Shown here: positions 1-64,000 of the stretch, one piece after another
Position numbering within the stretch: position 1 is the first letter of the stretch
Layout of the letters: the number at the start of each line of letters is the position of its first letter
Assembly (NCBI RefSeq): GCF_001238295.1
Contig: NZ_LGXZ01000002.1
Span: 248,001 to 312,000 of the forward strand
DNA from: Ruegeria sp. 6PALISEP08
Lineage (GTDB): Bacteria > Pseudomonadota > Alphaproteobacteria > Rhodobacterales > Rhodobacteraceae
Length of the DNA: 64,000 nt
Direction of reading: 5' to 3'
Program-made: the position numbers and the translations under genes
Notes under the pieces: generated by a model
Told to the model about the DNA's origin: nothing
Databases searched by the model: none
The model's input: the letters and a program-made list of their open reading frames with translations, nothing else

Positions 1-1088
1 GAGCCGCGGATCACGTCATCTTCCATGTCGTGATTGATCTGACCGTCCTTTTCAGGCGTCAGGTCGGTCATCATGTGACGGATGTTGGTGGCATAAAGCG
101 ACGAAGATTGCGCTGCCATCCGGCTGGGGAAGTCGGTATAGCCGATGATGGTCACGCCATTATCGGTCACGATCTTCTCATCTGCGACGGTCAGCTTGCA
201 GTTGCCGCCTTTTTCCGCCGCGAGGTCAACGATAACCGAACCCGGCTTCATGCTCTCGACCATATCCTTGGTCCAAAGCTCAGGCGCTTCGCGGTTCGGG
301 ATCAGCGCGGTGGTGATTACAATGTCTATTTCCGGAGCAAGTTCGCGGAACTTGGCCAGCTGCGCGTTGCGGAATTCCTCGGACTGGACCGAGGCATAGC
401 CGCCGGTGGCCGCACCGTCCTGCTGGTCTTCCTCGAAATCCAGATAGACAAACTCGGCGCCCATCGATTCGACCTGTTCGGCCACTTCGGGGCGCACGTC
501 GAACGCATAGGTGATCGCGCCCAGCGAGGTCGAGGTTCCGATGGCGGCCAGGCCAGCCACACCCGCGCCCACAATCAGCACCTTGGCAGGCGGCACTTTA
601 CCGGCAGCCGTTACCTGACCGGTGAAAAAGCGGCCAAAGTTGTTGCCTGCCTCGATCACCGCGCGATAACCCGCGATATTGGCCATCGAAGAAAGCGCGT
701 CCATCTTCTGGGCACGTGAAATACGTGGCACCATTTCCATGGCGATGACGTTGGCACCCTTGGACTTTGCCAGCTCCATTCCTTCTTCGTTGCCCGCAGG
801 ATTGAAGAAGGAAATCAGTGTCTTACCCTTGGTCAGACGCTTCATCTCGGTTTCGGTCGGAATGCGCACCTTGGCGACGATGTCGGCAGCCTTCCACAGC
901 GACGCTGCCGTTTTTACGACCTCGACACCTGCGGCTTCATAGGCAGCATCCGAAAAGCCCGCAGCAGCACCTGCCCCTTTTTCGATCAGGCAGTCATAGC
1001 CCAGTTTCTGCAATTGCACGGCAGACTCAGGTGTCATCGCAACCCGGTTCTCACCGTCCAGTCTTTCTTTTGGCGTGCCTATCTTCAC
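1..1088 (-). CDS. pntA: NAD(P) transhydrogenase subunit alpha, partial (3' end outside window)
   Basis: The reverse strand encodes the N-terminal ~362 residues of the alpha subunit of proton-translocating NAD(P)+ transhydrogenase, which transfers hydride between NADH and NADP+ at the inner membrane. The start MKIGTPKERLDGENRVAMTP and the NAD-binding VLIVGAGVAGLAAIGTSTSLGA stretch near residue 170 are typical of the alanine dehydrogenase/PNT family. The start is GTG at 1088, with an AGGGGGA ribosome site just upstream. The membrane part and any pntB partner would lie left of the window. Alanine dehydrogenase is the main alternative, but the KERLDGENRVAMTPESA start and the YLDFEEDQQDGAATGGYA insert favour PntA. 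Confidence 0.9.
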   Translation of the reverse strand, partial: MKIGTPKERLDGENRVAMTPESAVQLQKLGYDCLIEKGAGAAAGFSDAAYEAAGVEVVKTAASLWKAADIVAKVRIPTETEMKRLTKGKTLISFFNPAGNEEGMELAKSKGANVIAMEMVPRISRAQKMDALSSMANIAGYRAVIEAGNNFGRFFTGQVTAAGKVPPAKVLIVGAGVAGLAAIGTSTSLGAITYAFDVRPEVAEQVESMGAEFVYLDFEEDQQDGAATGGYASVQSEEFRNAQLAKFRELAPEIDIVITTALIPNREAPELWTKDMVESMKPGSVIVDLAAEKGGNCKLTVADEKIVTDNGVTIIGYTDFPSRMAAQSSSLYATNIRHMMTDLTPEKDGQINHDMEDDVIRG

Positions 1089-1217
1089 TGGCAGTCCCCC
1101 TAATTCTTACTCTGTCTGAGCGGGTGGTCGGTATTCTTTGTTAAGCAAAGATGTATCCTGCGCAATATTATTTCGCAAGTGCAGCATTTTTTATGTGAAA
1201 TCATAAAGAGCATCACC

Positions 1218-1667
1218 CTAGATCCATCGCCGGGTCTTGCGCTCATAGCGGGCAAAGTCAGCCCGGAATGTTCGGCGCAGGCGGTTTTCTTCCGGCAGGA
1301 TGAACCGGCGTTCCAGCACCCAGACAAAGACCGGTACAAGAACCAAAGACAACACGGCGTCAAACCGCAGCACAAGACCGGCCAAAATCAGAACGTCACC
1401 CACATAGATCGGATTTCGGCTCCGCTTGTAGATGCCCGACTGGACCATCGACGATGGTGTTTCATGGGGAATTACGGTTGTCTGGTGACGGCGGAATTCG
1501 ACCACGGCCAGAACTGCCATCAAGATCCCGCCGCCGATCAGCGCGCCGCTGAGCAGGTCGGTAAAACCACTTTCAAGGGACAAGCCGAACGACAGGTACT
1601 TTGCCTGCATCCAGGCCGCCACAGCAAAGGCGATCAACCAAACTGGCGGTACATCTATCCAGCGCAT
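1218..1667 (-). CDS. Isoprenylcysteine carboxyl methyltransferase (ICMT)-like membrane protein
   Basis: A 149-residue membrane protein with hydrophobic segments near residues 8-24, 35-56 and 88-112. It has the SRNPIYVGD motif (about residues 83-91) and a C-terminal EENRLRRTF...YERKTRRWI block. These are the hallmarks of the ICMT/PEMT-like family of small membrane methyltransferases, which bind S-adenosylmethionine through the RNPxY and C-terminal E-x-x-L regions. The substrate cannot be inferred; bacterial members methylate lipids or unknown small molecules. It lies upstream of pntA on the same strand but 129 bp away, so co-transcription is uncertain. It is shorter than the second family member at 22633-23262. 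Confidence 0.7.
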   Translation of the reverse strand: MRWIDVPPVWLIAFAVAAWMQAKYLSFGLSLESGFTDLLSGALIGGGILMAVLAVVEFRRHQTTVIPHETPSSMVQSGIYKRSRNPIYVGDVLILAGLVLRFDAVLSLVLVPVFVWVLERRFILPEENRLRRTFRADFARYERKTRRWI

Positions 1668-1839
1668 GTTATGCCCTCATAAGTGGCGACAAGACCGGGG
1701 CCACGTCGCTTCTGGGCCATGTCCTACCGCTTTTGACCCAAAATGGCAAAAGACCAGTATGTCGCATCGATAGACACGCATGTGAGGATGGGCTACCTCA
1801 GAAGCAAGCACATGAAATTTCACAAATAAGCGAGCCTTC

Positions 1840-3033
1840 ATGACCGACTTTGCAGCAACCAAAGCCATGTTCGACCTGCCCGAGGGTGTGATCTATCTGG
1901 ACGGCAACTCATTGGGCCCTCTGCCCAAATCCGCGACCTCGCGGGTGCAGGAGATGCTGACAAACGAATGGGGTCAGATGTTGATCACCGGTTGGAACAA
2001 GGCCGGGTGGATGGGTCTGCCCACCGGGCTGGGTGACCGCATCGGCCGCCTTATCGGTGCCGAACAAGGCAGCGTCGTCACGGGCGACACCTTGTCGATC
2101 AAGGTCTATCAGGCCGTGGCCGCCGCGCTCGAGCTCAACCCGACCCGCAAGGTTGTCCTGTCAGATAACGGCAACTTCCCGTCGGACCTGTATATGGCGG
2201 ATGGTCTGCTGCGCTCGCTGGGCGAAGACTATGAATTGCGCGTTGTAGACCCCGAAGACGTTGCCGATGCGATCACAGAAGAGGTCGCGGTTTTGATGCT
2301 GACCGAGGTGGATTACCGCTCGGGTCGAATGCATGACATGAAGGCGCTGACCGAACTGGCCCATGCCAACGGGGTGGTGACGGTCTGGGATCTGGCCCAT
2401 TCCGCCGGGGCAATTCCAGTCGAACTTGCAGGATGCAATGTCGATTTCGCTGTGGGCTGCACGTATAAGTACCTCAACGGCGGCCCCGGCGCGCCAGCGT
2501 TTATCTATGTCGCACCGCGACTGGCTGGTACGGTGCGACCGGCTTTGTCTGGCTGGCTGGGTCACGAATCCCCCTTTGCTTTTGACCTGGACTATCGCCC
2601 CGGCAACGGGATTGAGCGGATGCGCGTGGGCACGCCCCCCGTGATCCAGATGACGGCCTTGTCTGCGGCCATGGATATCTGGGACATGGCAGAGATGGCG
2701 GATGTTCGCGCGAAGTCTATTGACCTGACTGAGCTGTTCATCAGTCGCGTCGAGGCATCCTGCCCCGACTTGCAATTGGCCAGTCCCAGAACGCCAGAGG
2801 ACCGCGGCAGCCAGGTTTCATTCCGCTTCAAAGAAGGATATGCCGCGATGCAGGCCCTGATCGCCCGGGGTATGATTGGCGATTTCCGCGCGCCTGACAT
2901 TATGCGCTTTGGCTTTACACCGCTCTATATCGACGAGGGCGACGTGATCCAAGCGACGGAAATTCTGGCCGATGTGATGCAGAACAAACTGTGGGACGCG
3001 CCGGAATACAAAGTCCGCCAGCGCGTTACCTGA
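1840..3033 (+). CDS. kynU: Kynureninase
   Basis: A 397-residue pyridoxal-phosphate enzyme that cleaves L-kynurenine to anthranilate and alanine in tryptophan breakdown. Family signatures are the N-terminal YLDGNSLGPLPKS motif, the WDLAHSAGA region that contacts the cofactor, and the Schiff-base lysine at about residue 210 in TYKYLNGGPGAPAF. The length is normal for the family. Its 3' end overlaps the end of the convergent TetR gene by 8 bp. No tryptophan dioxygenase or kynurenine formamidase is present here, so the rest of the pathway must be elsewhere. Confidence 0.95.
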   Translation: MTDFAATKAMFDLPEGVIYLDGNSLGPLPKSATSRVQEMLTNEWGQMLITGWNKAGWMGLPTGLGDRIGRLIGAEQGSVVTGDTLSIKVYQAVAAALELNPTRKVVLSDNGNFPSDLYMADGLLRSLGEDYELRVVDPEDVADAITEEVAVLMLTEVDYRSGRMHDMKALTELAHANGVVTVWDLAHSAGAIPVELAGCNVDFAVGCTYKYLNGGPGAPAFIYVAPRLAGTVRPALSGWLGHESPFAFDLDYRPGNGIERMRVGTPPVIQMTALSAAMDIWDMAEMADVRAKSIDLTELFISRVEASCPDLQLASPRTPEDRGSQVSFRFKEGYAAMQALIARGMIGDFRAPDIMRFGFTPLYIDEGDVIQATEILADVMQNKLWDAPEYKVRQRVT

Positions 3034-3604
3034 CTTCAAGCCCGGCGCCGAAAAGGGCAGCAACCTGTGCCACTTGTTGTTCATAGATCTCGGCCCCGGC
3101 GCCGATCAGCTTTAACCCTTTGAGCGTGGCCGTAATCGTTCGGCCCGTCTCTGACGCGTCGGCCCGCAAATGCACACGGCCCGCCTTTTCCTCTTGCGTC
3201 AGCCAATCCGTGTAAAGCCCGGCCAGTTTAGCCTCGCCCGCCGCGATGATTTCAGAAGACAAGGACTTGGTGTTGTCCAGCATCTCAAGCCCGTGAGGTG
3301 AGGCCAGAATTCTAGCCATCCCGTCAGTCTGCGCCTGAACCGCTCGGGTCAATACCTCGGGCACCGAACCCTTTGTCGCCAGCGCCTGCGCCACCGCGAC
3401 GCTTTTTTCGGCATAGTATAACTCGGTCAGTTTGCTGACGATCGCCTCTTTGTTCTTGTAGTGCAGATAGACCGCAGGTCGCGACATCCCCGCCCCACGC
3501 GCGATATCGTCCATCGAGGTCTTTCGGTACCCATAAGTGGAAAAGGCTTGAAACGCCGAATTCAGGATCGCCTTTTGCCGTGTATCGTCACTTGAATCTT
3601 TCAT
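3026..3604 (-). CDS. TetR-family transcriptional regulator
   Basis: A 192-residue TetR-type repressor. The N-terminal helix-turn-helix is clear at about residues 25-58 (RKTSMDDIARGAGMSRPAVYLHYKNK), followed by an all-helical ligand domain typical of the family. It is divergent from the hydroxylase pair that starts at 3704. The 99-bp gap between them contains a perfect 12-bp palindrome overlapping a sigma70-like promoter, so control of that pair and of itself is the simplest inference. The ligand is unknown; an aromatic N-heterocycle would fit the neighbouring enzyme but is not shown by the sequence. Confidence 0.88.
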   Translation of the reverse strand: MKDSSDDTRQKAILNSAFQAFSTYGYRKTSMDDIARGAGMSRPAVYLHYKNKEAIVSKLTELYYAEKSVAVAQALATKGSVPEVLTRAVQAQTDGMARILASPHGLEMLDNTKSLSSEIIAAGEAKLAGLYTDWLTQEEKAGRVHLRADASETGRTITATLKGLKLIGAGAEIYEQQVAQVAALFGAGLEVR

Positions 3605-3634
3605 ATCAAAAGCACTGACATTTATTGTCTAAAT

Positions 3635-3646
3635 TGTCAATTGACA
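3635..3646. promoter_or_regulatory. Palindromic operator candidate for the divergent TetR regulator
   Basis: TGTCAATTGACA is a perfect 12-bp palindrome in the gap between the TetR gene and the hydroxylase operon. A second, spaced inverted repeat (TGACA-5 bp-TGTCT) lies at 3616-3630. The right half of the palindrome is the -35 hexamer of the plus-strand promoter, so an occupied site would block RNA polymerase. Binding by the adjacent regulator is an inference. Confidence 0.6.
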
Positions 3647-3669
3647 TCCTGACACTTTAAACCCATTAT
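3641..3669 (+). promoter_or_regulatory. Sigma70-type promoter of the iorAB-like operon
   Basis: A consensus -35 TTGACA (3641-3646) is followed after 17 bp by CATTAT (3664-3669, four of six matches to TATAAT). Transcription would start near 3676, about 28 nt before the chosen start codon at 3704. Confidence 0.55.
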
Positions 3670-3703
3670 GTCAGGAATAAGCCAAAGCAACAAGAGGTGC
3701 GCC

Positions 3704-4168
3704 ATGGCGACGGCCCTGAAGATCAACGGAAAGCAACATCAGGTGGACCTGCCTGATGACGTCCCCCTGCTCTGGGTTCTGCGGGATGAGGTCGGTTTGA
3801 CCGGCACCAAATTCGGCTGCGGCGTTGCCGCTTGCGGGGCATGCACTGTTCATATCGACGGCGAGGCCGTACGTTCTTGTCAGGTGGCGTTGTCGGATGT
3901 CTGGGGTGACGTAACCACAATCGAAGGCATCGGCTCGCCAGACTCGCTGGCCGCGATTCAACAGGCCTGGGTCGATCATCAGGTGGCGCAATGCGGTTAC
4001 TGCCAGTCCGGACAGATCATGCAGGCCGCAGCTTTGCTGGCTGAAAACCCGTCACCAACCAATGCCGATATTGATGACGCAATGCAGGGCAACCTTTGCC
4101 GCTGTGGCACCTACCCCCGACTTCGTGCAGCAATTCACGACGCTGCCGGCAAGCTGAAGGAGGTATAA
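3704..4168 (+). CDS. Molybdenum hydroxylase 2Fe-2S subunit (isoquinoline 1-oxidoreductase alpha-like)
   Basis: A 154-residue small subunit carrying two [2Fe-2S] clusters that pass electrons from the molybdenum subunit. The plant-type ferredoxin cysteines lie in [14 protein letters not shown]...C in the N-terminal half. The second cluster motifs QCGYCQSGQ and NLCRCGTY lie in the helical C-terminal half. The length and order match IorA/CoxS-type subunits. An upstream in-frame ATG at 3668 overlaps the -10 hexamer, so the ATG at 3704, with AGAGG 8 nt upstream, is preferred. The catalytic subunit follows after 3 bp. Confidence 0.9.
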
Positions 4169-4171
4169 GTC

Positions 4172-6412
4172 ATGGGTAAAGTTGGAAAAATCCTCCGTCG
4201 CACGTTTCTGATTGGCTCTGCCGCGATTGTCGGCGGTGTGGCCTTTGGCGCCTATTACGTCACCCGCCCTGCCGCCAATCCGCTGCAACCCGGCGAAGGT
4301 GAAGCGGCACTGAACCCTTTTGTGCTGATTGACCAGAACGGTGTTACCCTGTTCGCCCCGCGCGCTGAAATGGGTCAGGGCGTGAAAACCACTTGGGCCG
4401 CTCTGATTGCCGAAGAACTCGACGTCGATCTGGACCAGATCACCGTTCTGCATGGTCCGGCGGCAGCGGCTTATTACAACTCTGCCCTGGTGGGTGAGGG
4501 GCTGCCCAACAAAGGGTATGACATCTCGAACTTCCAGCACAATCTGGGTGAGGCATTGGGTGTTCTGGGTAAGGTGCTCAGCCTGCAGGTCACTGGCGGT
4601 TCGACGTCTATGAAAGACGGGTTCGAGCGGATGCGACACGCCGGTGCTTCGGCCCGCGAAACTCTGAAACGCGCGGCCGCAGACCGTCTGGGCGTTGACC
4701 CTTCGGATCTGCAAACGGCCTCGGGCCACGTCATTGCCCCTAACGGCGACAAGATCGCCTATTCCGATCTGGCCGTCGAAGCAGCCGGATTGGAACCGGT
4801 GGACGTGCATTTGCGCGATCCGTCCGAATGGCGCTATCTGGGCCGGACCCAACCGCGTCTGGACATGACGGGCAAGGTGACCGGCACGGCCGAATTCGGC
4901 GTCGATGTTCGCCTGCCGGGCATGAAATTTGCCAGCGTGCGCATGAATCCCAAACTGGGCGGCGTGATGAATGGCTTTGATGACAGTGCTGCCCAATCCA
5001 TGCCGGGGGTCGAGAAGATTGTCGATCTGGGCACAGGTGTCGCTGTGATCGCAAACAACACTTGGCTGGCAAACCAGGCAGTTGAGGCCATCGATGTTGA
5101 TTGGGGCGATGCGCCCTATCCGCCAGAAACCGACGGCATCTTTGCCAAGATTGCCGAGGCGTTCGACGACGCCCCGAACTCGACCATGCGCGACGATGGC
5201 GATGTCAGCATGACCCCCGAGGGCGCTACCGAAATCACCGCCGAATACCAAGTGCCCTATCTCGCCCACGCCACGATGGAGCCTATGAACGCCACCGCGG
5301 TTTATACCGGAAACACCGTGGAGCTGTGGTGCGGCAACCAGGCCCCGACCCTGATCCAGTTCCGTGTTGCAAACACCGCCAATCTGGACACCGAGGCAGT
5401 GCAAATTCACACCACCTATCTTGGTGGCGGATTTGGCCGTCGGGGTGAGCTGGACTTTGGTGAGATCGCCACCAAGGTCGCCATGGCAATGCCCGGCACG
5501 CCGGTTCAAACGACCTGGAGCCGCGAAGAAGACATGCGTCATGACTATTACCGCCCCGGTGCCATCGCCCGGATGCGCGGCGCGGTTCAGGACGGCAAAG
5601 CCGTGCTGATTGACGGCAAGCTGGCGGCGCAGTCCTGCACGCAGCAGGCGGTCGAGCGCTACTCCGGTTTCCCCGGCGGTGGCCCCGACAAAGTATTGGT
5701 CGAAGGGTTCTTCAACCAACCCTACGCCGTGCCAAACTACCGCATGAGTGGTCATATCGCTGATCTGGCCGTTCCGGTGGGCTTTTGGCGCTCGGTCGGT
5801 AACAGCCACAATGGTTTCTTCCATGAGACCTTCATGGATGAAATGGCCCACGCCGCAGGACGCGACCCACTGGATTTCCGGCTTGAGCTGATGAAGACCG
5901 AACATGCCCCTTCCGCCGGATGCCTTGAAGCCGTGAAGCAGATGTCGGGCTGGACTGGCAAAACACCTGAAGGCGTTGGCCGGGGCGTCGCCGTCACCTA
6001 CAGCTTTGGCACACCCGTGGCGCAAGTGATCGAAGTGGTCGACGAAGACGGAACCATCCGCATCAATAAGGCATGGATCGCCTGTGACATGGGGCTGGCG
6101 CTGGATCCTGACAACGTCAAGGCCCAGATGTTCGGCGGCATGATGTATGGCTTGTCCGCAGCGTGCTATGGCGAGATCACCTTTTCAGATGGTGAAGCTG
6201 AACAGTTCAACTTCCCCGACTATGACGCCCTTCGCATGCATACTGCCCCCCAGGTCGAGGTGCGCGTTCTCGAGACCAACCGCCACATGGGTGGCGCAGG
6301 TGAGCCAGGCACGCCCCCCTCGATGCCAGCGCTCGGAAATGCCCTGTTTGATCTGACAGGAGAACGTGCTCGCAGCCTTCCACTGATCAATCAGTTCAAC
6401 CTGCTGGTTTGA
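4172..6412 (+). CDS. Molybdenum hydroxylase catalytic subunit (isoquinoline 1-oxidoreductase beta-like)
   Basis: A 746-residue molybdopterin-cytosine-dinucleotide enzyme of the IorB/aldehyde-oxidase type that hydroxylates an aromatic heterocycle or aldehyde. The N-terminus (RRTFLIGSAA followed by a hydrophobic stretch) is a twin-arginine signal, so the folded complex is probably exported or anchored at the membrane. The GGGFGRRGE cofactor motif lies near residue 420. The GGAGEPGTPP motif near residue 710 supplies the catalytic glutamate. A strong AAGGAGG site precedes the ATG and overlaps the end of the small-subunit gene. No FAD subunit is present, as is normal for the Ior type. The true substrate is unknown. 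Confidence 0.9.
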   Translation: MGKVGKILRRTFLIGSAAIVGGVAFGAYYVTRPAANPLQPGEGEAALNPFVLIDQNGVTLFAPRAEMGQGVKTTWAALIAEELDVDLDQITVLHGPAAAAYYNSALVGEGLPNKGYDISNFQHNLGEALGVLGKVLSLQVTGGSTSMKDGFERMRHAGASARETLKRAAADRLGVDPSDLQTASGHVIAPNGDKIAYSDLAVEAAGLEPVDVHLRDPSEWRYLGRTQPRLDMTGKVTGTAEFGVDVRLPGMKFASVRMNPKLGGVMNGFDDSAAQSMPGVEKIVDLGTGVAVIANNTWLANQAVEAIDVDWGDAPYPPETDGIFAKIAEAFDDAPNSTMRDDGDVSMTPEGATEITAEYQVPYLAHATMEPMNATAVYTGNTVELWCGNQAPTLIQFRVANTANLDTEAVQIHTTYLGGGFGRRGELDFGEIATKVAMAMPGTPVQTTWSREEDMRHDYYRPGAIARMRGAVQDGKAVLIDGKLAAQSCTQQAVERYSGFPGGGPDKVLVEGFFNQPYAVPNYRMSGHIADLAVPVGFWRSVGNSHNGFFHETFMDEMAHAAGRDPLDFRLELMKTEHAPSAGCLEAVKQMSGWTGKTPEGVGRGVAVTYSFGTPVAQVIEVVDEDGTIRINKAWIACDMGLALDPDNVKAQMFGGMMYGLSAACYGEITFSDGEAEQFNFPDYDALRMHTAPQVEVRVLETNRHMGGAGEPGTPPSMPALGNALFDLTGERARSLPLINQFNLLV

Positions 6413-6459
6413 TCGCAAAACGCCGGTCCGTCCTCCCCTCGGCGGGCCAGCGTAAAAAA

Positions 6460-7239
6460 CTACGCGGTTTTCTGGAACACCTGCGCGCCCGCCCCCCTGG
6501 ACCAGGCTTGGACCGCAGCACCAAACGCCTCGAACAAGGGGCGTGACACCGGGTCATTGATCGCATCCCATTCAGGGTGCCACTGAACGGACAGTGTAAA
6601 GCCAGGCGCATCTTTGATATATATCGCCTCGGGCGTGCCGTCGGGCGCGTGACCGTCGATAACGACACGTTCACCAATGGTCTTGATGCCCTGCCCGTGC
6701 AGCGTGTTGGTCATGACCTCGGTTGCGCCAAACAGGTCATGGAACACACCGCCTTCATCCAGTTTCACCACATGGCGCAGCGCAAACTTCTCTTCCAGCG
6801 TGCCTTCAGGCGGCATCCGGTGGTTCATTCGCCCTGGAAGATCCCGGATTTCAGGATAAAGCGTTCCACCCATCGCCACGTTGACCTCTTGAAACCCTCG
6901 GCAGATGCCCAGGAACGGTTGGCCACGCTCAACACAGGCCCGAACCAGCGGCAGTGTGATGGCGTCGCGCGCCCGGTCGAAATCTCCATGCGCTTCGGTT
7001 TCGGGCTCGCCGTACTCCTCAGGATGTACATTGGGGCGTCCGCCGGTCAGCAGAAAGCCGTCGCAGACCTTCAGCAGCTCATCGACCGTCACATATCGGG
7101 GATCAGCAGGGATCAGCAGCGGCAGGCATCCCGACACATTGGCCACCGCATCCGAGTTCATCGTCCCACCCGCATGTGTCGGGTATTGGTCATTCATGAG
7201 ATACGAGTTGCCGATGATACCGACGACGGGACGAGACAT
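6460..7239 (-). CDS. Gamma-glutamyl-gamma-aminobutyrate hydrolase-like (peptidase C26) class-I amidotransferase
   Basis: A 259-residue class-I glutamine-amidotransferase-fold hydrolase. The nucleophile is Cys113 in FLGICRGFQE. The partner residues His221 and Glu223 lie in VQWHPEWD. Family members such as PuuD cleave gamma-glutamyl bonds in polyamine breakdown, and the early GGRPNVHPEEYGE stretch is common to this group. No other putrescine-pathway gene is adjacent, so the exact substrate is an assumption. It is transcribed away from the glcB-glcG pair after a strong hairpin and an operator-like inverted repeat. Confidence 0.8.
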   Translation of the reverse strand: MSRPVVGIIGNSYLMNDQYPTHAGGTMNSDAVANVSGCLPLLIPADPRYVTVDELLKVCDGFLLTGGRPNVHPEEYGEPETEAHGDFDRARDAITLPLVRACVERGQPFLGICRGFQEVNVAMGGTLYPEIRDLPGRMNHRMPPEGTLEEKFALRHVVKLDEGGVFHDLFGATEVMTNTLHGQGIKTIGERVVIDGHAPDGTPEAIYIKDAPGFTLSVQWHPEWDAINDPVSRPLFEAFGAAVQAWSRGAGAQVFQKTA

Positions 7240-7306
7240 TCTGCTTTCCTTATTGTTCCAGTGATTAACATGGAAGCTACCGGCAGCCTCTCAGACGTGC
7301 AAGAAT

Positions 7307-7337
7307 ACACGCCCTGCGTGACAGCGCAGGGGCGTGT
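7307..7337 (-). terminator. Hairpin downstream of glcB-glcG
   Basis: ACACGCCCTGCG (7307-7318) pairs with CGCAGGGGCGTGT (7325-7337) across a 6-nt loop, with one bulged G. On the minus strand it is followed by TATTCTTG, a weak T-rich tail. It sits between the end of glcG (7460) and the start of the next minus-strand gene (7239), so it probably ends the glcB-glcG transcript. Confidence 0.5.
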
Positions 7338-7407
7338 TCAGGTGCGCACAACTCAGTTCCGAAATTTTCCCAAAATAGGGGAGGATTTCCCCCCATAAGC
7401 CAAAAGG

Positions 7408-7424
7408 TTGGGAAATTATCCCAA
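7408..7424. promoter_or_regulatory. Operator-like inverted repeat upstream of the C26 hydrolase
   Basis: TTGGGA and TCCCAA form a perfect inverted repeat separated by 5 bp. Within the previous 50 bp are a related half-site (TTTTCCCAA at 7365-7373) and a small GGGGA/TCCCC inverted repeat (7378-7392). The set lies about 140-185 bp upstream of the hydrolase start and looks like a multi-site operator. The cognate regulator is not in the window. Confidence 0.35.
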
Positions 7425-7459
7425 TTCCCGACGATCTTCAGGATGAAATACTCGGAGAA

Positions 7460-7885
7460 TTAGACCTCACCAATCAGACCTGCCGTCTCAATGCCCGCCA
7501 TTGCAGCAATTGCATCATTGTCCGAGGTGTCCCCTGTCACGCCGACAGCCCCGATAACAGCGCCTTTCCGGTCACGCAGCAGAACACCGCCCGGAACCGG
7601 CACAACCTGCCCGCCATAAACGCCATTCACTGCGGCCATGAAATAGGCCTGCGCCTCGGCGCGCTGCATCTGCGCGGTCCCCGCCATGCCCAACATGACC
7701 GAACCATAGGCTTTGCCGTGCGCAATCGCGAAACGGCCCGGGGCGGCATCGTCTTCACGCTCGAACGCGATGACATGACCGCCCGCATCCAGAACCACGG
7801 CAGACAGAGGCTTCAGCTCCATCTCGCGCCCTTTTTCCAGCGCCTTACGAATGATGGTGCGCGCCTTGCGCAAAGAAATAGCCAT
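7460..7885 (-). CDS. glcG: GlcG/HbpS family heme-binding-like protein (DUF336)
   Basis: A 141-residue protein of the GlcG/HbpS family (formerly DUF336). The visible family pattern is LDAGGHVIAFEREDDA, the AYGSVMLG region and the C-terminal GAVGVTGDTSDNDA. It follows the malate synthase G gene on the same strand after a 75-bp gap. This matches the glc locus of enteric bacteria, where a glcG sits next to glcB. The role is unclear: some family members bind heme, and others are accessory to glycolate/glyoxylate use. The symbol rests on family plus context. Confidence 0.8.
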   Translation of the reverse strand: MAISLRKARTIIRKALEKGREMELKPLSAVVLDAGGHVIAFEREDDAAPGRFAIAHGKAYGSVMLGMAGTAQMQRAEAQAYFMAAVNGVYGGQVVPVPGGVLLRDRKGAVIGAVGVTGDTSDNDAIAAMAGIETAGLIGEV

Positions 7886-7960
7886 CCTTAATTCCTTTCA
7901 TCTGTCCAAGGTAATATTGGGATACGATAAGGGATACCCTCTCGCTCCCTCCAGTTCCGT

Positions 7961-10096
7961 TTAAGCCTGACTTGCTTTCAACTCCAGACGACGGGCGTGC
8001 AAAACAGGCTCAGTATAGCCCGAGGGCTGAACCCGCCCTTTGAACACCAGATCACAGGCCGCCTGAAAGGCAATGCCATCAAATCCCGGCGCCATAGGCG
8101 TATAGCTGGGGTCGTTTCCGTTCTGGCGATCCACGACGGCCGCCATTTTCTGCATCGCTGCCATCACTTGCGCCTCGTCCACGACGCCATGATGCAGCCA
8201 GTTTGCCAACGCCTGAGATGAAATCCGGCAGGTGGCGCGATCTTCCATAAGTCCGACATCGTTAATGTCCGGCACCTTGGAACAGCCGACGCCCTGATCG
8301 ACCCAGCGCACTACATATCCTAGAATGCCCTGTGCGTTATTCTCAAGCTCGCGAGTGATCTCATTTTCACTCAAATTGCGTCCACCCAACAGTGGAATGG
8401 TCAACAGATCAACCAGAGTACCGCGCGCGCCTACGGCAGCAAGCTCATCCTGTCGGGCCAGCACATCAACCTTGTGGTAATGCGTTGCATGCAGGGTCGC
8501 GGCGGTCGGCGACGGTACCCAGGCGCAGGTCGCGCCAGACATCGGGTGCCCGATCTTGGCCTCCAGCATGTCGCCCATGCGATCCGGCATTGCCCACATG
8601 CCTTTACCGATCTGCGCCTTACCTTTCAGGCCGCAGGCCAGACCGATATCGACATTGCGGTCCTCGTAAGACGCGATCCAAGGCGTATTCTTGATGTCGC
8701 CCTTAGGCAGCATTGGACCGGCTTCCATCGAGGTATGGATCTCATCGCCGGTCCGGTCCAAAAACCCGGTGTTGATGAAGGCCACGCGTGACTTAGCCGC
8801 CCGAATACACTCCTTGAGATTGGCAGACGTGCGCCGCTCTTCATCCATGATACCCAGCTTTACGGTGTTGCGGGGCAAACCAAGAATGTCTTCCACCATG
8901 TCGAATATCTCGACCGAGAACGCAACTTCCTCGGGCCCGTGCATCTTGGGCTTGACCACATAGACCGAACCTTCGACCGAGTTGCCGCCTTCGCGCTTTA
9001 GATCGTGCATGGCGATCAGCGTGGTGCAGAGCGCATCCATCAGCCCTTCGCCAATCTCGCGCCCTTCGGCGTCCAGCACAGCCGGGTTGCTCATCAGGTG
9101 ACCTACATTGCGCACCAGCATCAGCGAACGGCCTTTCAGCGTGGCCTGCCCACCCGACGGAGTGGTGAAGCTCAGGTCGTCAGCAAGTTTACGGGTGAAC
9201 GTGGCACCGCCTTTAGTAACCTCTCCGGTCAGGTCGCCCTTCATCAGGCCCAGCCAATTTCCGTAGGCGACAACTTTGTCAGCGGCATCGACACAAGCCA
9301 CCGAATCCTCGCAATCCATGATCGTCGACAGCGCCGATTCCAACCGGACGTCTGCGATACCGGCGGGATCGGTTGCGCCAATATTGCTGGACGCATCGAT
9401 GATGATCTGGATGTGCAGGCCATTGTTTTTCAACAGCACAAAATCCGGCTTGTCAGCCGAACCACCAAACCCTGCAAATTGTGCAGGATTGCCCAGCGCC
9501 GGGACCAACCCTCCATCTTTCACCGTCAGGTTGGACACGTCCGTCCAGGACCCGGATGCCAGTGGTACAGCCTCATCCAAAAAGGCCTTGGCCCATTCGA
9601 TCACGCGAGCCCCACGCGCCGTGTCATAGCCACCGCCCGTTGGCAGATCCCCCATTGCGTCGGTCCCATAGAGCGCGTCATACAGGCTGCCCCAGCGCGC
9701 GTTGGCTGCGTTCAATGCAAAGCGCGCGTTTGTGATCGGCACCACAAGTTGCGGTCCAGGGGTCAGCGCGATCTCGGGGTCAACATTGGTTGTTTCGACC
9801 TCAAAGCTGTCCCCTTCCTGGACCAGATAGCCGATCTCTTTCAGGAAAGTCTGATACTCGGCGGGATCAATCGCCTGCCCCTTGCGGGCCATATGCCAAC
9901 CGTCGATACGGCTTTGAATTTCGGACCGCTTCGCCAGAAGGTCACGGTTCTTTGGCCCAAGCTCGTTCACCAGCCGCGCCAAACCTGTCCAGAACTGCTG
10001 CGGCGACACTCCTGTTCCCGGCAGCGCCTGCGTCTCGATAAACTCTGCCAAAATCGGATCGATCTGCAGCCCGTTCAGGGTGTGTCTGTCCGTCAT
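7961..10096 (-). CDS. glcB: Malate synthase G
   Basis: A 711-residue malate synthase of the G type that condenses glyoxylate with acetyl-CoA to malate. The length and the [20 protein letters not shown] segment (here [15 protein letters not shown]) are typical of the monomeric G form. The long reading frame begins 24 codons earlier. ATG at 10096 is chosen because it has an AGCAGGA site and gives the usual [18 protein letters not shown] start. It is the first gene of a glcB-glcG pair. A 208-bp gap separates it from the divergent pepN. Confidence 0.96.
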
Positions 10097-10304
10097 ATTC
10101 CTGCTCTCCCGCGATTGTGTGCCACTGTATGCTTTGGTGCATTTAGGCCGAAAGTTTCCTATAGGCAACTTGTTCGCTTGATTTGCTGCATTTGGTCTGC
10201 CCTTGAGGTTGCTTCAAATCAGCAAAGGAATGGCGCAGGCCAGTTGCAGCCCCTGACCGAAGCCCCTAACGTCGCGCCAAACCCGTACGGATACGAGGCC
10301 ACAA

Positions 10305-12857
10305 ATGCGCGACGCTGCCCCCACAACAATTTACCTGAAAGACTACACGCCGTTTGGCTATCTGGTGGACAACGTGCACCTGACATTTGACCTTGCAGAC
10401 CACGCCACCCGTGTCACATCGCGCATCGCATTTCGCCCAAACCCCGATGCCACAGACCGGACGTTCTTTCTGCACGGGGAAGATCTGACGCTGATCCGCG
10501 CCTCGGTCAATGGCGCAGAGATCACGCCGGACGTGACCGACAAGGGCCTGACCGCCGCCGTGCCAGATGCGCCGTTCATCTGGGAGGCCGAGGTCGAGAT
10601 AGACCCCGGCAACAACACCGCATTGGAAGGGCTGTACATGTCCAACGGCATGTACTGCACCCAGTGCGAGGCGGAAGGCTTCCGCAAGATCACCTACTAC
10701 CCCGATCGCCCGGACGTGATGTCCACCTTCACCGTGCGCATCAACGGCGACCTTCCCGTACTTCTGTCCAACGGCAACCCGTCGGGCAAGGGCGAAGGCT
10801 GGGCCGAATGGACCGACCCGTGGCCCAAACCGGCCTATCTATTTGCTCTGGTTGCAGGTGACCTGATCGCCCATCCCGGCAAATTCACCACCAAGTCGGG
10901 CCGCGATGTCGAGTTGAACCTGTGGGTCCGTCCCGGTGATGAGGGCAAATGCGCCTTCGGAATGGAAGCCCTGAAAAAGTCGATGAAATGGGACGAGGAC
11001 GTCTATGGCCGCGAATACGATCTGGACGTGTTCAACATTGTCGCTGTGGACGATTTCAACATGGGCGCAATGGAGAACAAAGGGTTGAACATCTTCAACT
11101 CGTCAGCTGTTCTGGCCAGCCCCGAGACCTCGACCGACGCGAATTTCGAACGCATCGAAGCGATCATCGCGCACGAGTATTTCCACAATTGGACCGGCAA
11201 CCGCATCACCTGCCGCGACTGGTTTCAGCTGTGTCTGAAAGAAGGGCTGACGGTTTTCCGCGATGCTCAGTTCACATCCGACATGCGCTCGGCCCCGGTG
11301 AAACGCATCCATGACGCCATCGACCTGCGCGCACGACAATTCCCCGAAGACAACGGCCCTCTGTCGCACCCGGTGCGGCCCGAGAGTTTTCAAGAGATCA
11401 ACAATTTCTACACCGCGACGGTCTATGAGAAAGGCGCCGAGGTGATCGGGATGCTGAAACGGCTGGTTGGCGATGAAGCCTATACCAAAGCGCTGGACCT
11501 GTACTTTGACCGCCATGATGGTCAGGCCTGCACCATCGAGGACTGGATCAAGGTCTTCGAAGACACCACGGGCCGCGATCTGACTCAATTCAAACGCTGG
11601 TACAGCCAATCTGGAACGCCGCGCATCACGGTTTCAGAAGACTGGACAGACGACACCTATACTCTGACGTTGAAGCAGCAAACCGAGCCAACGCCGGGGC
11701 AGAATGAAAAGCAGCCTCAGGTGATCCCGGTTGCCGTGGGCCTGCTGGGGCCCAATGGTAATGAGGTCCGTCCAACCGAAGTGTTGCAACTGACCCAAGC
11801 TGAGCAGAGCTTTCAGTTCACCGGACTGACTGCAAAACCCACGCCCTCGATCCTGCGCGATTTTTCAGCGCCGGTGATCCTTGAGCATGACGTCAGCAAC
11901 GCCGAGCGTGCTTTTCTGTTGGCCCATGACACCGATCCCTTCAACCGCTGGCAGGCCGGGCGGTCGTTGGCGCAAAGTGCATTGCTGCGGATGATCCTGA
12001 ATGAGGCCGCGCCGGATGCCGATTACCTTGACGGGTTGCTGGCTGTGCTGCGCGATGGCGAACTGGATCCGGCCTATCGGGCCTTGATGCTGGGATTGCC
12101 GACGCAGTCCGAACTGGCAGCGACCCTGCATGAGCGCGGCCACACCCCCGACCCGATGATGATCTGGACCTCAGTTGAGACACTGCGGCAGGCCACCGCC
12201 CAGCACGTACAGGACCTGTTGCCCCGGCTGCACAGCGAAGCCTTGGTGGATGGCCCCTATGCGCCAGATGCCGCGCAATCCGGCAAACGCGCGCTTGGCA
12301 GCGCAGCACTGGCGCTGACCACCCGACTGGATGGCGGGGCAATGGCGGCTGGGGCGTATGCCAAAGCAGATAACATGACTCTGCAACTGACCGCTCTGTC
12401 CTGCCTGCTGCGCGCGCGAAAGGGAGAAGCCGAGTTGACCGCGTTCTATGATCAGTGGCAACATGACCGCCTTGTTATGGACAAATGGTTTGGCCTTCAG
12501 GTGGCAATGGCTGCACCCGAGGCGACCGCCGACGTGGCAAGCGCTCTGACACAGCACTCCGATTTCAATTGGAAGAACCCGAACCGTTTCCGTGCCGTTA
12601 TGGGTGCGCTGGCGATGAACCACGCCGGGTTCCATCAGCCTGACGGAGCCGGCTATGCCCTGCTGGCTGATTGGCTGATCCGGCTGGATCCGTTGAACCC
12701 GCAAACCACAGCGCGCATGTGTTCGGCTTTTCAAACGTGGAAAAGGTATGATGCCGATCGTCAGGACATGATGCGTGCGCAGCTTTCCCGTATTGCGGAA
12801 ACCCAAAACCTGTCGCGTGATACCAGTGAAATGGTGTCGCGTATCCTTGGCGCATGA
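10305..12857 (+). CDS. pepN: Aminopeptidase N (alanyl aminopeptidase, M1 family)
   Basis: An 850-residue cytoplasmic zinc aminopeptidase. The exopeptidase motif GAMEN lies near residue 252. The zinc site HEYFHNWTGNR lies near residue 290, with the third ligand Glu in KEGLTVF about 20 residues on. The length matches the bacterial PepN subgroup with the C-terminal helical domain. The start is ATG at 10305. The stop codon overlaps the next gene by 4 bp (ATGA), so the two are translationally coupled. Confidence 0.96.
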   Translation: MRDAAPTTIYLKDYTPFGYLVDNVHLTFDLADHATRVTSRIAFRPNPDATDRTFFLHGEDLTLIRASVNGAEITPDVTDKGLTAAVPDAPFIWEAEVEIDPGNNTALEGLYMSNGMYCTQCEAEGFRKITYYPDRPDVMSTFTVRINGDLPVLLSNGNPSGKGEGWAEWTDPWPKPAYLFALVAGDLIAHPGKFTTKSGRDVELNLWVRPGDEGKCAFGMEALKKSMKWDEDVYGREYDLDVFNIVAVDDFNMGAMENKGLNIFNSSAVLASPETSTDANFERIEAIIAHEYFHNWTGNRITCRDWFQLCLKEGLTVFRDAQFTSDMRSAPVKRIHDAIDLRARQFPEDNGPLSHPVRPESFQEINNFYTATVYEKGAEVIGMLKRLVGDEAYTKALDLYFDRHDGQACTIEDWIKVFEDTTGRDLTQFKRWYSQSGTPRITVSEDWTDDTYTLTLKQQTEPTPGQNEKQPQVIPVAVGLLGPNGNEVRPTEVLQLTQAEQSFQFTGLTAKPTPSILRDFSAPVILEHDVSNAERAFLLAHDTDPFNRWQAGRSLAQSALLRMILNEAAPDADYLDGLLAVLRDGELDPAYRALMLGLPTQSELAATLHERGHTPDPMMIWTSVETLRQATAQHVQDLLPRLHSEALVDGPYAPDAAQSGKRALGSAALALTTRLDGGAMAAGAYAKADNMTLQLTALSCLLRARKGEAELTAFYDQWQHDRLVMDKWFGLQVAMAAPEATADVASALTQHSDFNWKNPNRFRAVMGALAMNHAGFHQPDGAGYALLADWLIRLDPLNPQTTARMCSAFQTWKRYDADRQDMMRAQLSRIAETQNLSRDTSEMVSRILGA

Positions 12858-13282
12858 CAGAGTACACCTTCGCCCGCCAGAACCGGAACACGCGGACACT
12901 GGTCATTCTGGCCAGCGTCTATGCCGGTTTGATGGCTCTGGTCGTGTTGTTTGATGCCGCATGGTGGATCGTGTGGTTACTGGCTTTGGTCACCCTGCCC
13001 GCGGTTTGGGATGTGGTTCAGAACACGCGCGCAGGCGTTCAGATGGATCAGAACGCCATACGCTGGTTTACTGGCAAGCGTCAGGGCGAAGTCATGCTGC
13101 GGGATATCGATTTCTTCCGTTTTGACACCCGCTGGGACTTTTCCGTGCGCGTCTCAATCTTTTTACAATCCGGCAAGCGAATCCGTCTACCTGATGAGTC
13201 GCTTCCCCCGCACCACGATCTGGAATCCATTCTGACGGAAGCCGGGTTCCGTATAGAGCGCCATCATTTCACTGTTTTCTGA
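12854..13282 (+). CDS. Hypothetical two-helix membrane protein downstream of pepN
   Basis: A 142-residue protein that I do not recognise by family. Two hydrophobic helices lie at about residues 15-33 and 34-52, separated by a very short turn. They are followed by a cytoplasm-like beta-rich tail (QMDQNAIRWFTGKRQGEVMLRDIDFFRF) that resembles small PH-like domains of bacterial membrane proteins. The ATGA overlap with pepN shows it belongs to the same operon, but nothing points to a specific function. Confidence 0.7.
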   Translation: MTEYTFARQNRNTRTLVILASVYAGLMALVVLFDAAWWIVWLLALVTLPAVWDVVQNTRAGVQMDQNAIRWFTGKRQGEVMLRDIDFFRFDTRWDFSVRVSIFLQSGKRIRLPDESLPPHHDLESILTEAGFRIERHHFTVF

Positions 13283-13411
13283 AACACTGAACCTCTGATC
13301 GGGGAATTGGACACCAAAACCGAAATCTGTTAAGTATTTATCTTGATCTGAGCTCGATATCTCGCCAGATTTAACAAACGTTCAGTGTTTTTACAGTTTT
13401 TGAGTTTCGCC

Positions 13412-14671
13412 ATGTTTCGGTCTTTCAGGGCATTGTTTGCCCCATCCTCAACCACCCCAACAGCCGCCGCACCAGATGTGTGCGCGACACAATCCGCGTT
13501 GGCTGCCGCTTTGCCCGAGCAAGGGCAGCTCAACATTCCGGTTGCGCAAACGGGTGGTGATAACCTGATCGGCCATTCCACAATCGAACATGGGCGTTAC
13601 CTGGCCAGACAGGATCGTTGGGAAGACCTGTCACAGGAGATGCGCGCCGCTGATCAGGATCGTGCCGCCGTATCGGATGGGATGCCAATTGCCGATCTTC
13701 TGGCGTTTGGGGCCAGATCAGATGTGGTTCTGGCTGCGGAACATGCACTAACGGATGGCAAGGCCATTTCGGATTACGACCTGCTGGGAGGCATATCTGA
13801 GCTTGAAGGCGAGATGTCGGACAATCCGGATGATCCCATGATTGCTGCCGTAGTGGCCCTTGCCCATATCGATCTGGCCTGGGCGTGGCGCGGAACGGCC
13901 TCGGACGCGGCGCTGCCACCGTTGCACCGGTCGCGCTGCGCGGCCCATTTTGACCGGGCTGCGTCGATCTTGCCGAAATGCCGTACAGACGCCCCGGACA
14001 GCCCGTTGATTGCTGCGGCAAGCTGCGCGCTTTTGGCCGGTCAACGCCGATCCAACGCGCGTGTGTCCGACGAATACGAGCGCCTGATCACGCTGGATCC
14101 ACGCAACCAACGGCACATGCGCGCCATGGGAAGCCATCTGTTGCCCCGGTGGTTCGGAAGCTACGAAGAGCTGGAATTGCAAGCGCTGCGCACTGCGGCC
14201 CGGACCCAAGACGTATGGGGCGCGGGCGGCTACACCTGGGTTCAGTTCGATGCCATCGCGTTGGATGAAGAAGCCTGCGCGCGCGTTGATGTCGAATATT
14301 TCCTGGACGGTTTGCGCGACATCGTGCGGCTGCAACCCGATCAGCAAAGGATCAATATGATGTCGGCCTATTGCGCGATCACCATCCAGAACGGCCAGAG
14401 CCAGAACGAACAAGCCGATCAGTTCCGCGCGCAAATGCGCGAGACGGCAAACTGGCTGATCCGCGACCACCTGACCGAATTACATCCTCTGATCTGGGCC
14501 CACGCGACCGCAGGGTTCAACAACTCGGTGCGCATCAATTCGCCCGAGCGGTTTGCGGCGCGTGGTCAGCGGGATGCGTTGCGGGCCATCTCGGATCTGT
14601 TCCGGGATGAACTGCGCAGTGGTATGGATGTGACGTTCACACCATCGGGCCTGCAGTTTTCCCAGAACTAA
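13412..14671 (+). CDS. Hypothetical helical protein, TPR-like
   Basis: A 419-residue soluble protein without a recognised catalytic motif. It is alanine- and arginine-rich with many predicted helices (for example DPMIAAVVALAHIDLAWAWRG and RNQRHMRAMGSHLLPRWFGSYEELE), which suggests a tetratricopeptide-like superhelix. ATG at 13412 is chosen over a GTG nine codons upstream; neither has a strong ribosome site. A 129-bp gap separates it from the pepN operon and a short gap from gatB. Function unknown. Confidence 0.7.
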   Translation: MFRSFRALFAPSSTTPTAAAPDVCATQSALAAALPEQGQLNIPVAQTGGDNLIGHSTIEHGRYLARQDRWEDLSQEMRAADQDRAAVSDGMPIADLLAFGARSDVVLAAEHALTDGKAISDYDLLGGISELEGEMSDNPDDPMIAAVVALAHIDLAWAWRGTASDAALPPLHRSRCAAHFDRAASILPKCRTDAPDSPLIAAASCALLAGQRRSNARVSDEYERLITLDPRNQRHMRAMGSHLLPRWFGSYEELELQALRTAARTQDVWGAGGYTWVQFDAIALDEEACARVDVEYFLDGLRDIVRLQPDQQRINMMSAYCAITIQNGQSQNEQADQFRAQMRETANWLIRDHLTELHPLIWAHATAGFNNSVRINSPERFAARGQRDALRAISDLFRDELRSGMDVTFTPSGLQFSQN

Positions 14672-14752
14672 AAGCGTCAGGATTCCCCCTTGCCCCTAGT
14701 CCCTGCCGGGCCTAATACGCAGGCTTAGACTTCTGCGGAAATGAGGCGCGCC

Positions 14753-16264
14753 ATGCTCGATCTGACATACGAAATGCCCAAACCCAAGACCATTGCCGGG
14801 GCCAAGCACGACTGGGAACTGGTAATCGGGATGGAGGTGCACGCTCAGGTCTCATCCAATGCCAAACTGTTTTCCGGCGCGTCCACCCAATTCGGCGCTG
14901 AACCGAACTCGAACGTAGCCTTTGTGGACGCGGCGATGCCGGGGATGCTGCCAGTGATCAACGAATACTGCGTGGAACAGGCTGTGCGCACCGGGCTGGG
15001 CCTGAAAGCGGAAATCAACCTGAAATCTGCGTTCGATCGCAAGAACTATTTCTACCCCGACCTGCCGCAGGGGTATCAGATCTCCCAGCTGTATCATCCG
15101 ATTGTGGGTGAAGGTGAAGTACTGGTTGAGATGGGTGACGGCACCGCACGTATGGTCCGAATTGAACGTATCCATATGGAGCAGGATGCCGGCAAGTCGA
15201 TCCACGACATGGACCCGCATATGTCCTTCGTGGACCTGAACCGAACCGGTGTCTGCCTGATGGAAATCGTGTCGCGCCCCGACATCCGGGGCCCGGAAGA
15301 AGCAGCCGCTTATATCGTCAAGCTGCGCCAGATCCTGCGCTATCTGGGCACCTGTGACGGCAACATGCAGAACGGCAACCTGCGGGCGGACGTCAACGTC
15401 TCGATCTGCTTGCCCGGCGCCTATGAAAAATATCAGGAAACGCAGGATTTCTCGCATCTCGGCACCCGCTGCGAAATCAAGAACATGAACTCGATGCGCT
15501 TTATCCAGCAAGCGATCGAGGTCGAAGCCCGCCGACAGATCGCCATCGTCGAAGGTGGTGGCAAGGTCGATCAGGAAACCCGCCTGTATGACCCGGACAA
15601 GGGCGAGACCCGCTCGATGCGGTCCAAGGAAGAAGCGCATGACTATCGCTATTTCCCTGACCCGGACCTGTTGCCGCTGGAGATCGAGCAGGCATGGGTC
15701 GACGACATCGCCGCCAAACTGCCCGAATTGCCCGACGAGAAAAAGGCGCGCTTTATTCGTGAATTCGGCCTGACCGACTATGACGCATCGGTTCTAACCG
15801 CCGAGGTCGAAGCCGCCGCATATTTCGAAGAGGTCGCCAAGGGTCGCAACGGCAAGCTGGCCGCGAACTGGGTGATCAACGAGTTGTTCGGCCGGTTAAA
15901 GAAAGAAGATCACGACATCACCGACTCGCCGGTTTCGCCTGTGCAGTTGGGTGGGATTATCGATTTGATTTCGTCGGATGCCATCTCGGGCAAAATCGCG
16001 AAAGACCTGTTCGAGATCGTCTATACCGAAGGTGGCGATCCAGCACAGATCGTTGAAGAACGCGGCATGAAACAGGTGACCGATACCGGCGCCATTGAGG
16101 CTGCTTTGGACGAGATCATCGCCGCCAACCCGGCGCAGGTTGAGAAGGCCAAAGTGAACCCGAAACTGGCGGGCTGGTTTGTCGGTCAGGTCATGAAAGC
16201 GACCGGAGGCAAAGCGAACCCAAAGGCTGTGAACGAACTGGTCAGCAAAAAGCTGGGGTCGTAA
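14753..16264 (+). CDS. gatB: Asp-tRNA(Asn)/Glu-tRNA(Gln) amidotransferase subunit B
   Basis: A 503-residue GatB, the kinase/transamidase subunit that converts misacylated Glu-tRNA(Gln) or Asp-tRNA(Asn) to the correct amide. Signatures are [31 protein letters not shown], the [16 protein letters not shown] block, [10 protein letters not shown], and a C-terminal YqeY-like helical domain ending in [14 protein letters not shown] at 14753 follows a GAGGCGCGCC site; an in-frame ATG 12 nt earlier overlaps that site. gatA and gatC are not in the window. Confidence 0.97.
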
Positions 16265-16345
16265 AACTATCGATTTGTGCAGGTCTGGCCTCATTAAGTG
16301 TCGGATTTGTACAAACGGGTTTCTCACGAAATCTTAAGACTTGGG

Positions 16346-16387
16346 GTCAAGCCAACGGCTTGACTTCCCGCTGTTCGCGTTCTTTTT
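16346..16387 (+). terminator. Probable terminator downstream of gatB
   Basis: GTCAAGCC and GGCTTGAC (16346-16353 and 16357-16364) form a perfect 8-bp stem with an AAC loop. After 17 bp comes CTTTTTT at about 16382-16387. The distance between stem and T-run is longer than usual, so the call is tentative. It lies in the 147-bp gap before pepT. Confidence 0.4.
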
Positions 16388-16411
16388 TCGCCCCAAGAGA
16401 GGCGAGGTATT

Positions 16412-17668
16412 ATGCAGAACAGATTTGATCAGGAACTCGAAGACCGGCTGATGCGTTATGCGGCCATTGACAGTCAGAGTGACGAGACATCCCCCACAAC
16501 CCCAAGCACGCAGATCCAGTTCGACATGCTGAACCTTTTGCGCGATGAACTGACCCAGATCGGCGCGCAAGATGTCGAGATTACAGGTGACAGCGTGGTG
16601 GTTGCGACCATTCCCGGAACCGCTCCGGGGCCGACGGTGGGCTTTCTGGCCCATGTCGATACGGCTCCCCAGTTCAACGCAACCGGCGTCAAACCGCGGG
16701 TGATCAAGGGATATAACGGCGGCGATATCTCATTCCCTGACGATCCCGAACTGGTTTTGTCACCGGAAGAAAACCCTTATCTGGCCGAGAAGATTGGCCA
16801 TGACCTGATTACCGCTTCGGGCACGACCCTGTTGGGTGCAGACGACAAGGCGGGCGTGTCAATCCTGATGACCATGGCGCGGCACCTGATCGAATACCCG
16901 GATATTTCGCACGGACCGGTCCGCATTGCCTTTACACCAGATGAAGAAATCGGGCGCGGTGTAACCGAACAGCTGCCCAAGGATCTGGGCGCGGATTTCG
17001 CCTATACTCTGGATGGCCAGGAAGTGGGTGAGATCGAGTATGAAAGCTTCTCGGCTGACCGCGCGGTGATCAGGATCGAAGGTGTTTCGATCCATCCCGG
17101 ACTGGCCAAGGAAAAGATGGTGAACGCGGCACATTTGGCGGCAAAGATCGTGCAGACGTTGCCGCAGGCCACCATGACGCCTGAAACCACCGACGGGCGC
17201 GACGGGTTTATCCATGTCACCGACATGAATGGCGGCTCGTCCGCGATGGAAATCAAGCTGATCCTGCGTGATTTCGAAATGGAGGCCCTCGAGGCGCAGC
17301 GCAACATCGTACGTCAGGTCTGCGCCGCCGTGCAGGCCACCGAACCACGCGCGACCATCACCTGCGACATCAGCCATCAGTATCGCAACATGCGCTATTG
17401 GCTGGAAAATGACATGACGCCGGTGGATCTGGCCCGCGATGCCTGCCGCGAGTTGGGGATTGAGCCGCTGTCTGTCCCGATCCGAGGCGGCACCGACGGG
17501 TCGCGCCTGACCGAGTTCGGCACCCCCTGCCCCAACATCTTCACCGGGATGCAGTGCATTCACGGACCGATGGAGTGGATTTCGGTGCAGGACATGGCAC
17601 TGGCGACCGAGCTGTGCCTGTCGGTTGTGACCAAGGCGGCACAGGCGGACGGGAATAGTCAGGGCTGA
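16412..17668 (+). CDS. pepT: Peptidase T (tripeptide aminopeptidase, M20)
   Basis: A 418-residue dinuclear zinc exopeptidase that removes the N-terminal residue from tripeptides in the cytoplasm. Metal and catalytic motifs of the M20B family are present: GFLAHVDTAPQF, LLGADDKAGVS, FTPDEEIGRG, the YTLDGQEVGEIEYESFSAD region and FTGMQCIHGPMEW near the C-terminus. The length is normal. A GAGAGGCGAGG site precedes the ATG. The MPEP-type regulatory gene context of enteric pepT is absent here. Confidence 0.94.
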   Translation: MQNRFDQELEDRLMRYAAIDSQSDETSPTTPSTQIQFDMLNLLRDELTQIGAQDVEITGDSVVVATIPGTAPGPTVGFLAHVDTAPQFNATGVKPRVIKGYNGGDISFPDDPELVLSPEENPYLAEKIGHDLITASGTTLLGADDKAGVSILMTMARHLIEYPDISHGPVRIAFTPDEEIGRGVTEQLPKDLGADFAYTLDGQEVGEIEYESFSADRAVIRIEGVSIHPGLAKEKMVNAAHLAAKIVQTLPQATMTPETTDGRDGFIHVTDMNGGSSAMEIKLILRDFEMEALEAQRNIVRQVCAAVQATEPRATITCDISHQYRNMRYWLENDMTPVDLARDACRELGIEPLSVPIRGGTDGSRLTEFGTPCPNIFTGMQCIHGPMEWISVQDMALATELCLSVVTKAAQADGNSQG

Positions 17669-17748
17669 AAACCGCCAGTTGGGCAACGGCTCTTTCACCC
17701 GGGGATCAGCGTGTTAAGTTGGCGCGAACAGGTGTTTAGGAACAGTTG

Positions 17749-18168
17749 ATGCAGCGCTACGAATACAAAGTTATCCCCGCCCCGCAAAAAGGCGTTAAAG
17801 CAAAGGGCGTTAAAACGGCTGAGGGCCGCTTTGCGGTTTCGGTCGAGCAGGTTCTGAACCAGATGGGTCAGGACGGCTGGGAATATCAGCGCGCCGAGTT
17901 GCTACCCAGCGAAGAGCGCACGGGCCTGACCGCGTCGACCACGAACTGGCGTAACGTTCTGGTGTTCCGCCGCGTCGTGGCCGAAGAAATAGATGCTGCG
18001 GAGGTCGGCGGGGCGCCTGAGATGGATGACACCCCTCTGGCCCAACCGATTCCGGGCCCCGATGAAGTGCAGGCCCCTCAACCAATTGCGGCCGAGGCGG
18101 ATGAACCGCCCTTGTCATTGAAACGGTCCGATGAAGCACCCGAGGCCGACGACACCGCAAAAACCTGA
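17749..18168 (+). CDS. DUF4177 domain protein
   Basis: A 139-residue protein. The first ~75 residues follow the DUF4177 pattern: YEYKVIPAP at the start, then LNQMGQDGWEYQRAELLP, ending in the strand NVLVFRRV. The remaining half is acidic and proline-rich and probably disordered. ATG at 17749 has TTTAGGA upstream; an in-frame TTG directly before it is less likely. No partner is evident: pepT ends 80 bp upstream and the cysteine synthase begins 330 bp downstream. Function unknown. Confidence 0.7.
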   Translation: MQRYEYKVIPAPQKGVKAKGVKTAEGRFAVSVEQVLNQMGQDGWEYQRAELLPSEERTGLTASTTNWRNVLVFRRVVAEEIDAAEVGGAPEMDDTPLAQPIPGPDEVQAPQPIAAEADEPPLSLKRSDEAPEADDTAKT

Positions 18169-18498
18169 CATTTTATGGAAGGGTTTAGGATCTGCTCCAC
18201 CACACCTGGCCCTGCCATTCCAAAAAAATAATAGATATTAGATAGATACCAACCGTTTCTGCCACTGTACGCCTGCCGACATCAGGTAATTTTTGCTGTT
18301 CCGGCGTGTGTTTCTATGTATGCCGGCCACGCATACCCGAAACCGGCACATCCCCGTGCATGTGCTCGCACCACACAGCACAGCAGTACCAAATGGCTAA
18401 CTGTGATTAGAGCGAACACAGTACTCACGATCGGAAAAAAGGAATTTCACCCAAGAATTCTGTGGCATGTTAACCGAACAACCTGGAGGGACATCAAA
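18169..18498. other. Gene-free leader of the cysteine synthase gene
   Basis: No coding sequence is supported in these 330 bp, although an open frame continues upstream of the next gene from 18316. The stretch is less GC-rich than the flanks and contains one short inverted repeat (GTATGC-7 bp-GCATAC, 18318-18336). A promoter and 5' leader for the cysteine synthase gene must lie here, but no convincing -35/-10 pair or known riboswitch fold was recognised. Confidence 0.5.
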
Positions 18499-19575
18499 AT
18501 GGCTATTCGACAGACGCAAGGGCGGGAACGCCTGTATGACAGCATCCTGGAAACGGTGGGTGACACGCCGTGCATCCGGGTCAACCGGATCGCGCCGGTT
18601 CATGTGACTGTTTACGTGAAGTTCGAAGCCTTCAACCCGGCCGGTTCAGTCAAGGACAGGCTGGCGCTGAATATTATCGAAGCGGCGGAACGCGACGGGC
18701 GATTGAAGCCCGGTCAGACCGTTGTCGAAGCGACCTCGGGCAATACCGGAATCGGCCTTGCCATGGTTTGCGCCGCCAAGGGCTATCCGCTGGTAGTGAC
18801 GATGGCTGAAAGCTTTTCGGTCGAACGGCGCAAGCTGATGCGTTTTCTGGGCGCACAGGTGGTTCTGACCCCCAAAGCGCAGAAAGGGTTTGGCATGTAC
18901 ACCAAAGCCAAGGAACTGGCCGAGGAAAACGGGTGGTTCCTTGCCAGTCAGTTCGAGACCTCTGCCAATGCCGATATTCATGAAAACACGACGGCGCGAG
19001 AAATCCTTGCCGATTTCGAGGGGGAACGGCTGGATTATTGGGTGACGGGCTACGGCACCGGCGGCACCGTTTCCGGTGTTTCCCGTGTGTTGCGGCAAGA
19101 ACGACCCGACACGAAGATCATCCTGACCGAACCGGCCAACGCCGCGATCGTGTCATCCGGGTACGTTAACACTCGAAACGGCGATCATCAGCCCACCGAA
19201 AGCCACCCCAACTTCGAACCGCACCCGATTCAGGGATGGACGCCCGACTTTATTCCTTGGGTTCTGCAGGAAGCCATCGACAATTCCTATTACGATGAAC
19301 TGATCCCTGTTTCCGGACCTGAGGGAATCGAATGGTCGCGTCGCCTTGCCTCGGAGGAAGGCATTTTCACTGGTATCTCTGGCGGATCAACATTTGCCGT
19401 GGCGATGAATCTGGCAGAAACCGCGCCAGAAGGGTCTGTCGTACTGGTCATGCTGCCGGATACCGGTGAGCGTTATCTTTCGACCCCCTTGTTCGATGGA
19501 ATCGAAGAGGTCATGACGAAAGAAGAATATGCAATCTCGGCCTCGACACCTTCCGCGCAGATGAGCGCCGACTGA
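18499..19575 (+). CDS. Cysteine synthase (O-acetylserine sulfhydrylase family)
   Basis: A 358-residue PLP enzyme of the cysteine synthase/CBS family that makes L-cysteine from O-acetylserine and sulfide. The Schiff-base lysine is Lys52 in NPAGSVKDRLA. The asparagine loop is TSGNTGIG (79-86). The phosphate cradle is GTGGTVSGVSR. An insertion of about 30 residues around HQPTESHPNFEPHPIQGWTPDF makes it longer than E. coli CysK. ATG at 18499 follows TGGAGGG; the frame is open upstream, but the sequence there does not look coding. CysK and CysM cannot be told apart with certainty. Confidence 0.9.
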   Translation: MAIRQTQGRERLYDSILETVGDTPCIRVNRIAPVHVTVYVKFEAFNPAGSVKDRLALNIIEAAERDGRLKPGQTVVEATSGNTGIGLAMVCAAKGYPLVVTMAESFSVERRKLMRFLGAQVVLTPKAQKGFGMYTKAKELAEENGWFLASQFETSANADIHENTTAREILADFEGERLDYWVTGYGTGGTVSGVSRVLRQERPDTKIILTEPANAAIVSSGYVNTRNGDHQPTESHPNFEPHPIQGWTPDFIPWVLQEAIDNSYYDELIPVSGPEGIEWSRRLASEEGIFTGISGGSTFAVAMNLAETAPEGSVVLVMLPDTGERYLSTPLFDGIEEVMTKEEYAISASTPSAQMSAD

Positions 19576-19587
19576 CGTCAGAAGGGC

Positions 19588-19842
19588 TCAGACGCCGATA
19601 TCCAACGCCAGCGCATGGATTCGAGGTACGATGTCGCCCAACGCCTTGTGCACGGCACGGTGGCGGGCGACGCGAGATTGGCCCTCGAACACAGCGGCAC
19701 GGATGCGGACGTTAAAGTGGCTTTCACCACCGTCCTGATAGCCCGCGTGGCCGCGATGGCTTTCGCTGTCATCAATCACCTCAAGCTCGCGCGGGTCAAA
19801 GGCGGCTTGCAGGCGGGTTCGGATTTCGTCGGTCACGCTCAT
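19588..19842 (-). CDS. BolA family protein
   Basis: An 84-residue BolA-like protein. The order is an N-terminal helix (VTDEIRTRLQAAFDPRELEVID), the SHRGHAGYQDGGESHFNVRI segment that carries the histidine used with monothiol glutaredoxins to hold [2Fe-2S] clusters, and the VARHRAVHKALGDIVPRIHALAL helix. ATG at 19842 is preferred to a TTG six codons upstream. It is divergent from the J-domain gene, a pairing that recurs in alphaproteobacteria as far as I recall. The specific BolA type is not assigned. Confidence 0.88.
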   Translation of the reverse strand: MSVTDEIRTRLQAAFDPRELEVIDDSESHRGHAGYQDGGESHFNVRIRAAVFEGQSRVARHRAVHKALGDIVPRIHALALDIGV

Positions 19843-19949
19843 TTTTTCGCTCAGCGGCAAAAATTTTACCGCTCCCCTCTTCTACTTTTGGCTGCTTAGA
19901 CTAAACTGCTGCCTCCGAGTCGAAAAGATGCGTTCGTAAGGATTAGAGC

Positions 19950-20576
19950 ATGGCGAAGTCAGACCCCTTCGGATTCGATATGTCCGTTTCCAGCGCCAAG
20001 AAGAAGAATCCGCGCGGGCGCCGGGGCATGTCGGGCGCGTCCGAAACCTCGGTACGCATTTGTGATCACCCGGGATGTGAAGAGCCTGGCAAGTTTCGCG
20101 CGCCCAAAGCGCCGGATGTGCTGGACGACTTCTTCTGGTTCTGCCAGCAGCATGTGCGCGAATATAACCAGAAATGGAACTTCTTCGACGGCACCACCGA
20201 GGCCGAACTGAACGCGCAGCGGTCGAAAGACAAAGTGTGGGAGCGTGAGACCAAGCCGATGGGCGACCCCGAGGCCCGCGCCTGGGCCCGTCTGGGGATC
20301 GAAGACCCGCATCAGGTGCTGGGCGCCAACAGCACCCAGAACAAAGGCCGTACCGGTGGCGGTGGCGGACGTCGCTTGCCGCCCACCGAGCGTCGTGCGA
20401 TTGAAATTCTCGAAGCCAATGACAGCTGGACCAAGGCCGAGGTGCGCAAGGCATACAAGAAGCTGATCAAAGTGCTTCACCCGGACATGAACGGTGGAGA
20501 CCGCAGCCAGGAAGAACAGCTGCAGGAAGTCGTCTGGGCTTGGGACCAGATCAAGGACAGCCGGAACTTCAAATAA
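19950..20576 (+). CDS. J-domain (DnaJ-like) protein with N-terminal Cys/His cluster
   Basis: A 208-residue protein with a C-terminal J domain (about residues 150-206) containing the Hsp70-stimulating HPD at 177-179. The N-terminal half has Cys38, Cys43, Cys65 and His68 spaced like a small zinc site. A glycine-rich linker separates the halves (about 135-141). It lacks the G/F and zinc repeats of true DnaJ, so it is a class III co-chaperone with an unknown client. It is divergent from bolA, with a 107-bp shared promoter region. Confidence 0.85.
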   Translation: MAKSDPFGFDMSVSSAKKKNPRGRRGMSGASETSVRICDHPGCEEPGKFRAPKAPDVLDDFFWFCQQHVREYNQKWNFFDGTTEAELNAQRSKDKVWERETKPMGDPEARAWARLGIEDPHQVLGANSTQNKGRTGGGGGRRLPPTERRAIEILEANDSWTKAEVRKAYKKLIKVLHPDMNGGDRSQEEQLQEVVWAWDQIKDSRNFK

Positions 20577-20707
20577 ATCCACGATCCGACAGCTGTTGCC
20601 TTGTGTGTACACAGCCTGGACCGATTACAATCAAGCCCGCTGGAAACCTTGTTCAAATCCCGCAATAGTGGTGGAGTTTGAACACGGGTTTCAACGGAGC
20701 AGCCGCT

Positions 20708-21262
20708 GTGCGTATGCCATACCTCCTCTTGCTTTTTTCGCTGGGCGTTTATTTCGCGGCCCCGTTTCTTCCACTTGAATTCGCGTTCACCCGTGCTCTG
20801 AGCCTCTTGTTTATCGTCATCAGTCTGCTCTGGGGGCTGCGCGCGTGGCTCAGGTGGCGCAAGGCGAACACATGGATCATCGTGGACGGGTCCAACGTGA
20901 TCCATTGGAAAGAGGGCCAGCCGGATCTGGGCACATTGCGGCTGGTGCTGTCGGCGCTGAAGACCGCCGGGTTCAAACCGGGCGTCGTGTTCGATGCAAA
21001 TGTCGGCTACAAGCTCGAGGGCGAATACATGAACGACCGGGCGCTGAGCCGCGCTTTGGGCCTGCGTGCCAGGCAGGTCATGATCGCCCCCAAGGGCACG
21101 CCAGCGGATCCTTTGATTTTGCAGGCATCGCGGGACAGCAAGGCATGCATTGTCACAAATGATCGGTTCAAGGATTGGGTGGACGAGTTTCCGGATGTTT
21201 TGAAAGCGGACCGCCTTGTGAAAGGTGGCTTTCGCAACAATGAGCTTTGGTTTTCGCTATGA
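20708..21262 (+). CDS. Membrane-anchored NYN/Zc3h12a-like ribonuclease
   Basis: A 184-residue protein with two N-terminal hydrophobic helices (about 4-20 and 27-45). A PIN-like NYN domain of the Zc3h12a type follows. The first acidic strand is WIIVDGSNVI with Asp60. The second acidic position lies in TPADPLI, and the last in IVTNDRFKDW. Relatives cleave RNA with a metal ion, so a membrane-tethered RNase is likely. GTG at 20708 is chosen for the CGGAG site 9 nt upstream; a TTG at 20678 in the same frame has none. No toxin-antitoxin partner is visible. Confidence 0.72.
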   Translation: MRMPYLLLLFSLGVYFAAPFLPLEFAFTRALSLLFIVISLLWGLRAWLRWRKANTWIIVDGSNVIHWKEGQPDLGTLRLVLSALKTAGFKPGVVFDANVGYKLEGEYMNDRALSRALGLRARQVMIAPKGTPADPLILQASRDSKACIVTNDRFKDWVDEFPDVLKADRLVKGGFRNNELWFSL

Positions 21263-21416
21263 CCATGAAATTGTTGATTCAAAGCCGAAAGACACAAAGC
21301 CCATGTGAACTGCTCGGATGCAGAATCTAGCGGCCAGTCTGAGGAAGAGTTGCGACCCGATTTTGTTTGGCCGAAGGATCAGTTCAAGGTCAGGCAGAAT
21401 TTCAACTAGACAGGCT

Positions 21417-22304
21417 TTATTCCGGATACGTACTTCGCAATGCAATTGCTTCCCGGCGCTTCAAGCAAACTAAGCGAGTTTGTGTCGGCATTTCGGAGTT
21501 TCCAAGCAACTCCGGGAATAGCGCGCGCAGCTCTTTAACGTCTTCACGGTGAAAGGACTTCAGCGCTGTATCGCCCAGAAACAAGCTTTCACTGCGCAGC
21601 CCTTGTGAGTGCAGTATCGCGTGTCGTGGACAGGCAATGTGGTAATAGGTGACGTCCTCACCAGTGTTTACCTGCTGAATTGTTCCGTCATTCACGAGAT
21701 GGATTGCCGCAACAAAGACCTTTTCCTGGCCGAACAGCAACTCAGCACGCCAGCCTTCCAGCATGATACGATGTTGTGGCGAAACGAATAAGTTTTGGTT
21801 GGGTTGACCCTTGCAAATCGCGTCGCGCCGAATGCGAACAGGTCTGAACCTCGGTTGCAGATGCAATGTTTGCGCACTCAGCACTTTTTTCCCGATCCAC
21901 AAAACCGGCAGTGTTTTTCCACCGGACACGCAAACTCTGTCACCGATCGCCAAGCTTTCAACCGGACGGGGACCGGTTTCGGTTTCGATCAGGGTTCCGG
22001 CAACAAAACAGGGCGGATTGTTCGGATCAAGATCTCCGGTTGTGATTTGCCAGTTTCCGGTTGTCATAGGTCCGGTGGGGTTATTGGTGTCCCAGGCATA
22101 GATGCCAGTACCGACCTGAATGAACTCACCAGATTCCCCGGTACCTTTGTAGTTACCTTGTCCAAGGTATGTATAGGGTACGAACGGACCACCGTTGATC
22201 GAAATTGTTTGACCCGAGACAATGGCTGGTTCGGTCCTGTTTTGTACGATCAAGTCGCCTTGCCCGCTTGTGTTGACCGTATGAAGCAGGACGTCAAACG
22301 ACAT
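21417..22304 (-). CDS. Hint-domain protein
   Basis: A 295-residue protein. Residues 1-98 are polar and beta-rich, with no signal sequence and no recognised family. Cys99 starts a Hint (hedgehog/intein) domain: CFVAGTLIETETGPRPVESLAIGD, a central VSPQHRIMLEG block and the closing YYHIACPRHAILHSQG. Hint domains catalyse N-S acyl shifts and self-cleavage at the first Cys. This two-part layout is common in Rhodobacteraceae proteins that may be secreted without a Sec signal. Base composition is lower in GC than the neighbours. The biological role is unknown. Confidence 0.82.
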   Translation of the reverse strand: MSFDVLLHTVNTSGQGDLIVQNRTEPAIVSGQTISINGGPFVPYTYLGQGNYKGTGESGEFIQVGTGIYAWDTNNPTGPMTTGNWQITTGDLDPNNPPCFVAGTLIETETGPRPVESLAIGDRVCVSGGKTLPVLWIGKKVLSAQTLHLQPRFRPVRIRRDAICKGQPNQNLFVSPQHRIMLEGWRAELLFGQEKVFVAAIHLVNDGTIQQVNTGEDVTYYHIACPRHAILHSQGLRSESLFLGDTALKSFHREDVKELRALFPELLGNSEMPTQTRLVCLKRREAIALRSTYPE

Positions 22305-22632
22305 TCGTTGCGCCCACTGAATTGAGTGAACTTAAAGTGATCTCGTAGCGCTCTAGGATCCGCAGCAAGTTAGACGAACAAAGCAACATCAACCTCAAAA
22401 CCTCGTACAAATTTTAAAAACCCACATCTCAGATGTTAGTTTATTCCGACCTTGCGCTGTTTCAACAAGATATTTGGATAATTGCATTTGTTCGAAGCAA
22501 ACAAGACCGTACCCGACTTTTTATTCCCGCTCCTGCAAAGGCCGCATAGATTGATCGAAGGGCTTACTCACTCTGTTACAAAACGTTGCTACGGCCTGTG
22601 CCATAGGTGGTGACCCGCGCCCATATCTGAAT
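22305..22632. other. AT-rich gene-free stretch between Hint gene and methyltransferase gene
   Basis: No gene is supported in these 328 bp. The sequence is clearly richer in A and T than the flanking genes. It contains one perfect inverted repeat (ACATCT-C-AGATGT, 22424-22436). It must hold the divergent promoters of both flanking genes; no clear promoter hexamers were picked. Confidence 0.4.
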
Positions 22633-23262
22633 GTGACCTGCGCCAATGGAATTCGATATGGAATTCTGATCTACCACGTTCATGCGATTGTTCTTATGTT
22701 TGCGTGTGGCTCGGCCCAGTTGTTGGGCGGATACTTTTCCCTCAACCTGCGTCTGCTGCGGCTTGGCCTGTGGCCCAGTGCCAAGGGGTGGCGGCATCAC
22801 ACAGCGTTCGGCCTGTTCCGGCTGTTTTGCGGCGCCACAGTTGTCTTCGCGCTGTTCGAAGTCTGCGTGAATGGTTGGGGTCATTGGGTGCGTTATGCGT
22901 TAGGCGTTCCGATCATGGTCCTGTCTTTTGGCGTCACACTTTGGGGCTATCGCTTTCTGGGGCTCGACAACACCTATTACGAAAGCGACGGGCTGGTCAC
23001 CGGCGACATGTACGCCTATTCACGCAACCCGCAATATGTGACCTCGGCGCTGGCCACGGTTGGGTTAGGCGTTGCAAGCGGGACATGGATCACGCTGGCG
23101 CTGGCGGTAGCGCCGTTTGTGATCTATTTTCTGTTTGTTCTGAACGAAGAGCGCTGGCTGTTGCAGGGCTATGGCCGTGCGTTTCAGGACTACATGCAGT
23201 CGCCCCCCCGATTTGTTGATGAACGCAGTCTGATGCGGGTGCGCGATGCCATTTTAGATTGA
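22633..23262 (+). CDS. ICMT/PEMT-like membrane methyltransferase
   Basis: A protein of about 209 residues with four to five hydrophobic helices (for example 12-27, 54-72, 80-103, 138-162). It carries the family signature YSRNPQYV near residue 128 and EERWLLQGYG near the C-terminus, which form the S-adenosylmethionine pocket in ICMT-like enzymes. The substrate is unknown. The start is uncertain: GTG at 22633 is used, but the frame remains open upstream and an ATG lies at 22696. It is a distant paralogue of the protein at 1218-1667. Confidence 0.65.
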   Translation: MTCANGIRYGILIYHVHAIVLMFACGSAQLLGGYFSLNLRLLRLGLWPSAKGWRHHTAFGLFRLFCGATVVFALFEVCVNGWGHWVRYALGVPIMVLSFGVTLWGYRFLGLDNTYYESDGLVTGDMYAYSRNPQYVTSALATVGLGVASGTWITLALAVAPFVIYFLFVLNEERWLLQGYGRAFQDYMQSPPRFVDERSLMRVRDAILD

Positions 23263-23411
23263 CCATTCCCGCGCGCCGATAGGGCCAGTTTAAAAGAAAA
23301 ACCTGCTCACCTTTTGACGCACGCCGCTTTCCCTTGCCCTTGCCCGCAATATGTTGCACCACACACGGGTTCAAACCCGGCAAGGCGGGTCAAGGTATAA
23401 GGACAAGGCGA

Positions 23412-24398
23412 ATGGCTGACGGATCGAACGACGTAAACGCAAAACCCACCGAAGACATCTCGGTCCGCGACGTATTCGGCTTTGATACGGAAATGAAAGT
23501 CAAAGGCTTTGCCGAGGCCACAGACCGCGTTCCGGTCGTCGACCCGACCTACAAGTTTGACCCTGAAACAACACTGGCCATTCTTGCAGGTTTTTCGCAC
23601 AACCGTCGCGTAATGATCCAAGGCTATCACGGCACCGGCAAATCGACCCATATCGAACAGGTTGCGGCGCGACTGAACTGGCCTGCCGTTCGTGTAAACC
23701 TGGACAGCCACATCAGCCGGATCGACCTGATCGGTAAAGACGCGATCAAGTTGCGTGACGGCAAGCAGGTCACTGAGTTCCACGAAGGCATCCTGCCCTG
23801 GGCGCTGCGCAACCCCGTCGCCATCGTGTTCGACGAATACGATGCGGGTCGCGCGGACGTGATGTTCGTGATCCAGCGAGTGCTGGAGCATGACGGCAAG
23901 CTGACCCTGCTGGACCAGAACGAGATCATCACCCCGAACCCTAATTTCCGTCTGTTCGCCACCGCCAACACCGTAGGTCTCGGCGACACTACGGGACTCT
24001 ATCACGGTACCCAACAGATCAACCAGGCCCAGATGGACCGCTGGTCGCTGGTTTCGACACTGAACTATCTGAGCCATGACGCCGAAACGATGATCGTGCT
24101 GTCGAAAGCCCCGCACTACAACACCGCCGAGGGCCGTAAGACCGTCAGCCAGATGGTCACCGTCGCCGACCTGACCCGGACGGCCTTCATGAACGGTGAT
24201 CTATCCACCGTCATGAGCCCGCGGACCGTGATCAACTGGGCCCAGAACGCCGAGATTTTCCGCGACGTTGGCTATGCTTTCCGCCTGTCCTTCCTGAACA
24301 AATGTGACGAACTGGAGCGCCAGACCGTGGCCGAGTTCTATCAGCGTTGTTTTGACGAGGAATTGCCCGAGAGCGCGGCGAGCGTGAGCCTGGGATAA
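23412..24398 (+). CDS. cobS: Cobaltochelatase subunit CobS
   Basis: A 328-residue AAA+ ATPase of the aerobic cobaltochelatase, which inserts Co2+ into hydrogenobyrinate a,c-diamide during vitamin B12 synthesis. The Walker [10 protein letters not shown] is at 71-79. Walker B is the [10 protein letters not shown] segment near 140. The N-terminal [19 protein letters not shown] block is diagnostic of CobS. ATG at 23412 is preceded by AAGGCGA. cobT follows after 123 bp; cobN, the third component, is not in the window. Confidence 0.95.
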
Positions 24399-24430
24399 AC
24401 CGCTGAATTGCGCCCGCTTGCGGCCGCAAT

Positions 24431-24463
24431 GCCTCCGGCGGGGATATTTTTAGCCAGATGAAG
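24431..24463 (+). repeat. Short intergenic repeat, copy 1 (cobS-cobT gap)
   Basis: This 33-bp element begins GCCTCCGGCGGGGATATTTT and ends CAGATGAAG. By hand alignment it matches the copy at 26410-26442 at 23 of 33 positions without gaps. It lies between cobS and cobT, in the transcribed direction. Confidence 0.5.
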
Positions 24464-24521
24464 GCGGATCCGGTTTCTCTGCTATTGGATATTGGGTCTG
24501 CAATGTGAAAGGCTTGGGGAC

Positions 24522-26399
24522 ATGGTACAAAAGAACGACAACCCCGCTGATCCGTTCAAGAAGGCTCTGGCCGAAGCCACAAAGGTCATGGCCGATGATC
24601 CCGAGCTGAGCGTCTCTTACACCGTAGATCCCTCGGGGCTGTCGGGTGAGTCGATGCGCCTGCCCCAAGTGTCGCGACGAATGACACGTGAAGAGGTGCT
24701 TCTGGCGCGCGGCACGGCGGATGCTCTGGCGTTGCAGCGCCGGTATCATGATGACGCGACCCATGCGCGCTATGCGCCTCCGGGTGATATGGCACGGGAT
24801 CTCTATGAGGCGATGGAGACCGCTCGCTGCGAGGCGATGGGCGCGCGGGATATGCCCGGCACCGCCAGCAATATCGACGTCAAAATCGGGCATGAGGCGA
24901 TCCGGCGCGGCTATGACCAATGCAAGCAACCTGCCGATGCACCTTTGGCGGTGGCCGCGGGGTATTTGATCCGGCATCTGGCCACCGGGCGCGATCTGCC
25001 CCCTGCTGCCGAAAATATCATGAACCTGTGGCGTGGGTTCATCGAGGAACAAGCTGGTGGGACATTGGAGAATCTGGACGAGATTCTCTCGGATCAAGCC
25101 GAGTTTGCCAAGTTCGCGCGTCAGATGATCAAGGATCTGGGCTATGGCGACCAGCTGGGGGATGACCCGGATGAGCTGGATGACGAGCAGGAAGATCAGG
25201 GTGAAGAAGACGCAGAGGAGCAGCCCGATCCCGACAGCACCGGTCAGGATGATCAGGACGAGCAGGACGCGGATGCGACCCCTGAGCAATCTCAGGAAGA
25301 GCAGCAGGATCAGTCACAGGCTCAGGTCTCGATGGACGAGATGGCCGAGGATGAGTTGGGCGATGAGGCGGAGATGCCCGAAGGTGAAGCTCCGCTAGAG
25401 CCTCCTGCTCCGTCTCCTGCGTCCGAGGCGGACCCGGATTATCGGGTTTATCTGGACACATATGATGAAGAGATATCGGCAGAGGATCTGGCAGAACCGG
25501 CCGAGTTGGAACGTCTGCGGGCTTATTTGGATCAGCAGTTGGAGCCTCTGAAGGGGGCGGTTTCGCGTCTGGCAAACAAACTGCAACGCCGCCTTCAGGC
25601 CCAACAGAACCGTAGTTGGGAATTCGACCGCGAGGAAGGTATTCTGGACGCCGGTCGTCTGGCACGCGTTGTGGCGAACCCAACCACACCGCTGAGCTTC
25701 AAGGTCGAGAAAGATACCGAATTCCGCGATACAGTGGTGACGCTGCTGCTGGACAATTCGGGCTCGATGCGAGGACGCCCAATTTCCATTGCCGCCATCT
25801 GTGCGGATGTTCTGGCGCGTACATTGGAACGTTGCAATGTGAAGGTTGAGATCTTGGGCTTTACCACGCGGGCGTGGAAAGGCGGTCAGGCGCGTGAGGC
25901 TTGGCTGAACGATGGACGACCACAGCAACCCGGGCGCCTGAACGATCTGCGTCACATCGTCTACAAGGGTGCCGATGCGCCCTGGCGTCGGGCGCGACCC
26001 AATCTGGGCCTGATGATGAAAGAAGGCCTGCTGAAGGAAAACATCGACGGTGAGGCGCTGGAATGGGCGCACCGGCGGATGCTGGCGCGGCGCGAGCAGC
26101 GCAAGATCCTGATGGTGATTTCAGATGGTGCCCCGGTCGATGATTCCACGCTGAGCGTGAACCCGGCCAACTATCTTGAAAAGCACCTGCGCGATGTGAT
26201 CGCCATGGTGGAAAAGCGCAAGATAGTCGAGCTGCTGGCCATCGGGATCGGCCATGACGTGACCCGGTATTATGACCGCGCCGTGACCATCACAGATGTG
26301 GAACAGCTGGCAGGTGCAATGACCGAGCAACTGGCGGCCCTGTTCGACAGTGATCCACGTGCACGGGCGCGTGTAATGGGGATGAAAAAGGCCAGCTGA
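24522..26399 (+). CDS. cobT: Cobaltochelatase subunit CobT
   Basis: A 625-residue partner of CobS in the cobaltochelatase ATPase ring. It has an N-terminal helical region and a very acidic central stretch (about 205-310, rich in Asp, Glu and Gln). The C-terminal von Willebrand A domain has a metal-binding DNSGSMRG motif near residue 411 and the late [13 protein letters not shown] segment. ATG at 24522 is chosen over an in-frame TTG ten codons earlier. A stable hairpin spans its stop codon. Confidence 0.94.
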
Positions 26400-26409
26400 G
26401 GCTGGCCTT
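26388..26409. terminator. Hairpin spanning the cobT stop codon
   Basis: AAGGCCAGC (26388-26396) and GCTGGCCTT (26401-26409) form a perfect 9-bp stem with a TGAG loop that includes part of the stop codon TGA. No T-run follows on the plus strand, so it may be an mRNA-end stabiliser or a Rho-assisted terminator rather than a classic intrinsic terminator. Confidence 0.4.
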
Positions 26410-26442
26410 GCCTCTGGCGGGAGAATTTTGGAAAAGAGGAAG
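26410..26442 (+). repeat. Short intergenic repeat, copy 2 (cobT-aminopeptidase gap)
   Basis: This 33-bp element begins GCCTCTGGCGGGAGAATTTT and ends AAGAGGAAG. It aligns without gaps to the copy at 24431-24463, so one copy sits on each side of cobT. It starts directly after the hairpin at the cobT stop codon. Confidence 0.5.
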
Positions 26443-26536
26443 CACCAGAGTGGTGTTCAGATCATGGCATCCTGATCTGGACATTTCCCCAGTTGCGCCT
26501 CAGGGTCTGCCGGAAACGCAGCGAAAGAGGCCTGTT

Positions 26537-28327
26537 ATGTTCCAATCCTTTCAAGTGACCGCGCGCCCGGAACAGGGTCCACCAAGATTGGCCGCATTAC
26601 GGGCGGAGATGGCGCAGGCAGGTTTGGACGGGTTTCTGATCCCGCGCGCAGACGCCCATCAAGGGGAATATGTGGCCCCACGTGATGAACGCCTGGCCTG
26701 GTTGACCGGCTTTACGGGCTCGGCCGGATTTTGTGTCGCACTGCGCGATGTGGCGGGGGTGTTCATTGACGGGCGGTATCGCACTCAGGTCAAGGCTCAA
26801 GTGGCCGAGGATTTCACACCGGTGCCCTGGCCTGAGGTCAGCCTGAGTACCTGGTTGAAAGAGCAACTGCCCGACGGGGGTAAAGTTGGGTTTGACCCTT
26901 GGCTGCACGCGGCAGGGCAGATTTCCAATGCAGAACAGGATTTGAAAGGCACTGGCATAAAATTGGTGCGTTGTGACAATCTTGTAGACCGGATCTGGGC
27001 GGATCAGCCCGCCCCGCCGATGAGCCCGGTCAAGGCGCATCCGATTGAGTTCGCCGGGGAAACGACAGACTGCAAGATTGCTCGTCTGGCTGAGGGTTTG
27101 CAACGGGATGGGTGCTGTGCGGCAGTGATAACCCTGCCGGACTCAATCATGTGGCTGTTGAACATTCGCGGATCGGACATTGCATATAACCCCGTGGCTC
27201 ATGGGTTTGCTGTGTTGCACGCCGATGGCCGGGTCGATCTGTTCATGGCAACCGAAAAGCTGGCGGAGGTACGGGATCATTTGGGGCCGAGTGTGGCTGT
27301 CCACGACCCGCGCACGTTTCTGGATGCGATTGCGGTATTGGAAGGGCCGGTGCAGGTAGACGACGGCACGCTGCCTCAGATCGTGGCAGACGCGTTGGGC
27401 GACGCCATGACAGACGGGGGTGATCCTTGCGCCTTGCCCAAGGCCTGTAAAAATCCCGCTGAGATCGCAGGCAGTGCCGAAGCACATTTGCGCGACGCGG
27501 TGGCTGTGATCGAGACCTTGTGCTGGCTGGACGAACAGGCCCCCGGCAGTGTGACCGAGACGCAAGTTGTCACACAACTGGAAGAGAACCGGCGCAAGGA
27601 CAATGCGCTTCAGGATATCTCGTTCGACACCATAGCAGGGACTGGACCAAACGGTGCCATCATGCATTACCGCGTGACCGAAGAGACCGATAACCGATTG
27701 GAAAACGGTCATATTCTGGTTCTGGACAGTGGTGGGCAGTATCTTGACGGCACCACCGACATTACCCGGACCGTTGCCATCGGTGATGTCGGTACAGAAG
27801 AAAAAACCTGTTTCACCCGTGTGCTAAAGGGCATGATTGCCATGTCGATGCTGCGTTGGCCCGCCGGGCTGGCGGGGCGCGATATCGAATGCGTGGCGCG
27901 CGTGCCGTTGTGGTCGGCGGGGCAGGACTTCAATCATGGGGTTGGCCACGGGGTCGGTGCTTATCTGAGCGTACATGAGGGGCCGCAGCGCCTGTCAAAA
28001 GTCAGCCATGTACCGCTAAAGCCCGGTATGGTCCTGTCGAACGAACCGGGTTACTACCGCGAGGGAGCGTTTGGCATCCGCATCGAAAACCTTGTGGTCG
28101 TGGAAGAAGCCCCCGCCCTGCCCAGCAGCGACGCAGAGCGCACCATGCTGAACTGGCGCACACTGACTTTCGTGCCGATTGACCGCAGGCTGATCCTGGT
28201 GGATATGTTGACGCCTGACGAACGCGACTGGCTGAATGCCTATCATCGCGACGTCGCGGAAAAGATCCGCCCCAGGCTGGGACAAGACGCGCAACTGTGG
28301 TTGGATGCCGCAACTGCGCCAATCTGA
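26537..28327 (+). CDS. Xaa-Pro aminopeptidase (aminopeptidase P, M24B)
   Basis: A 596-residue metallo-aminopeptidase that removes an N-terminal residue preceding proline. Two creatinase-N-like domains (PRLAALRAEMAQAGLDGFLIPRAD and a second near 165-280) precede the pita-bread catalytic domain. The metal ligands are visible in LVLDSGGQYLDGTTDITRT, NHGVGHGVGAYLSVHEGPQ, VLSNEPGYY and FGIRIENLVVV. The three-domain length matches the eukaryotic-like long form common in alphaproteobacteria. ATG at 26537 begins MFQSFQVTARPEQ; the frame is open back to 26408, but that part covers the repeat element. Confidence 0.92.
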   Translation: MFQSFQVTARPEQGPPRLAALRAEMAQAGLDGFLIPRADAHQGEYVAPRDERLAWLTGFTGSAGFCVALRDVAGVFIDGRYRTQVKAQVAEDFTPVPWPEVSLSTWLKEQLPDGGKVGFDPWLHAAGQISNAEQDLKGTGIKLVRCDNLVDRIWADQPAPPMSPVKAHPIEFAGETTDCKIARLAEGLQRDGCCAAVITLPDSIMWLLNIRGSDIAYNPVAHGFAVLHADGRVDLFMATEKLAEVRDHLGPSVAVHDPRTFLDAIAVLEGPVQVDDGTLPQIVADALGDAMTDGGDPCALPKACKNPAEIAGSAEAHLRDAVAVIETLCWLDEQAPGSVTETQVVTQLEENRRKDNALQDISFDTIAGTGPNGAIMHYRVTEETDNRLENGHILVLDSGGQYLDGTTDITRTVAIGDVGTEEKTCFTRVLKGMIAMSMLRWPAGLAGRDIECVARVPLWSAGQDFNHGVGHGVGAYLSVHEGPQRLSKVSHVPLKPGMVLSNEPGYYREGAFGIRIENLVVVEEAPALPSSDAERTMLNWRTLTFVPIDRRLILVDMLTPDERDWLNAYHRDVAEKIRPRLGQDAQLWLDAATAPI

Positions 28328-28390
28328 CATCGACCTGTTACATAGAACGGGCAGAGGAGTGGCCCTAATACGACGACGGAAGGAAATGGA

Positions 28391-28732
28391 ATGACTGAGA
28401 TCACGATCCGAAAAGCGCCAGGCAAATGGAGTGTCCGCTCGGGCGGTGCGATTCTGGGCGAAACAAACAATGCTCTGCAACTGCATGAAGGCGACAAGGA
28501 TCCTGTGATCTACTTCCCACGCAACGATATCGCGATGGCGTTTCTGGACCAGACTGACAAGGTGACCCACTGCCCCGGCAAGGGCGATGCGACCCATTTT
28601 TCCATCGTCAACAAATCATCCGTGACCAAAAACGCGGTCTGGAGCTATGAGAGCCCGATCCCGGCTGTGGTCGAGATCAAAGGTCATCTGGCGTTTTACC
28701 CGGTGGACTCGGTGAAGGTGGAGCAGATCTAG
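28391..28732 (+). CDS. DUF427 domain protein
   Basis: A 113-residue single-domain DUF427 protein. The family pattern is visible in VRSGGAILGETNNALQLHEGDKDPVIYFPRNDI, CPGKGDATHFSI and the closing HLAFYPVDSVKVE. A strong GGAAGGAAATGGA site precedes the ATG. The function of the family is not established. It lies 63 bp after the aminopeptidase gene and may be co-transcribed with it. Confidence 0.85.
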   Translation: MTEITIRKAPGKWSVRSGGAILGETNNALQLHEGDKDPVIYFPRNDIAMAFLDQTDKVTHCPGKGDATHFSIVNKSSVTKNAVWSYESPIPAVVEIKGHLAFYPVDSVKVEQI

Positions 28733-28795
28733 CGCAGCCTGAGACACATTGTGGGCCGCAGTTGACCTGTTGGTTATGAGGCGAACTGGTTTGAA

Positions 28796-30085
28796 TCAGA
28801 AGCCCGCGACCGGTTTGGGCTCTTGTTCGGCTGCTCTGCGGCGCGTGATCTCTTGTCGAATTAAACCGATATGCAATCGCGCGTCATATGCACCTTGACG
28901 GTAAGCAAGCGGTAACTTGAGGTTGGCAATGCTGGTGTCCAGCTCTTCGATGCTTTCCGCCACTGCATCCACGTCGCTTAGCGTCCGAGCCTGCCCCAAC
29001 TCTTCCTCAAGCGCTGCGATCCGCTGATAAAAACGCCAGACACGGCGTTTCTGGAACCACACATACCCGGATGGAACGATCCGCAAAAGCGGTGCGAGGA
29101 AAAGTAAAGGCAACAGTAACAAAAGAACACGACCAAACTGCGCAGCAATCCAATAGGGCAAAATGGAATGCAAAAAGTTTGGTCCGGAGTTTATCAGTTC
29201 CTCAGCAACTTCGTTTAATGGAGCCGGCGGAGACTCCGTTTTCGGGTATTCCCTTGAACCCTGCAGTATGTCGGGCTGTCCATGAATGATCTTAGCTGCG
29301 GTAACCAGCCGATCTGCGACGGCCGGGTGCAGATCAGGCCCGGCAATCATTGATGCCCTCAATGCAAGGATCTTTACATCCTCGGGCGGTCTTGGAGGAT
29401 CAAGAGTGATCGACCCAGCAGGCACGGTCACCGAACTCGCCCCTCGGAGCTTTAGTGCAAGCGCGTCGACCAAAGCCATAGGGACGAAGTTTATGTTAGG
29501 ATCAAAAATCGCGTCCATCAAATAGGGCGCATCCAGAGGTGCGACAAACAAAGCTGCATCAGCTTCGTTTGAATAGAGCGCATCGATGGCTTCTGAGCCA
29601 CCCGCATCTACCAGCGTGATTCCCGTGTCCTCAAGCTCTGCCGCTTCGATCAGGGAAATGGCAGCCGCGCGGGTTCCCGACCCTTCTACCCCAGCGGCAA
29701 GACGGATGCCCTCCCATTTCCCTGCATTTCCACCGATTGAGTTTGGCTTTCCGCGAAACACCACCATTGGTTCAAGAAAAATGGCTCCCAACGAATGCAA
29801 GTCACCATCTTGAGGAAGATCGAGACCACCTTGAACGAACGCGACATCGACGTCACCGGAAACAAGCTTCTCTATGTTCTCTACAGAACCTGCGGTCTCA
29901 ACCAAATCAATGTGAATGCCGTCTCGGGCCAGTTCTGCTTTGTAAAGTTGCCCGATCTGCCAATAGCCCCCTCCGCTCACACCGGTCGCAAGCCTTATGC
30001 TGCTTGGCGGTTTCAAACCAAGAATCAGAAACGCAATCATCCCGACAAACAGGATAGGAAGAAGAAGAAAGATGAATACACGCAT
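28796..30085 (-). CDS. TAXI-family TRAP transporter solute-binding protein with C-terminal membrane segment
   Basis: A 429-residue protein. An N-terminal hydrophobic segment (about 4-24) acts as signal or anchor. The TAXI-type solute-binding domain starts at IRLATGVSGGGYWQIGQLYKAEL and includes DVAFVQGG and VEGSGTRAAA. Unlike most TRAP receptors it has a second hydrophobic segment near 315-340 and a charged, coiled-coil-like C-terminal tail of ~85 residues, probably cytoplasmic. No TRAP membrane subunits are adjacent, so it may be a sensor or an orphan. GC is lower than in the neighbours. Confidence 0.8.
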   Translation of the reverse strand: MRVFIFLLLPILFVGMIAFLILGLKPPSSIRLATGVSGGGYWQIGQLYKAELARDGIHIDLVETAGSVENIEKLVSGDVDVAFVQGGLDLPQDGDLHSLGAIFLEPMVVFRGKPNSIGGNAGKWEGIRLAAGVEGSGTRAAAISLIEAAELEDTGITLVDAGGSEAIDALYSNEADAALFVAPLDAPYLMDAIFDPNINFVPMALVDALALKLRGASSVTVPAGSITLDPPRPPEDVKILALRASMIAGPDLHPAVADRLVTAAKIIHGQPDILQGSREYPKTESPPAPLNEVAEELINSGPNFLHSILPYWIAAQFGRVLLLLLPLLFLAPLLRIVPSGYVWFQKRRVWRFYQRIAALEEELGQARTLSDVDAVAESIEELDTSIANLKLPLAYRQGAYDARLHIGLIRQEITRRRAAEQEPKPVAGF

Positions 30086-30411
30086 GAATTCTCACATTCA
30101 GATGATGCGAACTGTTTCTTAAACCTCGCTTGTCCGCATTATTCGCGTCAACGAAAATCAATCGAGCGGAGCAGTGAATGACGCGTTAGGCGAAAAACCT
30201 GGCTGATCTTTGGCTGGCAGAATTGGGGCAACTTTGTTCGCACGAAAGCTCAGTCGGCCAGCAGCCGTTTCCAGAAAAACCTCATCAATCAACCGGCCGG
30301 TTCTTTTTTACTTGGCCACGGATCTTACGTCGGAACCCTCCTCACGCATCTGTGGTATGCAAGTGAGCGGTATTTACGGCACACTTCCTTCGGGTACTAC
30401 CGGAGGGTCTC
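30086..30411. other. Gene-free divergent promoter region
   Basis: No gene is supported in these 326 bp. A 12-bp palindrome AACCGGCCGGTT (30291-30302) is followed by CTTTTTT, which could be a weak terminator for plus-strand transcription or an operator. ACCGGAGGG just before 30412 is the ribosome site of the DUF3179 gene. Confidence 0.4.
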
Positions 30412-31779
30412 ATGTCGATTTCACGTCGCGGTTTTACAGGGCTGATTGGGGCCGGTGCACTTGCACCCGGCATGCTGTGGGCGCAGCAGGATCCGGTTCT
30501 AGAGGCATTGCGCAGCACACTGGACGGGCGCCGGACCGCGTTTGAGGACCAGATGGCTTACCTCAGGGATCGCGACCAGCCGGACGTTGTTCCCGGGTTG
30601 TTGACCGCGATGCGCTATGCAGATCGCCGACGGGATGAGATTGTCGAGGTGATGGAGGCCCTGACCGGACAGCGCTATGGTAACGACTGGTTCGAGTGGA
30701 TGCTGTGGCAAGAACGGAACTCGCAGATTGTCCCCCACCCCTCGCTGATCCCGTTCAAACGCGAAGTTCTGCTGCAGATCGATCCGAACTTCGATGTGTT
30801 CCTGCGGCCAGAATATCTGCAACGCGACCGGATGAAGATACGGCTGGAAGAAATCGCGTGGGGCGGGGTGCATAAGGATGGCATTCCTTCGCTGGACAAC
30901 CCGACCCTTATCTCGCCTTCGAATGCCGGATATCTGAAAGGCGACGATCTTGTTTTTGGCGTGGCCATCAACGGGGATGAGCGTGCCTATCCGCTTCGGA
31001 TTATGGGGTGGCACGAGATGTTCAACGAGGTGATCGGCGGTGTGCCCGTAGCGCTCGCTTATTGCACGCTCTGTGGATCGGGTATCTTGTTTGAAACACA
31101 GGTTTCGGGGCGACGAAAACCGTTCGTTTTCGGCTCGTCAGGTTTCCTCTATCGGTCGAACAAGCTGATGTTTGATCGCGAGACACATTCGCTGTGGAAT
31201 CAATACACCGGCAAACCTGTTGTGGGGCCCTTGGTGAACAGCGGGATCGCGTTGAAACAGCGCCCGGTGGTGATCACAACGTGGGACAGCTGGAAAAATT
31301 CGCACCCCAAAACGCGCGTCCTGTCGCTGAACACCGGGCATCGACGCAACTATGGCTCGGGGGTTGTGTACCGGGATTATTTCGCCTCAAGCGAGTTGAT
31401 GTTCCCCGCTGTAGTGGAAGAGTCACGACATCGGCAGAAAGACTACATTTTTGCCGTGCGTCAGTTCGGGGCCGCGCGGGCCTGGCCGCTGAAGGCATTT
31501 GAAAGCAAGCCGGTGATCAATGACGCCATTGCGCAGACACCGCTTGTTCTGATCGGCGATCCAAAGGAACGCAGCGTGCGCGCCTATGAGCGCAAGGGCC
31601 ATACGTTCAAAGCTACGCAAAGCGGTTTGCAGGATGGCGCGGGTCAAAGCTGGACCGTGACCGAAGACGCGTTGATCGGACCGGATGGCACGCGCTTGTC
31701 GCGGGTTGCAGGTCATATCTCGTACTGGTTTGCATGGGACAATTACTTGGGAGATGCCGCCAGCGTTTATGGCGGGTAA
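30412..31779 (+). CDS. DUF3179 domain protein, Tat-exported
   Basis: A 455-residue exported protein. The N-terminus SRRGFTGLIGAGALAPGMLWAQ is a twin-arginine signal with a likely cleavage after about residue 24. The mature part carries the DUF3179 signature: NGDERAYPLRIMGWHEMFNEVIGG, then VALAYCTLCGSGILFE, then the FGSSGFLYRSNKLMFDRETHSLWNQYTG block. The role is unknown; the conserved YCTLCGS cysteines and the Tat route suggest a bound metal or cofactor. The ribosome site CGGAGGG is strong. Confidence 0.85.
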   Translation: MSISRRGFTGLIGAGALAPGMLWAQQDPVLEALRSTLDGRRTAFEDQMAYLRDRDQPDVVPGLLTAMRYADRRRDEIVEVMEALTGQRYGNDWFEWMLWQERNSQIVPHPSLIPFKREVLLQIDPNFDVFLRPEYLQRDRMKIRLEEIAWGGVHKDGIPSLDNPTLISPSNAGYLKGDDLVFGVAINGDERAYPLRIMGWHEMFNEVIGGVPVALAYCTLCGSGILFETQVSGRRKPFVFGSSGFLYRSNKLMFDRETHSLWNQYTGKPVVGPLVNSGIALKQRPVVITTWDSWKNSHPKTRVLSLNTGHRRNYGSGVVYRDYFASSELMFPAVVEESRHRQKDYIFAVRQFGAARAWPLKAFESKPVINDAIAQTPLVLIGDPKERSVRAYERKGHTFKATQSGLQDGAGQSWTVTEDALIGPDGTRLSRVAGHISYWFAWDNYLGDAASVYGG

Positions 31780-31782
31780 CGC

Positions 31783-33468
31783 TTAGGAATGCTCCTCTGC
31801 CGCCGTTGCAGCCAAAGCTCGGTTATACGCCTTGAGCGCGTCAACGTGATAGAGCGCCCCTACGGGCGTCTCTGATCCATCCGATTCGATAATGACAACC
31901 GGGATACAAGGGATGTCATCATGAGCAAAATAGGGCATCGCGGCTTCCAACGTGGCGCTGGCTTGAATGCACATGCCCTGCTCGATCAATTCCAGGGCCT
32001 GTTCCTTTGTAATCGAACGCGGATCGCCGATGGGGCGCATCACCGCCCCGGCGCGCAGCATGGCCAAAAGGTAAGCCTGCGGTCCGGCAGCCAGATGAAC
32101 ATCACGCCGTTCCAGCTGTGTCAGGAAGAAAGACCGGTCCACAAGACGCGAGGCCAGTGCCGTGGACATGGAAACCGTCACCATCACGGCAAGACCGATC
32201 TGCCAGTCACCAGTCAGTTCAAAAACAATCAGTGTGGTTGAGATAGGGGCGCCCAGAACCGCCGCAGCTACAGCACCCATTCCGGCAAAGGCATAAAGCG
32301 TGTGGGTGCCGGAGACATCCGGCAACAACCCTGTGGCGATCAGACCAAAGGCCAGTCCCGTCAGCGCACCTACCATCAGAGAAGGAGAGAACACCCCACC
32401 CCCCATGCGCCCGCCCATGGTAATCGCCACCGCAACTGTCTTGGTCACCGCAAACAGAATGGCCGTGGTCAGCACTAAATCACCGGTCAGGGCGCGAATT
32501 GTCGTCTCATACCCCACGCCGATGATATGCGGGAACCAGATTGCCATCAGCCCCAGCATCGCGCCAGACACCGCCGGGCGCAGCCAAGCCGGGATGGACA
32601 GGCGGTTCTGGATATGGCTGCCGATATCCTCGGCAAAAAAGATTGACCGCATCAGCAGCAGTGCGACAAAGCCGCAGATCAGGCCAAGGATCAGGAATGC
32701 CGGAAGCTCGACATAGAATTGCAGCGATCCCGGCGTCTCCAGTGTGAATTCGGTAACGTCGCCATATTCCAGCCGGTTGATCACCGTTCCGGCAACCGAG
32801 GCGATGACGATTGGTGCAAAGGCATGAACCGCAAAATGGCGCAGCACAACCTCGAGCGCGAACAAAGCCCCGGCGATGGGTGCGTTGAAGCTGGCTGATA
32901 CGGCGGCTGCGACCGCACAGCCCAGCAGGTCGCGGCCCGTGATCCCATCCGCGTGAATGCGGTTGCTGACCCATGTGGAGATGACACCGGCCATATGCAC
33001 CACAGGGCCTTCGCGCCCTGTTGACCCCCCGGAACTGAGCGTGATCAGCGAAGCAAAAAACGAAGCGATGCCCGCCTTGACCTCGACTCGCCCGTCAGTG
33101 ACCGCAGAGCCTTCGATGACATCAGCTACGGACCGTACACGCCCGTCATTGGTGAACTGGTTCAAGATCACGCCCACAACCAGACCACCGATGATGGGAA
33201 TGATCAGGACCATGAACCAGGGTAGTTTTTCGGCATGGCTGTGCAGCAGCAGGATATCATCGGTGTCATAAAGATAAGCCTGCAAGCCTCGGATGGCTTT
33301 ACGGAAACCAAGCGCCATGAACCCTGCAGCGATACCGATGGCCAGTGCGATGAACCAGAACTGGATCTGGCTTGGACCCCGATGCAGCATCACCCGCCAC
33401 GCATCCTTGATCGCGGCCAGAGCCTGATTGAACTGGTTGCGCAGAACGGTGCGGGTCGATTGGGTCAT
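31783..33468 (-). CDS. ClC-type chloride channel/antiporter with C-terminal CBS region
   Basis: A 561-residue membrane protein with 10 or more helices. The ClC motif GREGP is at 151-155 with the gating glutamate Glu153, which is usual for H+/Cl- exchangers. The GMGAVAAAVLGAPISTTLIVFELTGDW helix (about 385-411) is also typical. The region aligned to the first selectivity motif GSGIP reads GRVRS (about 109-113), so anion selection may differ. The C-terminal ~95 residues look like a CBS-type regulatory pair, only partly conserved. It ends 4 bp from the DUF3179 gene, convergently. Confidence 0.9.
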   Translation of the reverse strand: MTQSTRTVLRNQFNQALAAIKDAWRVMLHRGPSQIQFWFIALAIGIAAGFMALGFRKAIRGLQAYLYDTDDILLLHSHAEKLPWFMVLIIPIIGGLVVGVILNQFTNDGRVRSVADVIEGSAVTDGRVEVKAGIASFFASLITLSSGGSTGREGPVVHMAGVISTWVSNRIHADGITGRDLLGCAVAAAVSASFNAPIAGALFALEVVLRHFAVHAFAPIVIASVAGTVINRLEYGDVTEFTLETPGSLQFYVELPAFLILGLICGFVALLLMRSIFFAEDIGSHIQNRLSIPAWLRPAVSGAMLGLMAIWFPHIIGVGYETTIRALTGDLVLTTAILFAVTKTVAVAITMGGRMGGGVFSPSLMVGALTGLAFGLIATGLLPDVSGTHTLYAFAGMGAVAAAVLGAPISTTLIVFELTGDWQIGLAVMVTVSMSTALASRLVDRSFFLTQLERRDVHLAAGPQAYLLAMLRAGAVMRPIGDPRSITKEQALELIEQGMCIQASATLEAAMPYFAHDDIPCIPVVIIESDGSETPVGALYHVDALKAYNRALAATAAEEHS

Positions 33469-33568
33469 TGGCCCTCGGGGATCATCACTTACACCTTAGT
33501 AAGCCACGGAGCGCCCATATAAAAGTGAGATAGCGACAGTGTGAGCATCAATTCACGCCATAGGCACG

Positions 33569-35218
33569 TCAGGTCTGCAGCAAGGCCCGGGCGGCAGCGC
33601 GCGCTTCTTCGGTTATGCTGTCGCCTGCCACCATGCGCGCGATCTCGTCCACACGGTCCGGTTCGGCCAAGGGAATAACGGTGGACAGGGTTTGCCCCTC
33701 TGTCACATGTTTCTGCACACGCCAGTGATGCGCGGCGCGGGCGGCCACTTGGGGGGAATGGGTGACAACCAGCACCTGCCCGCCCTGTGCCAGCGATGCC
33801 AGCCTGCGTCCAACCGCATCCGCCGTAGCGCCGCCAACACCGCGGTCGATCTCGTCAAAAATCATCGTACGGGCGCTGTCATCCCCTGTCAGGCAGACCT
33901 TGAGCGCCAGCAGAAAGCGGCTGAGCTCGCCCCCCGAAGCGATCTTGTTCAGCGGCCCTGCCGGAGCACCGGGATTGGTGGCCACGGTGAAGGCCACCGC
34001 GTCGGTGCCCTCGGGGCCCGGCTCAGACGGGGTGACTTCGGTTTCGAACACAGCGCGTTCCATCTTGAGTGGGGCGAGTTCGGCCATGACGGCCGTGTCC
34101 AACCGCCCTGCTGCGGCAGTACGGGCTGCGCTGAGCGCGGCGGCGACAGTCTCATAGGCAGCCTTCGCCGTGTCCACGGCTGCACGTTTATCTGCCAGAT
34201 CGGCATCACCTGCATCCAAGCGATTCAGGCGATCGCGCAGCGTTTCGGCAAAAACCCCCAGCTCATCCGGAGTCACGTCATGCTTGCGGGCCAGCGCACG
34301 GATGGCAAACAGGCGTTCCTCGGCCTGTTCCAGTTCCGCCGGGTTGAAGTCCAACGCCTGAAGGCAGGCGTTTACACCGTCCTGCGCCTCACCCAGTTCG
34401 ATCATTGCACGCCCCAACGCGGCAATCGGATCCTCCAATTGGCCACCCGCATTGTCAGACGCACCTTCCAGCCAGCGGATGGCGTCGGACATCGCCCCTT
34501 CGGCCCCATCGCCGGACAGCAAGGCAAAGGCACGCGCAACTTCGTCGCGGATACGCTCGGCCCCTTGCATCATGCGGCGGCGAGCATCCAGTTCGGCGTC
34601 TTCACCGGGTTGTGGATCCAACTGGTCCAGTTCGGCCACAGCGTGGCGCAGGAATTCTTCTTCGCTGCGGACAACCGCCAGAGCGGCCTCTGTCTCAGCC
34701 AGGGCTTTGCGTGTGCGCGACATTTCAGTCCAGGCCGCGCGGACCTTGGCCAGTTGGTCCGAGACCCCGGCGAAGTCGTCCAGCATCGCCCGGTGACCGC
34801 GCGGGTTCAGCAGCCCTCGGTCGTCATGCTGGCCGTGCAGTTCGATCAGAGTCTCGGAGAGCGCCCGCAATACCTCGCCCGAGCAGCGGCGGTCATTGAC
34901 CCAAGCAGTCTTGCGCCCCTCGGCGGTGTTGACGCGGCGCAGAATCAGTTCTTCACCACCCGGGAGGCCAGCTTCGGCCAGAATCGCATGAGCTGGATGG
35001 TCGGTGGAGAGTTCAAACTCGGCGACAACTTCGCCCTGTGCAGAACCTTGCCGCACCAATTCGGCCCGTCCGCGCCAGCCCAGCACGAAACCCAGCGAAT
35101 CCAGAAGAATCGACTTGCCCGCACCGGTCTCGCCCGTCAACGCGTTCAGCCCCGGTTGGAACGTCAGCTCCAACCGATCGATGATCAGCATGTCGCGGAT
35201 ATCAAGGGCGCGTAGCAT
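33569..35218 (-). CDS. recN: DNA repair protein RecN
   Basis: A 549-residue SMC-like ATPase that holds DNA ends during double-strand-break repair. The Walker A GETGAGKS is at 29-36. The ABC signature lies in SGGELSRFLLALK, and Walker B is in MIFDEIDRGVGG. The central region is coiled coil. ATG at 35218 (MLRALDIRDML) is chosen over a TTG eight codons upstream. It follows bamD with a 36-bp gap, so the two are probably co-transcribed. Confidence 0.96.
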   Translation of the reverse strand: MLRALDIRDMLIIDRLELTFQPGLNALTGETGAGKSILLDSLGFVLGWRGRAELVRQGSAQGEVVAEFELSTDHPAHAILAEAGLPGGEELILRRVNTAEGRKTAWVNDRRCSGEVLRALSETLIELHGQHDDRGLLNPRGHRAMLDDFAGVSDQLAKVRAAWTEMSRTRKALAETEAALAVVRSEEEFLRHAVAELDQLDPQPGEDAELDARRRMMQGAERIRDEVARAFALLSGDGAEGAMSDAIRWLEGASDNAGGQLEDPIAALGRAMIELGEAQDGVNACLQALDFNPAELEQAEERLFAIRALARKHDVTPDELGVFAETLRDRLNRLDAGDADLADKRAAVDTAKAAYETVAAALSAARTAAAGRLDTAVMAELAPLKMERAVFETEVTPSEPGPEGTDAVAFTVATNPGAPAGPLNKIASGGELSRFLLALKVCLTGDDSARTMIFDEIDRGVGGATADAVGRRLASLAQGGQVLVVTHSPQVAARAAHHWRVQKHVTEGQTLSTVIPLAEPDRVDEIARMVAGDSITEEARAAARALLQT

Positions 35219-35254
35219 CCGGTCGTTAGCGTCCCAGACCAAAGGCCATGGCGA

Positions 35255-36097
35255 TTACAACCACTCACCTTTGATGGTTTGACGATAGATCGTGTTCAGC
35301 CAGTTGTTTCCACGGCTCTTGAGTTTCAGCCCGCGCGAGGTCAGCAGCTTATAGGCATCGTCATACCATTCCGTGGATTGATAGTTATATCCAAGGATTG
35401 CCCCCGCAGACTGCGCTTCATCCAGCAGGCCGAGGGACAGATAAGCCTCGACCAGACGATACAGCGCTTCGGCGGTATGAGAGGTGGTCTGGAAGTCTTC
35501 GACGACAACGCGGAATCGGTTGATCGCCGCGATGTAGTGATCCTGACGCAGGTAATAGCGCCCAATCTCCATCTCCTTGCCGGCAAGATGGTCGAAAGCC
35601 AGATCGAATTTCAGAACCGCCGAGGTGGCGTATTCGCTGTCAGGGTAGACCTCGATCACAGTGCGCAACGATTGCAGCGCCTGGAAGGTCAGGCCCTGAT
35701 CGCGACCAACCTCATCGATCTGGTCATAGTAGCTGAGCGCCAGCAGGTATTGCGCGTAGGCTGCGTCTTCATCCGTCGGGTAGAAGTCGATATAGCGCTG
35801 CGCTGCGGCCCGGCTTTCTTCGTAGTTCTTGTCCGAATGGAATGAAAACGCCTGCATGATCAGCGCGCGTTTGGCCCAATCGGAATAAGGATACAGACGT
35901 TCGACTTCCGAGAAGTACCACGCTGCATCGTCCGAGCGATTCTGCGACAGTTCGTATTCACCACGCGTAAAAATCTGCTCGGGCGTGAACCCTTCCAGAT
36001 TCTGATCGCGGTCAGCGCCTTTGCTACTGCATGCTGTCAAAACTGCTGCCAGAAGAATCGCACCTGCGAACCTGACTGCCGCTTTGCTGCCAACCAT
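35255..36097 (-). CDS. bamD: Outer membrane assembly lipoprotein BamD
   Basis: A 280-residue lipoprotein of the BAM complex that folds outer-membrane beta-barrels. The signal peptide ends in the lipobox LTAC with the acylated Cys23. TPR repeats follow, starting TPEQIFTRGEYELSQNRSDDAAWYF and including VERLYPYSDWAKRALIMQAF. ATG at 36097 has AAGGA 8 nt upstream; the longer open frame starts before the signal sequence. It sits between lpxC and recN, joining outer-membrane biogenesis to the cell wall cluster. Confidence 0.94.
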   Translation of the reverse strand: MVGSKAAVRFAGAILLAAVLTACSSKGADRDQNLEGFTPEQIFTRGEYELSQNRSDDAAWYFSEVERLYPYSDWAKRALIMQAFSFHSDKNYEESRAAAQRYIDFYPTDEDAAYAQYLLALSYYDQIDEVGRDQGLTFQALQSLRTVIEVYPDSEYATSAVLKFDLAFDHLAGKEMEIGRYYLRQDHYIAAINRFRVVVEDFQTTSHTAEALYRLVEAYLSLGLLDEAQSAGAILGYNYQSTEWYDDAYKLLTSRGLKLKSRGNNWLNTIYRQTIKGEWL

Positions 36098-36223
36098 ACC
36101 GCCCATCCTTGTCGTCTTACTTAATGGGGCTCGCCCCGAATTGAGCCATGGTCTAGCACAGAAAATTCCGGTGCAAAACGCCTTATGCAACTTCTGGCGT
36201 AAATGTCGTCAGAGTTGATCGGC

Positions 36224-37144
36224 TCAGGCAACTTCGGGAATTTCGTTCACGATCAACCCTTGCCCCGGCAGTCGTGCGGCCTGTTGCGGCGTGCACAGAA
36301 CCGGACGCACGGCACCCGGCGTTTCAAACAGGTTGCGCAACAAGGTGTTGGTCAGGGAATGGCCCGACTTGTTACCGGTGAAGTGGCCCAGAATCGGACC
36401 ACCTGCCAGATAAAGATCGCCCAGTGCATCCAGCATCTTGTGACGCACAGCTTCGTCCGCACGGCGGAAGCCGCCGGGCGTCAGCACCTCGTCGCCCTGA
36501 ACAACAACGGCATTGTCCAGCGTACCACCCAAGGCCAGACCGTTGGCACGCATGGCTTCGACATCGGTGCGACGGCAGAACGTACGGCAATCGCTGAGTT
36601 CGCGTGCAAAAGAACCGTTGCGCATATCCAGCGTTTTCGTCTGGCTGCCGATGGCGCTGTCTTCGAAATCGATGTGGAAGTCGATGATCAGGCCGTCCGC
36701 AGGCACGATGCTGGCGTCTGCGCCTTCGCGTGACGCGGTCACGGGTTTCAGAACTTCATAGGCTAGAACCGGGCTGGCCTGGCGGCGCACGCCCTTGGCC
36801 ATGATTCCGCGCACGAAATCGATCGACGACCCATCCATAATCGGAACTTCGGGACCGTCAATCTCGATCAACGCGTTGTGGACACCACAACCGGCCAGCG
36901 CAGCCATGATATGTTCGATGGTGGAGACCGATACACCCGCCTCATTTACCAGGCGGGTGCAGAGCGGCGTACGCTCGACCGCATGGTAGATAGCAGGGAT
37001 CATTGCATCGCCCAGATGAATATCCGTCCGTTTGAACCAGATTCCGTGACCGACGGCAGCGGGCTTGAGAACCATGGTGGCGGGTTGGCCGCCGTGCAGC
37101 CCAACGCCTTTGAACGTGACCGGAGATTTGAGCGTATGTTGCAA
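36224..37144 (-). CDS. lpxC: UDP-3-O-acyl-N-acetylglucosamine deacetylase
   Basis: A 306-residue zinc deacetylase that commits lipid A synthesis. Family motifs are FKGVGLHGG at the start, the STIEHIMAALAG zinc histidine, the DGSSIDFV loop, and HKMLDALGDLYLAGGPILGHFTGNKSGH with the other ligands and catalytic residues. TTG at 37144 (reading MQHTLKSPVTF) is chosen: it has CCGAGG 7 nt upstream and gives the family's usual length. It follows ftsZ after a terminator hairpin. Confidence 0.95.
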   Translation of the reverse strand: MQHTLKSPVTFKGVGLHGGQPATMVLKPAAVGHGIWFKRTDIHLGDAMIPAIYHAVERTPLCTRLVNEAGVSVSTIEHIMAALAGCGVHNALIEIDGPEVPIMDGSSIDFVRGIMAKGVRRQASPVLAYEVLKPVTASREGADASIVPADGLIIDFHIDFEDSAIGSQTKTLDMRNGSFARELSDCRTFCRRTDVEAMRANGLALGGTLDNAVVVQGDEVLTPGGFRRADEAVRHKMLDALGDLYLAGGPILGHFTGNKSGHSLTNTLLRNLFETPGAVRPVLCTPQQAARLPGQGLIVNEIPEVA

Positions 37145-37311
37145 AATGGGCCTCGGTGAGCAGTGTCCAGCCTGCGAGGGCTGTGTTGGACACTCAGTTA
37201 AGGAAGCCTGCGTCAAGGCTCAACTCACTCTTTGTAACCGAATGAAACATGTATGTAACAGATCGGCAAAACCCTGCTTACATCTTCGTAAGATACCATT
37301 TTCAAACAATA

Positions 37312-37333
37312 AAGGGCCGCTGAGAAGCGGCCC
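37312..37333 (-). terminator. Intrinsic terminator after ftsZ
   Basis: GGGCCGCT (37314-37321) and AGCGGCCC (37326-37333) form a perfect 8-bp stem with a 4-nt loop. On the minus strand it is followed by TTTATTG. It lies 25 bp past the ftsZ stop codon, so it should separate ftsZ from lpxC at least partly. Confidence 0.65.
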
Positions 37334-37357
37334 TGTGAGTGGATTTTGTTACCGCGA

Positions 37358-38965
37358 TCAGTTGGCTTGACGGCGCAGGAAGGCGGGAATTTCAATACGA
37401 TCCTGTTCCGGGTCGGCCTCATCCTGGGCCGGTGCGGTGGCTTCGGACTGGCGCAAAACGGGCTGCTGACGTGGTGCTTGCGCCGGTGTATCCGCAGCAT
37501 GGCCGGTCATCCGATCAATCAGTCGATTGAAGCCAAAACGCGAGCGTTCTTCAGGTTCAGGCTGCGAACCAATCTCGGGCTGACGCGGCGCAGCCGGGCG
37601 TTGCGGCGCTGAAGGAACCTTTTGAACCGCCGCCTGCAAACGTTGGAGCGCTTCGGGCGACGGTGTGCCTGCGGCCTGATGCCCGCGTGGCGCGACATAG
37701 CTTTCGGGCGCATGTTCGATATGCTCGGGCTGAGGCTCGAATTCGGCCACGCGCGGCTGGTAAGCCGGAGGTGGCAGGTCGTCGCTCTCACGCTCGTCAC
37801 GCGGTTGGAACTGCGGTTGCGCAGGCTCTTCTGCGGCCTCAAACAGCGAAGGTTCGCGGGTTTCTTCCATCTGAGGCGCCGCATCTGCCACTTCTGCTGC
37901 AACAGGCGCTTCTTCCTGAACGTGCTCTTCCGCGGAAACGGTGCGGGTCAGCGGCTCGGACATCGAGCGGCGCGCAACAGGCACATCTGCGGATTTTTCG
38001 CTGGCGTCGATGCCGGTGGCAACGACCGATACGCGCATTCCACCTTCCATCACTGTGTCCAGAGTCGACCCGACAATGATGTTCGCTTCTGGATCCACTT
38101 CCTCGCGAATACGATTGGCGGCTTCGTCCAGTTCGAACAGGGTCAGGTCGTGGCTGCCAGTGATGTTGATCAGCACGCCCTTCGCGCCCTTGAGGCTGAT
38201 TTCGTCCAACAGCGGGTTGGCAATGGCTTTTTCCGCCGCCTGAACAGCGCGATCTTCACCGGTCGCTTCACCGGTGCCCATCATCGCCTTGCCCATTTCG
38301 TCCATCACCGCGCGAACGTCGGCAAAGTCGAGGTTGATCAGGCCCGGACGCACCATCAGGTCCGTCACCCCCTTAACCCCTTGGTACAGAACGTCGTCCG
38401 CCATCGAGAACGCCTCGGTAAAGGTGGTTTTCTCATTGGCCAGGCGGAACAGGTTCTGGTTGGGGATGATGATCAGCGTGTCGACAACCTGCTGCAGCGC
38501 TTCAACACCGTCTTCGGCCTGACGCATCCGCTTGGCCCCTTCGAACTGGAAAGGTTTGGTGACAACACCAACGGTCAGAACGCCCAGTTCACGGGCGGCT
38601 TGTGCGATGATCGGTGCGGCGCCGGTGCCGGTGCCACCGCCCATACCGGCAGTGATGAAGCACATATGGGCCCCTGCCAGATGATCGACGATCTGTTCAA
38701 TGCTCTCTTCGGCAGCAGCAGCCCCCACGGTCGGACGGGCCCCTGCCCCCAGACCTTCGGTGACTTTCACGCCCAGTTGCACACGTGCCGAGGACTGACT
38801 TTGCTGCAGTGCTTGCGCGTCGGTGTTGGCGACCACAAAGTCGACACCGTCCAGCTGTTTCTCAATCATGTTATTGACAGCGTTCCCGCCTGCACCGCCA
38901 ACGCCAAATACTGTAATCCGAGGCTTCAGTTCGTCGTGCCCGGGCATCGAAAGATTCAATGTCAT
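37358..38965 (-). CDS. ftsZ: Cell division protein FtsZ
   Basis: A 535-residue tubulin-like GTPase that forms the division ring. The GTP-binding glycine motif GMGGGTGTG is at 107-115, and the core fold ends near residue 320. A long, charged, proline- and glutamine-rich linker of about 190 residues follows, typical of alphaproteobacteria. The conserved tail peptide [10 protein letters not shown] at the very C-terminus binds FtsA and other partners. The gap upstream is 347 bp, so ftsZ probably has its own promoter. Confidence 0.98.
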
Positions 38966-39312
38966 GCTCTGTCCGCCTGTATTTTTGTCCCGCCAAAGCG
39001 GTGTTTTTCTTACCTATCCTTGGACGATTCTAGCCGGATGATGCGAAAAGGTCACGTCAAAAATCGCGTTTCACCACAAAATATGGAGGAAATAAGGCAC
39101 GAACCGGCGGCATTTTGCAGGCTCTGCCAGATGTAGCGGAAACATCGGCGATCATCACAAGACACCCGACAGGCCGCGAAGGTCTTGCTACCCTTCACGC
39201 TCTGATAGATCGTCATTCACACTGCGGAAAACTGCTCAGGTCCTGCCGCGAGACCTCTGACGGGCCTTGTGGATATCTTGAGTGATAAATCGTCCTGCCG
39301 CAACCGGATTTT
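38966..39312. promoter_or_regulatory. ftsZ upstream region with a GANTC site
   Basis: No gene is supported in these 347 bp between the small exported protein and ftsZ. The sequence is less GC-rich than either gene. It contains one GATTC (39026-39030), a target of the CcrM methylase that times ftsZ transcription in Caulobacter. No convincing CtrA-type TTAA-7-TTAA box was found. A promoter is likely but was not pinpointed. Confidence 0.45.
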
Positions 39313-39732
39313 TCAACTGGTCGGGGCATTTGGGCAGTTCAAGCTGCTTTCCGTAATGCTGCGCACTTCTTGAATCTCTCCGTCCGCGAAGGAGGCGAGC
39401 CGCACCATCAGGCGGTCTTGGTGCAAGAAGGGCCACCAACAGACAGGAATTCCATCCGGGTCGTTGTCATAGAGAAAGCAGATCTGACCGTTTGGCGTGG
39501 TAATTTGCCCATAAACACAGCCACGCCCTTCTTCCCGCCAAACCGAGACGTGGCGGTTCAGAAATTGCTCGGTCCCGACCAGTTCTCCACTGCGAATCTC
39601 ATAAAACATAAGTGTTTTGCCAACAGCCGCATCCAGAAATGCGTCCGGCGTGATCATGCTCTGGGCCATGGCCCAGCCGGGCAGCAGGGCAACGCTCAGC
39701 GCGGCCCCTCGCAGATGTTTACCAATTATCAC
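39313..39732 (-). CDS. Small exported protein of unknown function between ftsA and ftsZ
   Basis: A 139-residue protein with a clear Sec signal (IIGKHLRGAALSVALLPGWAMA, cleavage after about residue 23). The mature domain of ~115 residues has several aromatic and cysteine residues (GCVYGQITTPNGQICFLYD, PVCWWPFLHQDRLMVRLAS), so disulfides are plausible. GTG at 39732 overlaps the last 14 bp of ftsA. The family is not recognised. Its place between ftsA and ftsZ suggests co-expression with division genes, but a division role is only inference. Confidence 0.75.
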   Translation of the reverse strand: MIIGKHLRGAALSVALLPGWAMAQSMITPDAFLDAAVGKTLMFYEIRSGELVGTEQFLNRHVSVWREEGRGCVYGQITTPNGQICFLYDNDPDGIPVCWWPFLHQDRLMVRLASFADGEIQEVRSITESSLNCPNAPTS

Positions 39733-41056
39733 GAAACCACCGCACGGCGCGCTTGAACGGGCGCGCAGCATAGGTGTCGACTGGGATCTCGAAGTCCCAC
39801 CATTCATCCTGCGGGTGGGCCGCAAACAGGCTGAGACCCACGGCGGAGGAAAACGCAGGGCCCGTTGCCGATTGCGGCAGGCCATGTACACGCAGCGGGC
39901 GTCCCAGGCGCACGCGCTGCCCCAGAATGCGGGTAGCAAGCCCGTCCAGCCCCATGATCTGACTGCCGCCCCCGGTCAGAACGATCTGTTGGCTTGGCAT
40001 ATGTTCGAACCCGGCGGCATCCAGCCGCACTCGGACCTCTTCCAGAATTTCTTCGACGCGCGGACGCATGATTCCGATCAGCTCGGCCCGGCTGACAGTG
40101 CGACGGTCATGTTCCCAGTCGCCCGTGTCGCCACCAATGTCGATCATGTCCCGGTCATCGGCCCCGGTGGCGTGAACGCCCCCATTGAAGGTTTTGATCC
40201 GTTCGGCCACTGCCGCGGGCACACCCAGACCCATCGAAATGTCGCTGGTCACATGATCGCCGCCCATGCCGACGCAATCCGCGTAGATCATGTGTTTTTT
40301 CATGAAGATCGACACGCTGGTGGTGCCACCGCCCATATCGATACAGGCTGCGCCAAGCTCTTGTTCATCTTCGACCAACGCTGAAACGCCCGAAACATAG
40401 GCTGAGTTGGCAATGCCTGCCAGCTCAAGGTCACAGCGCTTGATACAGCGCACGATGTTCTGGATCGCCGTCGCATCGACAGTCAGCATATGCATATCGA
40501 CCGCAAGGCTTTGGCCCATCTGTCCGCGCGGATCAATCAGGCCAGAACGGTTGTCCAGCGCAAAGTTCACTGGTTGCGCATGCAGTACTTCGCGTCCTTC
40601 GCCGTAATCGGGCACGTCGCAAGCGTTCAAAACGCGTCCAACCTCGGCCTCGGACACAAGCTGACCGTCAAGGTCCACCTGCGCGTCCAACCCGTATGAG
40701 CGAGGGTTGGCCCCAGAGAAACATGCAATCACGTGATCAACACGGATATCGGCCATTTTCTGCGCCGCCTGCAGCGCGGTGCGAATGGCGCGTTCGGTTT
40801 CCTGCATGGCGGTGACTTCGCCAAATTGCACTCCGCGAGAGCGCGTGGTCGCCGCTCCGATGACGCGGAACCCAGTCTGACCGGCCATCGAGCCGATGGT
40901 GTTGTCTTCACTCAGTCGGCCAGTGCCGTCAAAACGCAAGACAAGGCAGGCAATCTTGGAACTGCCCACATCCAGAATAGCGATCACACCGCGTTGTAAA
41001 GCCTGCCGCCGCATCTGCCGCATGGCACGTTGGGACTGATAAAGATCGGTCATCAT
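39719..41056 (-). CDS. ftsA: Cell division protein FtsA
   Basis: A 445-residue actin-like ATPase that tethers FtsZ to the membrane. Motifs include AILDVGSSKIACLVLRFD (phosphate 1), ACIDMGGGTTSVSIF (phosphate 2) and VLTGGGSQIMGL (adenosine). The C-terminus FKRAVRWFRDNW is an amphipathic membrane-targeting helix. ATG at 41056 has another ATG directly after it. It starts 5 bp past the end of ftsQ. Confidence 0.97.
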   Translation of the reverse strand: MMTDLYQSQRAMRQMRRQALQRGVIAILDVGSSKIACLVLRFDGTGRLSEDNTIGSMAGQTGFRVIGAATTRSRGVQFGEVTAMQETERAIRTALQAAQKMADIRVDHVIACFSGANPRSYGLDAQVDLDGQLVSEAEVGRVLNACDVPDYGEGREVLHAQPVNFALDNRSGLIDPRGQMGQSLAVDMHMLTVDATAIQNIVRCIKRCDLELAGIANSAYVSGVSALVEDEQELGAACIDMGGGTTSVSIFMKKHMIYADCVGMGGDHVTSDISMGLGVPAAVAERIKTFNGGVHATGADDRDMIDIGGDTGDWEHDRRTVSRAELIGIMRPRVEEILEEVRVRLDAAGFEHMPSQQIVLTGGGSQIMGLDGLATRILGQRVRLGRPLRVHGLPQSATGPAFSSAVGLSLFAAHPQDEWWDFEIPVDTYAARPFKRAVRWFRDNW

Positions 41057-41061
41057 TGTCG

Positions 41062-42069
41062 TTACTGCCCGTTACTCACATTCACTTTTGTATTCCACCA
41101 GTCTTCGCTGGCGGCTTTGGTCATTCGGATGGTTGGACGCTGGCCAAGGCGCATATCCACCACGGCCACGTCGCGTTCCAGAAGGTCCTGCACTTCGTTC
41201 ACAGCAAGCACGCGCTCCAGCGCGCGCACCGGGCGGTCGGTCGGCAGCATGATGCGCTGACCGCGGTCCAGAACCAGATCCCAGCGCCGTTCGCCCACAC
41301 GTACAAGCCCGCGCACGCGATTGCCCAGGCTGCGCGAAGTCCGGAATAGCTCGAGCGCTTCAGCCACATGGGCATCCGCGCCCCTGCCCGCAATCAACGG
41401 CAGGTCAACATGATCCTTGCGCGAGGGGGTTTCCTTGACATGGGCTCCGGTTTCATCCAGCAGTTCCAACCCATCGCGGGTGCGCCAGACGATCACGGGT
41501 TGCCGCTCGACCACATCCACTTGCAGGATGCCGCCCGGGCGGATGCGCACGGTTGCGGATTTCACCGGGTCCAGCCCAGTGATCGTGTCGCGCATATGCT
41601 CGACGTCCAGATCCCAGGAACTGATCGGGAAATCCAGAGGCACAACCTCGCGAATATCCTCGGACAGGCTGGTCCCTGCCCCATCGATGGCCATCAGATT
41701 GACCATGAATTCGGGGCGGTCCTGAATCGAGGTGCGGATATCGGCGGCAAAGGCCATGACAGCCTCGCGGCGCTCTTCCGAGGCGAAGTAAAGCCCTACG
41801 GCTGCCGCAAAGGCGCAGAGCGGCAGGCCCACTTTGACGCCCATGCGAATGCCCGGCGTCAGCATCCATCGCTGGAGCCGATAGCTGAGACGCGAAGGCG
41901 CCGGATCGCTGCGGCGCGCAGTGCGTGAAAACACCCGTGCCCCACGCAGGCGCAAAAGCGGCTCGGTCTCATGCGGTTCTGTGTCCGCCGAGGCGAAATC
42001 AGCATCCGGCCCCGAAAGGGGTTTGGACCGATGGATTTCCAACGAACGGCTGGCGGTCAGCGGTCGCAT
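41062..42069 (-). CDS. ftsQ: Cell division protein FtsQ
   Basis: A 335-residue bitopic protein of the FtsQLB complex. It has a cytoplasmic N-terminal tail of ~80 residues, one membrane helix (VGLPLCAFAAAVGLYFA), then a POTRA domain (PEFMVNLMAIDGAGTSLSEDIREVV) and a beta domain. ATG at 42069 has GGAGGA 6 nt upstream and overlaps the end of ddl by 13 bp. Sequence conservation of the family is low, so context supports the call. Confidence 0.93.
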   Translation of the reverse strand: MRPLTASRSLEIHRSKPLSGPDADFASADTEPHETEPLLRLRGARVFSRTARRSDPAPSRLSYRLQRWMLTPGIRMGVKVGLPLCAFAAAVGLYFASEERREAVMAFAADIRTSIQDRPEFMVNLMAIDGAGTSLSEDIREVVPLDFPISSWDLDVEHMRDTITGLDPVKSATVRIRPGGILQVDVVERQPVIVWRTRDGLELLDETGAHVKETPSRKDHVDLPLIAGRGADAHVAEALELFRTSRSLGNRVRGLVRVGERRWDLVLDRGQRIMLPTDRPVRALERVLAVNEVQDLLERDVAVVDMRLGQRPTIRMTKAASEDWWNTKVNVSNGQ

Positions 42070-42974
42070 GTGGCGTCCTCCACCATCCAGGCGCAAAGCT
42101 GGCCGAATGTCATGCCCAGATGGGCGGCCTGTTCCGGGGCCAGCGATGTAGGCGTCATGCCGGGTTGAGTGTTGGTCTCCAGCAGAAACAGACCATCGGC
42201 GCCCATGCTGTCATCCCACCGAAAATCGGTACGGCTGACGCCCCTACATCCCAAGGCATCATGCGCCCGCCCTGCGTAGTCTATGCAGCGGTCGAAGATG
42301 TCTTGCGGAATATCAGCGGGCAGCACATGCCAAGACCCGCCGGGCTTGTACTTGGCATCATAATCGTACCAACCGCCATCAATCATGATCTCGGTCACGG
42401 TCAGGGCGCGGTCGCCCATCACGGTCACGGTCAGTTCGCGCCCTGCCACGTATTTTTCGACCATGATCTGATCGGGCATGTCTTCAGACAATTGCGGCGG
42501 GCCGTTAGCGTTTTCGTGCACGATGTAGATGCCGACGCTGGAGCCTTCGTTGTTCGGCTTGGCCACGTAAGGCGGTTCCAGCACGTGCGCTTCGATCACT
42601 GCAGTTTTCGGAACGATCAAACTGGGAACTACGGGCAGCCCTACGGCCTGATACACTTCCTTGCTACGCTGTTTGTCCATCGCCAGGGCCGAGGCCAGCA
42701 CGCCAGAGTGCGTATAGGGAATCCGCATCCATTCCAGCAGACCCTGAACGCAACCGTCTTCACCCCAGCGGCCATGCAGGGCATTGAAAACCACATCAGG
42801 CTTGATGTCCAAAAGGCGCGCATAGAGGTCGGGACCTGCGTCCAGCTCGACCACTTCAAAACCTTCTCCCACAAGGGCGGCTGCGCATTCGCGCCCAGAA
42901 CTGAGAGACACCTCGCGTTCCGCCGAGGGTCCACCCATCAATACCACCACTTTGGGGTTTGTCCTGCTCGACAT
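42057..42974 (-). CDS. ddl: D-alanine-D-alanine ligase
   Basis: A 305-residue ATP-grasp enzyme that makes the D-Ala-D-Ala end of the murein peptide. Motifs include VVLMGGPSAEREVSLSSG, FNALHGRWGEDGCVQG, YVAKPNNEGSSVGIY and the FLLETNTQPGMT metal-binding end. ATG at 42974 is preferred over a TTG six codons upstream. It overlaps ftsQ and follows murB by 109 bp. Confidence 0.96.
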   Translation of the reverse strand: MSSRTNPKVVVLMGGPSAEREVSLSSGRECAAALVGEGFEVVELDAGPDLYARLLDIKPDVVFNALHGRWGEDGCVQGLLEWMRIPYTHSGVLASALAMDKQRSKEVYQAVGLPVVPSLIVPKTAVIEAHVLEPPYVAKPNNEGSSVGIYIVHENANGPPQLSEDMPDQIMVEKYVAGRELTVTVMGDRALTVTEIMIDGGWYDYDAKYKPGGSWHVLPADIPQDIFDRCIDYAGRAHDALGCRGVSRTDFRWDDSMGADGLFLLETNTQPGMTPTSLAPEQAAHLGMTFGQLCAWMVEDATCDR

Positions 42975-43083
42975 ACCCAACGTGCGCCTCAATGTCCCCG
43001 GACCTTATGTCTTGGTCCGTACTGCGTTTATGCCTTTGATCCGTCGCCTGAATTTGCCTGTTATTGGTCTGACGGTTGGGGCT

Positions 43084-44010
43084 TTATTCTTTCAGCGGAT
43101 CTCCGACCCGCATGATTTCCCACTCTAGCGTGATGCCGCTTGTTTCGTAAACCTTTTTTCGCACTTCTTCACCCAGACCCTCAAGGTCAGCAGCGGTGGC
43201 GGTTCCAGTATTGATCAGGAAATTCGAGTGTTTGGGACTCATCTGCGCACCGCCAAGCGTCGCGCCACGCATCCCTGCATCGTCGATCACTTTCCACGCC
43301 TTAAGATCATGCACGTCATCCGCCTGACCTGTCGAGGAAAACCCCGCCGGGTTGCGAAAGGTCGACCCTGCGCTACGGTCCTTGGTCGGCTGGGTTTCGT
43401 CGCGCTTTTTCAGCTGCGCTTCCATGCGGGCATGGAGGTCTTCGGGACTGCCCGACGGGCCTTCAAACGTGGCGGAAACTAACACTGCTCCTTCGGGCAG
43501 GTCTGTTTGCCGATAGCGGAAATTTAGGTCATCCGGCGTGAGGTTCAGAACCTCACCGCACCTTGTGACAATGGTGGCCTTTTGCAGCACATCCGCTGTG
43601 TAGCTGCCATAGCATCCCGCGTTCATCCGCACTGCCCCACCGATCGAGCCGGGGATGGTCCTCAGAAACGTAAGGTCCACCCCCGCATCCGCTGCCTTGC
43701 GTGCCACATGGGCATCCAGCGCGGCAGACCCGGCAGTGACGGTGGTTCCGTCGACCTCAATCCTGTTGAACCCACGCCCCAACCGGATCACCACAGCGCG
43801 CAGGCCACCATCCCGCACGATCAGGTTCGAACCAACCCCCATTGGGAAGACAGGAACATCTGACGGAAGATCACGCAGAAACGCCTGCAGGTCTTCGAGG
43901 TCGGCAGGTTGGAACAGGTAGTCCGCCGGGCCGCCAACACGCAGCCAGGTGAGGTCGTTCAGCGGGCGTGCCGAGTTCAGGCGCCCCCGAACTTCAGGCA
44001 GGTTGCTCAT
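43084..44010 (-). CDS. murB: UDP-N-acetylenolpyruvoylglucosamine reductase
   Basis: A 308-residue FAD enzyme that reduces UDP-GlcNAc-enolpyruvate to UDP-MurNAc. Motifs include [43 protein letters not shown], the [15 protein letters not shown] flavin loop and the GSTFRNPAG segment that positions the catalytic serine. It is the short type II form without the extra C-terminal insert. Its ATG overlaps the stop of the small membrane gene upstream by 4 bp. Confidence 0.96.
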
Positions 44011-44300
44011 GCGTTTGACTTTGCGGCCAGCCCGCGCCCGCCAACGCCGCCGGCGATCACAGCAAGCAGGAAGGGCAGGACCGAGCCGGTCAGCCAGACG
44101 AAGGGTCCGAATGCCTGTTCCTCTTCACCTGTTCCGACGCCCGCCAGCATTACGATCAGCACCAAGGCACCAGCCGAGGTCAGGCCGATGAGCCATAACA
44201 AACCCCTGATTCCGATCCAACGCCCAGCAACAAACCCGGCAACAGCGCCAAGGATCAAAGAAATGAGCGGCAGATAAGCGAAAGTGGCGATGTCGACCAT
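44007..44300 (-). CDS. Small membrane protein upstream of murB
   Basis: A 97-residue protein with three hydrophobic helices (about 8-26, 33-53 and 66-85) joined by short loops. The family is not recognised. The TGA overlaps the murB ATG, and the gene lies 21 bp after the second DUF2484 gene, so it is clearly part of the operon. A role in the cell envelope is inferred from position only. Confidence 0.7.
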
Positions 44301-44321
44301 GGAGCCTCCTGAAAACGACCG

Positions 44322-44588
44322 TTACTTACTGGCCGCCTTCATGCCCTGCATTTTTGTCTTTGTCCAACGGGTCAGGTAAATCATCGGCCAGCGCAGCATT
44401 GACATGCCCATCCCCAGCACCAACAGGCCGATCCACGGGCCGTGCTGGTACGTGACATAGCCCAGGATCGGGATTCCCACGGCGATCAGGATGTAAGCCC
44501 GTGTCCAGTGGTTATCCTTGCTGGGGATCATCGCAAGGATATTTGCAGACAAGCCCCAAAGAGCGGCCAGAGCGAGGGACCAGCTCAT
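44322..44588 (-). CDS. DUF2484 family membrane protein (second copy)
   Basis: An 88-residue membrane protein with about three helices. It shares the pattern AALWxxxAxxxAMxP, then GxWxxLxxLxxxxSMxRxPxxYxxRW, with the gene just upstream, so the two are tandem paralogues. ATG at 44588 overlaps the stop of the first copy (ATGA). As far as I know DUF2484 is a family seen in Rhodobacterales next to murB/murC; its function is unknown. Confidence 0.75.
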   Translation of the reverse strand: MSWSLALAALWGLSANILAMIPSKDNHWTRAYILIAVGIPILGYVTYQHGPWIGLLVLGMGMSMLRWPMIYLTRWTKTKMQGMKAASK

Positions 44589-44833
44589 TCTGCCACCTCT
44601 CGGCCCGTCCATTTGCGCCAGTAATAACGGATCGGGTTGCGGAACATCGACACGAAGCCACCAAAGGCAAGAACAGACCAAACCCAGCCATGGCCATATC
44701 CCAACCAAACGATCAGAACCGGCGCGCAGATTAAAAGGACGATCCCCGGAGGGAATTGCAGCCGCATCGGCAGCATCGCCACAACGGTCGCACAGATCAC
44801 CCAGAGGGCCGCAAAGATTACGGAATAATCCAT
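44585..44833 (-). CDS. DUF2484 family membrane protein (first copy)
   Basis: An 82-residue membrane protein (MDYSVIFAALWVICATVVAMLPMR at the start, VSMFRNPIRYYWRKWTG near the end). It is the closer match to the family pattern of the two tandem copies. It begins 74 bp after murC with an AGGAGGGG site (on the minus strand) and is coupled to the second copy by an ATGA overlap. A role as a small envelope or divisome accessory is inference from location. Confidence 0.78.
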   Translation of the reverse strand: MDYSVIFAALWVICATVVAMLPMRLQFPPGIVLLICAPVLIVWLGYGHGWVWSVLAFGGFVSMFRNPIRYYWRKWTGREVAE

Positions 44834-44907
44834 TTCCCCTCCTAAGGTCGGTGATGGCGGGTAGCAGGTTGGTTCACCCTATGGTTGCACACCAATGGAC
44901 CGGAATG

Positions 44908-46317
44908 TCAAACAGCTTGTTTTCTTAACAGTCTCTCGGGCAGAGCATTGGCCCAGGCGCTGATCGTACCGGCCCCAAGGCAAACGACCATGTCTCCTGG
45001 ACGGGCCTGTTCCCGCACCAAGCGCTCAAGATCGTTTTCGTCCAACAGCGCCCGTGCGTGGCGGTGGCCATGGCGGATCAACCCCTGCACCAGATCGTCG
45101 CGGGAGGCCCCTTCGATCGGCTCTTCACCAGCCGCGAAGATATCAGCGATGGCCACGACATCGGCGTCGTTAAAGCAGGTGCAGAAATCGTCGAACAGGT
45201 TGGACAGGCGTGAGTAGCGGTGAGGTTGGTGAACGGCGATGACGCGGCCTTCGGTCGCTTGGCGCGCAGCCTTTAGGACAGCAGCGATTTCGACCGGATG
45301 ATGGCCGTAGTCATCGATGATGGTGACACCGTCAACTTCTCCAACCTTGGTGAAGCGCCGATTGACCCCGCCAAAATTGGCCAGGGCCTCGCGAATTTCA
45401 GTCGCTTTCATACCCAGATGGCGCGCGACAGCCACAGCAGACAGCGCGTTCGAGACGTTATGATCACCGGGCATCGGCAGGGTGCAGCCTTCGATCACCT
45501 TGTCTTCGTATTGCAGGTGAATGTCGAAATGGGCGACACCGCCTTTGTAGGTCAGGTTTTCCGCCCGCACATCGGCCTGTGCATTGAACCCATAGGTGCG
45601 CACGCGGCGGTCGGCGATACGACCAACCAGAGCCTGAACCTCGGCATGGTCAGTGCAGCAGACAGCGAGGCCATAGAATGGCAGGTTCGAAACAAACTCG
45701 TGGAAACCGTCCCGCAATCTGTCGAAATCGCCCCAGTGCTCCATATGCTCGGGGTCGATATTGGTGACGATGGCGATGGTAGCGGGCAGACGGTTGAACG
45801 AGCCGTCGGACTCGTCTGCCTCAACCACCATCCATTCGCCCTGCCCCATGCGTGCATTCGAGCCATAGGCGTGGATGATGCCGCCATTGATTACAGTCGG
45901 GTCGAAATCTCCCGCCACCATGAGTTCCGCCATCATCGTGGTCGTGGTGGTCTTGCCGTGCGTGCCGGCAATGGCGATGTTCGAGCGCAAGCGCATCAAC
46001 TCGGCCAGCATGTCGGCCCGGCGAACGACGGGCAGCCCTTGCGCGCGCGCTTCATCCAGTTCCGGGTTGCCCGGTTTGATCGCGGTCGAGACGACCACAA
46101 CGGCCGCGTTTTCCAGGTTTTCGGCCCGTTGTCCGACAAAAATCTCTGCGCCCAAACTTGCCAAGCGGTCGGTGATCTTGGAAGTCTTGAGGTCCGAGCC
46201 CTGCACCCGGTACCCCAAATTGAGAAGAACCTCGGCGATCCCGGACATCCCGATCCCTCCGATCCCAACAAAGTGAATCGGTCCTACGTCTTGCGGCAGT
46301 TTGGTTGCAGGATTCAT
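44908..46317 (-). CDS. murC: UDP-N-acetylmuramate-L-alanine ligase
   Basis: A 469-residue Mur ligase that adds L-alanine to UDP-MurNAc. The N-terminal [19 protein letters not shown] loop binds the UDP substrate. The ATP loop is [11 protein letters not shown] near residue 118. The ligase domain contains [11 protein letters not shown] and [12 protein letters not shown] [10 protein letters not shown]. Its start overlaps the end of murG (ATGA), and the length is normal. Confidence 0.97.
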
Positions 46318-47411
46318 GCGGTCTCCTTCTGCGCCAGTTGTTCGACAAGATGCACCAGACGCTCGGTCGCGTCGGGGGCACCGGTCGAAAGGGCGGCATG
46401 GGCCATTTTCTGTGCGGCTTCGGGGTTGGTCAGAACCGTGGTGATTTGATGCGTCAATGCGTGAACGTCAAGGGCGTTTTCGGGGACCATGATCGCACCG
46501 CCAGCCTGTACCAGTCCGCGCGCATTGGCGGTTTGGTGATCTCCGGCGGCGGCGGCAAACGGGACCAGGATCGAGGGTCGCCCAATGACGGAGATATCTG
46601 CAACACTGGACGCGCCCGAGCGCGAGATCACCAACTGTGCATCCGACATGCGACGGGGCACGTCAGCGAAAAAGGTCTGAACTTCGGCGCGGATGCCATG
46701 ATCATTGTAGAACGCTGTAACGCGCGCACTGTCCTCATCCCGCGCCTGATGCGAAACACGGATGTGGTTACGGATGTTTTCAGGCAAGGCGGCAATGGCC
46801 TCGGGCACCACGTCGCTCAGGATACGCGCACCTTGTGAGCCCCCCATGACCAAAATCGACATCGGGTAGTCGCCGGGCGGGATGTATCCGGCGGCAGCGC
46901 GGTCCAGTACAGCGGCGCGCACCGGGTTGCCGGTGTGGACGCCCTGCGCCCCTTCGGGCAAGTCCGTTGGCCAGACACCGCAAGCAACCTGCGCAACACG
47001 GGTGGCGAAAAGCTTGTTCACACGGCCCAGCACACCGTTCTGTTCGTGGATCATGCGTGGGATCTTTAGCAGTGTTGCCGCGCCCAACGCAGGGATCGAC
47101 GGATACCCGCCAAACCCAACAACCACGTCGGGCTTATCACGCATCATCTGGAACGCCATGCTGGTTACACCGCCCACGATCTTTGGGCCGACCAGCGCCT
47201 TGGCTGCCAAACCGCCGCGCGCGAAGGTAGCCGAGGACACCTCGGTAATCTCGGTCGCATCCGGGAAGCCACCGGTATAACGCGCACCGCGTGGATCGGT
47301 GGACAGGCGCACCCGCCAGCCCTTCTGCAGCAAAGCCTCGGCCAAGGCCTGAGCGGGGAACATGTGGCCCCCGGTTCCGCCAGCCGCAATCAACAGGTAA
47401 GGGCTCCCCAT
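46314..47411 (-). CDS. murG: UDP-GlcNAc:lipid I N-acetylglucosaminyltransferase
   Basis: A 365-residue GT-B glycosyltransferase that makes lipid II at the inner face of the membrane. The N-terminal glycine loop is [12 protein letters not shown]. The [21 protein letters not shown] and [11 protein letters not shown] segments are family motifs. ATG at 47411 shares one base with the ftsW stop (TAATG), so translation is coupled. The longer open frame upstream is the ftsW gene read in another frame. Confidence 0.97.
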
Positions 47412-48574
47412 TATCCTCGTCCGCGTAAAATATCGCCAAGTTCGCCCTGAGGGCGGGTTCGGGTGAAGGCCAATAACATGCCAATCGCAATGCCGCCCGC
47501 AATCAGGGACGACCCGCCATAGCTGACAAACGGCAACGTCATGCCCTTGGCGGGCAACAGGCGCACGGCGACACCCATATTGATCATCGCCTGAACTCCA
47601 AACATGCAGGCCAGACCAGTGCCGGCCAGTCGGATGAACATGTCGCGTTCGCGCATCAGGCGAAGCAGAGACCGCACCACGATCAGTGAGTACACCGCAA
47701 TAATGATCAGCACCAGGATCAGGCCATATTCCTCGGCCGCAACCGCAATGATGAAGTCGGTATGGGCATCGGGCAGAGACCATTTCACCTGCCCCTCACC
47801 CACGCCAACGCCGAACAGCCCGCCTTCGCGGATAGCATTGGTGGCATAGCCCAACTGGGTGGTCGGATCGACCTCTTGGTTCAGGAAGCCATCGATGCGG
47901 CGGGCGAAGTGTTCGGAGTTTGAATAGGCAAACATACCGCCCAATACGACCGCCCCTGCCATGCCGACGAGCAGAAGCATTGGGGCCCCCGCCACAAAAT
48001 ACATCACACCCCAACCGAACAGGATCAGGCAGGCCTGACCGAAATCGGGCTGCATCACCAGCATCCCGACAATCGCCATACACAGTGCAAAGGACCAAAT
48101 CCGCCCCGGAGGGCCGTTAATCTGTTGCGAGGCAGCCAACAGCCAAGCGGCCACGACAATGAAACCGGGCTTCAAGAACTCGGACGGCTGCAGCGAGGCG
48201 AAGCCCAGCGAATACCAGCGCACAGCACCCTTACCAAAGTCGGTCCCGAAGACCGGCAGAAAGACCAGCGCCACAAATGACGCCAGAAACCCAAGAACGG
48301 CCAAACGCCGCACCAAGGTCGGAGACATCATCGATGTCAGCAACATCGCGATCAGCGCCAATCCGCCGAAGATGGCCTGACGCTCGACATAATGGAAAGG
48401 ATCGAACCCGTTGCGCCCAGCCAGCGGAGGGGATGAGGCCAGCCCCAGCAACAACCCGATGGTAAAAAGAATCAGAACGCAGGACATCGTCCAGCGATCA
48501 ATTGTACGCCACCACTTCGGTAGAATCGGTTCTCCGCGCTGGTCCTGGACCGCGCCATACACCATCTCAGTCAT
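47411..48574 (-). CDS. ftsW: Peptidoglycan glycosyltransferase FtsW
   Basis: A 387-residue SEDS-family protein with about ten membrane helices that polymerises lipid II during division. Visible motifs are the [25 protein letters not shown] segment with the catalytic-site region, the [15 protein letters not shown] helix, and the late [15 protein letters not shown]. The first gene of the ftsW-murG-murC segment, it begins 166 bp after the monooxygenase-like gene, where a separate promoter is likely. Confidence 0.96.
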
Positions 48575-48740
48575 GAGATACCGCCACTCTCTGCCTCGTT
48601 CACGTCCCGTTTTCGGGATCTGATTGAGAGTTTACAGGGTATTTTGCGTTTGGGCTAGTAGGATGACAGAGCCATTGCCAAAATTACCCCCAGGACCAAT
48701 GATCTGAAAACTGGCACTTGAACTTCAACAGAGTCTTGGA

Positions 48741-49037
48741 TCACGAACCAACAAGATCGTAGTGCTTGATGGTTCTGGATTCGACCAGTTCAGCTTCAGC
48801 GGGATCGATATGCGGGCTTGTGTAATCCTCGCCGACGAATGCTTTCAGCGCGTCCAGGCTGTTCCAAACCATGACAAAACTGAATTCGCGCGGCGAATCC
48901 GAGCGCGGCGCGCCCGGCAGAACCTGCACGATACCTTCGGTGTTTTGCATCAAAGGTATCGCGGTCTCGCGGAAGAATTTCGAGAATTCGGCCTCTTTAC
49001 CGGGTCGCACCGTGACTTGGAAAATGCGCATGATCAT
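48741..49037 (-). CDS. Antibiotic biosynthesis monooxygenase (ABM)-domain protein
   Basis: A 98-residue protein with the ferredoxin-like ABM fold: MRIFQVTVRPGKEAEFSKFFRETAIPLM, then FSFVMVWNSLDALKAFVGEDYTSPHIDP. Such proteins act as small monooxygenases, heme-degrading enzymes or stress proteins, so the activity is open. ATG at 49037 follows AAGGAG at 9 nt. It lies inside the dcw region, divergent from the flavoprotein gene, and has no known murein role. Confidence 0.75.
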   Translation of the reverse strand: MIMRIFQVTVRPGKEAEFSKFFRETAIPLMQNTEGIVQVLPGAPRSDSPREFSFVMVWNSLDALKAFVGEDYTSPHIDPAEAELVESRTIKHYDLVGS

Positions 49038-49182
49038 TGCGGGACGCTCCTTTGCAATAGACAGATTTGGGGTCCTTCGTGAAAGGAGTTTACCACAAGG
49101 CTGTCGCTTCTGATGAACTGACGCCCGGTCTGCCAGCGTGCTGCCTCTTGCCATCCGAACCAATCCACGCCATCCCCCGCCC

Positions 49183-50364
49183 ATGACCTACGACACGATC
49201 ATCCTTGGCGCCGGGGCAGCCGGCATGATGTGCGCAGCCTTTTGCGGCGGGCGCGTGCTGGTGATCGACCACGCCAAGGCACCGGGCGAGAAAATACGCA
49301 TCTCGGGCGGTGGGCGCTGTAACTTTACCAACATGTATGCGGGGCCCGGCAACTTCCTGTCGCAGAACCCGCATTTCTGCAAATCCGCGTTGGCGCGCTA
49401 TACCCAATGGGACTTCATCGATCTGGTCGGTCGGCACAACATCCCATGGCACGAGAAAACCTTGGGGCAATTGTTCTGCGACGGGTCTTCGAAACAGATC
49501 ATCCAGATGTTGCTGGACGAGATGGGCAATGCAGGAGCCGAGCTGTGGGTGCAAACCTCGCTAAGGGATCTTCGCAAACAGGAAGGCGGATTTGCGCTGG
49601 AGGTAGAACGTGAGGGACAACGCCAACACCTGACCTGCGCCAATCTGGTGCTGGCCACGGGCGGCAAATCGATCCCCAAGATGGGCGCGACCGGGTTGGC
49701 CTATGACATTGCCGGGCAGTTCGGCTTGCGCATGACCGATACGCGCGCCGCGCTGGTACCGTTCACCTTCCCGGATGGTCGGTTCAAGGACCTGTCCGGT
49801 GTTTCCCTGCCCGCACGGTTGTCAAACGACCGCACCAGCTTTGACGAGGCGCTGCTGTTCACGCATCGCGGCCTGAGCGGGCCGTCGGTGTTGCAGCTGT
49901 CGTCTTACTGGAACGAAGGCGAAACGATCCGGGTGAATCTGATCCCCGAACTGCCGCTGTTCGATCTTCTGCGCACCCAACGACAGAGCGCGGGCCGCAA
50001 GGCGTTGACAACAGAGCTGGCGCGCCATTTGCCTGCGCGTCTTGTCGACCATCTTCGTCAGGTCATTCCCATGTCCGGGAACCTAGCCGACCAATCGGAC
50101 ACAAAACTGTCTGCATTGGCCGCGTCTTTAGCCGACTGGCGGCTGGTGCCGTCAGGAACCGAAGGGTATCGCACGGCTGAGGTGACACTGGGCGGGATCG
50201 ACACCGACGATCTGTCCTCAAAAACGATGGAGGCCAAGGATGTCCCTGGCCTCTATGCGATTGGCGAAGCGGTGGATGTCACCGGCTGGTTGGGCGGCTA
50301 CAATTTCCAGTGGGCATGGTCCTCGGGCCATGCTGCTGGTGTTGCTATTGCCGCCAAAAGCTAA
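49183..50364 (+). CDS. NAD(P)/FAD-dependent oxidoreductase of the HI0933/YhiN family
   Basis: A 393-residue flavoprotein. The FAD loop is ILGAGAAGMMCA (7-18). The family-specific ISGGGRCNFTN follows, and the C-terminal TEGYRTAEVTLGGIDTDDLSSKTMEAKDVPGLYAIGE and GWLGGYNFQWAWSSG close the FAD site. The function of the family is not settled. It is the only plus-strand gene inside the dcw cluster and splits it between murD and ftsW. Confidence 0.88.
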   Translation: MTYDTIILGAGAAGMMCAAFCGGRVLVIDHAKAPGEKIRISGGGRCNFTNMYAGPGNFLSQNPHFCKSALARYTQWDFIDLVGRHNIPWHEKTLGQLFCDGSSKQIIQMLLDEMGNAGAELWVQTSLRDLRKQEGGFALEVEREGQRQHLTCANLVLATGGKSIPKMGATGLAYDIAGQFGLRMTDTRAALVPFTFPDGRFKDLSGVSLPARLSNDRTSFDEALLFTHRGLSGPSVLQLSSYWNEGETIRVNLIPELPLFDLLRTQRQSAGRKALTTELARHLPARLVDHLRQVIPMSGNLADQSDTKLSALAASLADWRLVPSGTEGYRTAEVTLGGIDTDDLSSKTMEAKDVPGLYAIGEAVDVTGWLGGYNFQWAWSSGHAAGVAIAAKS

Positions 50365-50375
50365 ACGACACTTCC

Positions 50376-50425
50376 GATAGCGCGGCCTTAGCCGACACCT
50401 GAGATCGCGCGGCCCTAGCCGACGA
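50376..50425. repeat. Tandem direct repeat at the end of the lipoprotein gene
   Basis: Two 23-bp copies (50376-50398 and 50403-50425), each built around GCGCGGCC-TAGCCGAC, lie 27 bp apart. The second covers the last codons and the stop of the minus-strand lipoprotein gene. The first repeats this sequence with its own in-frame stop, so the gene end looks duplicated. Confidence 0.55.
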
Positions 50426-50789
50426 CGTTATACCCGCGACCGCGCATACAGTTGCGCACGATGACTTCTTTGTTCTGGTTCTTGTTGATCACGTCCGCAC
50501 CGGCACCCACAAGCGCGCCTGCAACAGCTGCACGACCCAGATTGTCGCTGCTGTCCTGAACGATTCCAGTGACGGCAGCCGCACCCGCCGCACCGATGGC
50601 AGCGTTCCCAGCTGTGGACCCATCAACGGACGCCTGCGACGCGGCCAGTTGCTGACACTGCTGCAGATCAACATTGTAGTTCGGACCAATTGGACCATCG
50701 ACAATAGGTTGGTAATTGGCACCGGTGTTGGTGCACGCCCCAGCCACCAGGATGGCAGGCAGGATCATAGAAAGTTTACGGAATGGCAT
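50415..50789 (-). CDS. Glycine-zipper lipoprotein
   Basis: A 124-residue lipoprotein. The lipobox LVAGAC places the acylated Cys at about residue 19. The central part is a glycine/alanine zipper (AGNAAIGAAGAAAVTGIV and AAVAGALVGAGADVI), as in the small outer-membrane lipoproteins with Rick_17kDa-like domains. The C-terminus has a second Cys (VRNCMRGRGYNVVG). ATG at 50789 has GAGG 8 nt upstream, while an ATG 6 nt earlier is too close. It ends 50 bp from the convergent flavoprotein gene. The role is likely structural in the outer membrane. Confidence 0.75.
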   Translation of the reverse strand: MPFRKLSMILPAILVAGACTNTGANYQPIVDGPIGPNYNVDLQQCQQLAASQASVDGSTAGNAAIGAAGAAAVTGIVQDSSDNLGRAAVAGALVGAGADVINKNQNKEVIVRNCMRGRGYNVVG

Positions 50790-50901
50790 AGTCATGACCT
50801 CGTTTTGAAACTCTGCAAGGCAAAAACCAATAATCATGGCGCGTCAAGCTGATAGGCCGCCAGCTTCCCTCAACCGGCGGTCATTTGCAACCAGAGGTCG
50901 G

Positions 50902-52296
50902 CTACACCCTTTTTCGAACCTCGGCGACAAAGTCATCACCGCGCTGCTCGAAGTTGTCATACTGATCGAAGCTGGCCGCTGCCGGCGCCAGCAACACGGT
51001 GTCACCCGCTTCGGCATCCTTCATCGCCTGCGACACGGCGGCCTCCATCGTGGTACAAACCTGCGCGTCAGCATCAAGCTGCATCGCAAAACCAGCCGCT
51101 TCGCGACCAATCACATAAGCCTTGATGACCCGGTCCGCTGCCGCGTTCAGGGCTGAGATACCGCCCTCTTTCTCAAGCCCACCGCAAATCCAACGGATAT
51201 TCTTGAACGCGGTCAGCGCTTTCAAAGCGCTGTCGACATTGGTCGCCTTGGAGTCGTTGACGTAAGTGACCCCATCTGTCTCGGCAATGATCTGGCTGCG
51301 GTGTGGCAGGCCCGGATAGGAGTGTAGCGCATCCTCGATCACGCGCGGGGCAAGGCCAAGCGAGCGGCAGGCGGCATAAGCCGCACAAGCGTTCTGATGG
51401 TTATGCGCACCCGGCAGGCCCTTGATCATGCGCAGGTCGATGGAGCCTGCCTGCCGCCCTTTGCGGTATTCCGACAGGAAGCCCTTGCGGGCAAAAACCT
51501 GCCAGCCCGGACCGGTCAGTTTGCGCGCAACCGAGATACGGATCACCCGGTCATCCGCTGGCCCTTCGGCCAGTTGTCCCGCCAAAAATGCGCCCTCGGT
51601 TTCGTCAATGCCGATGATCGCACGATCCGGTCCGCCTTCGGCAAAGAGGCGCCGTTTGGCCGCGAAGTAGCCCCCCATCCCACCATGACGGTCCAGATGG
51701 TCGGGCGAGAGATTGGTAAACACCGCCACATCTGGGGTCAGCGCACGGGCCAGTTCCGTCTGATAGCTGCTGAGTTCCAGCACCACCACCGAGCCGTCAC
51801 CGCCCGGATCGATATCCAGAACCCCGCGCCCGATGTTTCCCGCCAGCTGCGCCTCGCGTCCGGCCTCGGTCAGAATGTGATGGATCAGCGCAGCCGTTGT
51901 GGATTTTCCATTCGATCCCGTGACAGCGATCACGCGCGGCGGTGTGTCGTAATTGTGCCATTCCGGTCCGGCAAAGGAGCGGAAGAACAGGCCGATGTCA
52001 TTGTCCACCGGCACGCCAGCGTCCAGGGCTGCGGCCACCACAGGGTTCGGTTCGGGATAGAGATGCGGAATGCCCGGTGAGACGATCAGCGAGGCGATGT
52101 CGTCAAACGCCCCATGCTTGCGCAGGTCAGCGCAGGCGAAGCCCTCGCCTTCGGCCGATTCACGGGCTGCCGGGTTGTCGTCCCAGCACACTGGCTCGGC
52201 CCCGCCCGCACGCAGGGCACGCGCAGTGGCCAGGCCGGAGCGGCCCAACCCCAGAACGGCCACTTTCTGCCCTGCAAAGCCTTTGATCGGGATCAT
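50902..52296 (-). CDS. murD: UDP-N-acetylmuramoylalanine-D-glutamate ligase
   Basis: A 464-residue Mur ligase that adds D-glutamate to UDP-MurNAc-L-Ala. Motifs are [15 protein letters not shown] at the start, the ATP loop [14 protein letters not shown] near residue 130, and LSSYQTELA and [11 protein letters not shown]. The [13 protein letters not shown] and [11 protein letters not shown] blocks place the ligase domain. Its ATG shares one base with the stop of the unknown gene upstream (TAATG). Confidence 0.96.
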
Positions 52297-52907
52297 TAGG
52301 GGGTCACCTTTTTAAGATTACCGAAGATCGTGAAATCACCAACAGCTACGACCCCGCCAATAATAAACAGCAACGAAATGAAAAACGATAGTATTTGTAC
52401 GCTTACTGCCTCGCGGTCGTAGCGACCACTCAATTGAGTAAGCCTGTAGCCAACTACTAATGCTGCGGAGTTTGCAACGTGAAGGAACGCGACCAATACT
52501 ACAAACGCGGTGATCAAAAACACACGGATATCAAAGCCAACACAGGCCAAAAAAATCAGTGTGAAAAATACCGCAATAGCGAGCCACAACGCTTGATCAA
52601 TAGTACGATGAGAAGACTTACTATTGGGCCACCTTGTATTTACGCAATTGTGAAGCACAACTATGGGGATTGACACAACGATAGCCACAGCGGACAAAAC
52701 CAAAGCGGCAATGATCACCCCCCAGTACGAACTGCACAGATCAAAAAGCCCAAGAGTGTTGTAAAAGAACAAGCTAAGGGTGCCTTTCCCAGGTGAAACG
52801 CTTTCCCAAAATTTTATAAAAATTACAGCCAACCCTGCCGACTGTAGCCCAGCCGCGATGGCGTAAAGCCGTTCGCGCTTACACAATTCCATTTGATCGC
52901 AAGCCAT
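52296..52907 (-). CDS. Unknown low-GC multi-helix membrane protein between mraY and murD
   Basis: A 203-residue protein with about four to five hydrophobic segments (near 16-33, 58-86, 106-126, 128-151 and 170-193). No family is recognised. By direct count, 52501-52620 is 42% GC, against 68% for 53161-53220 in mraY, so base use is unlike the cluster. Still, it starts 16 bp after mraY and its stop shares a base with the murD start (TAATG), so it is fully embedded in the operon. ATG at 52907 is used; a second in-frame ATG at 52892 is possible. Recent gain by transfer is the likely history. Confidence 0.7.
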
Positions 52908-52923
52908 TCCGCGTTGTCTTTAA

Positions 52924-54006
52924 CTACCGCACTTTCAACGTCGCCAGACCGATCATCGCCAGGATCAGCGAGATGATCCAGAAGCGGATGACGATCGTGG
53001 GTTCCGCCCAGCCTTTTTTCTCATAGTGATGATGGATCGGGGCCATCAGAAAGACCCGCTTTCCGGTGCGCTTGAAGTAGAGGACCTGAATGATCACGCT
53101 CAGCGCCTCGACCACGAACAGACCTCCGACCACGGCCAGAACCAGCTCGTGCTTTGTGGCCACGGCGATTGCGCCCAATGCGCCGCCCAAGGCCAGCGAT
53201 CCGGTGTCGCCCATGAACACCGCCGCGGGTGGGGCGTTGTACCACAAAAAGCCCAAACCGCCTCCGAACAGGGCAGCCGTGAAAATTAGAATCTCGCCGG
53301 TTCCAGGCACGTAGTGCACGTCCAGATATTCGGTGAAGTCAACGCGCCCGACCGCATAAGCAATGATCCCAAGGGTCGTCGCGGCAATCATCGCGGGCAT
53401 GATGGCCAGCCCATCCAGACCGTCGGTCAGGTTCACCGCATTGGCGGCCCCCACGATCACGACGACCGTGAACGGGATGTAGAAAAGTCCCAGATTGACC
53501 AGAGTGTCCTTGAACACCGGCACCGCCAGCTGGTTCTGAAGCGCTTCAGGATGATGCAGCGACGCCCAGAGCGAGGCCAGAACTGCAATAATGACGCCCA
53601 GCGCCAGGCGCATCTTGCCCGAAACGCCCTTGGTATTCTGTTTCGACACCTTGGCGTAGTCATCCGCAAATCCGATAGCCGCATAAGCCAAGGTCACAAA
53701 CAGCACCATCCAGACATAAGGATTGTCCCAACGCGCCCAGATCAGGGTCGACGTCACCAGCGCGCCGACGATCAGCAGCCCACCCATGGTTGGCGTACCT
53801 GCCTTGGAAAAATGCCCTTCGGGACCGTCGTCGCGGATCGGCTGTCCTTTGCCTTGTTTCTTGCGCAGCACATTGATCAAGGGTTTTCCGAACAGGAACC
53901 CAAAGATCAGCGCCGTCATGAAGGCACCGCCAGCGCGGAAAGTGATATAGCGGAAGAGGTTCCAGAAATCCCCACCGTCCGACAGGGCGGTCAACCAATA
54001 CAGCAT
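52924..54006 (-). CDS. mraY: Phospho-N-acetylmuramoyl-pentapeptide transferase
   Basis: A 360-residue membrane enzyme that makes lipid I from UDP-MurNAc-pentapeptide and undecaprenyl phosphate. Motifs are [27 protein letters not shown] with the metal-binding aspartates, [25 protein letters not shown] and the C-terminal [14 protein letters not shown]. About ten membrane helices are evident. A 36-bp gap separates it from murF. Confidence 0.97.
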
Positions 54007-54042
54007 GACAATACCTTTCTCACACGCGGCGTCTGGGCGCGA

Positions 54043-55437
54043 TCACCCATCAAGCGCGCTCCCTTGCCCCATTTTGCGCAGACCGTCAACAATCGCAGCC
54101 AATGTCATGCTGAGAGAGCCTTTTGCCAGCACCGTGTCGCCATCGCGGATCAGTGCGGGCAAGTGTTCGGTCATCTCAGCACTGGTTTCGAACCAGAGCC
54201 CGCGTTTGTCATCGGGTAGCGCTTGGTGCAGGGCCTGCATCAGCGGTCCAATGCAATGTACCTGATCCACCTGCGCCATGGCTGCAGCGTCCGCCATCGC
54301 GGCGTGCATCACCTCTTCTTGCGGGCCCAGTTCTTTCATATCGCCCAGAAATGCGATGCGACGGGTACCTTGCGAGGCGGCCAACACATCCAGCGCGGCC
54401 TCCATCGAGGTTGGGTTGGCGTTATAGCTGTCATCCAGAAGTTCGATCTGACCACCCCCGGACAGCGGCAAGCTTTCGCGTACACCGCGACCCTTGACCG
54501 GCGACCACGCACGCAGACCCGAGATGGCTTGATCCAGATCGACACCCAGTTCCACGCATGCTGCCAGAGCCCCAAGCGCGTTCATGGCAAAATGGGTACC
54601 GGCAGAGTTGACCTCAAAGCGGATGAGTTGATCGCCGACCACTGCCTGGGCGTTCACTGTGTTGGCCCCTTGCTGCGCATCGGTCAGCCGGTAATCTGCA
54701 GCATTGCAGCCGAAATCGACGATCCCGGCGCCGTGATCCTGCGCAGTCTGACGCAGGATGTCAGCGTGTTCTATATCTGCATTGACGATCGCGGCTCCGC
54801 CAGGCTCCAACCCCTCGAAGATCGCCGCTTTCTCATGAGCGATGCCTGTGACGGACTCGAAGGCTTCCAAGTGCACCGCAGCCACGGTTGTGACCAGCGC
54901 CACGTGCGGTCGGGCCTGTTTTGCCAGCGGGGCAATCTCGCCCGGGTGGTTCATGCCGATCTCTATCACGGCAAACTCAGTATCACGCGGCATCCGCGCC
55001 AAAGTCAGCGGTACGCCCCAATGGTTGTTGTAGCTGGCCACGCTGGCGTGGGTTTTGCTTTGCGTTTCGAGGATCGTCGCCAGCATTTCCTTGGTCGAGG
55101 TCTTGCCGACGCTGCCCGTCACACCCAAAACGCGCGCATCAGTTCTAGCTCGTGCCGCCTGCCCCAACGCTTCAAGACCGGCCTGCACGTCATCAACGAT
55201 CAGCAGAGGCGCCCCATCCGGGACATCTTTGGGAATGTGAGAAACCAGCGCCGCCCCTGCGCCTTTTTCCAGTGCCTGCGCCACAAAATCATGACCGTCC
55301 CGCGCGGCTTTCAGCGCCACGAACAAATCGCCAGGCTGGATTGTGCGCGTATCAATGGACACACCATTGGCAATCCAGTCACTCGTAGCCTGACCGCCAG
55401 TAGCCTCAGCGGCCTCGGATGCTGTCCAGAGCGTCAT
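54043..55437 (-). CDS. murF: UDP-N-acetylmuramoyl-tripeptide-D-alanyl-D-alanine ligase
   Basis: A 464-residue Mur ligase that adds D-Ala-D-Ala to the UDP-MurNAc-tripeptide. The N-terminal SIDTRTIQPGDLFVALKAARDGHDF motif, the ATP loop GVTGSVGKTSTKEM near 110, EIGMNHPGEI and LLDDSYNANPTSMEAAL are typical. Its ATG overlaps the murE stop (ATGA). Length is normal. Confidence 0.96.
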   Translation of the reverse strand: MTLWTASEAAEATGGQATSDWIANGVSIDTRTIQPGDLFVALKAARDGHDFVAQALEKGAGAALVSHIPKDVPDGAPLLIVDDVQAGLEALGQAARARTDARVLGVTGSVGKTSTKEMLATILETQSKTHASVASYNNHWGVPLTLARMPRDTEFAVIEIGMNHPGEIAPLAKQARPHVALVTTVAAVHLEAFESVTGIAHEKAAIFEGLEPGGAAIVNADIEHADILRQTAQDHGAGIVDFGCNAADYRLTDAQQGANTVNAQAVVGDQLIRFEVNSAGTHFAMNALGALAACVELGVDLDQAISGLRAWSPVKGRGVRESLPLSGGGQIELLDDSYNANPTSMEAALDVLAASQGTRRIAFLGDMKELGPQEEVMHAAMADAAAMAQVDQVHCIGPLMQALHQALPDDKRGLWFETSAEMTEHLPALIRDGDTVLAKGSLSMTLAAIVDGLRKMGQGSALDG

Positions 55438-56933
55438 GCGACCCTCCCGTCCAGCGCGGCGACCGAGATGCTGGCCTGTTCAACGTCATCAAAAGGCAGA
55501 ACCTGATCCCCGACGATCTGACCGGTTTCATGTCCCTTACCAGCAATCAGCAGCGCATCGCCCGGTTGCAGCGCGTCGATGCCGCGTAAAATAGCCTCGG
55601 CGCGGTCGCCAACCTCAGTCACACTGGCCTGATCTGCGGCCTCAAGCGCACCTTCCATGACGGCCGCACGGATGGCGGCAGGGTCTTCACTGCGCGGGTT
55701 GTCATCGGTGACAAACACCACATCAGCATGGTTGGCCGCCGCCTTGCCCATCAAAGGTCGTTTCGTGGCGTCTCGATCCCCGCCTGCCCCGACGATAGCG
55801 ATCAGTCGCCCCATCACATGCGGGCGCAGCGCCTTGAGGGCGGTGGCCACGGCGTCGGGCGTGTGGGCGTAATCCACAAAAACCGTTGCACCATTATCGC
55901 GCGTTGCGGCCAGTTGCATCCGCCCCCGCACGGTCGTCAGATGCGGCAGGGTTTCAAAAACCTGCTCTGGGCTGTCGCCTGCGGCGATGACCAGCGCGCA
56001 GGCCAGCAGGATGTTTTCCGCCTGGAACCCACCGATCAGGTTCAGGCGGGTCTGGAACGTTCGGCCCTGCCAGGAAAACCGAAGGTCCTGCCCGGTGGCG
56101 TCAAACCGTTGATTGATCAGGCATAAATCGGCGTCACCCAAACCAACGGTCAGAACCGATTGACCCCGAGATTTTGCGACCCGCTGGACCTGAGCGCCTT
56201 TGGGGTCGCTCAGATTGATCACCGCTGTACCATCTTGCAACAACACACGGTCGAACAGACCGGCCTTGGCGGCGAAATACGCCTCGAAGGTTTCGTGATA
56301 GTCCAGATGGTCTTGAGTGAAGTTGGAAAACCCTGCGGCTGTCAGGTGCACACCATCCAGACGGCGCTGTTCCAGACCATGGGACGAAGCCTCCATCGCG
56401 GCGTGGGTCACGCCATTCTCAGCCGCCTCTGCCAGACAGCGATGCAGGGTGATCGGCTCAGGTGTGGTGTGGGCCAGCGGCGCGGTCCAGGCTCCCTCGA
56501 CCCCGGTGGTGCCAAGATTCACGGCGGCATGGCCCAGCTCGGCCCAGATTTGGCGCACAAACGTGGAAACAGAGGTTTTGCCATTGGTCCCGGTGACAGC
56601 GACGATGGTTCGCGGTTGTGCGCCAAACCACAATGCGGCTGCCCCGGCCAGCGCTTGACGCGGGTCTTCAACCACTACCAGTGCCGCGCCTGATTCACCC
56701 AGCTCGGCCTCAGCTATCTCGGCCCCTTCGGCATCGGTCAGGATCGCAGCGGCCCCCATGCGCAGGGCAAACTGGATGAACTTACCGCCATGAACGCGCG
56801 TGCCGGGAAGGGCCGCAAACAGGAAGCCGTCTTTCACCTCGCGGCTGTCGACGGCCAGACCTGTAATGCCGGGGTTTGCGCCCCCGCGTGCAGTCAGGGC
56901 CAGTTGGTTAAGTTTCTTTGTCCTTGTGCCCAT
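55434..56933 (-). CDS. murE: UDP-N-acetylmuramoyl-tripeptide synthetase (meso-diaminopimelate-adding)
   Basis: A 499-residue Mur ligase that adds the third amino acid to UDP-MurNAc-L-Ala-D-Glu. Motifs are LAVDSREVKDGFLFAALPG, the ATP loop VTGTNGKTSVSTF near 115 and FVDYAHTPDAV. The DDNPRSEDP sequence near residue 415 is the signature for choosing meso-diaminopimelate, as in Gram-negative bacteria. It follows ftsI with a 22-bp gap. Confidence 0.96.
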   Translation of the reverse strand: MGTRTKKLNQLALTARGGANPGITGLAVDSREVKDGFLFAALPGTRVHGGKFIQFALRMGAAAILTDAEGAEIAEAELGESGAALVVVEDPRQALAGAAALWFGAQPRTIVAVTGTNGKTSVSTFVRQIWAELGHAAVNLGTTGVEGAWTAPLAHTTPEPITLHRCLAEAAENGVTHAAMEASSHGLEQRRLDGVHLTAAGFSNFTQDHLDYHETFEAYFAAKAGLFDRVLLQDGTAVINLSDPKGAQVQRVAKSRGQSVLTVGLGDADLCLINQRFDATGQDLRFSWQGRTFQTRLNLIGGFQAENILLACALVIAAGDSPEQVFETLPHLTTVRGRMQLAATRDNGATVFVDYAHTPDAVATALKALRPHVMGRLIAIVGAGGDRDATKRPLMGKAAANHADVVFVTDDNPRSEDPAAIRAAVMEGALEAADQASVTEVGDRAEAILRGIDALQPGDALLIAGKGHETGQIVGDQVLPFDDVEQASISVAALDGRVA

Positions 56934-56955
56934 GACCCACCTCTTGCCGGACAGC

Positions 56956-58743
56956 CTAGTTTGAGGTCAGCGTTATAGCAGCGCCCGCCTCAGGCTCAAG
57001 CCGGGGACGCAGGCCCAGCAAGGGCGCGACGCGACTAATAAGTTCGGCGGCGACCGGCACGGCAGTCCAGCCCGCAGTGCGGCGCTTTTCGCCATATGCC
57101 ACGATCGAAGGCTCGTCCAACGTGACGATCAGAACGTATTTCGGATCATAGGCCGGGAAGATTGTCGCAAAGGTCGCGATGACCTTGTCATCGTAATACC
57201 CGCCGCGCGGCTTGGGCTTGTCCGCCGTACCAGTTTTGCCGGCCACATCGTAACCCTTAACCTCGGCAAAGCTGGCGGTGCCGTCTGTTACCACTTTGCG
57301 CAGCATTTTCTGTGCCTGGCGCGCGGTGTTTTCCGACAATACGCGAGGGCCGTATTGCGGGCCGTTTTTACGCAGAATGGTCGGGCTGACATAGTGCCCG
57401 CCATTGGCAATGGCAGCGTACCCGGCGGCCAGATGCATTGGGCTGGTCGATAGACCATGGCCGTAGGAAATGGTCACTGTGCTCAGCTCGCCCCATTTCT
57501 TGGGCCTGAGCGGCACCCCACCCTTGGCCTCGACAATTTCAAACGGTGTCGGGTCGAACATGCCCAGCGTATTCAGGAATTCCTGCTGCCGCTGCGCACC
57601 AATCTGCAAGGCAAGACGGCCCGTGCCCCGGTTCGAGCTGTGTACGATCACATCCGCAACGCTGATTTTGCCGTAATTCTTGCCGTTGAACTCTCCAATG
57701 GGAAAGCGACCGATCTTCATCGGGCCTGATGTGTCGATGATGGTATTGGAATTCACCAGCCCCAGCTGAACAGCCTGCGCCGCAGTGAAAATCTTGAAGA
57801 CCGAACCCAATTCGTACACACCTTGCACGTACCGGTTGAACAGCGGGCTGTCTGATGGATCAAAACCCGAAGTCGGCGGGCGCGGGCGGTCGTTCGGATC
57901 AAATGAAGGCAGAGACGCAGCCGACACGACCTCGCCCGTATGCGCGTTCATCAAAACAGCCGACGCGCCCTTGGCGTTCATGATCTTCATGCCGCCATAC
58001 AGCACCTGTTCAACAGCCGCCTGAATTGTCAGGTCCAGCGACAATTGCAGCGGCTTGTTGCCGTTGGCCGGGTCACGCAGATAGTCGTCGAACTGTTTCT
58101 CTACACCTGCCACACCGATCACTTCGGCAGCGCTGACGCCTTCACGACCAAAACCGGACCCGCCCAGAATATGCGCGGCAAGCCTGCCGTTGGGATAAAG
58201 ACGCATTTCGCGCGGACCAAACAGAATGCCCGGATCGCCGATGTCATGGACGGCCTGCTTCTGCTCGGGCGAGATACGTTTCTTGATCCACAGGAACTTG
58301 CGCTTACTGGTGAAATCCTTGACCAAACGCTCTTTGTCCAGATCAGGGAAGATTGCCACCAGCTGATCTGCAGCGGCAATCGGGTCGATCATCAATGGCG
58401 GCTGCGCGTAGACCGAATACGTGTCCAGATTGGTCGCCAGAATACGCCCTTCGCGGTCAACGATATTGGCACGCTGCATGGCAATTGCCGCACCCGGCGC
58501 ACTTGCCACGGGCTCTTGCGCCTCGGACGTGGCCAGCATTCCCATGCGGACACCAACAACCGAGAAGGCGCAGAAGAAGAACAGCCCCAGCACCAATAGG
58601 CGCCCTTCGGCGCGGGCGCGGGCACGGTCTTTCATGTCTTCGTGGCGTTTACGGATGTTTTCCCGCTCGATCGCCTTGGGGTTTTCGCCCCGGGCGCGAG
58701 CGTCGAGGATTCGGGCCAGCGGGCGCAACGGCGTGCGAGTCAT
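56956..58743 (-). CDS. ftsI: Division-specific peptidoglycan transpeptidase (PBP3)
   Basis: A 595-residue class B penicillin-binding protein that crosslinks septal murein. One membrane helix lies at about 48-66. The dimerisation domain includes ANIVDREGRILATNL. The transpeptidase motifs are SVFK (catalytic Ser314, Lys317), SSN (369-371) and KTGTA (503-507). The N-terminal cytoplasmic tail of ~45 residues is charged. Its ATG overlaps the ftsL stop (ATGA). Confidence 0.97.
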   Translation of the reverse strand: MTRTPLRPLARILDARARGENPKAIERENIRKRHEDMKDRARARAEGRLLVLGLFFFCAFSVVGVRMGMLATSEAQEPVASAPGAAIAMQRANIVDREGRILATNLDTYSVYAQPPLMIDPIAAADQLVAIFPDLDKERLVKDFTSKRKFLWIKKRISPEQKQAVHDIGDPGILFGPREMRLYPNGRLAAHILGGSGFGREGVSAAEVIGVAGVEKQFDDYLRDPANGNKPLQLSLDLTIQAAVEQVLYGGMKIMNAKGASAVLMNAHTGEVVSAASLPSFDPNDRPRPPTSGFDPSDSPLFNRYVQGVYELGSVFKIFTAAQAVQLGLVNSNTIIDTSGPMKIGRFPIGEFNGKNYGKISVADVIVHSSNRGTGRLALQIGAQRQQEFLNTLGMFDPTPFEIVEAKGGVPLRPKKWGELSTVTISYGHGLSTSPMHLAAGYAAIANGGHYVSPTILRKNGPQYGPRVLSENTARQAQKMLRKVVTDGTASFAEVKGYDVAGKTGTADKPKPRGGYYDDKVIATFATIFPAYDPKYVLIVTLDEPSIVAYGEKRRTAGWTAVPVAAELISRVAPLLGLRPRLEPEAGAAITLTSN

Positions 58744-59108
58744 GGAATCTGCACCTCGCCCAAAGCCTGAATGTCTGTGATGGCCTGCAGTTCAATCGGA
58801 TCCACGATGGGCAGATCGGGGTCTTCGGCATAGGCAATCTGGTCGGCACGCCCGAATTGTTCTGCCCGCAGCGGCAGCAGAGCCAGGCGTTCAAAGTTCA
58901 AATCTGCCAACTCGCGCAGCCGGTCGGGGCGGTTCAGATAGGCCCATTCGGCGTTCAGGACAGCCAACCGAACCTGCGCCATGCCGATCTCGCGCTGTAG
59001 TTTCTGTGTTTCCTTCACCACCTGCTGGGTGCGGTAGTTTTCCTGATAGGCCCAAATCGCCAATCCAAAAACGGACAGAGCGGTCAACACATATAAAATA
59101 CTCTTCAT
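58740..59108 (-). CDS. ftsL: Cell division protein FtsL
   Basis: A 122-residue bitopic protein with a membrane helix at about 3-21 and a short periplasmic coiled coil ([35 protein letters not shown]). The pattern [19 protein letters not shown] is typical of alphaproteobacterial FtsL. It overlaps both rsmH and ftsI by 4 bp. Position between rsmH and ftsI strongly supports the name. Confidence 0.92.
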
Positions 59109-60097
59109 CTTGCCCTTCCCCCCAATTGCGGCATTCCAATCGCGCGGGCCTCAATTTCTCCTGATGGTGCCTCGGTTCGGGTTGCCACGCGCAGCTTGGC
59201 CGAGCGCGCGCGGGGGTTTTCCTGCAGTTCCTGCTCATCCGGCCCTACGGCCTTACGGGTTTTCAGCGTGAATTGCGGCTGATCCTGCTCGATTTCGGGC
59301 GCATATCGGTTCGCACGCCCTGTCTTGCCCGCGCGGGACTGAAAGAACCGCTTTACCATCCGATCCTCGATGGAATGGAAGGTCACCACGGCCAGTTGCC
59401 CGCCTGGCTTCAACGCCCTCTCCGCCGCCATCAATCCTTGAAACAGCTCTTCATATTCGGCATTCACAGCGATCCGCAGCCCTTGAAAGCTGCGCGTCGC
59501 CGGGTGCGATTGCCCTGGCTTGGGTCGCGGCAAGCAGGATTCGATGATCCCGGTCAGGCGCAAGGTCGTGGTGATTGGGTCTTCGGCCCGCGCCTTGACG
59601 ATGGCTTTGGCGATTCGACGACTTGCGCGCTCCTCGCCGAAATGGAACAGGATATCAGCCAGTTGCGCCTCACTCGCCGCGTTGATCAAATCCGCTGCGC
59701 TTTCACCCTCCTGGCTCATCCGCATGTCCAATGGGCCGTCCTTCTTGAAGGAAAAGCCCCGTTCGGCCTGATCCAGCTGCATAGAAGACACACCGAGATC
59801 CAGCACAACGCCGTCCAGATCCTGTGCGTATTCGTCCATCCGCGAGAACACACCGGGCTGCATCACCAGCCTGTCGCCATACTCTCCGGCCCAATCCGTG
59901 GCCATTTCAAAGGCTAGTGGGTCACGGTCCACGCCGATGACCTTGTCAGCCCCCGCATCTAACAACCCGCGCGTGTACCCGCCTGCCCCAAAGGTGCCGT
60001 CCAACCAAACGCCGGACACCGGAGACACCGCAGCCAGCAATGGACGCAGCAAAACAGGAATATGAGGTTTATCGGAGGGAGGGACAGCGCCGGACAT
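59105..60097 (-). CDS. rsmH: 16S rRNA (cytosine1402-N4)-methyltransferase
   Basis: A 330-residue methyltransferase (formerly MraW). The SAM-binding start is [35 protein letters not shown], with [10 protein letters not shown] after it. [14 protein letters not shown] and [25 protein letters not shown] are family blocks. ATG at 60097 lies 4 bp past the mraZ stop; the longer open frame overlaps mraZ and is rejected. Confidence 0.96.
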
Positions 60098-60101
60098 GCC
60101 G

Positions 60102-60605
60102 TCACGCGTCCCCGACGCCATCGAGATAGACCATCGGGTCGAAATCGTCGGGCAGATCGTCCATCCATTCTTCGGCTTTGGCCAGTTCCTCGACTTCGTA
60201 GGTCTCGGGCTTCCAAATCTGGAACGTGTCACCGGCAGCGATAAAGAAGGCCTCGCTCTCCAGATCGATCTTGGTGCGCAGCTTGGCGGGCAGAACCAGA
60301 CGCCCGGTTTCATCCACGTTTGTCGGGAAGGACTGACCGTGGAACATGCGTTGCAACATTTTGCGCTCCATCGAGCCACGCGGAAGCGCGTCGATTTTGG
60401 CATCGACCTCGTCAATCGCCTGCATGGTATAACATTCAAGGTATTTGCGACGGTGATCGCCGTACACAATCACGAGTTCAGGATTGTCACCAGGCTGCCA
60501 GTTGGGATCGGAAGCTTCAAGCACACGGCGAAACGAGGCCGGGATCGAGACCCTGCCCTTCGTGTCCACCTTATGGTGGCTTTCACCTCTAAACCTGCGC
60601 GCCAA
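60102..60605 (-). CDS. mraZ: Transcriptional regulator MraZ
   Basis: A 167-residue DNA-binding protein with two SpoVT/AbrB half-domains. The first has [13 protein letters not shown] and the second [13 protein letters not shown]. It is the first gene of the dcw cluster and represses that cluster in E. coli by binding TGGGN repeats. The start codon is TTG at 60605 with AAGGGAC upstream, which should limit its translation. An intrinsic terminator in its leader and TGGG repeats farther upstream fit feedback control. Confidence 0.96.
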
Positions 60606-60658
60606 GACGACTGTCCCTTTCGCTTGCGCCCCACTTAAAATTCACGTCCCCAGAAGGT

Positions 60659-60700
60659 AAAAACGGCGGGTTGATCTGCTGCCACTGATCAACCCGCCGC
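60659..60700 (-). terminator. Intrinsic terminator in the mraZ leader
   Basis: CGGCGGGTTGATC (60665-60677) and GATCAACCCGCCG (60688-60700) form a perfect 13-bp stem with a 10-nt loop. On the minus strand a run of six T follows at 60664-60659. It is only 53 bp upstream of the mraZ start codon and after any visible promoter, so most transcripts should stop here and the cluster depends on read-through. Confidence 0.85.
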
Positions 60701-60977
60701 ATTGACCCGCTTTGCGGGATGTCCAGCTGCACGCGCCACCTGGGGGGATGTCTGCTCGCCCGCGCGCCGGATCTCTTGATTGATGAAAGCGAGATGCCTG
60801 TATGAAACCTGATTAGTATTTTTGGTTCGGGGTCGTTTGGCGCCCCTGCTGCCTCGTCCTCATCGGATGTATAAGGGATGCCATGGGAATTCATGGAAAT
60901 CAATAGGAAATTTTTTGATCGTGTCGCTTGAAGCACGGCACATCTATACTGAAACGGAAGAAATTCGGCATCAATAC
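60659..60977 (-). ncRNA. UpsM-like leader small RNA upstream of mraZ
   Basis: The minus-strand leader between a promoter near 61000 and the terminator at 60659-60700 should yield a small RNA. Rhodobacter sphaeroides is known to have an uncommonly long dcw leader that gives the sRNA UpsM by partial termination before mraZ. Here the 3' end is well defined by the terminator. A second hairpin (CCCGC-TTT-GCGGG, 60707-60719) lies just before it. The 5' end is uncertain; 60977 follows from the best promoter match and gives about 319 nt, longer than I recall for UpsM, so processing or another start is possible. Confidence 0.65.
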
Positions 60978-60983
60978 ACCATA

Positions 60984-61012
60984 ATTAGAAGCGAACCGCC
61001 CAACAATATCAA
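60984..61012 (-). promoter_or_regulatory. Candidate dcw promoter
   Basis: On the minus strand TTGATA (61012-61007) and TCTAAT (60989-60984) are separated by exactly 17 bp, matching the sigma70 pattern at five of six positions in the -10 element. This would start the long mraZ leader near 60977. It is the best match seen in the gap, not a proven start. Confidence 0.45.
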
Positions 61013-61041
61013 CATATAGAAAAAACGCACCGGCGAAAATT

Positions 61042-61056
61042 TCCCACGTTTTCCCA
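61042..61056 (-). promoter_or_regulatory. Two MraZ-box-like repeats (TGGGN, 10-bp period), proximal
   Basis: On the minus strand two TGGGA repeats start 10 bp apart (plus-strand TCCCA at 61042-61046 and 61052-61056). MraZ of E. coli binds TGGGN repeats separated by 5 bp, which is the same period. They lie about 30 bp upstream of the candidate -35 hexamer. Confidence 0.55.
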
Positions 61057-61156
61057 AAAAAATTTGAGATTTCTTATTCGGACTGGATTTTCTGGCCCAC
61101 TGCAAGCAACCGGCCCATAGAATCGACTAAAGCAAAAGGGGGTTCTAGGTGTCATT

Positions 61157-61191
61157 TCCCCACCTACACCAACACCGCCCACGATTTCCCA
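61157..61191 (-). promoter_or_regulatory. Four MraZ-box-like repeats (10-bp period), distal
   Basis: On the minus strand the pentamers TGGGA, TGGGC, TGGTG and GGGGA begin at exact 10-bp steps (plus-strand positions 61187, 61177, 61167 and 61157). Two match TGGGN fully and two are one base off. The array is 105 bp from the proximal pair, about ten helical turns, so looping is possible. Binding by MraZ is inferred. Confidence 0.5.
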
Positions 61192-61595
61192 TACGCAGTC
61201 ACTTGCGACCGCAAAAGCGAGTCTCCGACCTGCCTCCACCCCGGAAAACTGGAATCAACGAGACGATGCTACGCCTCCAAAAGGCCAGTCGTTGGTGCCC
61301 TCCGACACTTCAATGATCTGATGCCAGCATTTCACATCGCATAAATTCACGCCGAACATGCTCAATTCAAAGGCACCCCACCGCGTGGCGTTTTTCCAGG
61401 CGCTGACGGTGCCTCAGACAATACCTATATTTCAAAGGCGTATTTCACCGCCACGAAAAACCCGAACCAATCTATGCATTTGCTGCATGGCAGCATTGAC
61501 GATGTGACCTATTGTGCAATCGCAGCATTTGCCTATTTTCAATCTCAAGCAAGGGCCGAGTGATATCGGTAACACAAGACAGACGGATGATGAAA
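61192..61595. other. Gene-free region upstream of the DUF1127 gene
   Basis: No gene is supported in these ~400 bp; short open frames here lack ribosome sites and family matches. The stretch must contain the plus-strand promoter of the DUF1127-RNA array. The best candidate is TTGTGC (61512-61517), 16 bp, TATTTT (61534-61539). A heat-shock type sigma factor drives the equivalent locus in R. sphaeroides, but I could not assign such a motif with confidence. Confidence 0.4.
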
Positions 61596-61820
61596 ATGGC
61601 AGTCGCAGGCACACATACAGCACATAAAAGCACAACGGCGTTTGGATTGGCCGCATTGGTTGAGACCGCCAAGACCCGTTTTGTGCGCTATCGCATGTAT
61701 CGCCAGACAGTTAACGAACTGTCCGGGCTGTCAAATCGTGAACTGACCGATCTGGGCCTGCACCGCTCGATGATCCGCCGGGTCGCGTTGCAGGCCGCAG
61801 AAGACCACACCGCGCGTTAA
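61596..61820 (+). CDS. DUF1127 small arginine-rich protein
   Basis: A 74-residue protein whose C-terminal ~45 residues are the DUF1127 domain: RYRMYRQTVNELSGLSNRELTDLGLHRSMIRRVALQA. Such small basic proteins can bind RNA in alphaproteobacteria. ATG at 61596 (MAVAGTHTAHKST) has GGATGATGAAA upstream; in-frame ATGs at 61587 and 61590 are alternatives. In R. sphaeroides a DUF1127 gene precedes the CcsR RNAs and is co-transcribed with them. The same layout is seen here, the first RNA hairpin beginning 20 bp after the stop. Confidence 0.85.
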   Translation: MAVAGTHTAHKSTTAFGLAALVETAKTRFVRYRMYRQTVNELSGLSNRELTDLGLHRSMIRRVALQAAEDHTAR

Positions 61821-61840
61821 GCGCAAACAGATACAGAGAT

Positions 61841-61909
61841 CAGGCCCTTCCTCCTCCCTTTGGGTCTGTAATCAGCGGCAACGTCTTTCCTCCTCCCTGA
61901 CGTTGCCGC
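61841..61909 (+). ncRNA. CcsR/cuckoo-type small RNA, unit 1
   Basis: This unit has two hairpins. The first is CAGGCCC (61841-61847) with GGGTCTG (61862-61868), including one G-U pair. The second is a perfect 11-bp stem, GCGGCAACGTC (61875-61885) with GACGTTGCCGC (61899-61909). Both loops carry CCTCCTCCC (61850-61858 and 61889-61897), complementary to Shine-Dalgarno sequences. This is the defining layout of CcsR or cuckoo RNAs of alphaproteobacteria. It differs from units 2 and 3 in its first stem. Confidence 0.85.
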
Positions 61910-61944
61910 ACCTTATACCGGCCTCAAGATGCTGGAACCTGATA

Positions 61945-62020
61945 CATCAGGGCTCTCCTCCTCCCTGCCTTGATGTTGAAAGCGCGCGGCGACGCATTCC
62001 TCCTCCCTAGCGTCGCCGCG
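61945..62020 (+). ncRNA. CcsR/cuckoo-type small RNA, unit 2
   Basis: The first hairpin is CATCAGGGC (61945-61953) with GCCTTGATG (61967-61975). The second is a perfect 11-bp stem, CGCGGCGACGC (61985-61995) with GCGTCGCCGCG (62010-62020). Each loop holds CCTCCTCCC (61957-61965 and 61999-62007). The spacer before it (TATACCGG...) resembles the spacer before unit 3, as expected for a tandem duplication with processing sites between units. Confidence 0.85.
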
Positions 62021-62055
62021 TCTTCCTCATACCGGGCTCAGACCCGGGTTCGCAT

Positions 62056-62136
62056 ACGTCAGGGCTCTCCTCCTCCCTGCTCTGATGTTGACAAGACGGC
62101 GGTTCCCTTCCTCCTCCCTGGGAACCGCCGTTTTTT
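62056..62136 (+). ncRNA. CcsR/cuckoo-type small RNA, unit 3
   Basis: The first hairpin is 62056-62065 with 62079-62088 (ACGTCAGGGC and GCTCTGATGT, two G-U pairs). The second is a perfect 11-bp stem, CGGCGGTTCCC (62097-62107) with GGGAACCGCCG (62120-62130). Loops hold CCTCCTCCC at 62069-62077 and 62110-62118. The last stem is followed by TTTTTT, so it also ends the whole transcript. Confidence 0.87.
62097..62136 (+). terminator. Intrinsic terminator of the RNA array
   Basis: The 11-bp GC-rich stem of the last hairpin (62097-62107 with 62120-62130) is directly followed by six T (62131-62136). It ends the DUF1127-sRNA transcript 54 bp before the DUF1330 gene. Confidence 0.85.
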
Positions 62137-62190
62137 GTTTTTTCGACACTGGTGTAAGATGGCCTTCTGATTTCTGATCCGGAGGACGCC

Positions 62191-62481
62191 ATGGCAGCCT
62201 ATTTCATCGCGCAGATCGACATCCACGACCCTGACGGGTATCAGGATTATCTGGCGGGCTTCATGCCAATCTTTGACCGCCACGGAGGCCGCTTGCTGAC
62301 GGTCTCGTCGAAATCGGTCGAACAGATTGAAGGCGGTTGGCCGGAAGGTGGAATTGTGCTGATGGAGTTTCCAGACCTTGCCGCGGCGAAAGCCTGGAAA
62401 GACGACCCCGATTACATCGAGCTAGCGAAGATCCGGCAAGCCACCGCCTCGACCAACCTGGTTCTGGTCGAAGGGATCTGA
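62191..62481 (+). CDS. DUF1330 domain protein
   Basis: A 96-residue protein of the DUF1330 family with a ferredoxin-like fold: AYFIAQIDIHDPDGYQDYLAGFMPIFDRHGGRLL, then VLMEFPDLAAAKAWKDDPDYIELAKIR. Function is unknown. CGGAGGACGCC precedes the ATG. It is separated from the RNA array by the terminator and ends 5 bp from the convergent helicase gene. Confidence 0.88.
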   Translation: MAAYFIAQIDIHDPDGYQDYLAGFMPIFDRHGGRLLTVSSKSVEQIEGGWPEGGIVLMEFPDLAAAKAWKDDPDYIELAKIRQATASTNLVLVEGI

Positions 62482-62485
62482 CACC

Positions 62486-64000
62486 TCAGAACGGGACGTC
62501 ATCCTTGTTGGCCAGGAACCGCGAGACGACTTTCTTGGTTCCCGCCTTGTCAAAATCGACCTCGACCTTGTCGCCCTCGATCCCGATCACCGCGCCATAG
62601 CCGAATTTCTGATGGAAAACACGCTCACCCAGCGTGAAACTGGCCAATGCGGTGGCGTCAATCACCGTACTCCGGCTTTCTTTCGGCTGCGACATGCCAT
62701 ATTGACCTTGCCGCGCCTGCAACCGTTTCCAGCCTGGTGAGTTGTAGACATTGGCTTCGGCTGCGCGGGTTTCGATTCCCGCGGTCCGGTGCCCGCCGCC
62801 ATAAAGACCAGGGGGCGTCAGCACCTCAACGTGGTCTTCCGGCAATTCATCGATGAAGCGCGAAGGCATGGAGTTCTGCCATTGCCCGAACACCCGCCGA
62901 TTGGCAGCAAAGGAAATCGTACATACCTCTTCAGCGCGGGTGATGCCGACATAGGCCAGACGGCGCTCTTCCTCGAGCCCTTTGAGGCCGGATTCGTCCA
63001 TTGACCGTTGCGACGGGAACAAGCCGTCCTCCCACCCCGGCAGGAAGACAACTGGGAATTCAAGCCCCTTGGCTGCGTGCAGGGTCATGATCGACACCTT
63101 CGCTCCGTCGCTGTCTTGTTCGTTGTCCATGACAAGGCTGACATGTTCCAGAAACCCTTGCAGGTTTTCGAAATTGTCCAGCTGGTTGACCAGCTCTTTC
63201 AGGTTTTCCAGACGCCCCGGCGCTTCGGGAGTCTTGTCGTTCTGCCAATGAGAGGTATAGCCGGACTCGTCGAGAATGATCTGCGCCAGTTCGATATGCG
63301 TATGTTCGGGCGCGCCGAACCGCATGGGGGATATCCCGTCATCGATCACCGAATCGTCTTCGACTTCGATCCGGGGGCCGCGCGTCATCGCGTTCCACCG
63401 GGCCAGCCCATCGATCAACTCGCGCAGCGCTTTGCCGCCCTTCCCCTTGATCAACCCGTTATCGACCGCGATCCGCGCGCCCTCGACCAGAGGCACCCCG
63501 TTCTCACGCGCTGTCATCTGTATGGTTTGCTGGGCCTTGTCGCCAAGGCCGCGTTTCGGGGTGTTTACGATGCGCTCAAAGGCAAGATCATCCTCAGGGC
63601 TGACGACCAGCCGGAAATAGGCCATGGCATCGCGGATCTCCATCCGCTCATAGAATCGCGGGCCGCCGATCACCTTGTAGGGCAGACCGATGGTCAGGAA
63701 CCGATCTTCAAACGCGCGCATCTGGTGCGAGGCGCGTACAAGGATAGCCATCTCATCAAGGTTCACAGGGCGTATACCGCGCGTGCCGCCCTGCATCGCG
63801 TCGATTTCTTCGCCGATCCAGCGGGCCTCTTCCTCGCCATCCCAATGGCCTATCAGGTTGACCTTGTGGCCATCATCCGCATCAGTCCAAAGCTCTTTGC
63901 CCAGACGGTTTTCATTGCCCCGAATAACGTTCGATGCAGCCGCCAGAATATGCGGGGTCGAGCGATAGTTCTGCTCCAGTCGCACCACATATGCGCCAGG
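62486..64000 (-). CDS. UvrD/PcrA-family ATP-dependent DNA helicase, partial (5' end outside window)
   Basis: The C-terminal ~504 residues of a superfamily 1A 3'-5' DNA helicase acting in repair and replication restart. Motif IV is [11 protein letters not shown], motif V is [24 protein letters not shown] and motif VI is [14 protein letters not shown]. The C-terminal tail has the [27 protein letters not shown]udor-like domain that binds RNA polymerase or UvrB in PcrA/UvrD proteins. Walker A lies beyond the right edge. UvrD is the likely gene, but the missing half prevents a firm symbol. Confidence 0.93.

Follow-up and report, generated by a model that had tools for sequence, protein, structure and literature searches.

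A DUF1127-linked array of CcsR-like hairpin RNAs in a Ruegeria genome, with a predicted stress promoter and scattered hairpins of the same kind

Within the window, as we call the whole 64,000-nucleotide stretch of DNA analysed here, lies a run of hairpins that, together with the gene in front of it, we take with a probability of about 0.93 to be the ccaF1-CcsR (CIN1, or "cuckoo") operon of a Ruegeria species, working by the mechanism proposed below. A small RNA operon studied in R. sphaeroides is now placed in a roseobacter genus with an anatomy that can be tested, and this anatomy bears on the identification of the CcsR1 counterpart among the units, on the sites of unit gain and loss, and on a promoter module recognisable across the family. 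In copy number and in its first unit the array is ordinary for the genus; the promoter and the hairpins dispersed through the genome merit a second look.

The motif CCTCCTCCC occurs six times, always on the plus strand, with starts at 61850, 61889, 61957, 61999, 62069 and 62110, and a sequence scan of the 64-kb window found it nowhere outside 61850-62118. An earlier, sequence-only reading of this DNA had described six hairpins in 61841..62136, each with the motif in its loop, and so it proves: every copy sits in a loop closed by 7 to 15 consecutive base pairs (G-U allowed). The distances from one motif start to the next alternate (39, 68, 42, 70 and 41 bases), so that the array resolves into three two-hairpin units with small motif-free linker hairpins between them, all on the plus strand. 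Unit 1 is made of hairpin 1 (61841..61868, the 7-bp stem CAGGCCC/GGGTCTG) and hairpin 2 (61875..61909, 11 bp); unit 2 of hairpin 3 (61944..61976, 10 bp) and hairpin 4 (61984..62021, 12 bp); and unit 3 of hairpin 5 (62056..62088, 10 bp) and hairpin 6 (62093..62143), whose 15-bp stem carries its motif in the loop and runs into a T-rich tract at 62131-62143. The second stems had been given as perfect stems of 11 bp, and here the sequences stand while the length does not quite, two of the three extending past 11 bp. The two linker hairpins (61918..61935 and 62032..62047, 5 bp each) and the part played by the last hairpin are absent from the earlier account. Read as sequence, hairpin 6 and its T-rich tract are likely the intrinsic terminator of the array; a terminator scan limited to loops of 3-8 bases found none there.

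The array is preceded on its own strand by a DUF1127 gene (61587..61820, Pfam PF06568, 54.8 bits), the positional counterpart of ccaF1, whose stop codon ends 20 bases short of the first array stem and whose start may be the ATG at 61596, as in aligned relatives. Its eight nearest relatives in the named collection are all Ruegeria, at 83% to 68% identity, in a search that may have passed over entries for this genome or for one very close to it. A DUF1330 gene follows the array, and to the left of the operon stands a divergent mraZ gene (60102-61000, minus strand); the mraZ 5' UTR of R. sphaeroides gives rise to the small RNA UpsM (PMC7866481, in excerpt).

Could such an array be an accident of composition? 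The 4.46-Mb genome holds 17 motif copies on both strands, 6 in the array and 11 elsewhere, and the background rate predicts 0.00035 copies on the array strand of the interval. When flanks were drawn at random from the window 20,000 times, a stem of at least 7 bp arose in 3.1% of draws, of at least 10 bp in 0.14% and of at least 12 bp in 0.015%. The 320-nt stretch folds at -139.7 kcal/mol, compared with -93.2 (sd 5.0) in 100 shuffles (z = -9.4). A chance origin of the hairpin array is excluded.

What the stems have kept during their divergence is pairing. For hairpin 2, aligned in 35 of the 45 first units meeting a spacing rule (12 loci having been set aside earlier), 96.9% of pair cells are retained as against 80.8% after shuffling, and 69 cells have changed on both sides as against 16.9, values reached by none of 500 shuffles in either case, in a sample that favours structure, since the 35 units were picked by eye for a regular first unit. 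The covariation score for the same genomes was likewise matched by 0 of 500 shuffles; 8 of the 11 pairs have changed on both sides, a count that 26 of 500 shuffles reach. The full array was also aligned for seven Ruegeria, made up of the window plus 6 of the 12 named Ruegeria and allied loci. In these, 99.2% of cells are paired and 10 of 73 pairs have changed on both sides (shuffled mean 5.0), and again no shuffle among 500 did as well on either count; further pair types across the whole array of these seven were not above shuffles (305/500). Hairpin 6 and the linker hairpins hardly vary, the pairs of the second linker being invariant in the seven, and so contribute little or no covariation evidence. 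The array is a real RNA under selection, in which stem pairing is kept while the sequence drifts, as had been argued from the three second stems of this one genome.

To which family, then, does it belong? The sequence-only reading had proposed three tandem RNAs of the CcsR/cuckoo type behind a DUF1127 gene and had named a covariance-model search as the check. That proposal holds on gene order, on the Pfam match and on sub-threshold matches of the Rfam CcsR1 model (RF02791) to all three units, with 47.1 bits for unit 1 and 35.2 and 32.6 for the others (E-values 1e-9, 3e-6 and 2e-5); by that check itself the proposal would half fail, for the CcsR1 gathering cut-off is 65.3 and none of the Rfam families attains its gathering score anywhere in the window. 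The ar14/NfeR1 model (RF02344) comes to 49.8 bits at best against a cut-off of 58.8, with two stretches at E <= 1e-4, and weaker sub-threshold matches were given by ar7 and, on the opposite strand, by the bacterial small RNA family STnc500 (24.6 bits against 44). Among seven array loci scored, CcsR1 clears its cut-off in three, never on any unit but the first, and ar14 clears its own in one, at the last hairpins of L068 (68.2 bits), so that the two families are not sharply separated. (In that relative a cobalamin riboswitch, at L068:1511-1706 and 112.2 bits, adjoins the array.) We ascribe the missed CcsR1 cut-off to the narrowness of the Rfam model, as gene order, the motif in the loops, the architecture and the covariation all point the same way, and we file the array under the DUF1127-linked CcsR-like (CIN1, cuckoo) class, as the positional counterpart of ccaF1-CcsR and not as an Rfam CcsR1 match. 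Three features of a CIN1 locus are present: a DUF1127 gene upstream on the same strand, tandem CCUCCUCCC-loop hairpins with variable stems and, by our reading, a 3' terminator.

Two details had been offered as new for this genome, the three-unit copy number and an odd first unit, and neither survives comparison with relatives. Three units are the usual number in Ruegeria (7 of 9 loci so named, the other two having four, with the motif slightly relaxed), and among the 12 named Ruegeria and allies there are three units in 7, four in 4 and seven hairpins in one. We read 61 family arrays, namely the window and 60 loci from 59 genomes picked among the matches listed, leaving out arrays at contig ends and some others (G091 and G049, for example); they hold from 2 to 26 exact motif copies, and in the largest 19 of the 26 copies lie in stems of at least 6 bp. 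A DUF1127-like frame, recognised by sequence pattern, ends 15-181 bases ahead of the first motif in 54 of the 61, and the pattern found none in the other 7. In three genomes (G165, G272 and G050) the repeat looks, from its spacing, like one of three hairpins; expanded arrays in other genera (L059, L088 and L099), among them the genome with 26 motif copies, also seem to be built of three-hairpin repeats.

Of 295 family genomes, 216 contain a pair of motifs at a distance of 18-48 bases, and the other 79 lack this exact pattern. In a sample from the class 23 of 387 genomes had it, 5 of 6 family members and 18 of 381 others; to the eye, some matches in the latter group resemble low-complexity chance and others (G655, G302) real arrays. 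At 54 of 65 named loci (L208-L272), nearly all rhizobial by title, at least two motifs lie downstream of a DUF1127 match. The pattern was also seen at no fewer than 80 loci on viral contigs, 26 of those 80 having at least two same-strand stems that reach 8 bp (one locus is simply a tandem repeat); 3 of 11 viral contigs checked pass the ar14 cut-off (loci include L274, L277 and L345), and such loci could be prophages flanked by host small RNA genes.

The first unit, with its stem CAGGCCC/GGGTCTG, resembles a short form of the family first stem CAG...GCCC / GGG...CTG. At the 27 of 61 loci that have at least three regular units, we compared units stripped of the motif: in 77 of 120 cases the nearest relative at another locus came from the same position class (first, inner or last), as against 48 +- 6 and a maximum of 68 in 2000 permutations. 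First units and last units each did so in 17 of 27 cases, the last units including terminator flank, which possibly adds to the signal. First and last units thus tend toward position specificity, and genomes differ in how many units they carry. A first unit whose relatives hold the same position, and which the Rfam CcsR1 model fits, is a position-specific unit and not an odd one.

The promoter raises a different question: what turns the operon on? A promoter of the RpoHI/RpoHII type is predicted at 61512..61536 on the plus strand, with TTG at 61512-61514, TAT at 61534-61536 and a start near 61548. The rule for such promoters is TTG at -35 and TAT at -12 (PMC10673084 and PMC3441632, both in excerpt); here the two elements lie at the expected distance, and similar sequence occurs in relatives. 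On the same strand are two PhaR-like sites. Site 1, CTGCATGGCAGCA at 61483..61495, matches CTGC-N3-GCAG, and its stretch 61483-61493 is of the CTGCNNNGCAG type, the reported consensus site of R. sphaeroides PhaR; site 2, TTGTGCAATCGCAGCA at 61512..61527, reads TTGTGC-N4-GCAGCA and overlaps the predicted -35 element. A PhaR-bound site of the S. meliloti small RNA gene mmgR is CAATTGTGCACCGCAGCATTA (PMC12542648, in excerpt, for both PhaR sequences).

Sites of these kinds recur upstream of the arrays. TTGTGC-N4-GCAGCA is found at 48 of 61 family loci and in none of 20 dinucleotide-shuffled sets, and CTGC-N3-GCAG at 37 of 61, against 0 to 4 per shuffled set; in control stretches downstream of arrays the counts are 0/66 for the site 2 type and 1/66 for the site 1 type. 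With a spacer of 3-4 bases allowed, the site 2 type is present in all 12 Ruegeria and allies and in 0 of 54 rhizobial arrays, and the site 1 type in 8 of 12 and 8 of 54. The two co-occur at 31 loci, in 30 of which they are 28 or 29 bases apart, and in the Ruegeria genome a phasin gene, shortly downstream of which lies a PHB_acc_N-domain gene that we take to be phaR, has two PhaR-like sites 30 bases apart; the tandem DUF1127 genes on contig C13 have two as well. Against reading site 2 as a PhaR site count its spacer of 4 bases in place of 3 and the -35 TTG within it, which would be expected to be conserved for another reason. The CTGCNNNGCAGCA pattern has 34 matches in the genome (5 for a reversed control), so a PhaR-like site is not special to these genes; and the PhaR domain is present in all 40 genomes checked out of 60, so that its presence cannot discriminate. 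Control of the DUF1127-array operon by PhaR has good but unproven standing; were it real, stress RNAs with reported effects on C1 and pyruvate metabolism would have a direct link to carbon storage as PHB. The titles and abstract openings of the literature on DUF1127 with PhaR contain no link between PhaR and CcsR, a statement that extends to the broader literature only in part; three CcsR/CcaF1 papers mention neither PhaR nor PHB, and the paper on PhaR of S. meliloti mentions none of CcsR, CcaF1, NfeR1 and DUF1127.

The motif also has a life outside the array. Four of the 11 off-array copies lie in stems of at least 6 bp: behind another DUF1127 gene (C3:142913, L112; 8-bp stem); behind the tandem DUF1127 pair (C13:91385, L110; 14-bp stem, with a second, variant hairpin visible by eye); in the 3' UTR of hsp20 (C15:68793, L111 / L123; 11-bp stem); and, as a 6-bp stem with the motif in its loop, ahead of a gene (C26:12281, L113). 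That gene we take to be NrtA-like; the short hairpin ahead of it, downstream of a presumed ANTAR-type regulator, probably belongs to a leader terminator. DUF1127 itself has nine matches in the genome. Another genome of the genus (G043) retains both the C3-type DUF1127 hairpin and the hsp20 hairpin; no dispersed hairpin with a stem of at least 8 bp was seen at the 9 off-array places of G038 or at the 18 read, out of 20, in G005. Chance can reach such lengths, for G043 has a 9-bp motif stem inside a coding frame that is presumably accidental.

The hsp20 hairpin could be followed through the genus. In an alignment of 27 of 31 genus 3' UTRs (the loci include L424-L452), 99.6% of cells are paired as against 91.9% after shuffling; the covariation score was reached by 0 of 500 shuffles, and 5 of 9 pairs have changed on both sides, as 34 of 500 shuffles also have. 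Six of the 31 have precisely CCTCCTCCC in the loop, and the rest mostly a related pyrimidine-rich sequence. The terminator that follows often has CCTCCA in its own loop. Outside the genus the hairpin was not seen in 26 family UTRs, one look-alike excepted, and a family-wide hsp20 3' UTR motif was rejected as a candidate: a stop codon was found at 26 of 30 loci, and a CCTCC-loop stem of at least 6 bp followed in only 3 of the 26, one of them a plain terminator.

These two strands might be joined in one wider proposal, to which we would give a little less than an even chance: that the DUF1127-CcsR operon of the Rhodobacteraceae is a conserved PhaR target, the PHB-sensing regulator sitting on a fixed operator pair of which one member overlaps the RpoH -35 element, so that the anti-Shine-Dalgarno RNAs would be set free only in cells that meet stress together with carbon storage; and that the hairpin of the array is a 3' UTR cassette which other stress genes (DUF1127 genes, hsp20) have either acquired or evolved on the spot, the whole making up a dispersed anti-Shine-Dalgarno regulon.

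How would the operon work? An RpoH-type stress promoter would give one RNA, made of the DUF1127 message, a 3' UTR of three two-hairpin RNAs and an intrinsic terminator. Processing by RNase E, in which the DUF1127 protein has a share, probably releases the three RNAs from the 3' UTR, as is reported for R. sphaeroides; we would guess the cut sites to be the unpaired stretches around the linker hairpins. The stems would serve as scaffolds for the loops, and the two CCUCCUCCC loops of each RNA, whose conservation is evident, would base-pair with Shine-Dalgarno sequences like GGGAGGAGG, keeping selected mRNAs from being translated. In R. sphaeroides there are reports of transcription by RpoHI/II, of RNase E and CcaF1 in maturation, of flhR as a target and of dependence on Hfq (PMC10253847, PMC8307010 and PMC7866481, in excerpt), as well as of induction of CcsR by stress and effects on C1 metabolism (PMC8307010 and PMC10253847, in excerpt). 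Against this, some DUF1127 proteins work through protein contacts, and for YjiS no binding to RNA was detected (PMC12501420, in excerpt). In the Ruegeria genome and in G043, GGGAGGAGG stands 4 bases ahead of the ATG of a FIST-domain gene, which is a candidate target of the array; it is the one perfect-complement target common to both genomes, and this lends such targets little weight. A second place tried as a target, C16:99715 with its look-alike in G043, was rejected, the motif there lying inside a coding frame, presumably a ParB/RepB-like one.

It is possible, at perhaps the odds of an outsider, that the hairpins act mainly in cis, the 3' UTR stabilising the DUF1127 message and ending transcription and the loop binding a protein (the DUF1127 protein, for example, or Hfq) and not a Shine-Dalgarno sequence. 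The array does lie within the 3' UTR, with a terminator-like last hairpin, and behind the second DUF1127 gene, the tandem pair and hsp20 the motif hairpins stand singly, where a trans-acting RNA is less obvious; yet one 3' end needs no six copies, the motif is the precise complement of an extended Shine-Dalgarno sequence, and in R. sphaeroides the RNAs are cut from the 3' UTR, depend on Hfq and target flhR (PMC8307010 and PMC7866481, in excerpt). Slightly less probable still is a general anti-Shine-Dalgarno decoy, in which arrays made under stress would titrate mRNAs with strong Shine-Dalgarno sequences, or compete with 16S rRNA, so that dose would matter more than individual targets. The identical loops and the family genome with as many as 26 motif copies would suit it, as would GGGAGGA, which lies 3-12 bases ahead of an ATG in 95 matches against 6 for the reversed pattern (some double-counted, and some being the array read backwards); but perfect GGGAGGAGG before a credible start is rare, at 2 of 7 non-hairpin off-array places (a third precedes a doubtful 91-aa frame), and a plain decoy has no need of position-specific differences between units. 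That the array is a functionless tandem repeat or a transposon-like sequence is very improbable, for near-identical units in some relatives (G051 and G165, for example) are outweighed by compensatory changes, position-specific units, and conserved promoter sites and gene. Hairpin RNAs cut from the 3' UTR of a stress operon and acting on selected messages remain our reading.

Set beside known systems, the locus finds its place as follows. Reinkensmeier and Giegerich reportedly described, in 2015, a cuckoo RNA as having 2 to 4 hairpins per RNA, a definition that three two-hairpin RNAs fit and one six-hairpin RNA would not. From the Rfam CcsR1 consensus the Ruegeria array departs in the sequences of its stems, and it scores below the cut-off. 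With alpha-r14/NfeR1 (RF02344) of the rhizobia it shares tandem CCUCCUCCC hairpins and variable stems; NfeR1 of Sinorhizobium, however, is described as having three hairpins and an RpoD-type promoter of its own (PMC10746234, in excerpt), whereas the Ruegeria array consists of two-hairpin units in a DUF1127 3' UTR. The cuckoo family and CIN1 locus have the same adjacent hairpins, constant loop, variable stems and DUF1127 neighbour (PMC10253847, in excerpt). To ccaF1-CcsR1-4 of R. sphaeroides (RSP_6037), finally, the likeness runs from a predicted promoter signature of the RpoH type, through a DUF1127 gene followed by tandem CCUCCUCCC RNAs, to a terminator at the end, and a further difference is one of number, three units in Ruegeria and four in R. 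sphaeroides (PMC10253847, in excerpt).
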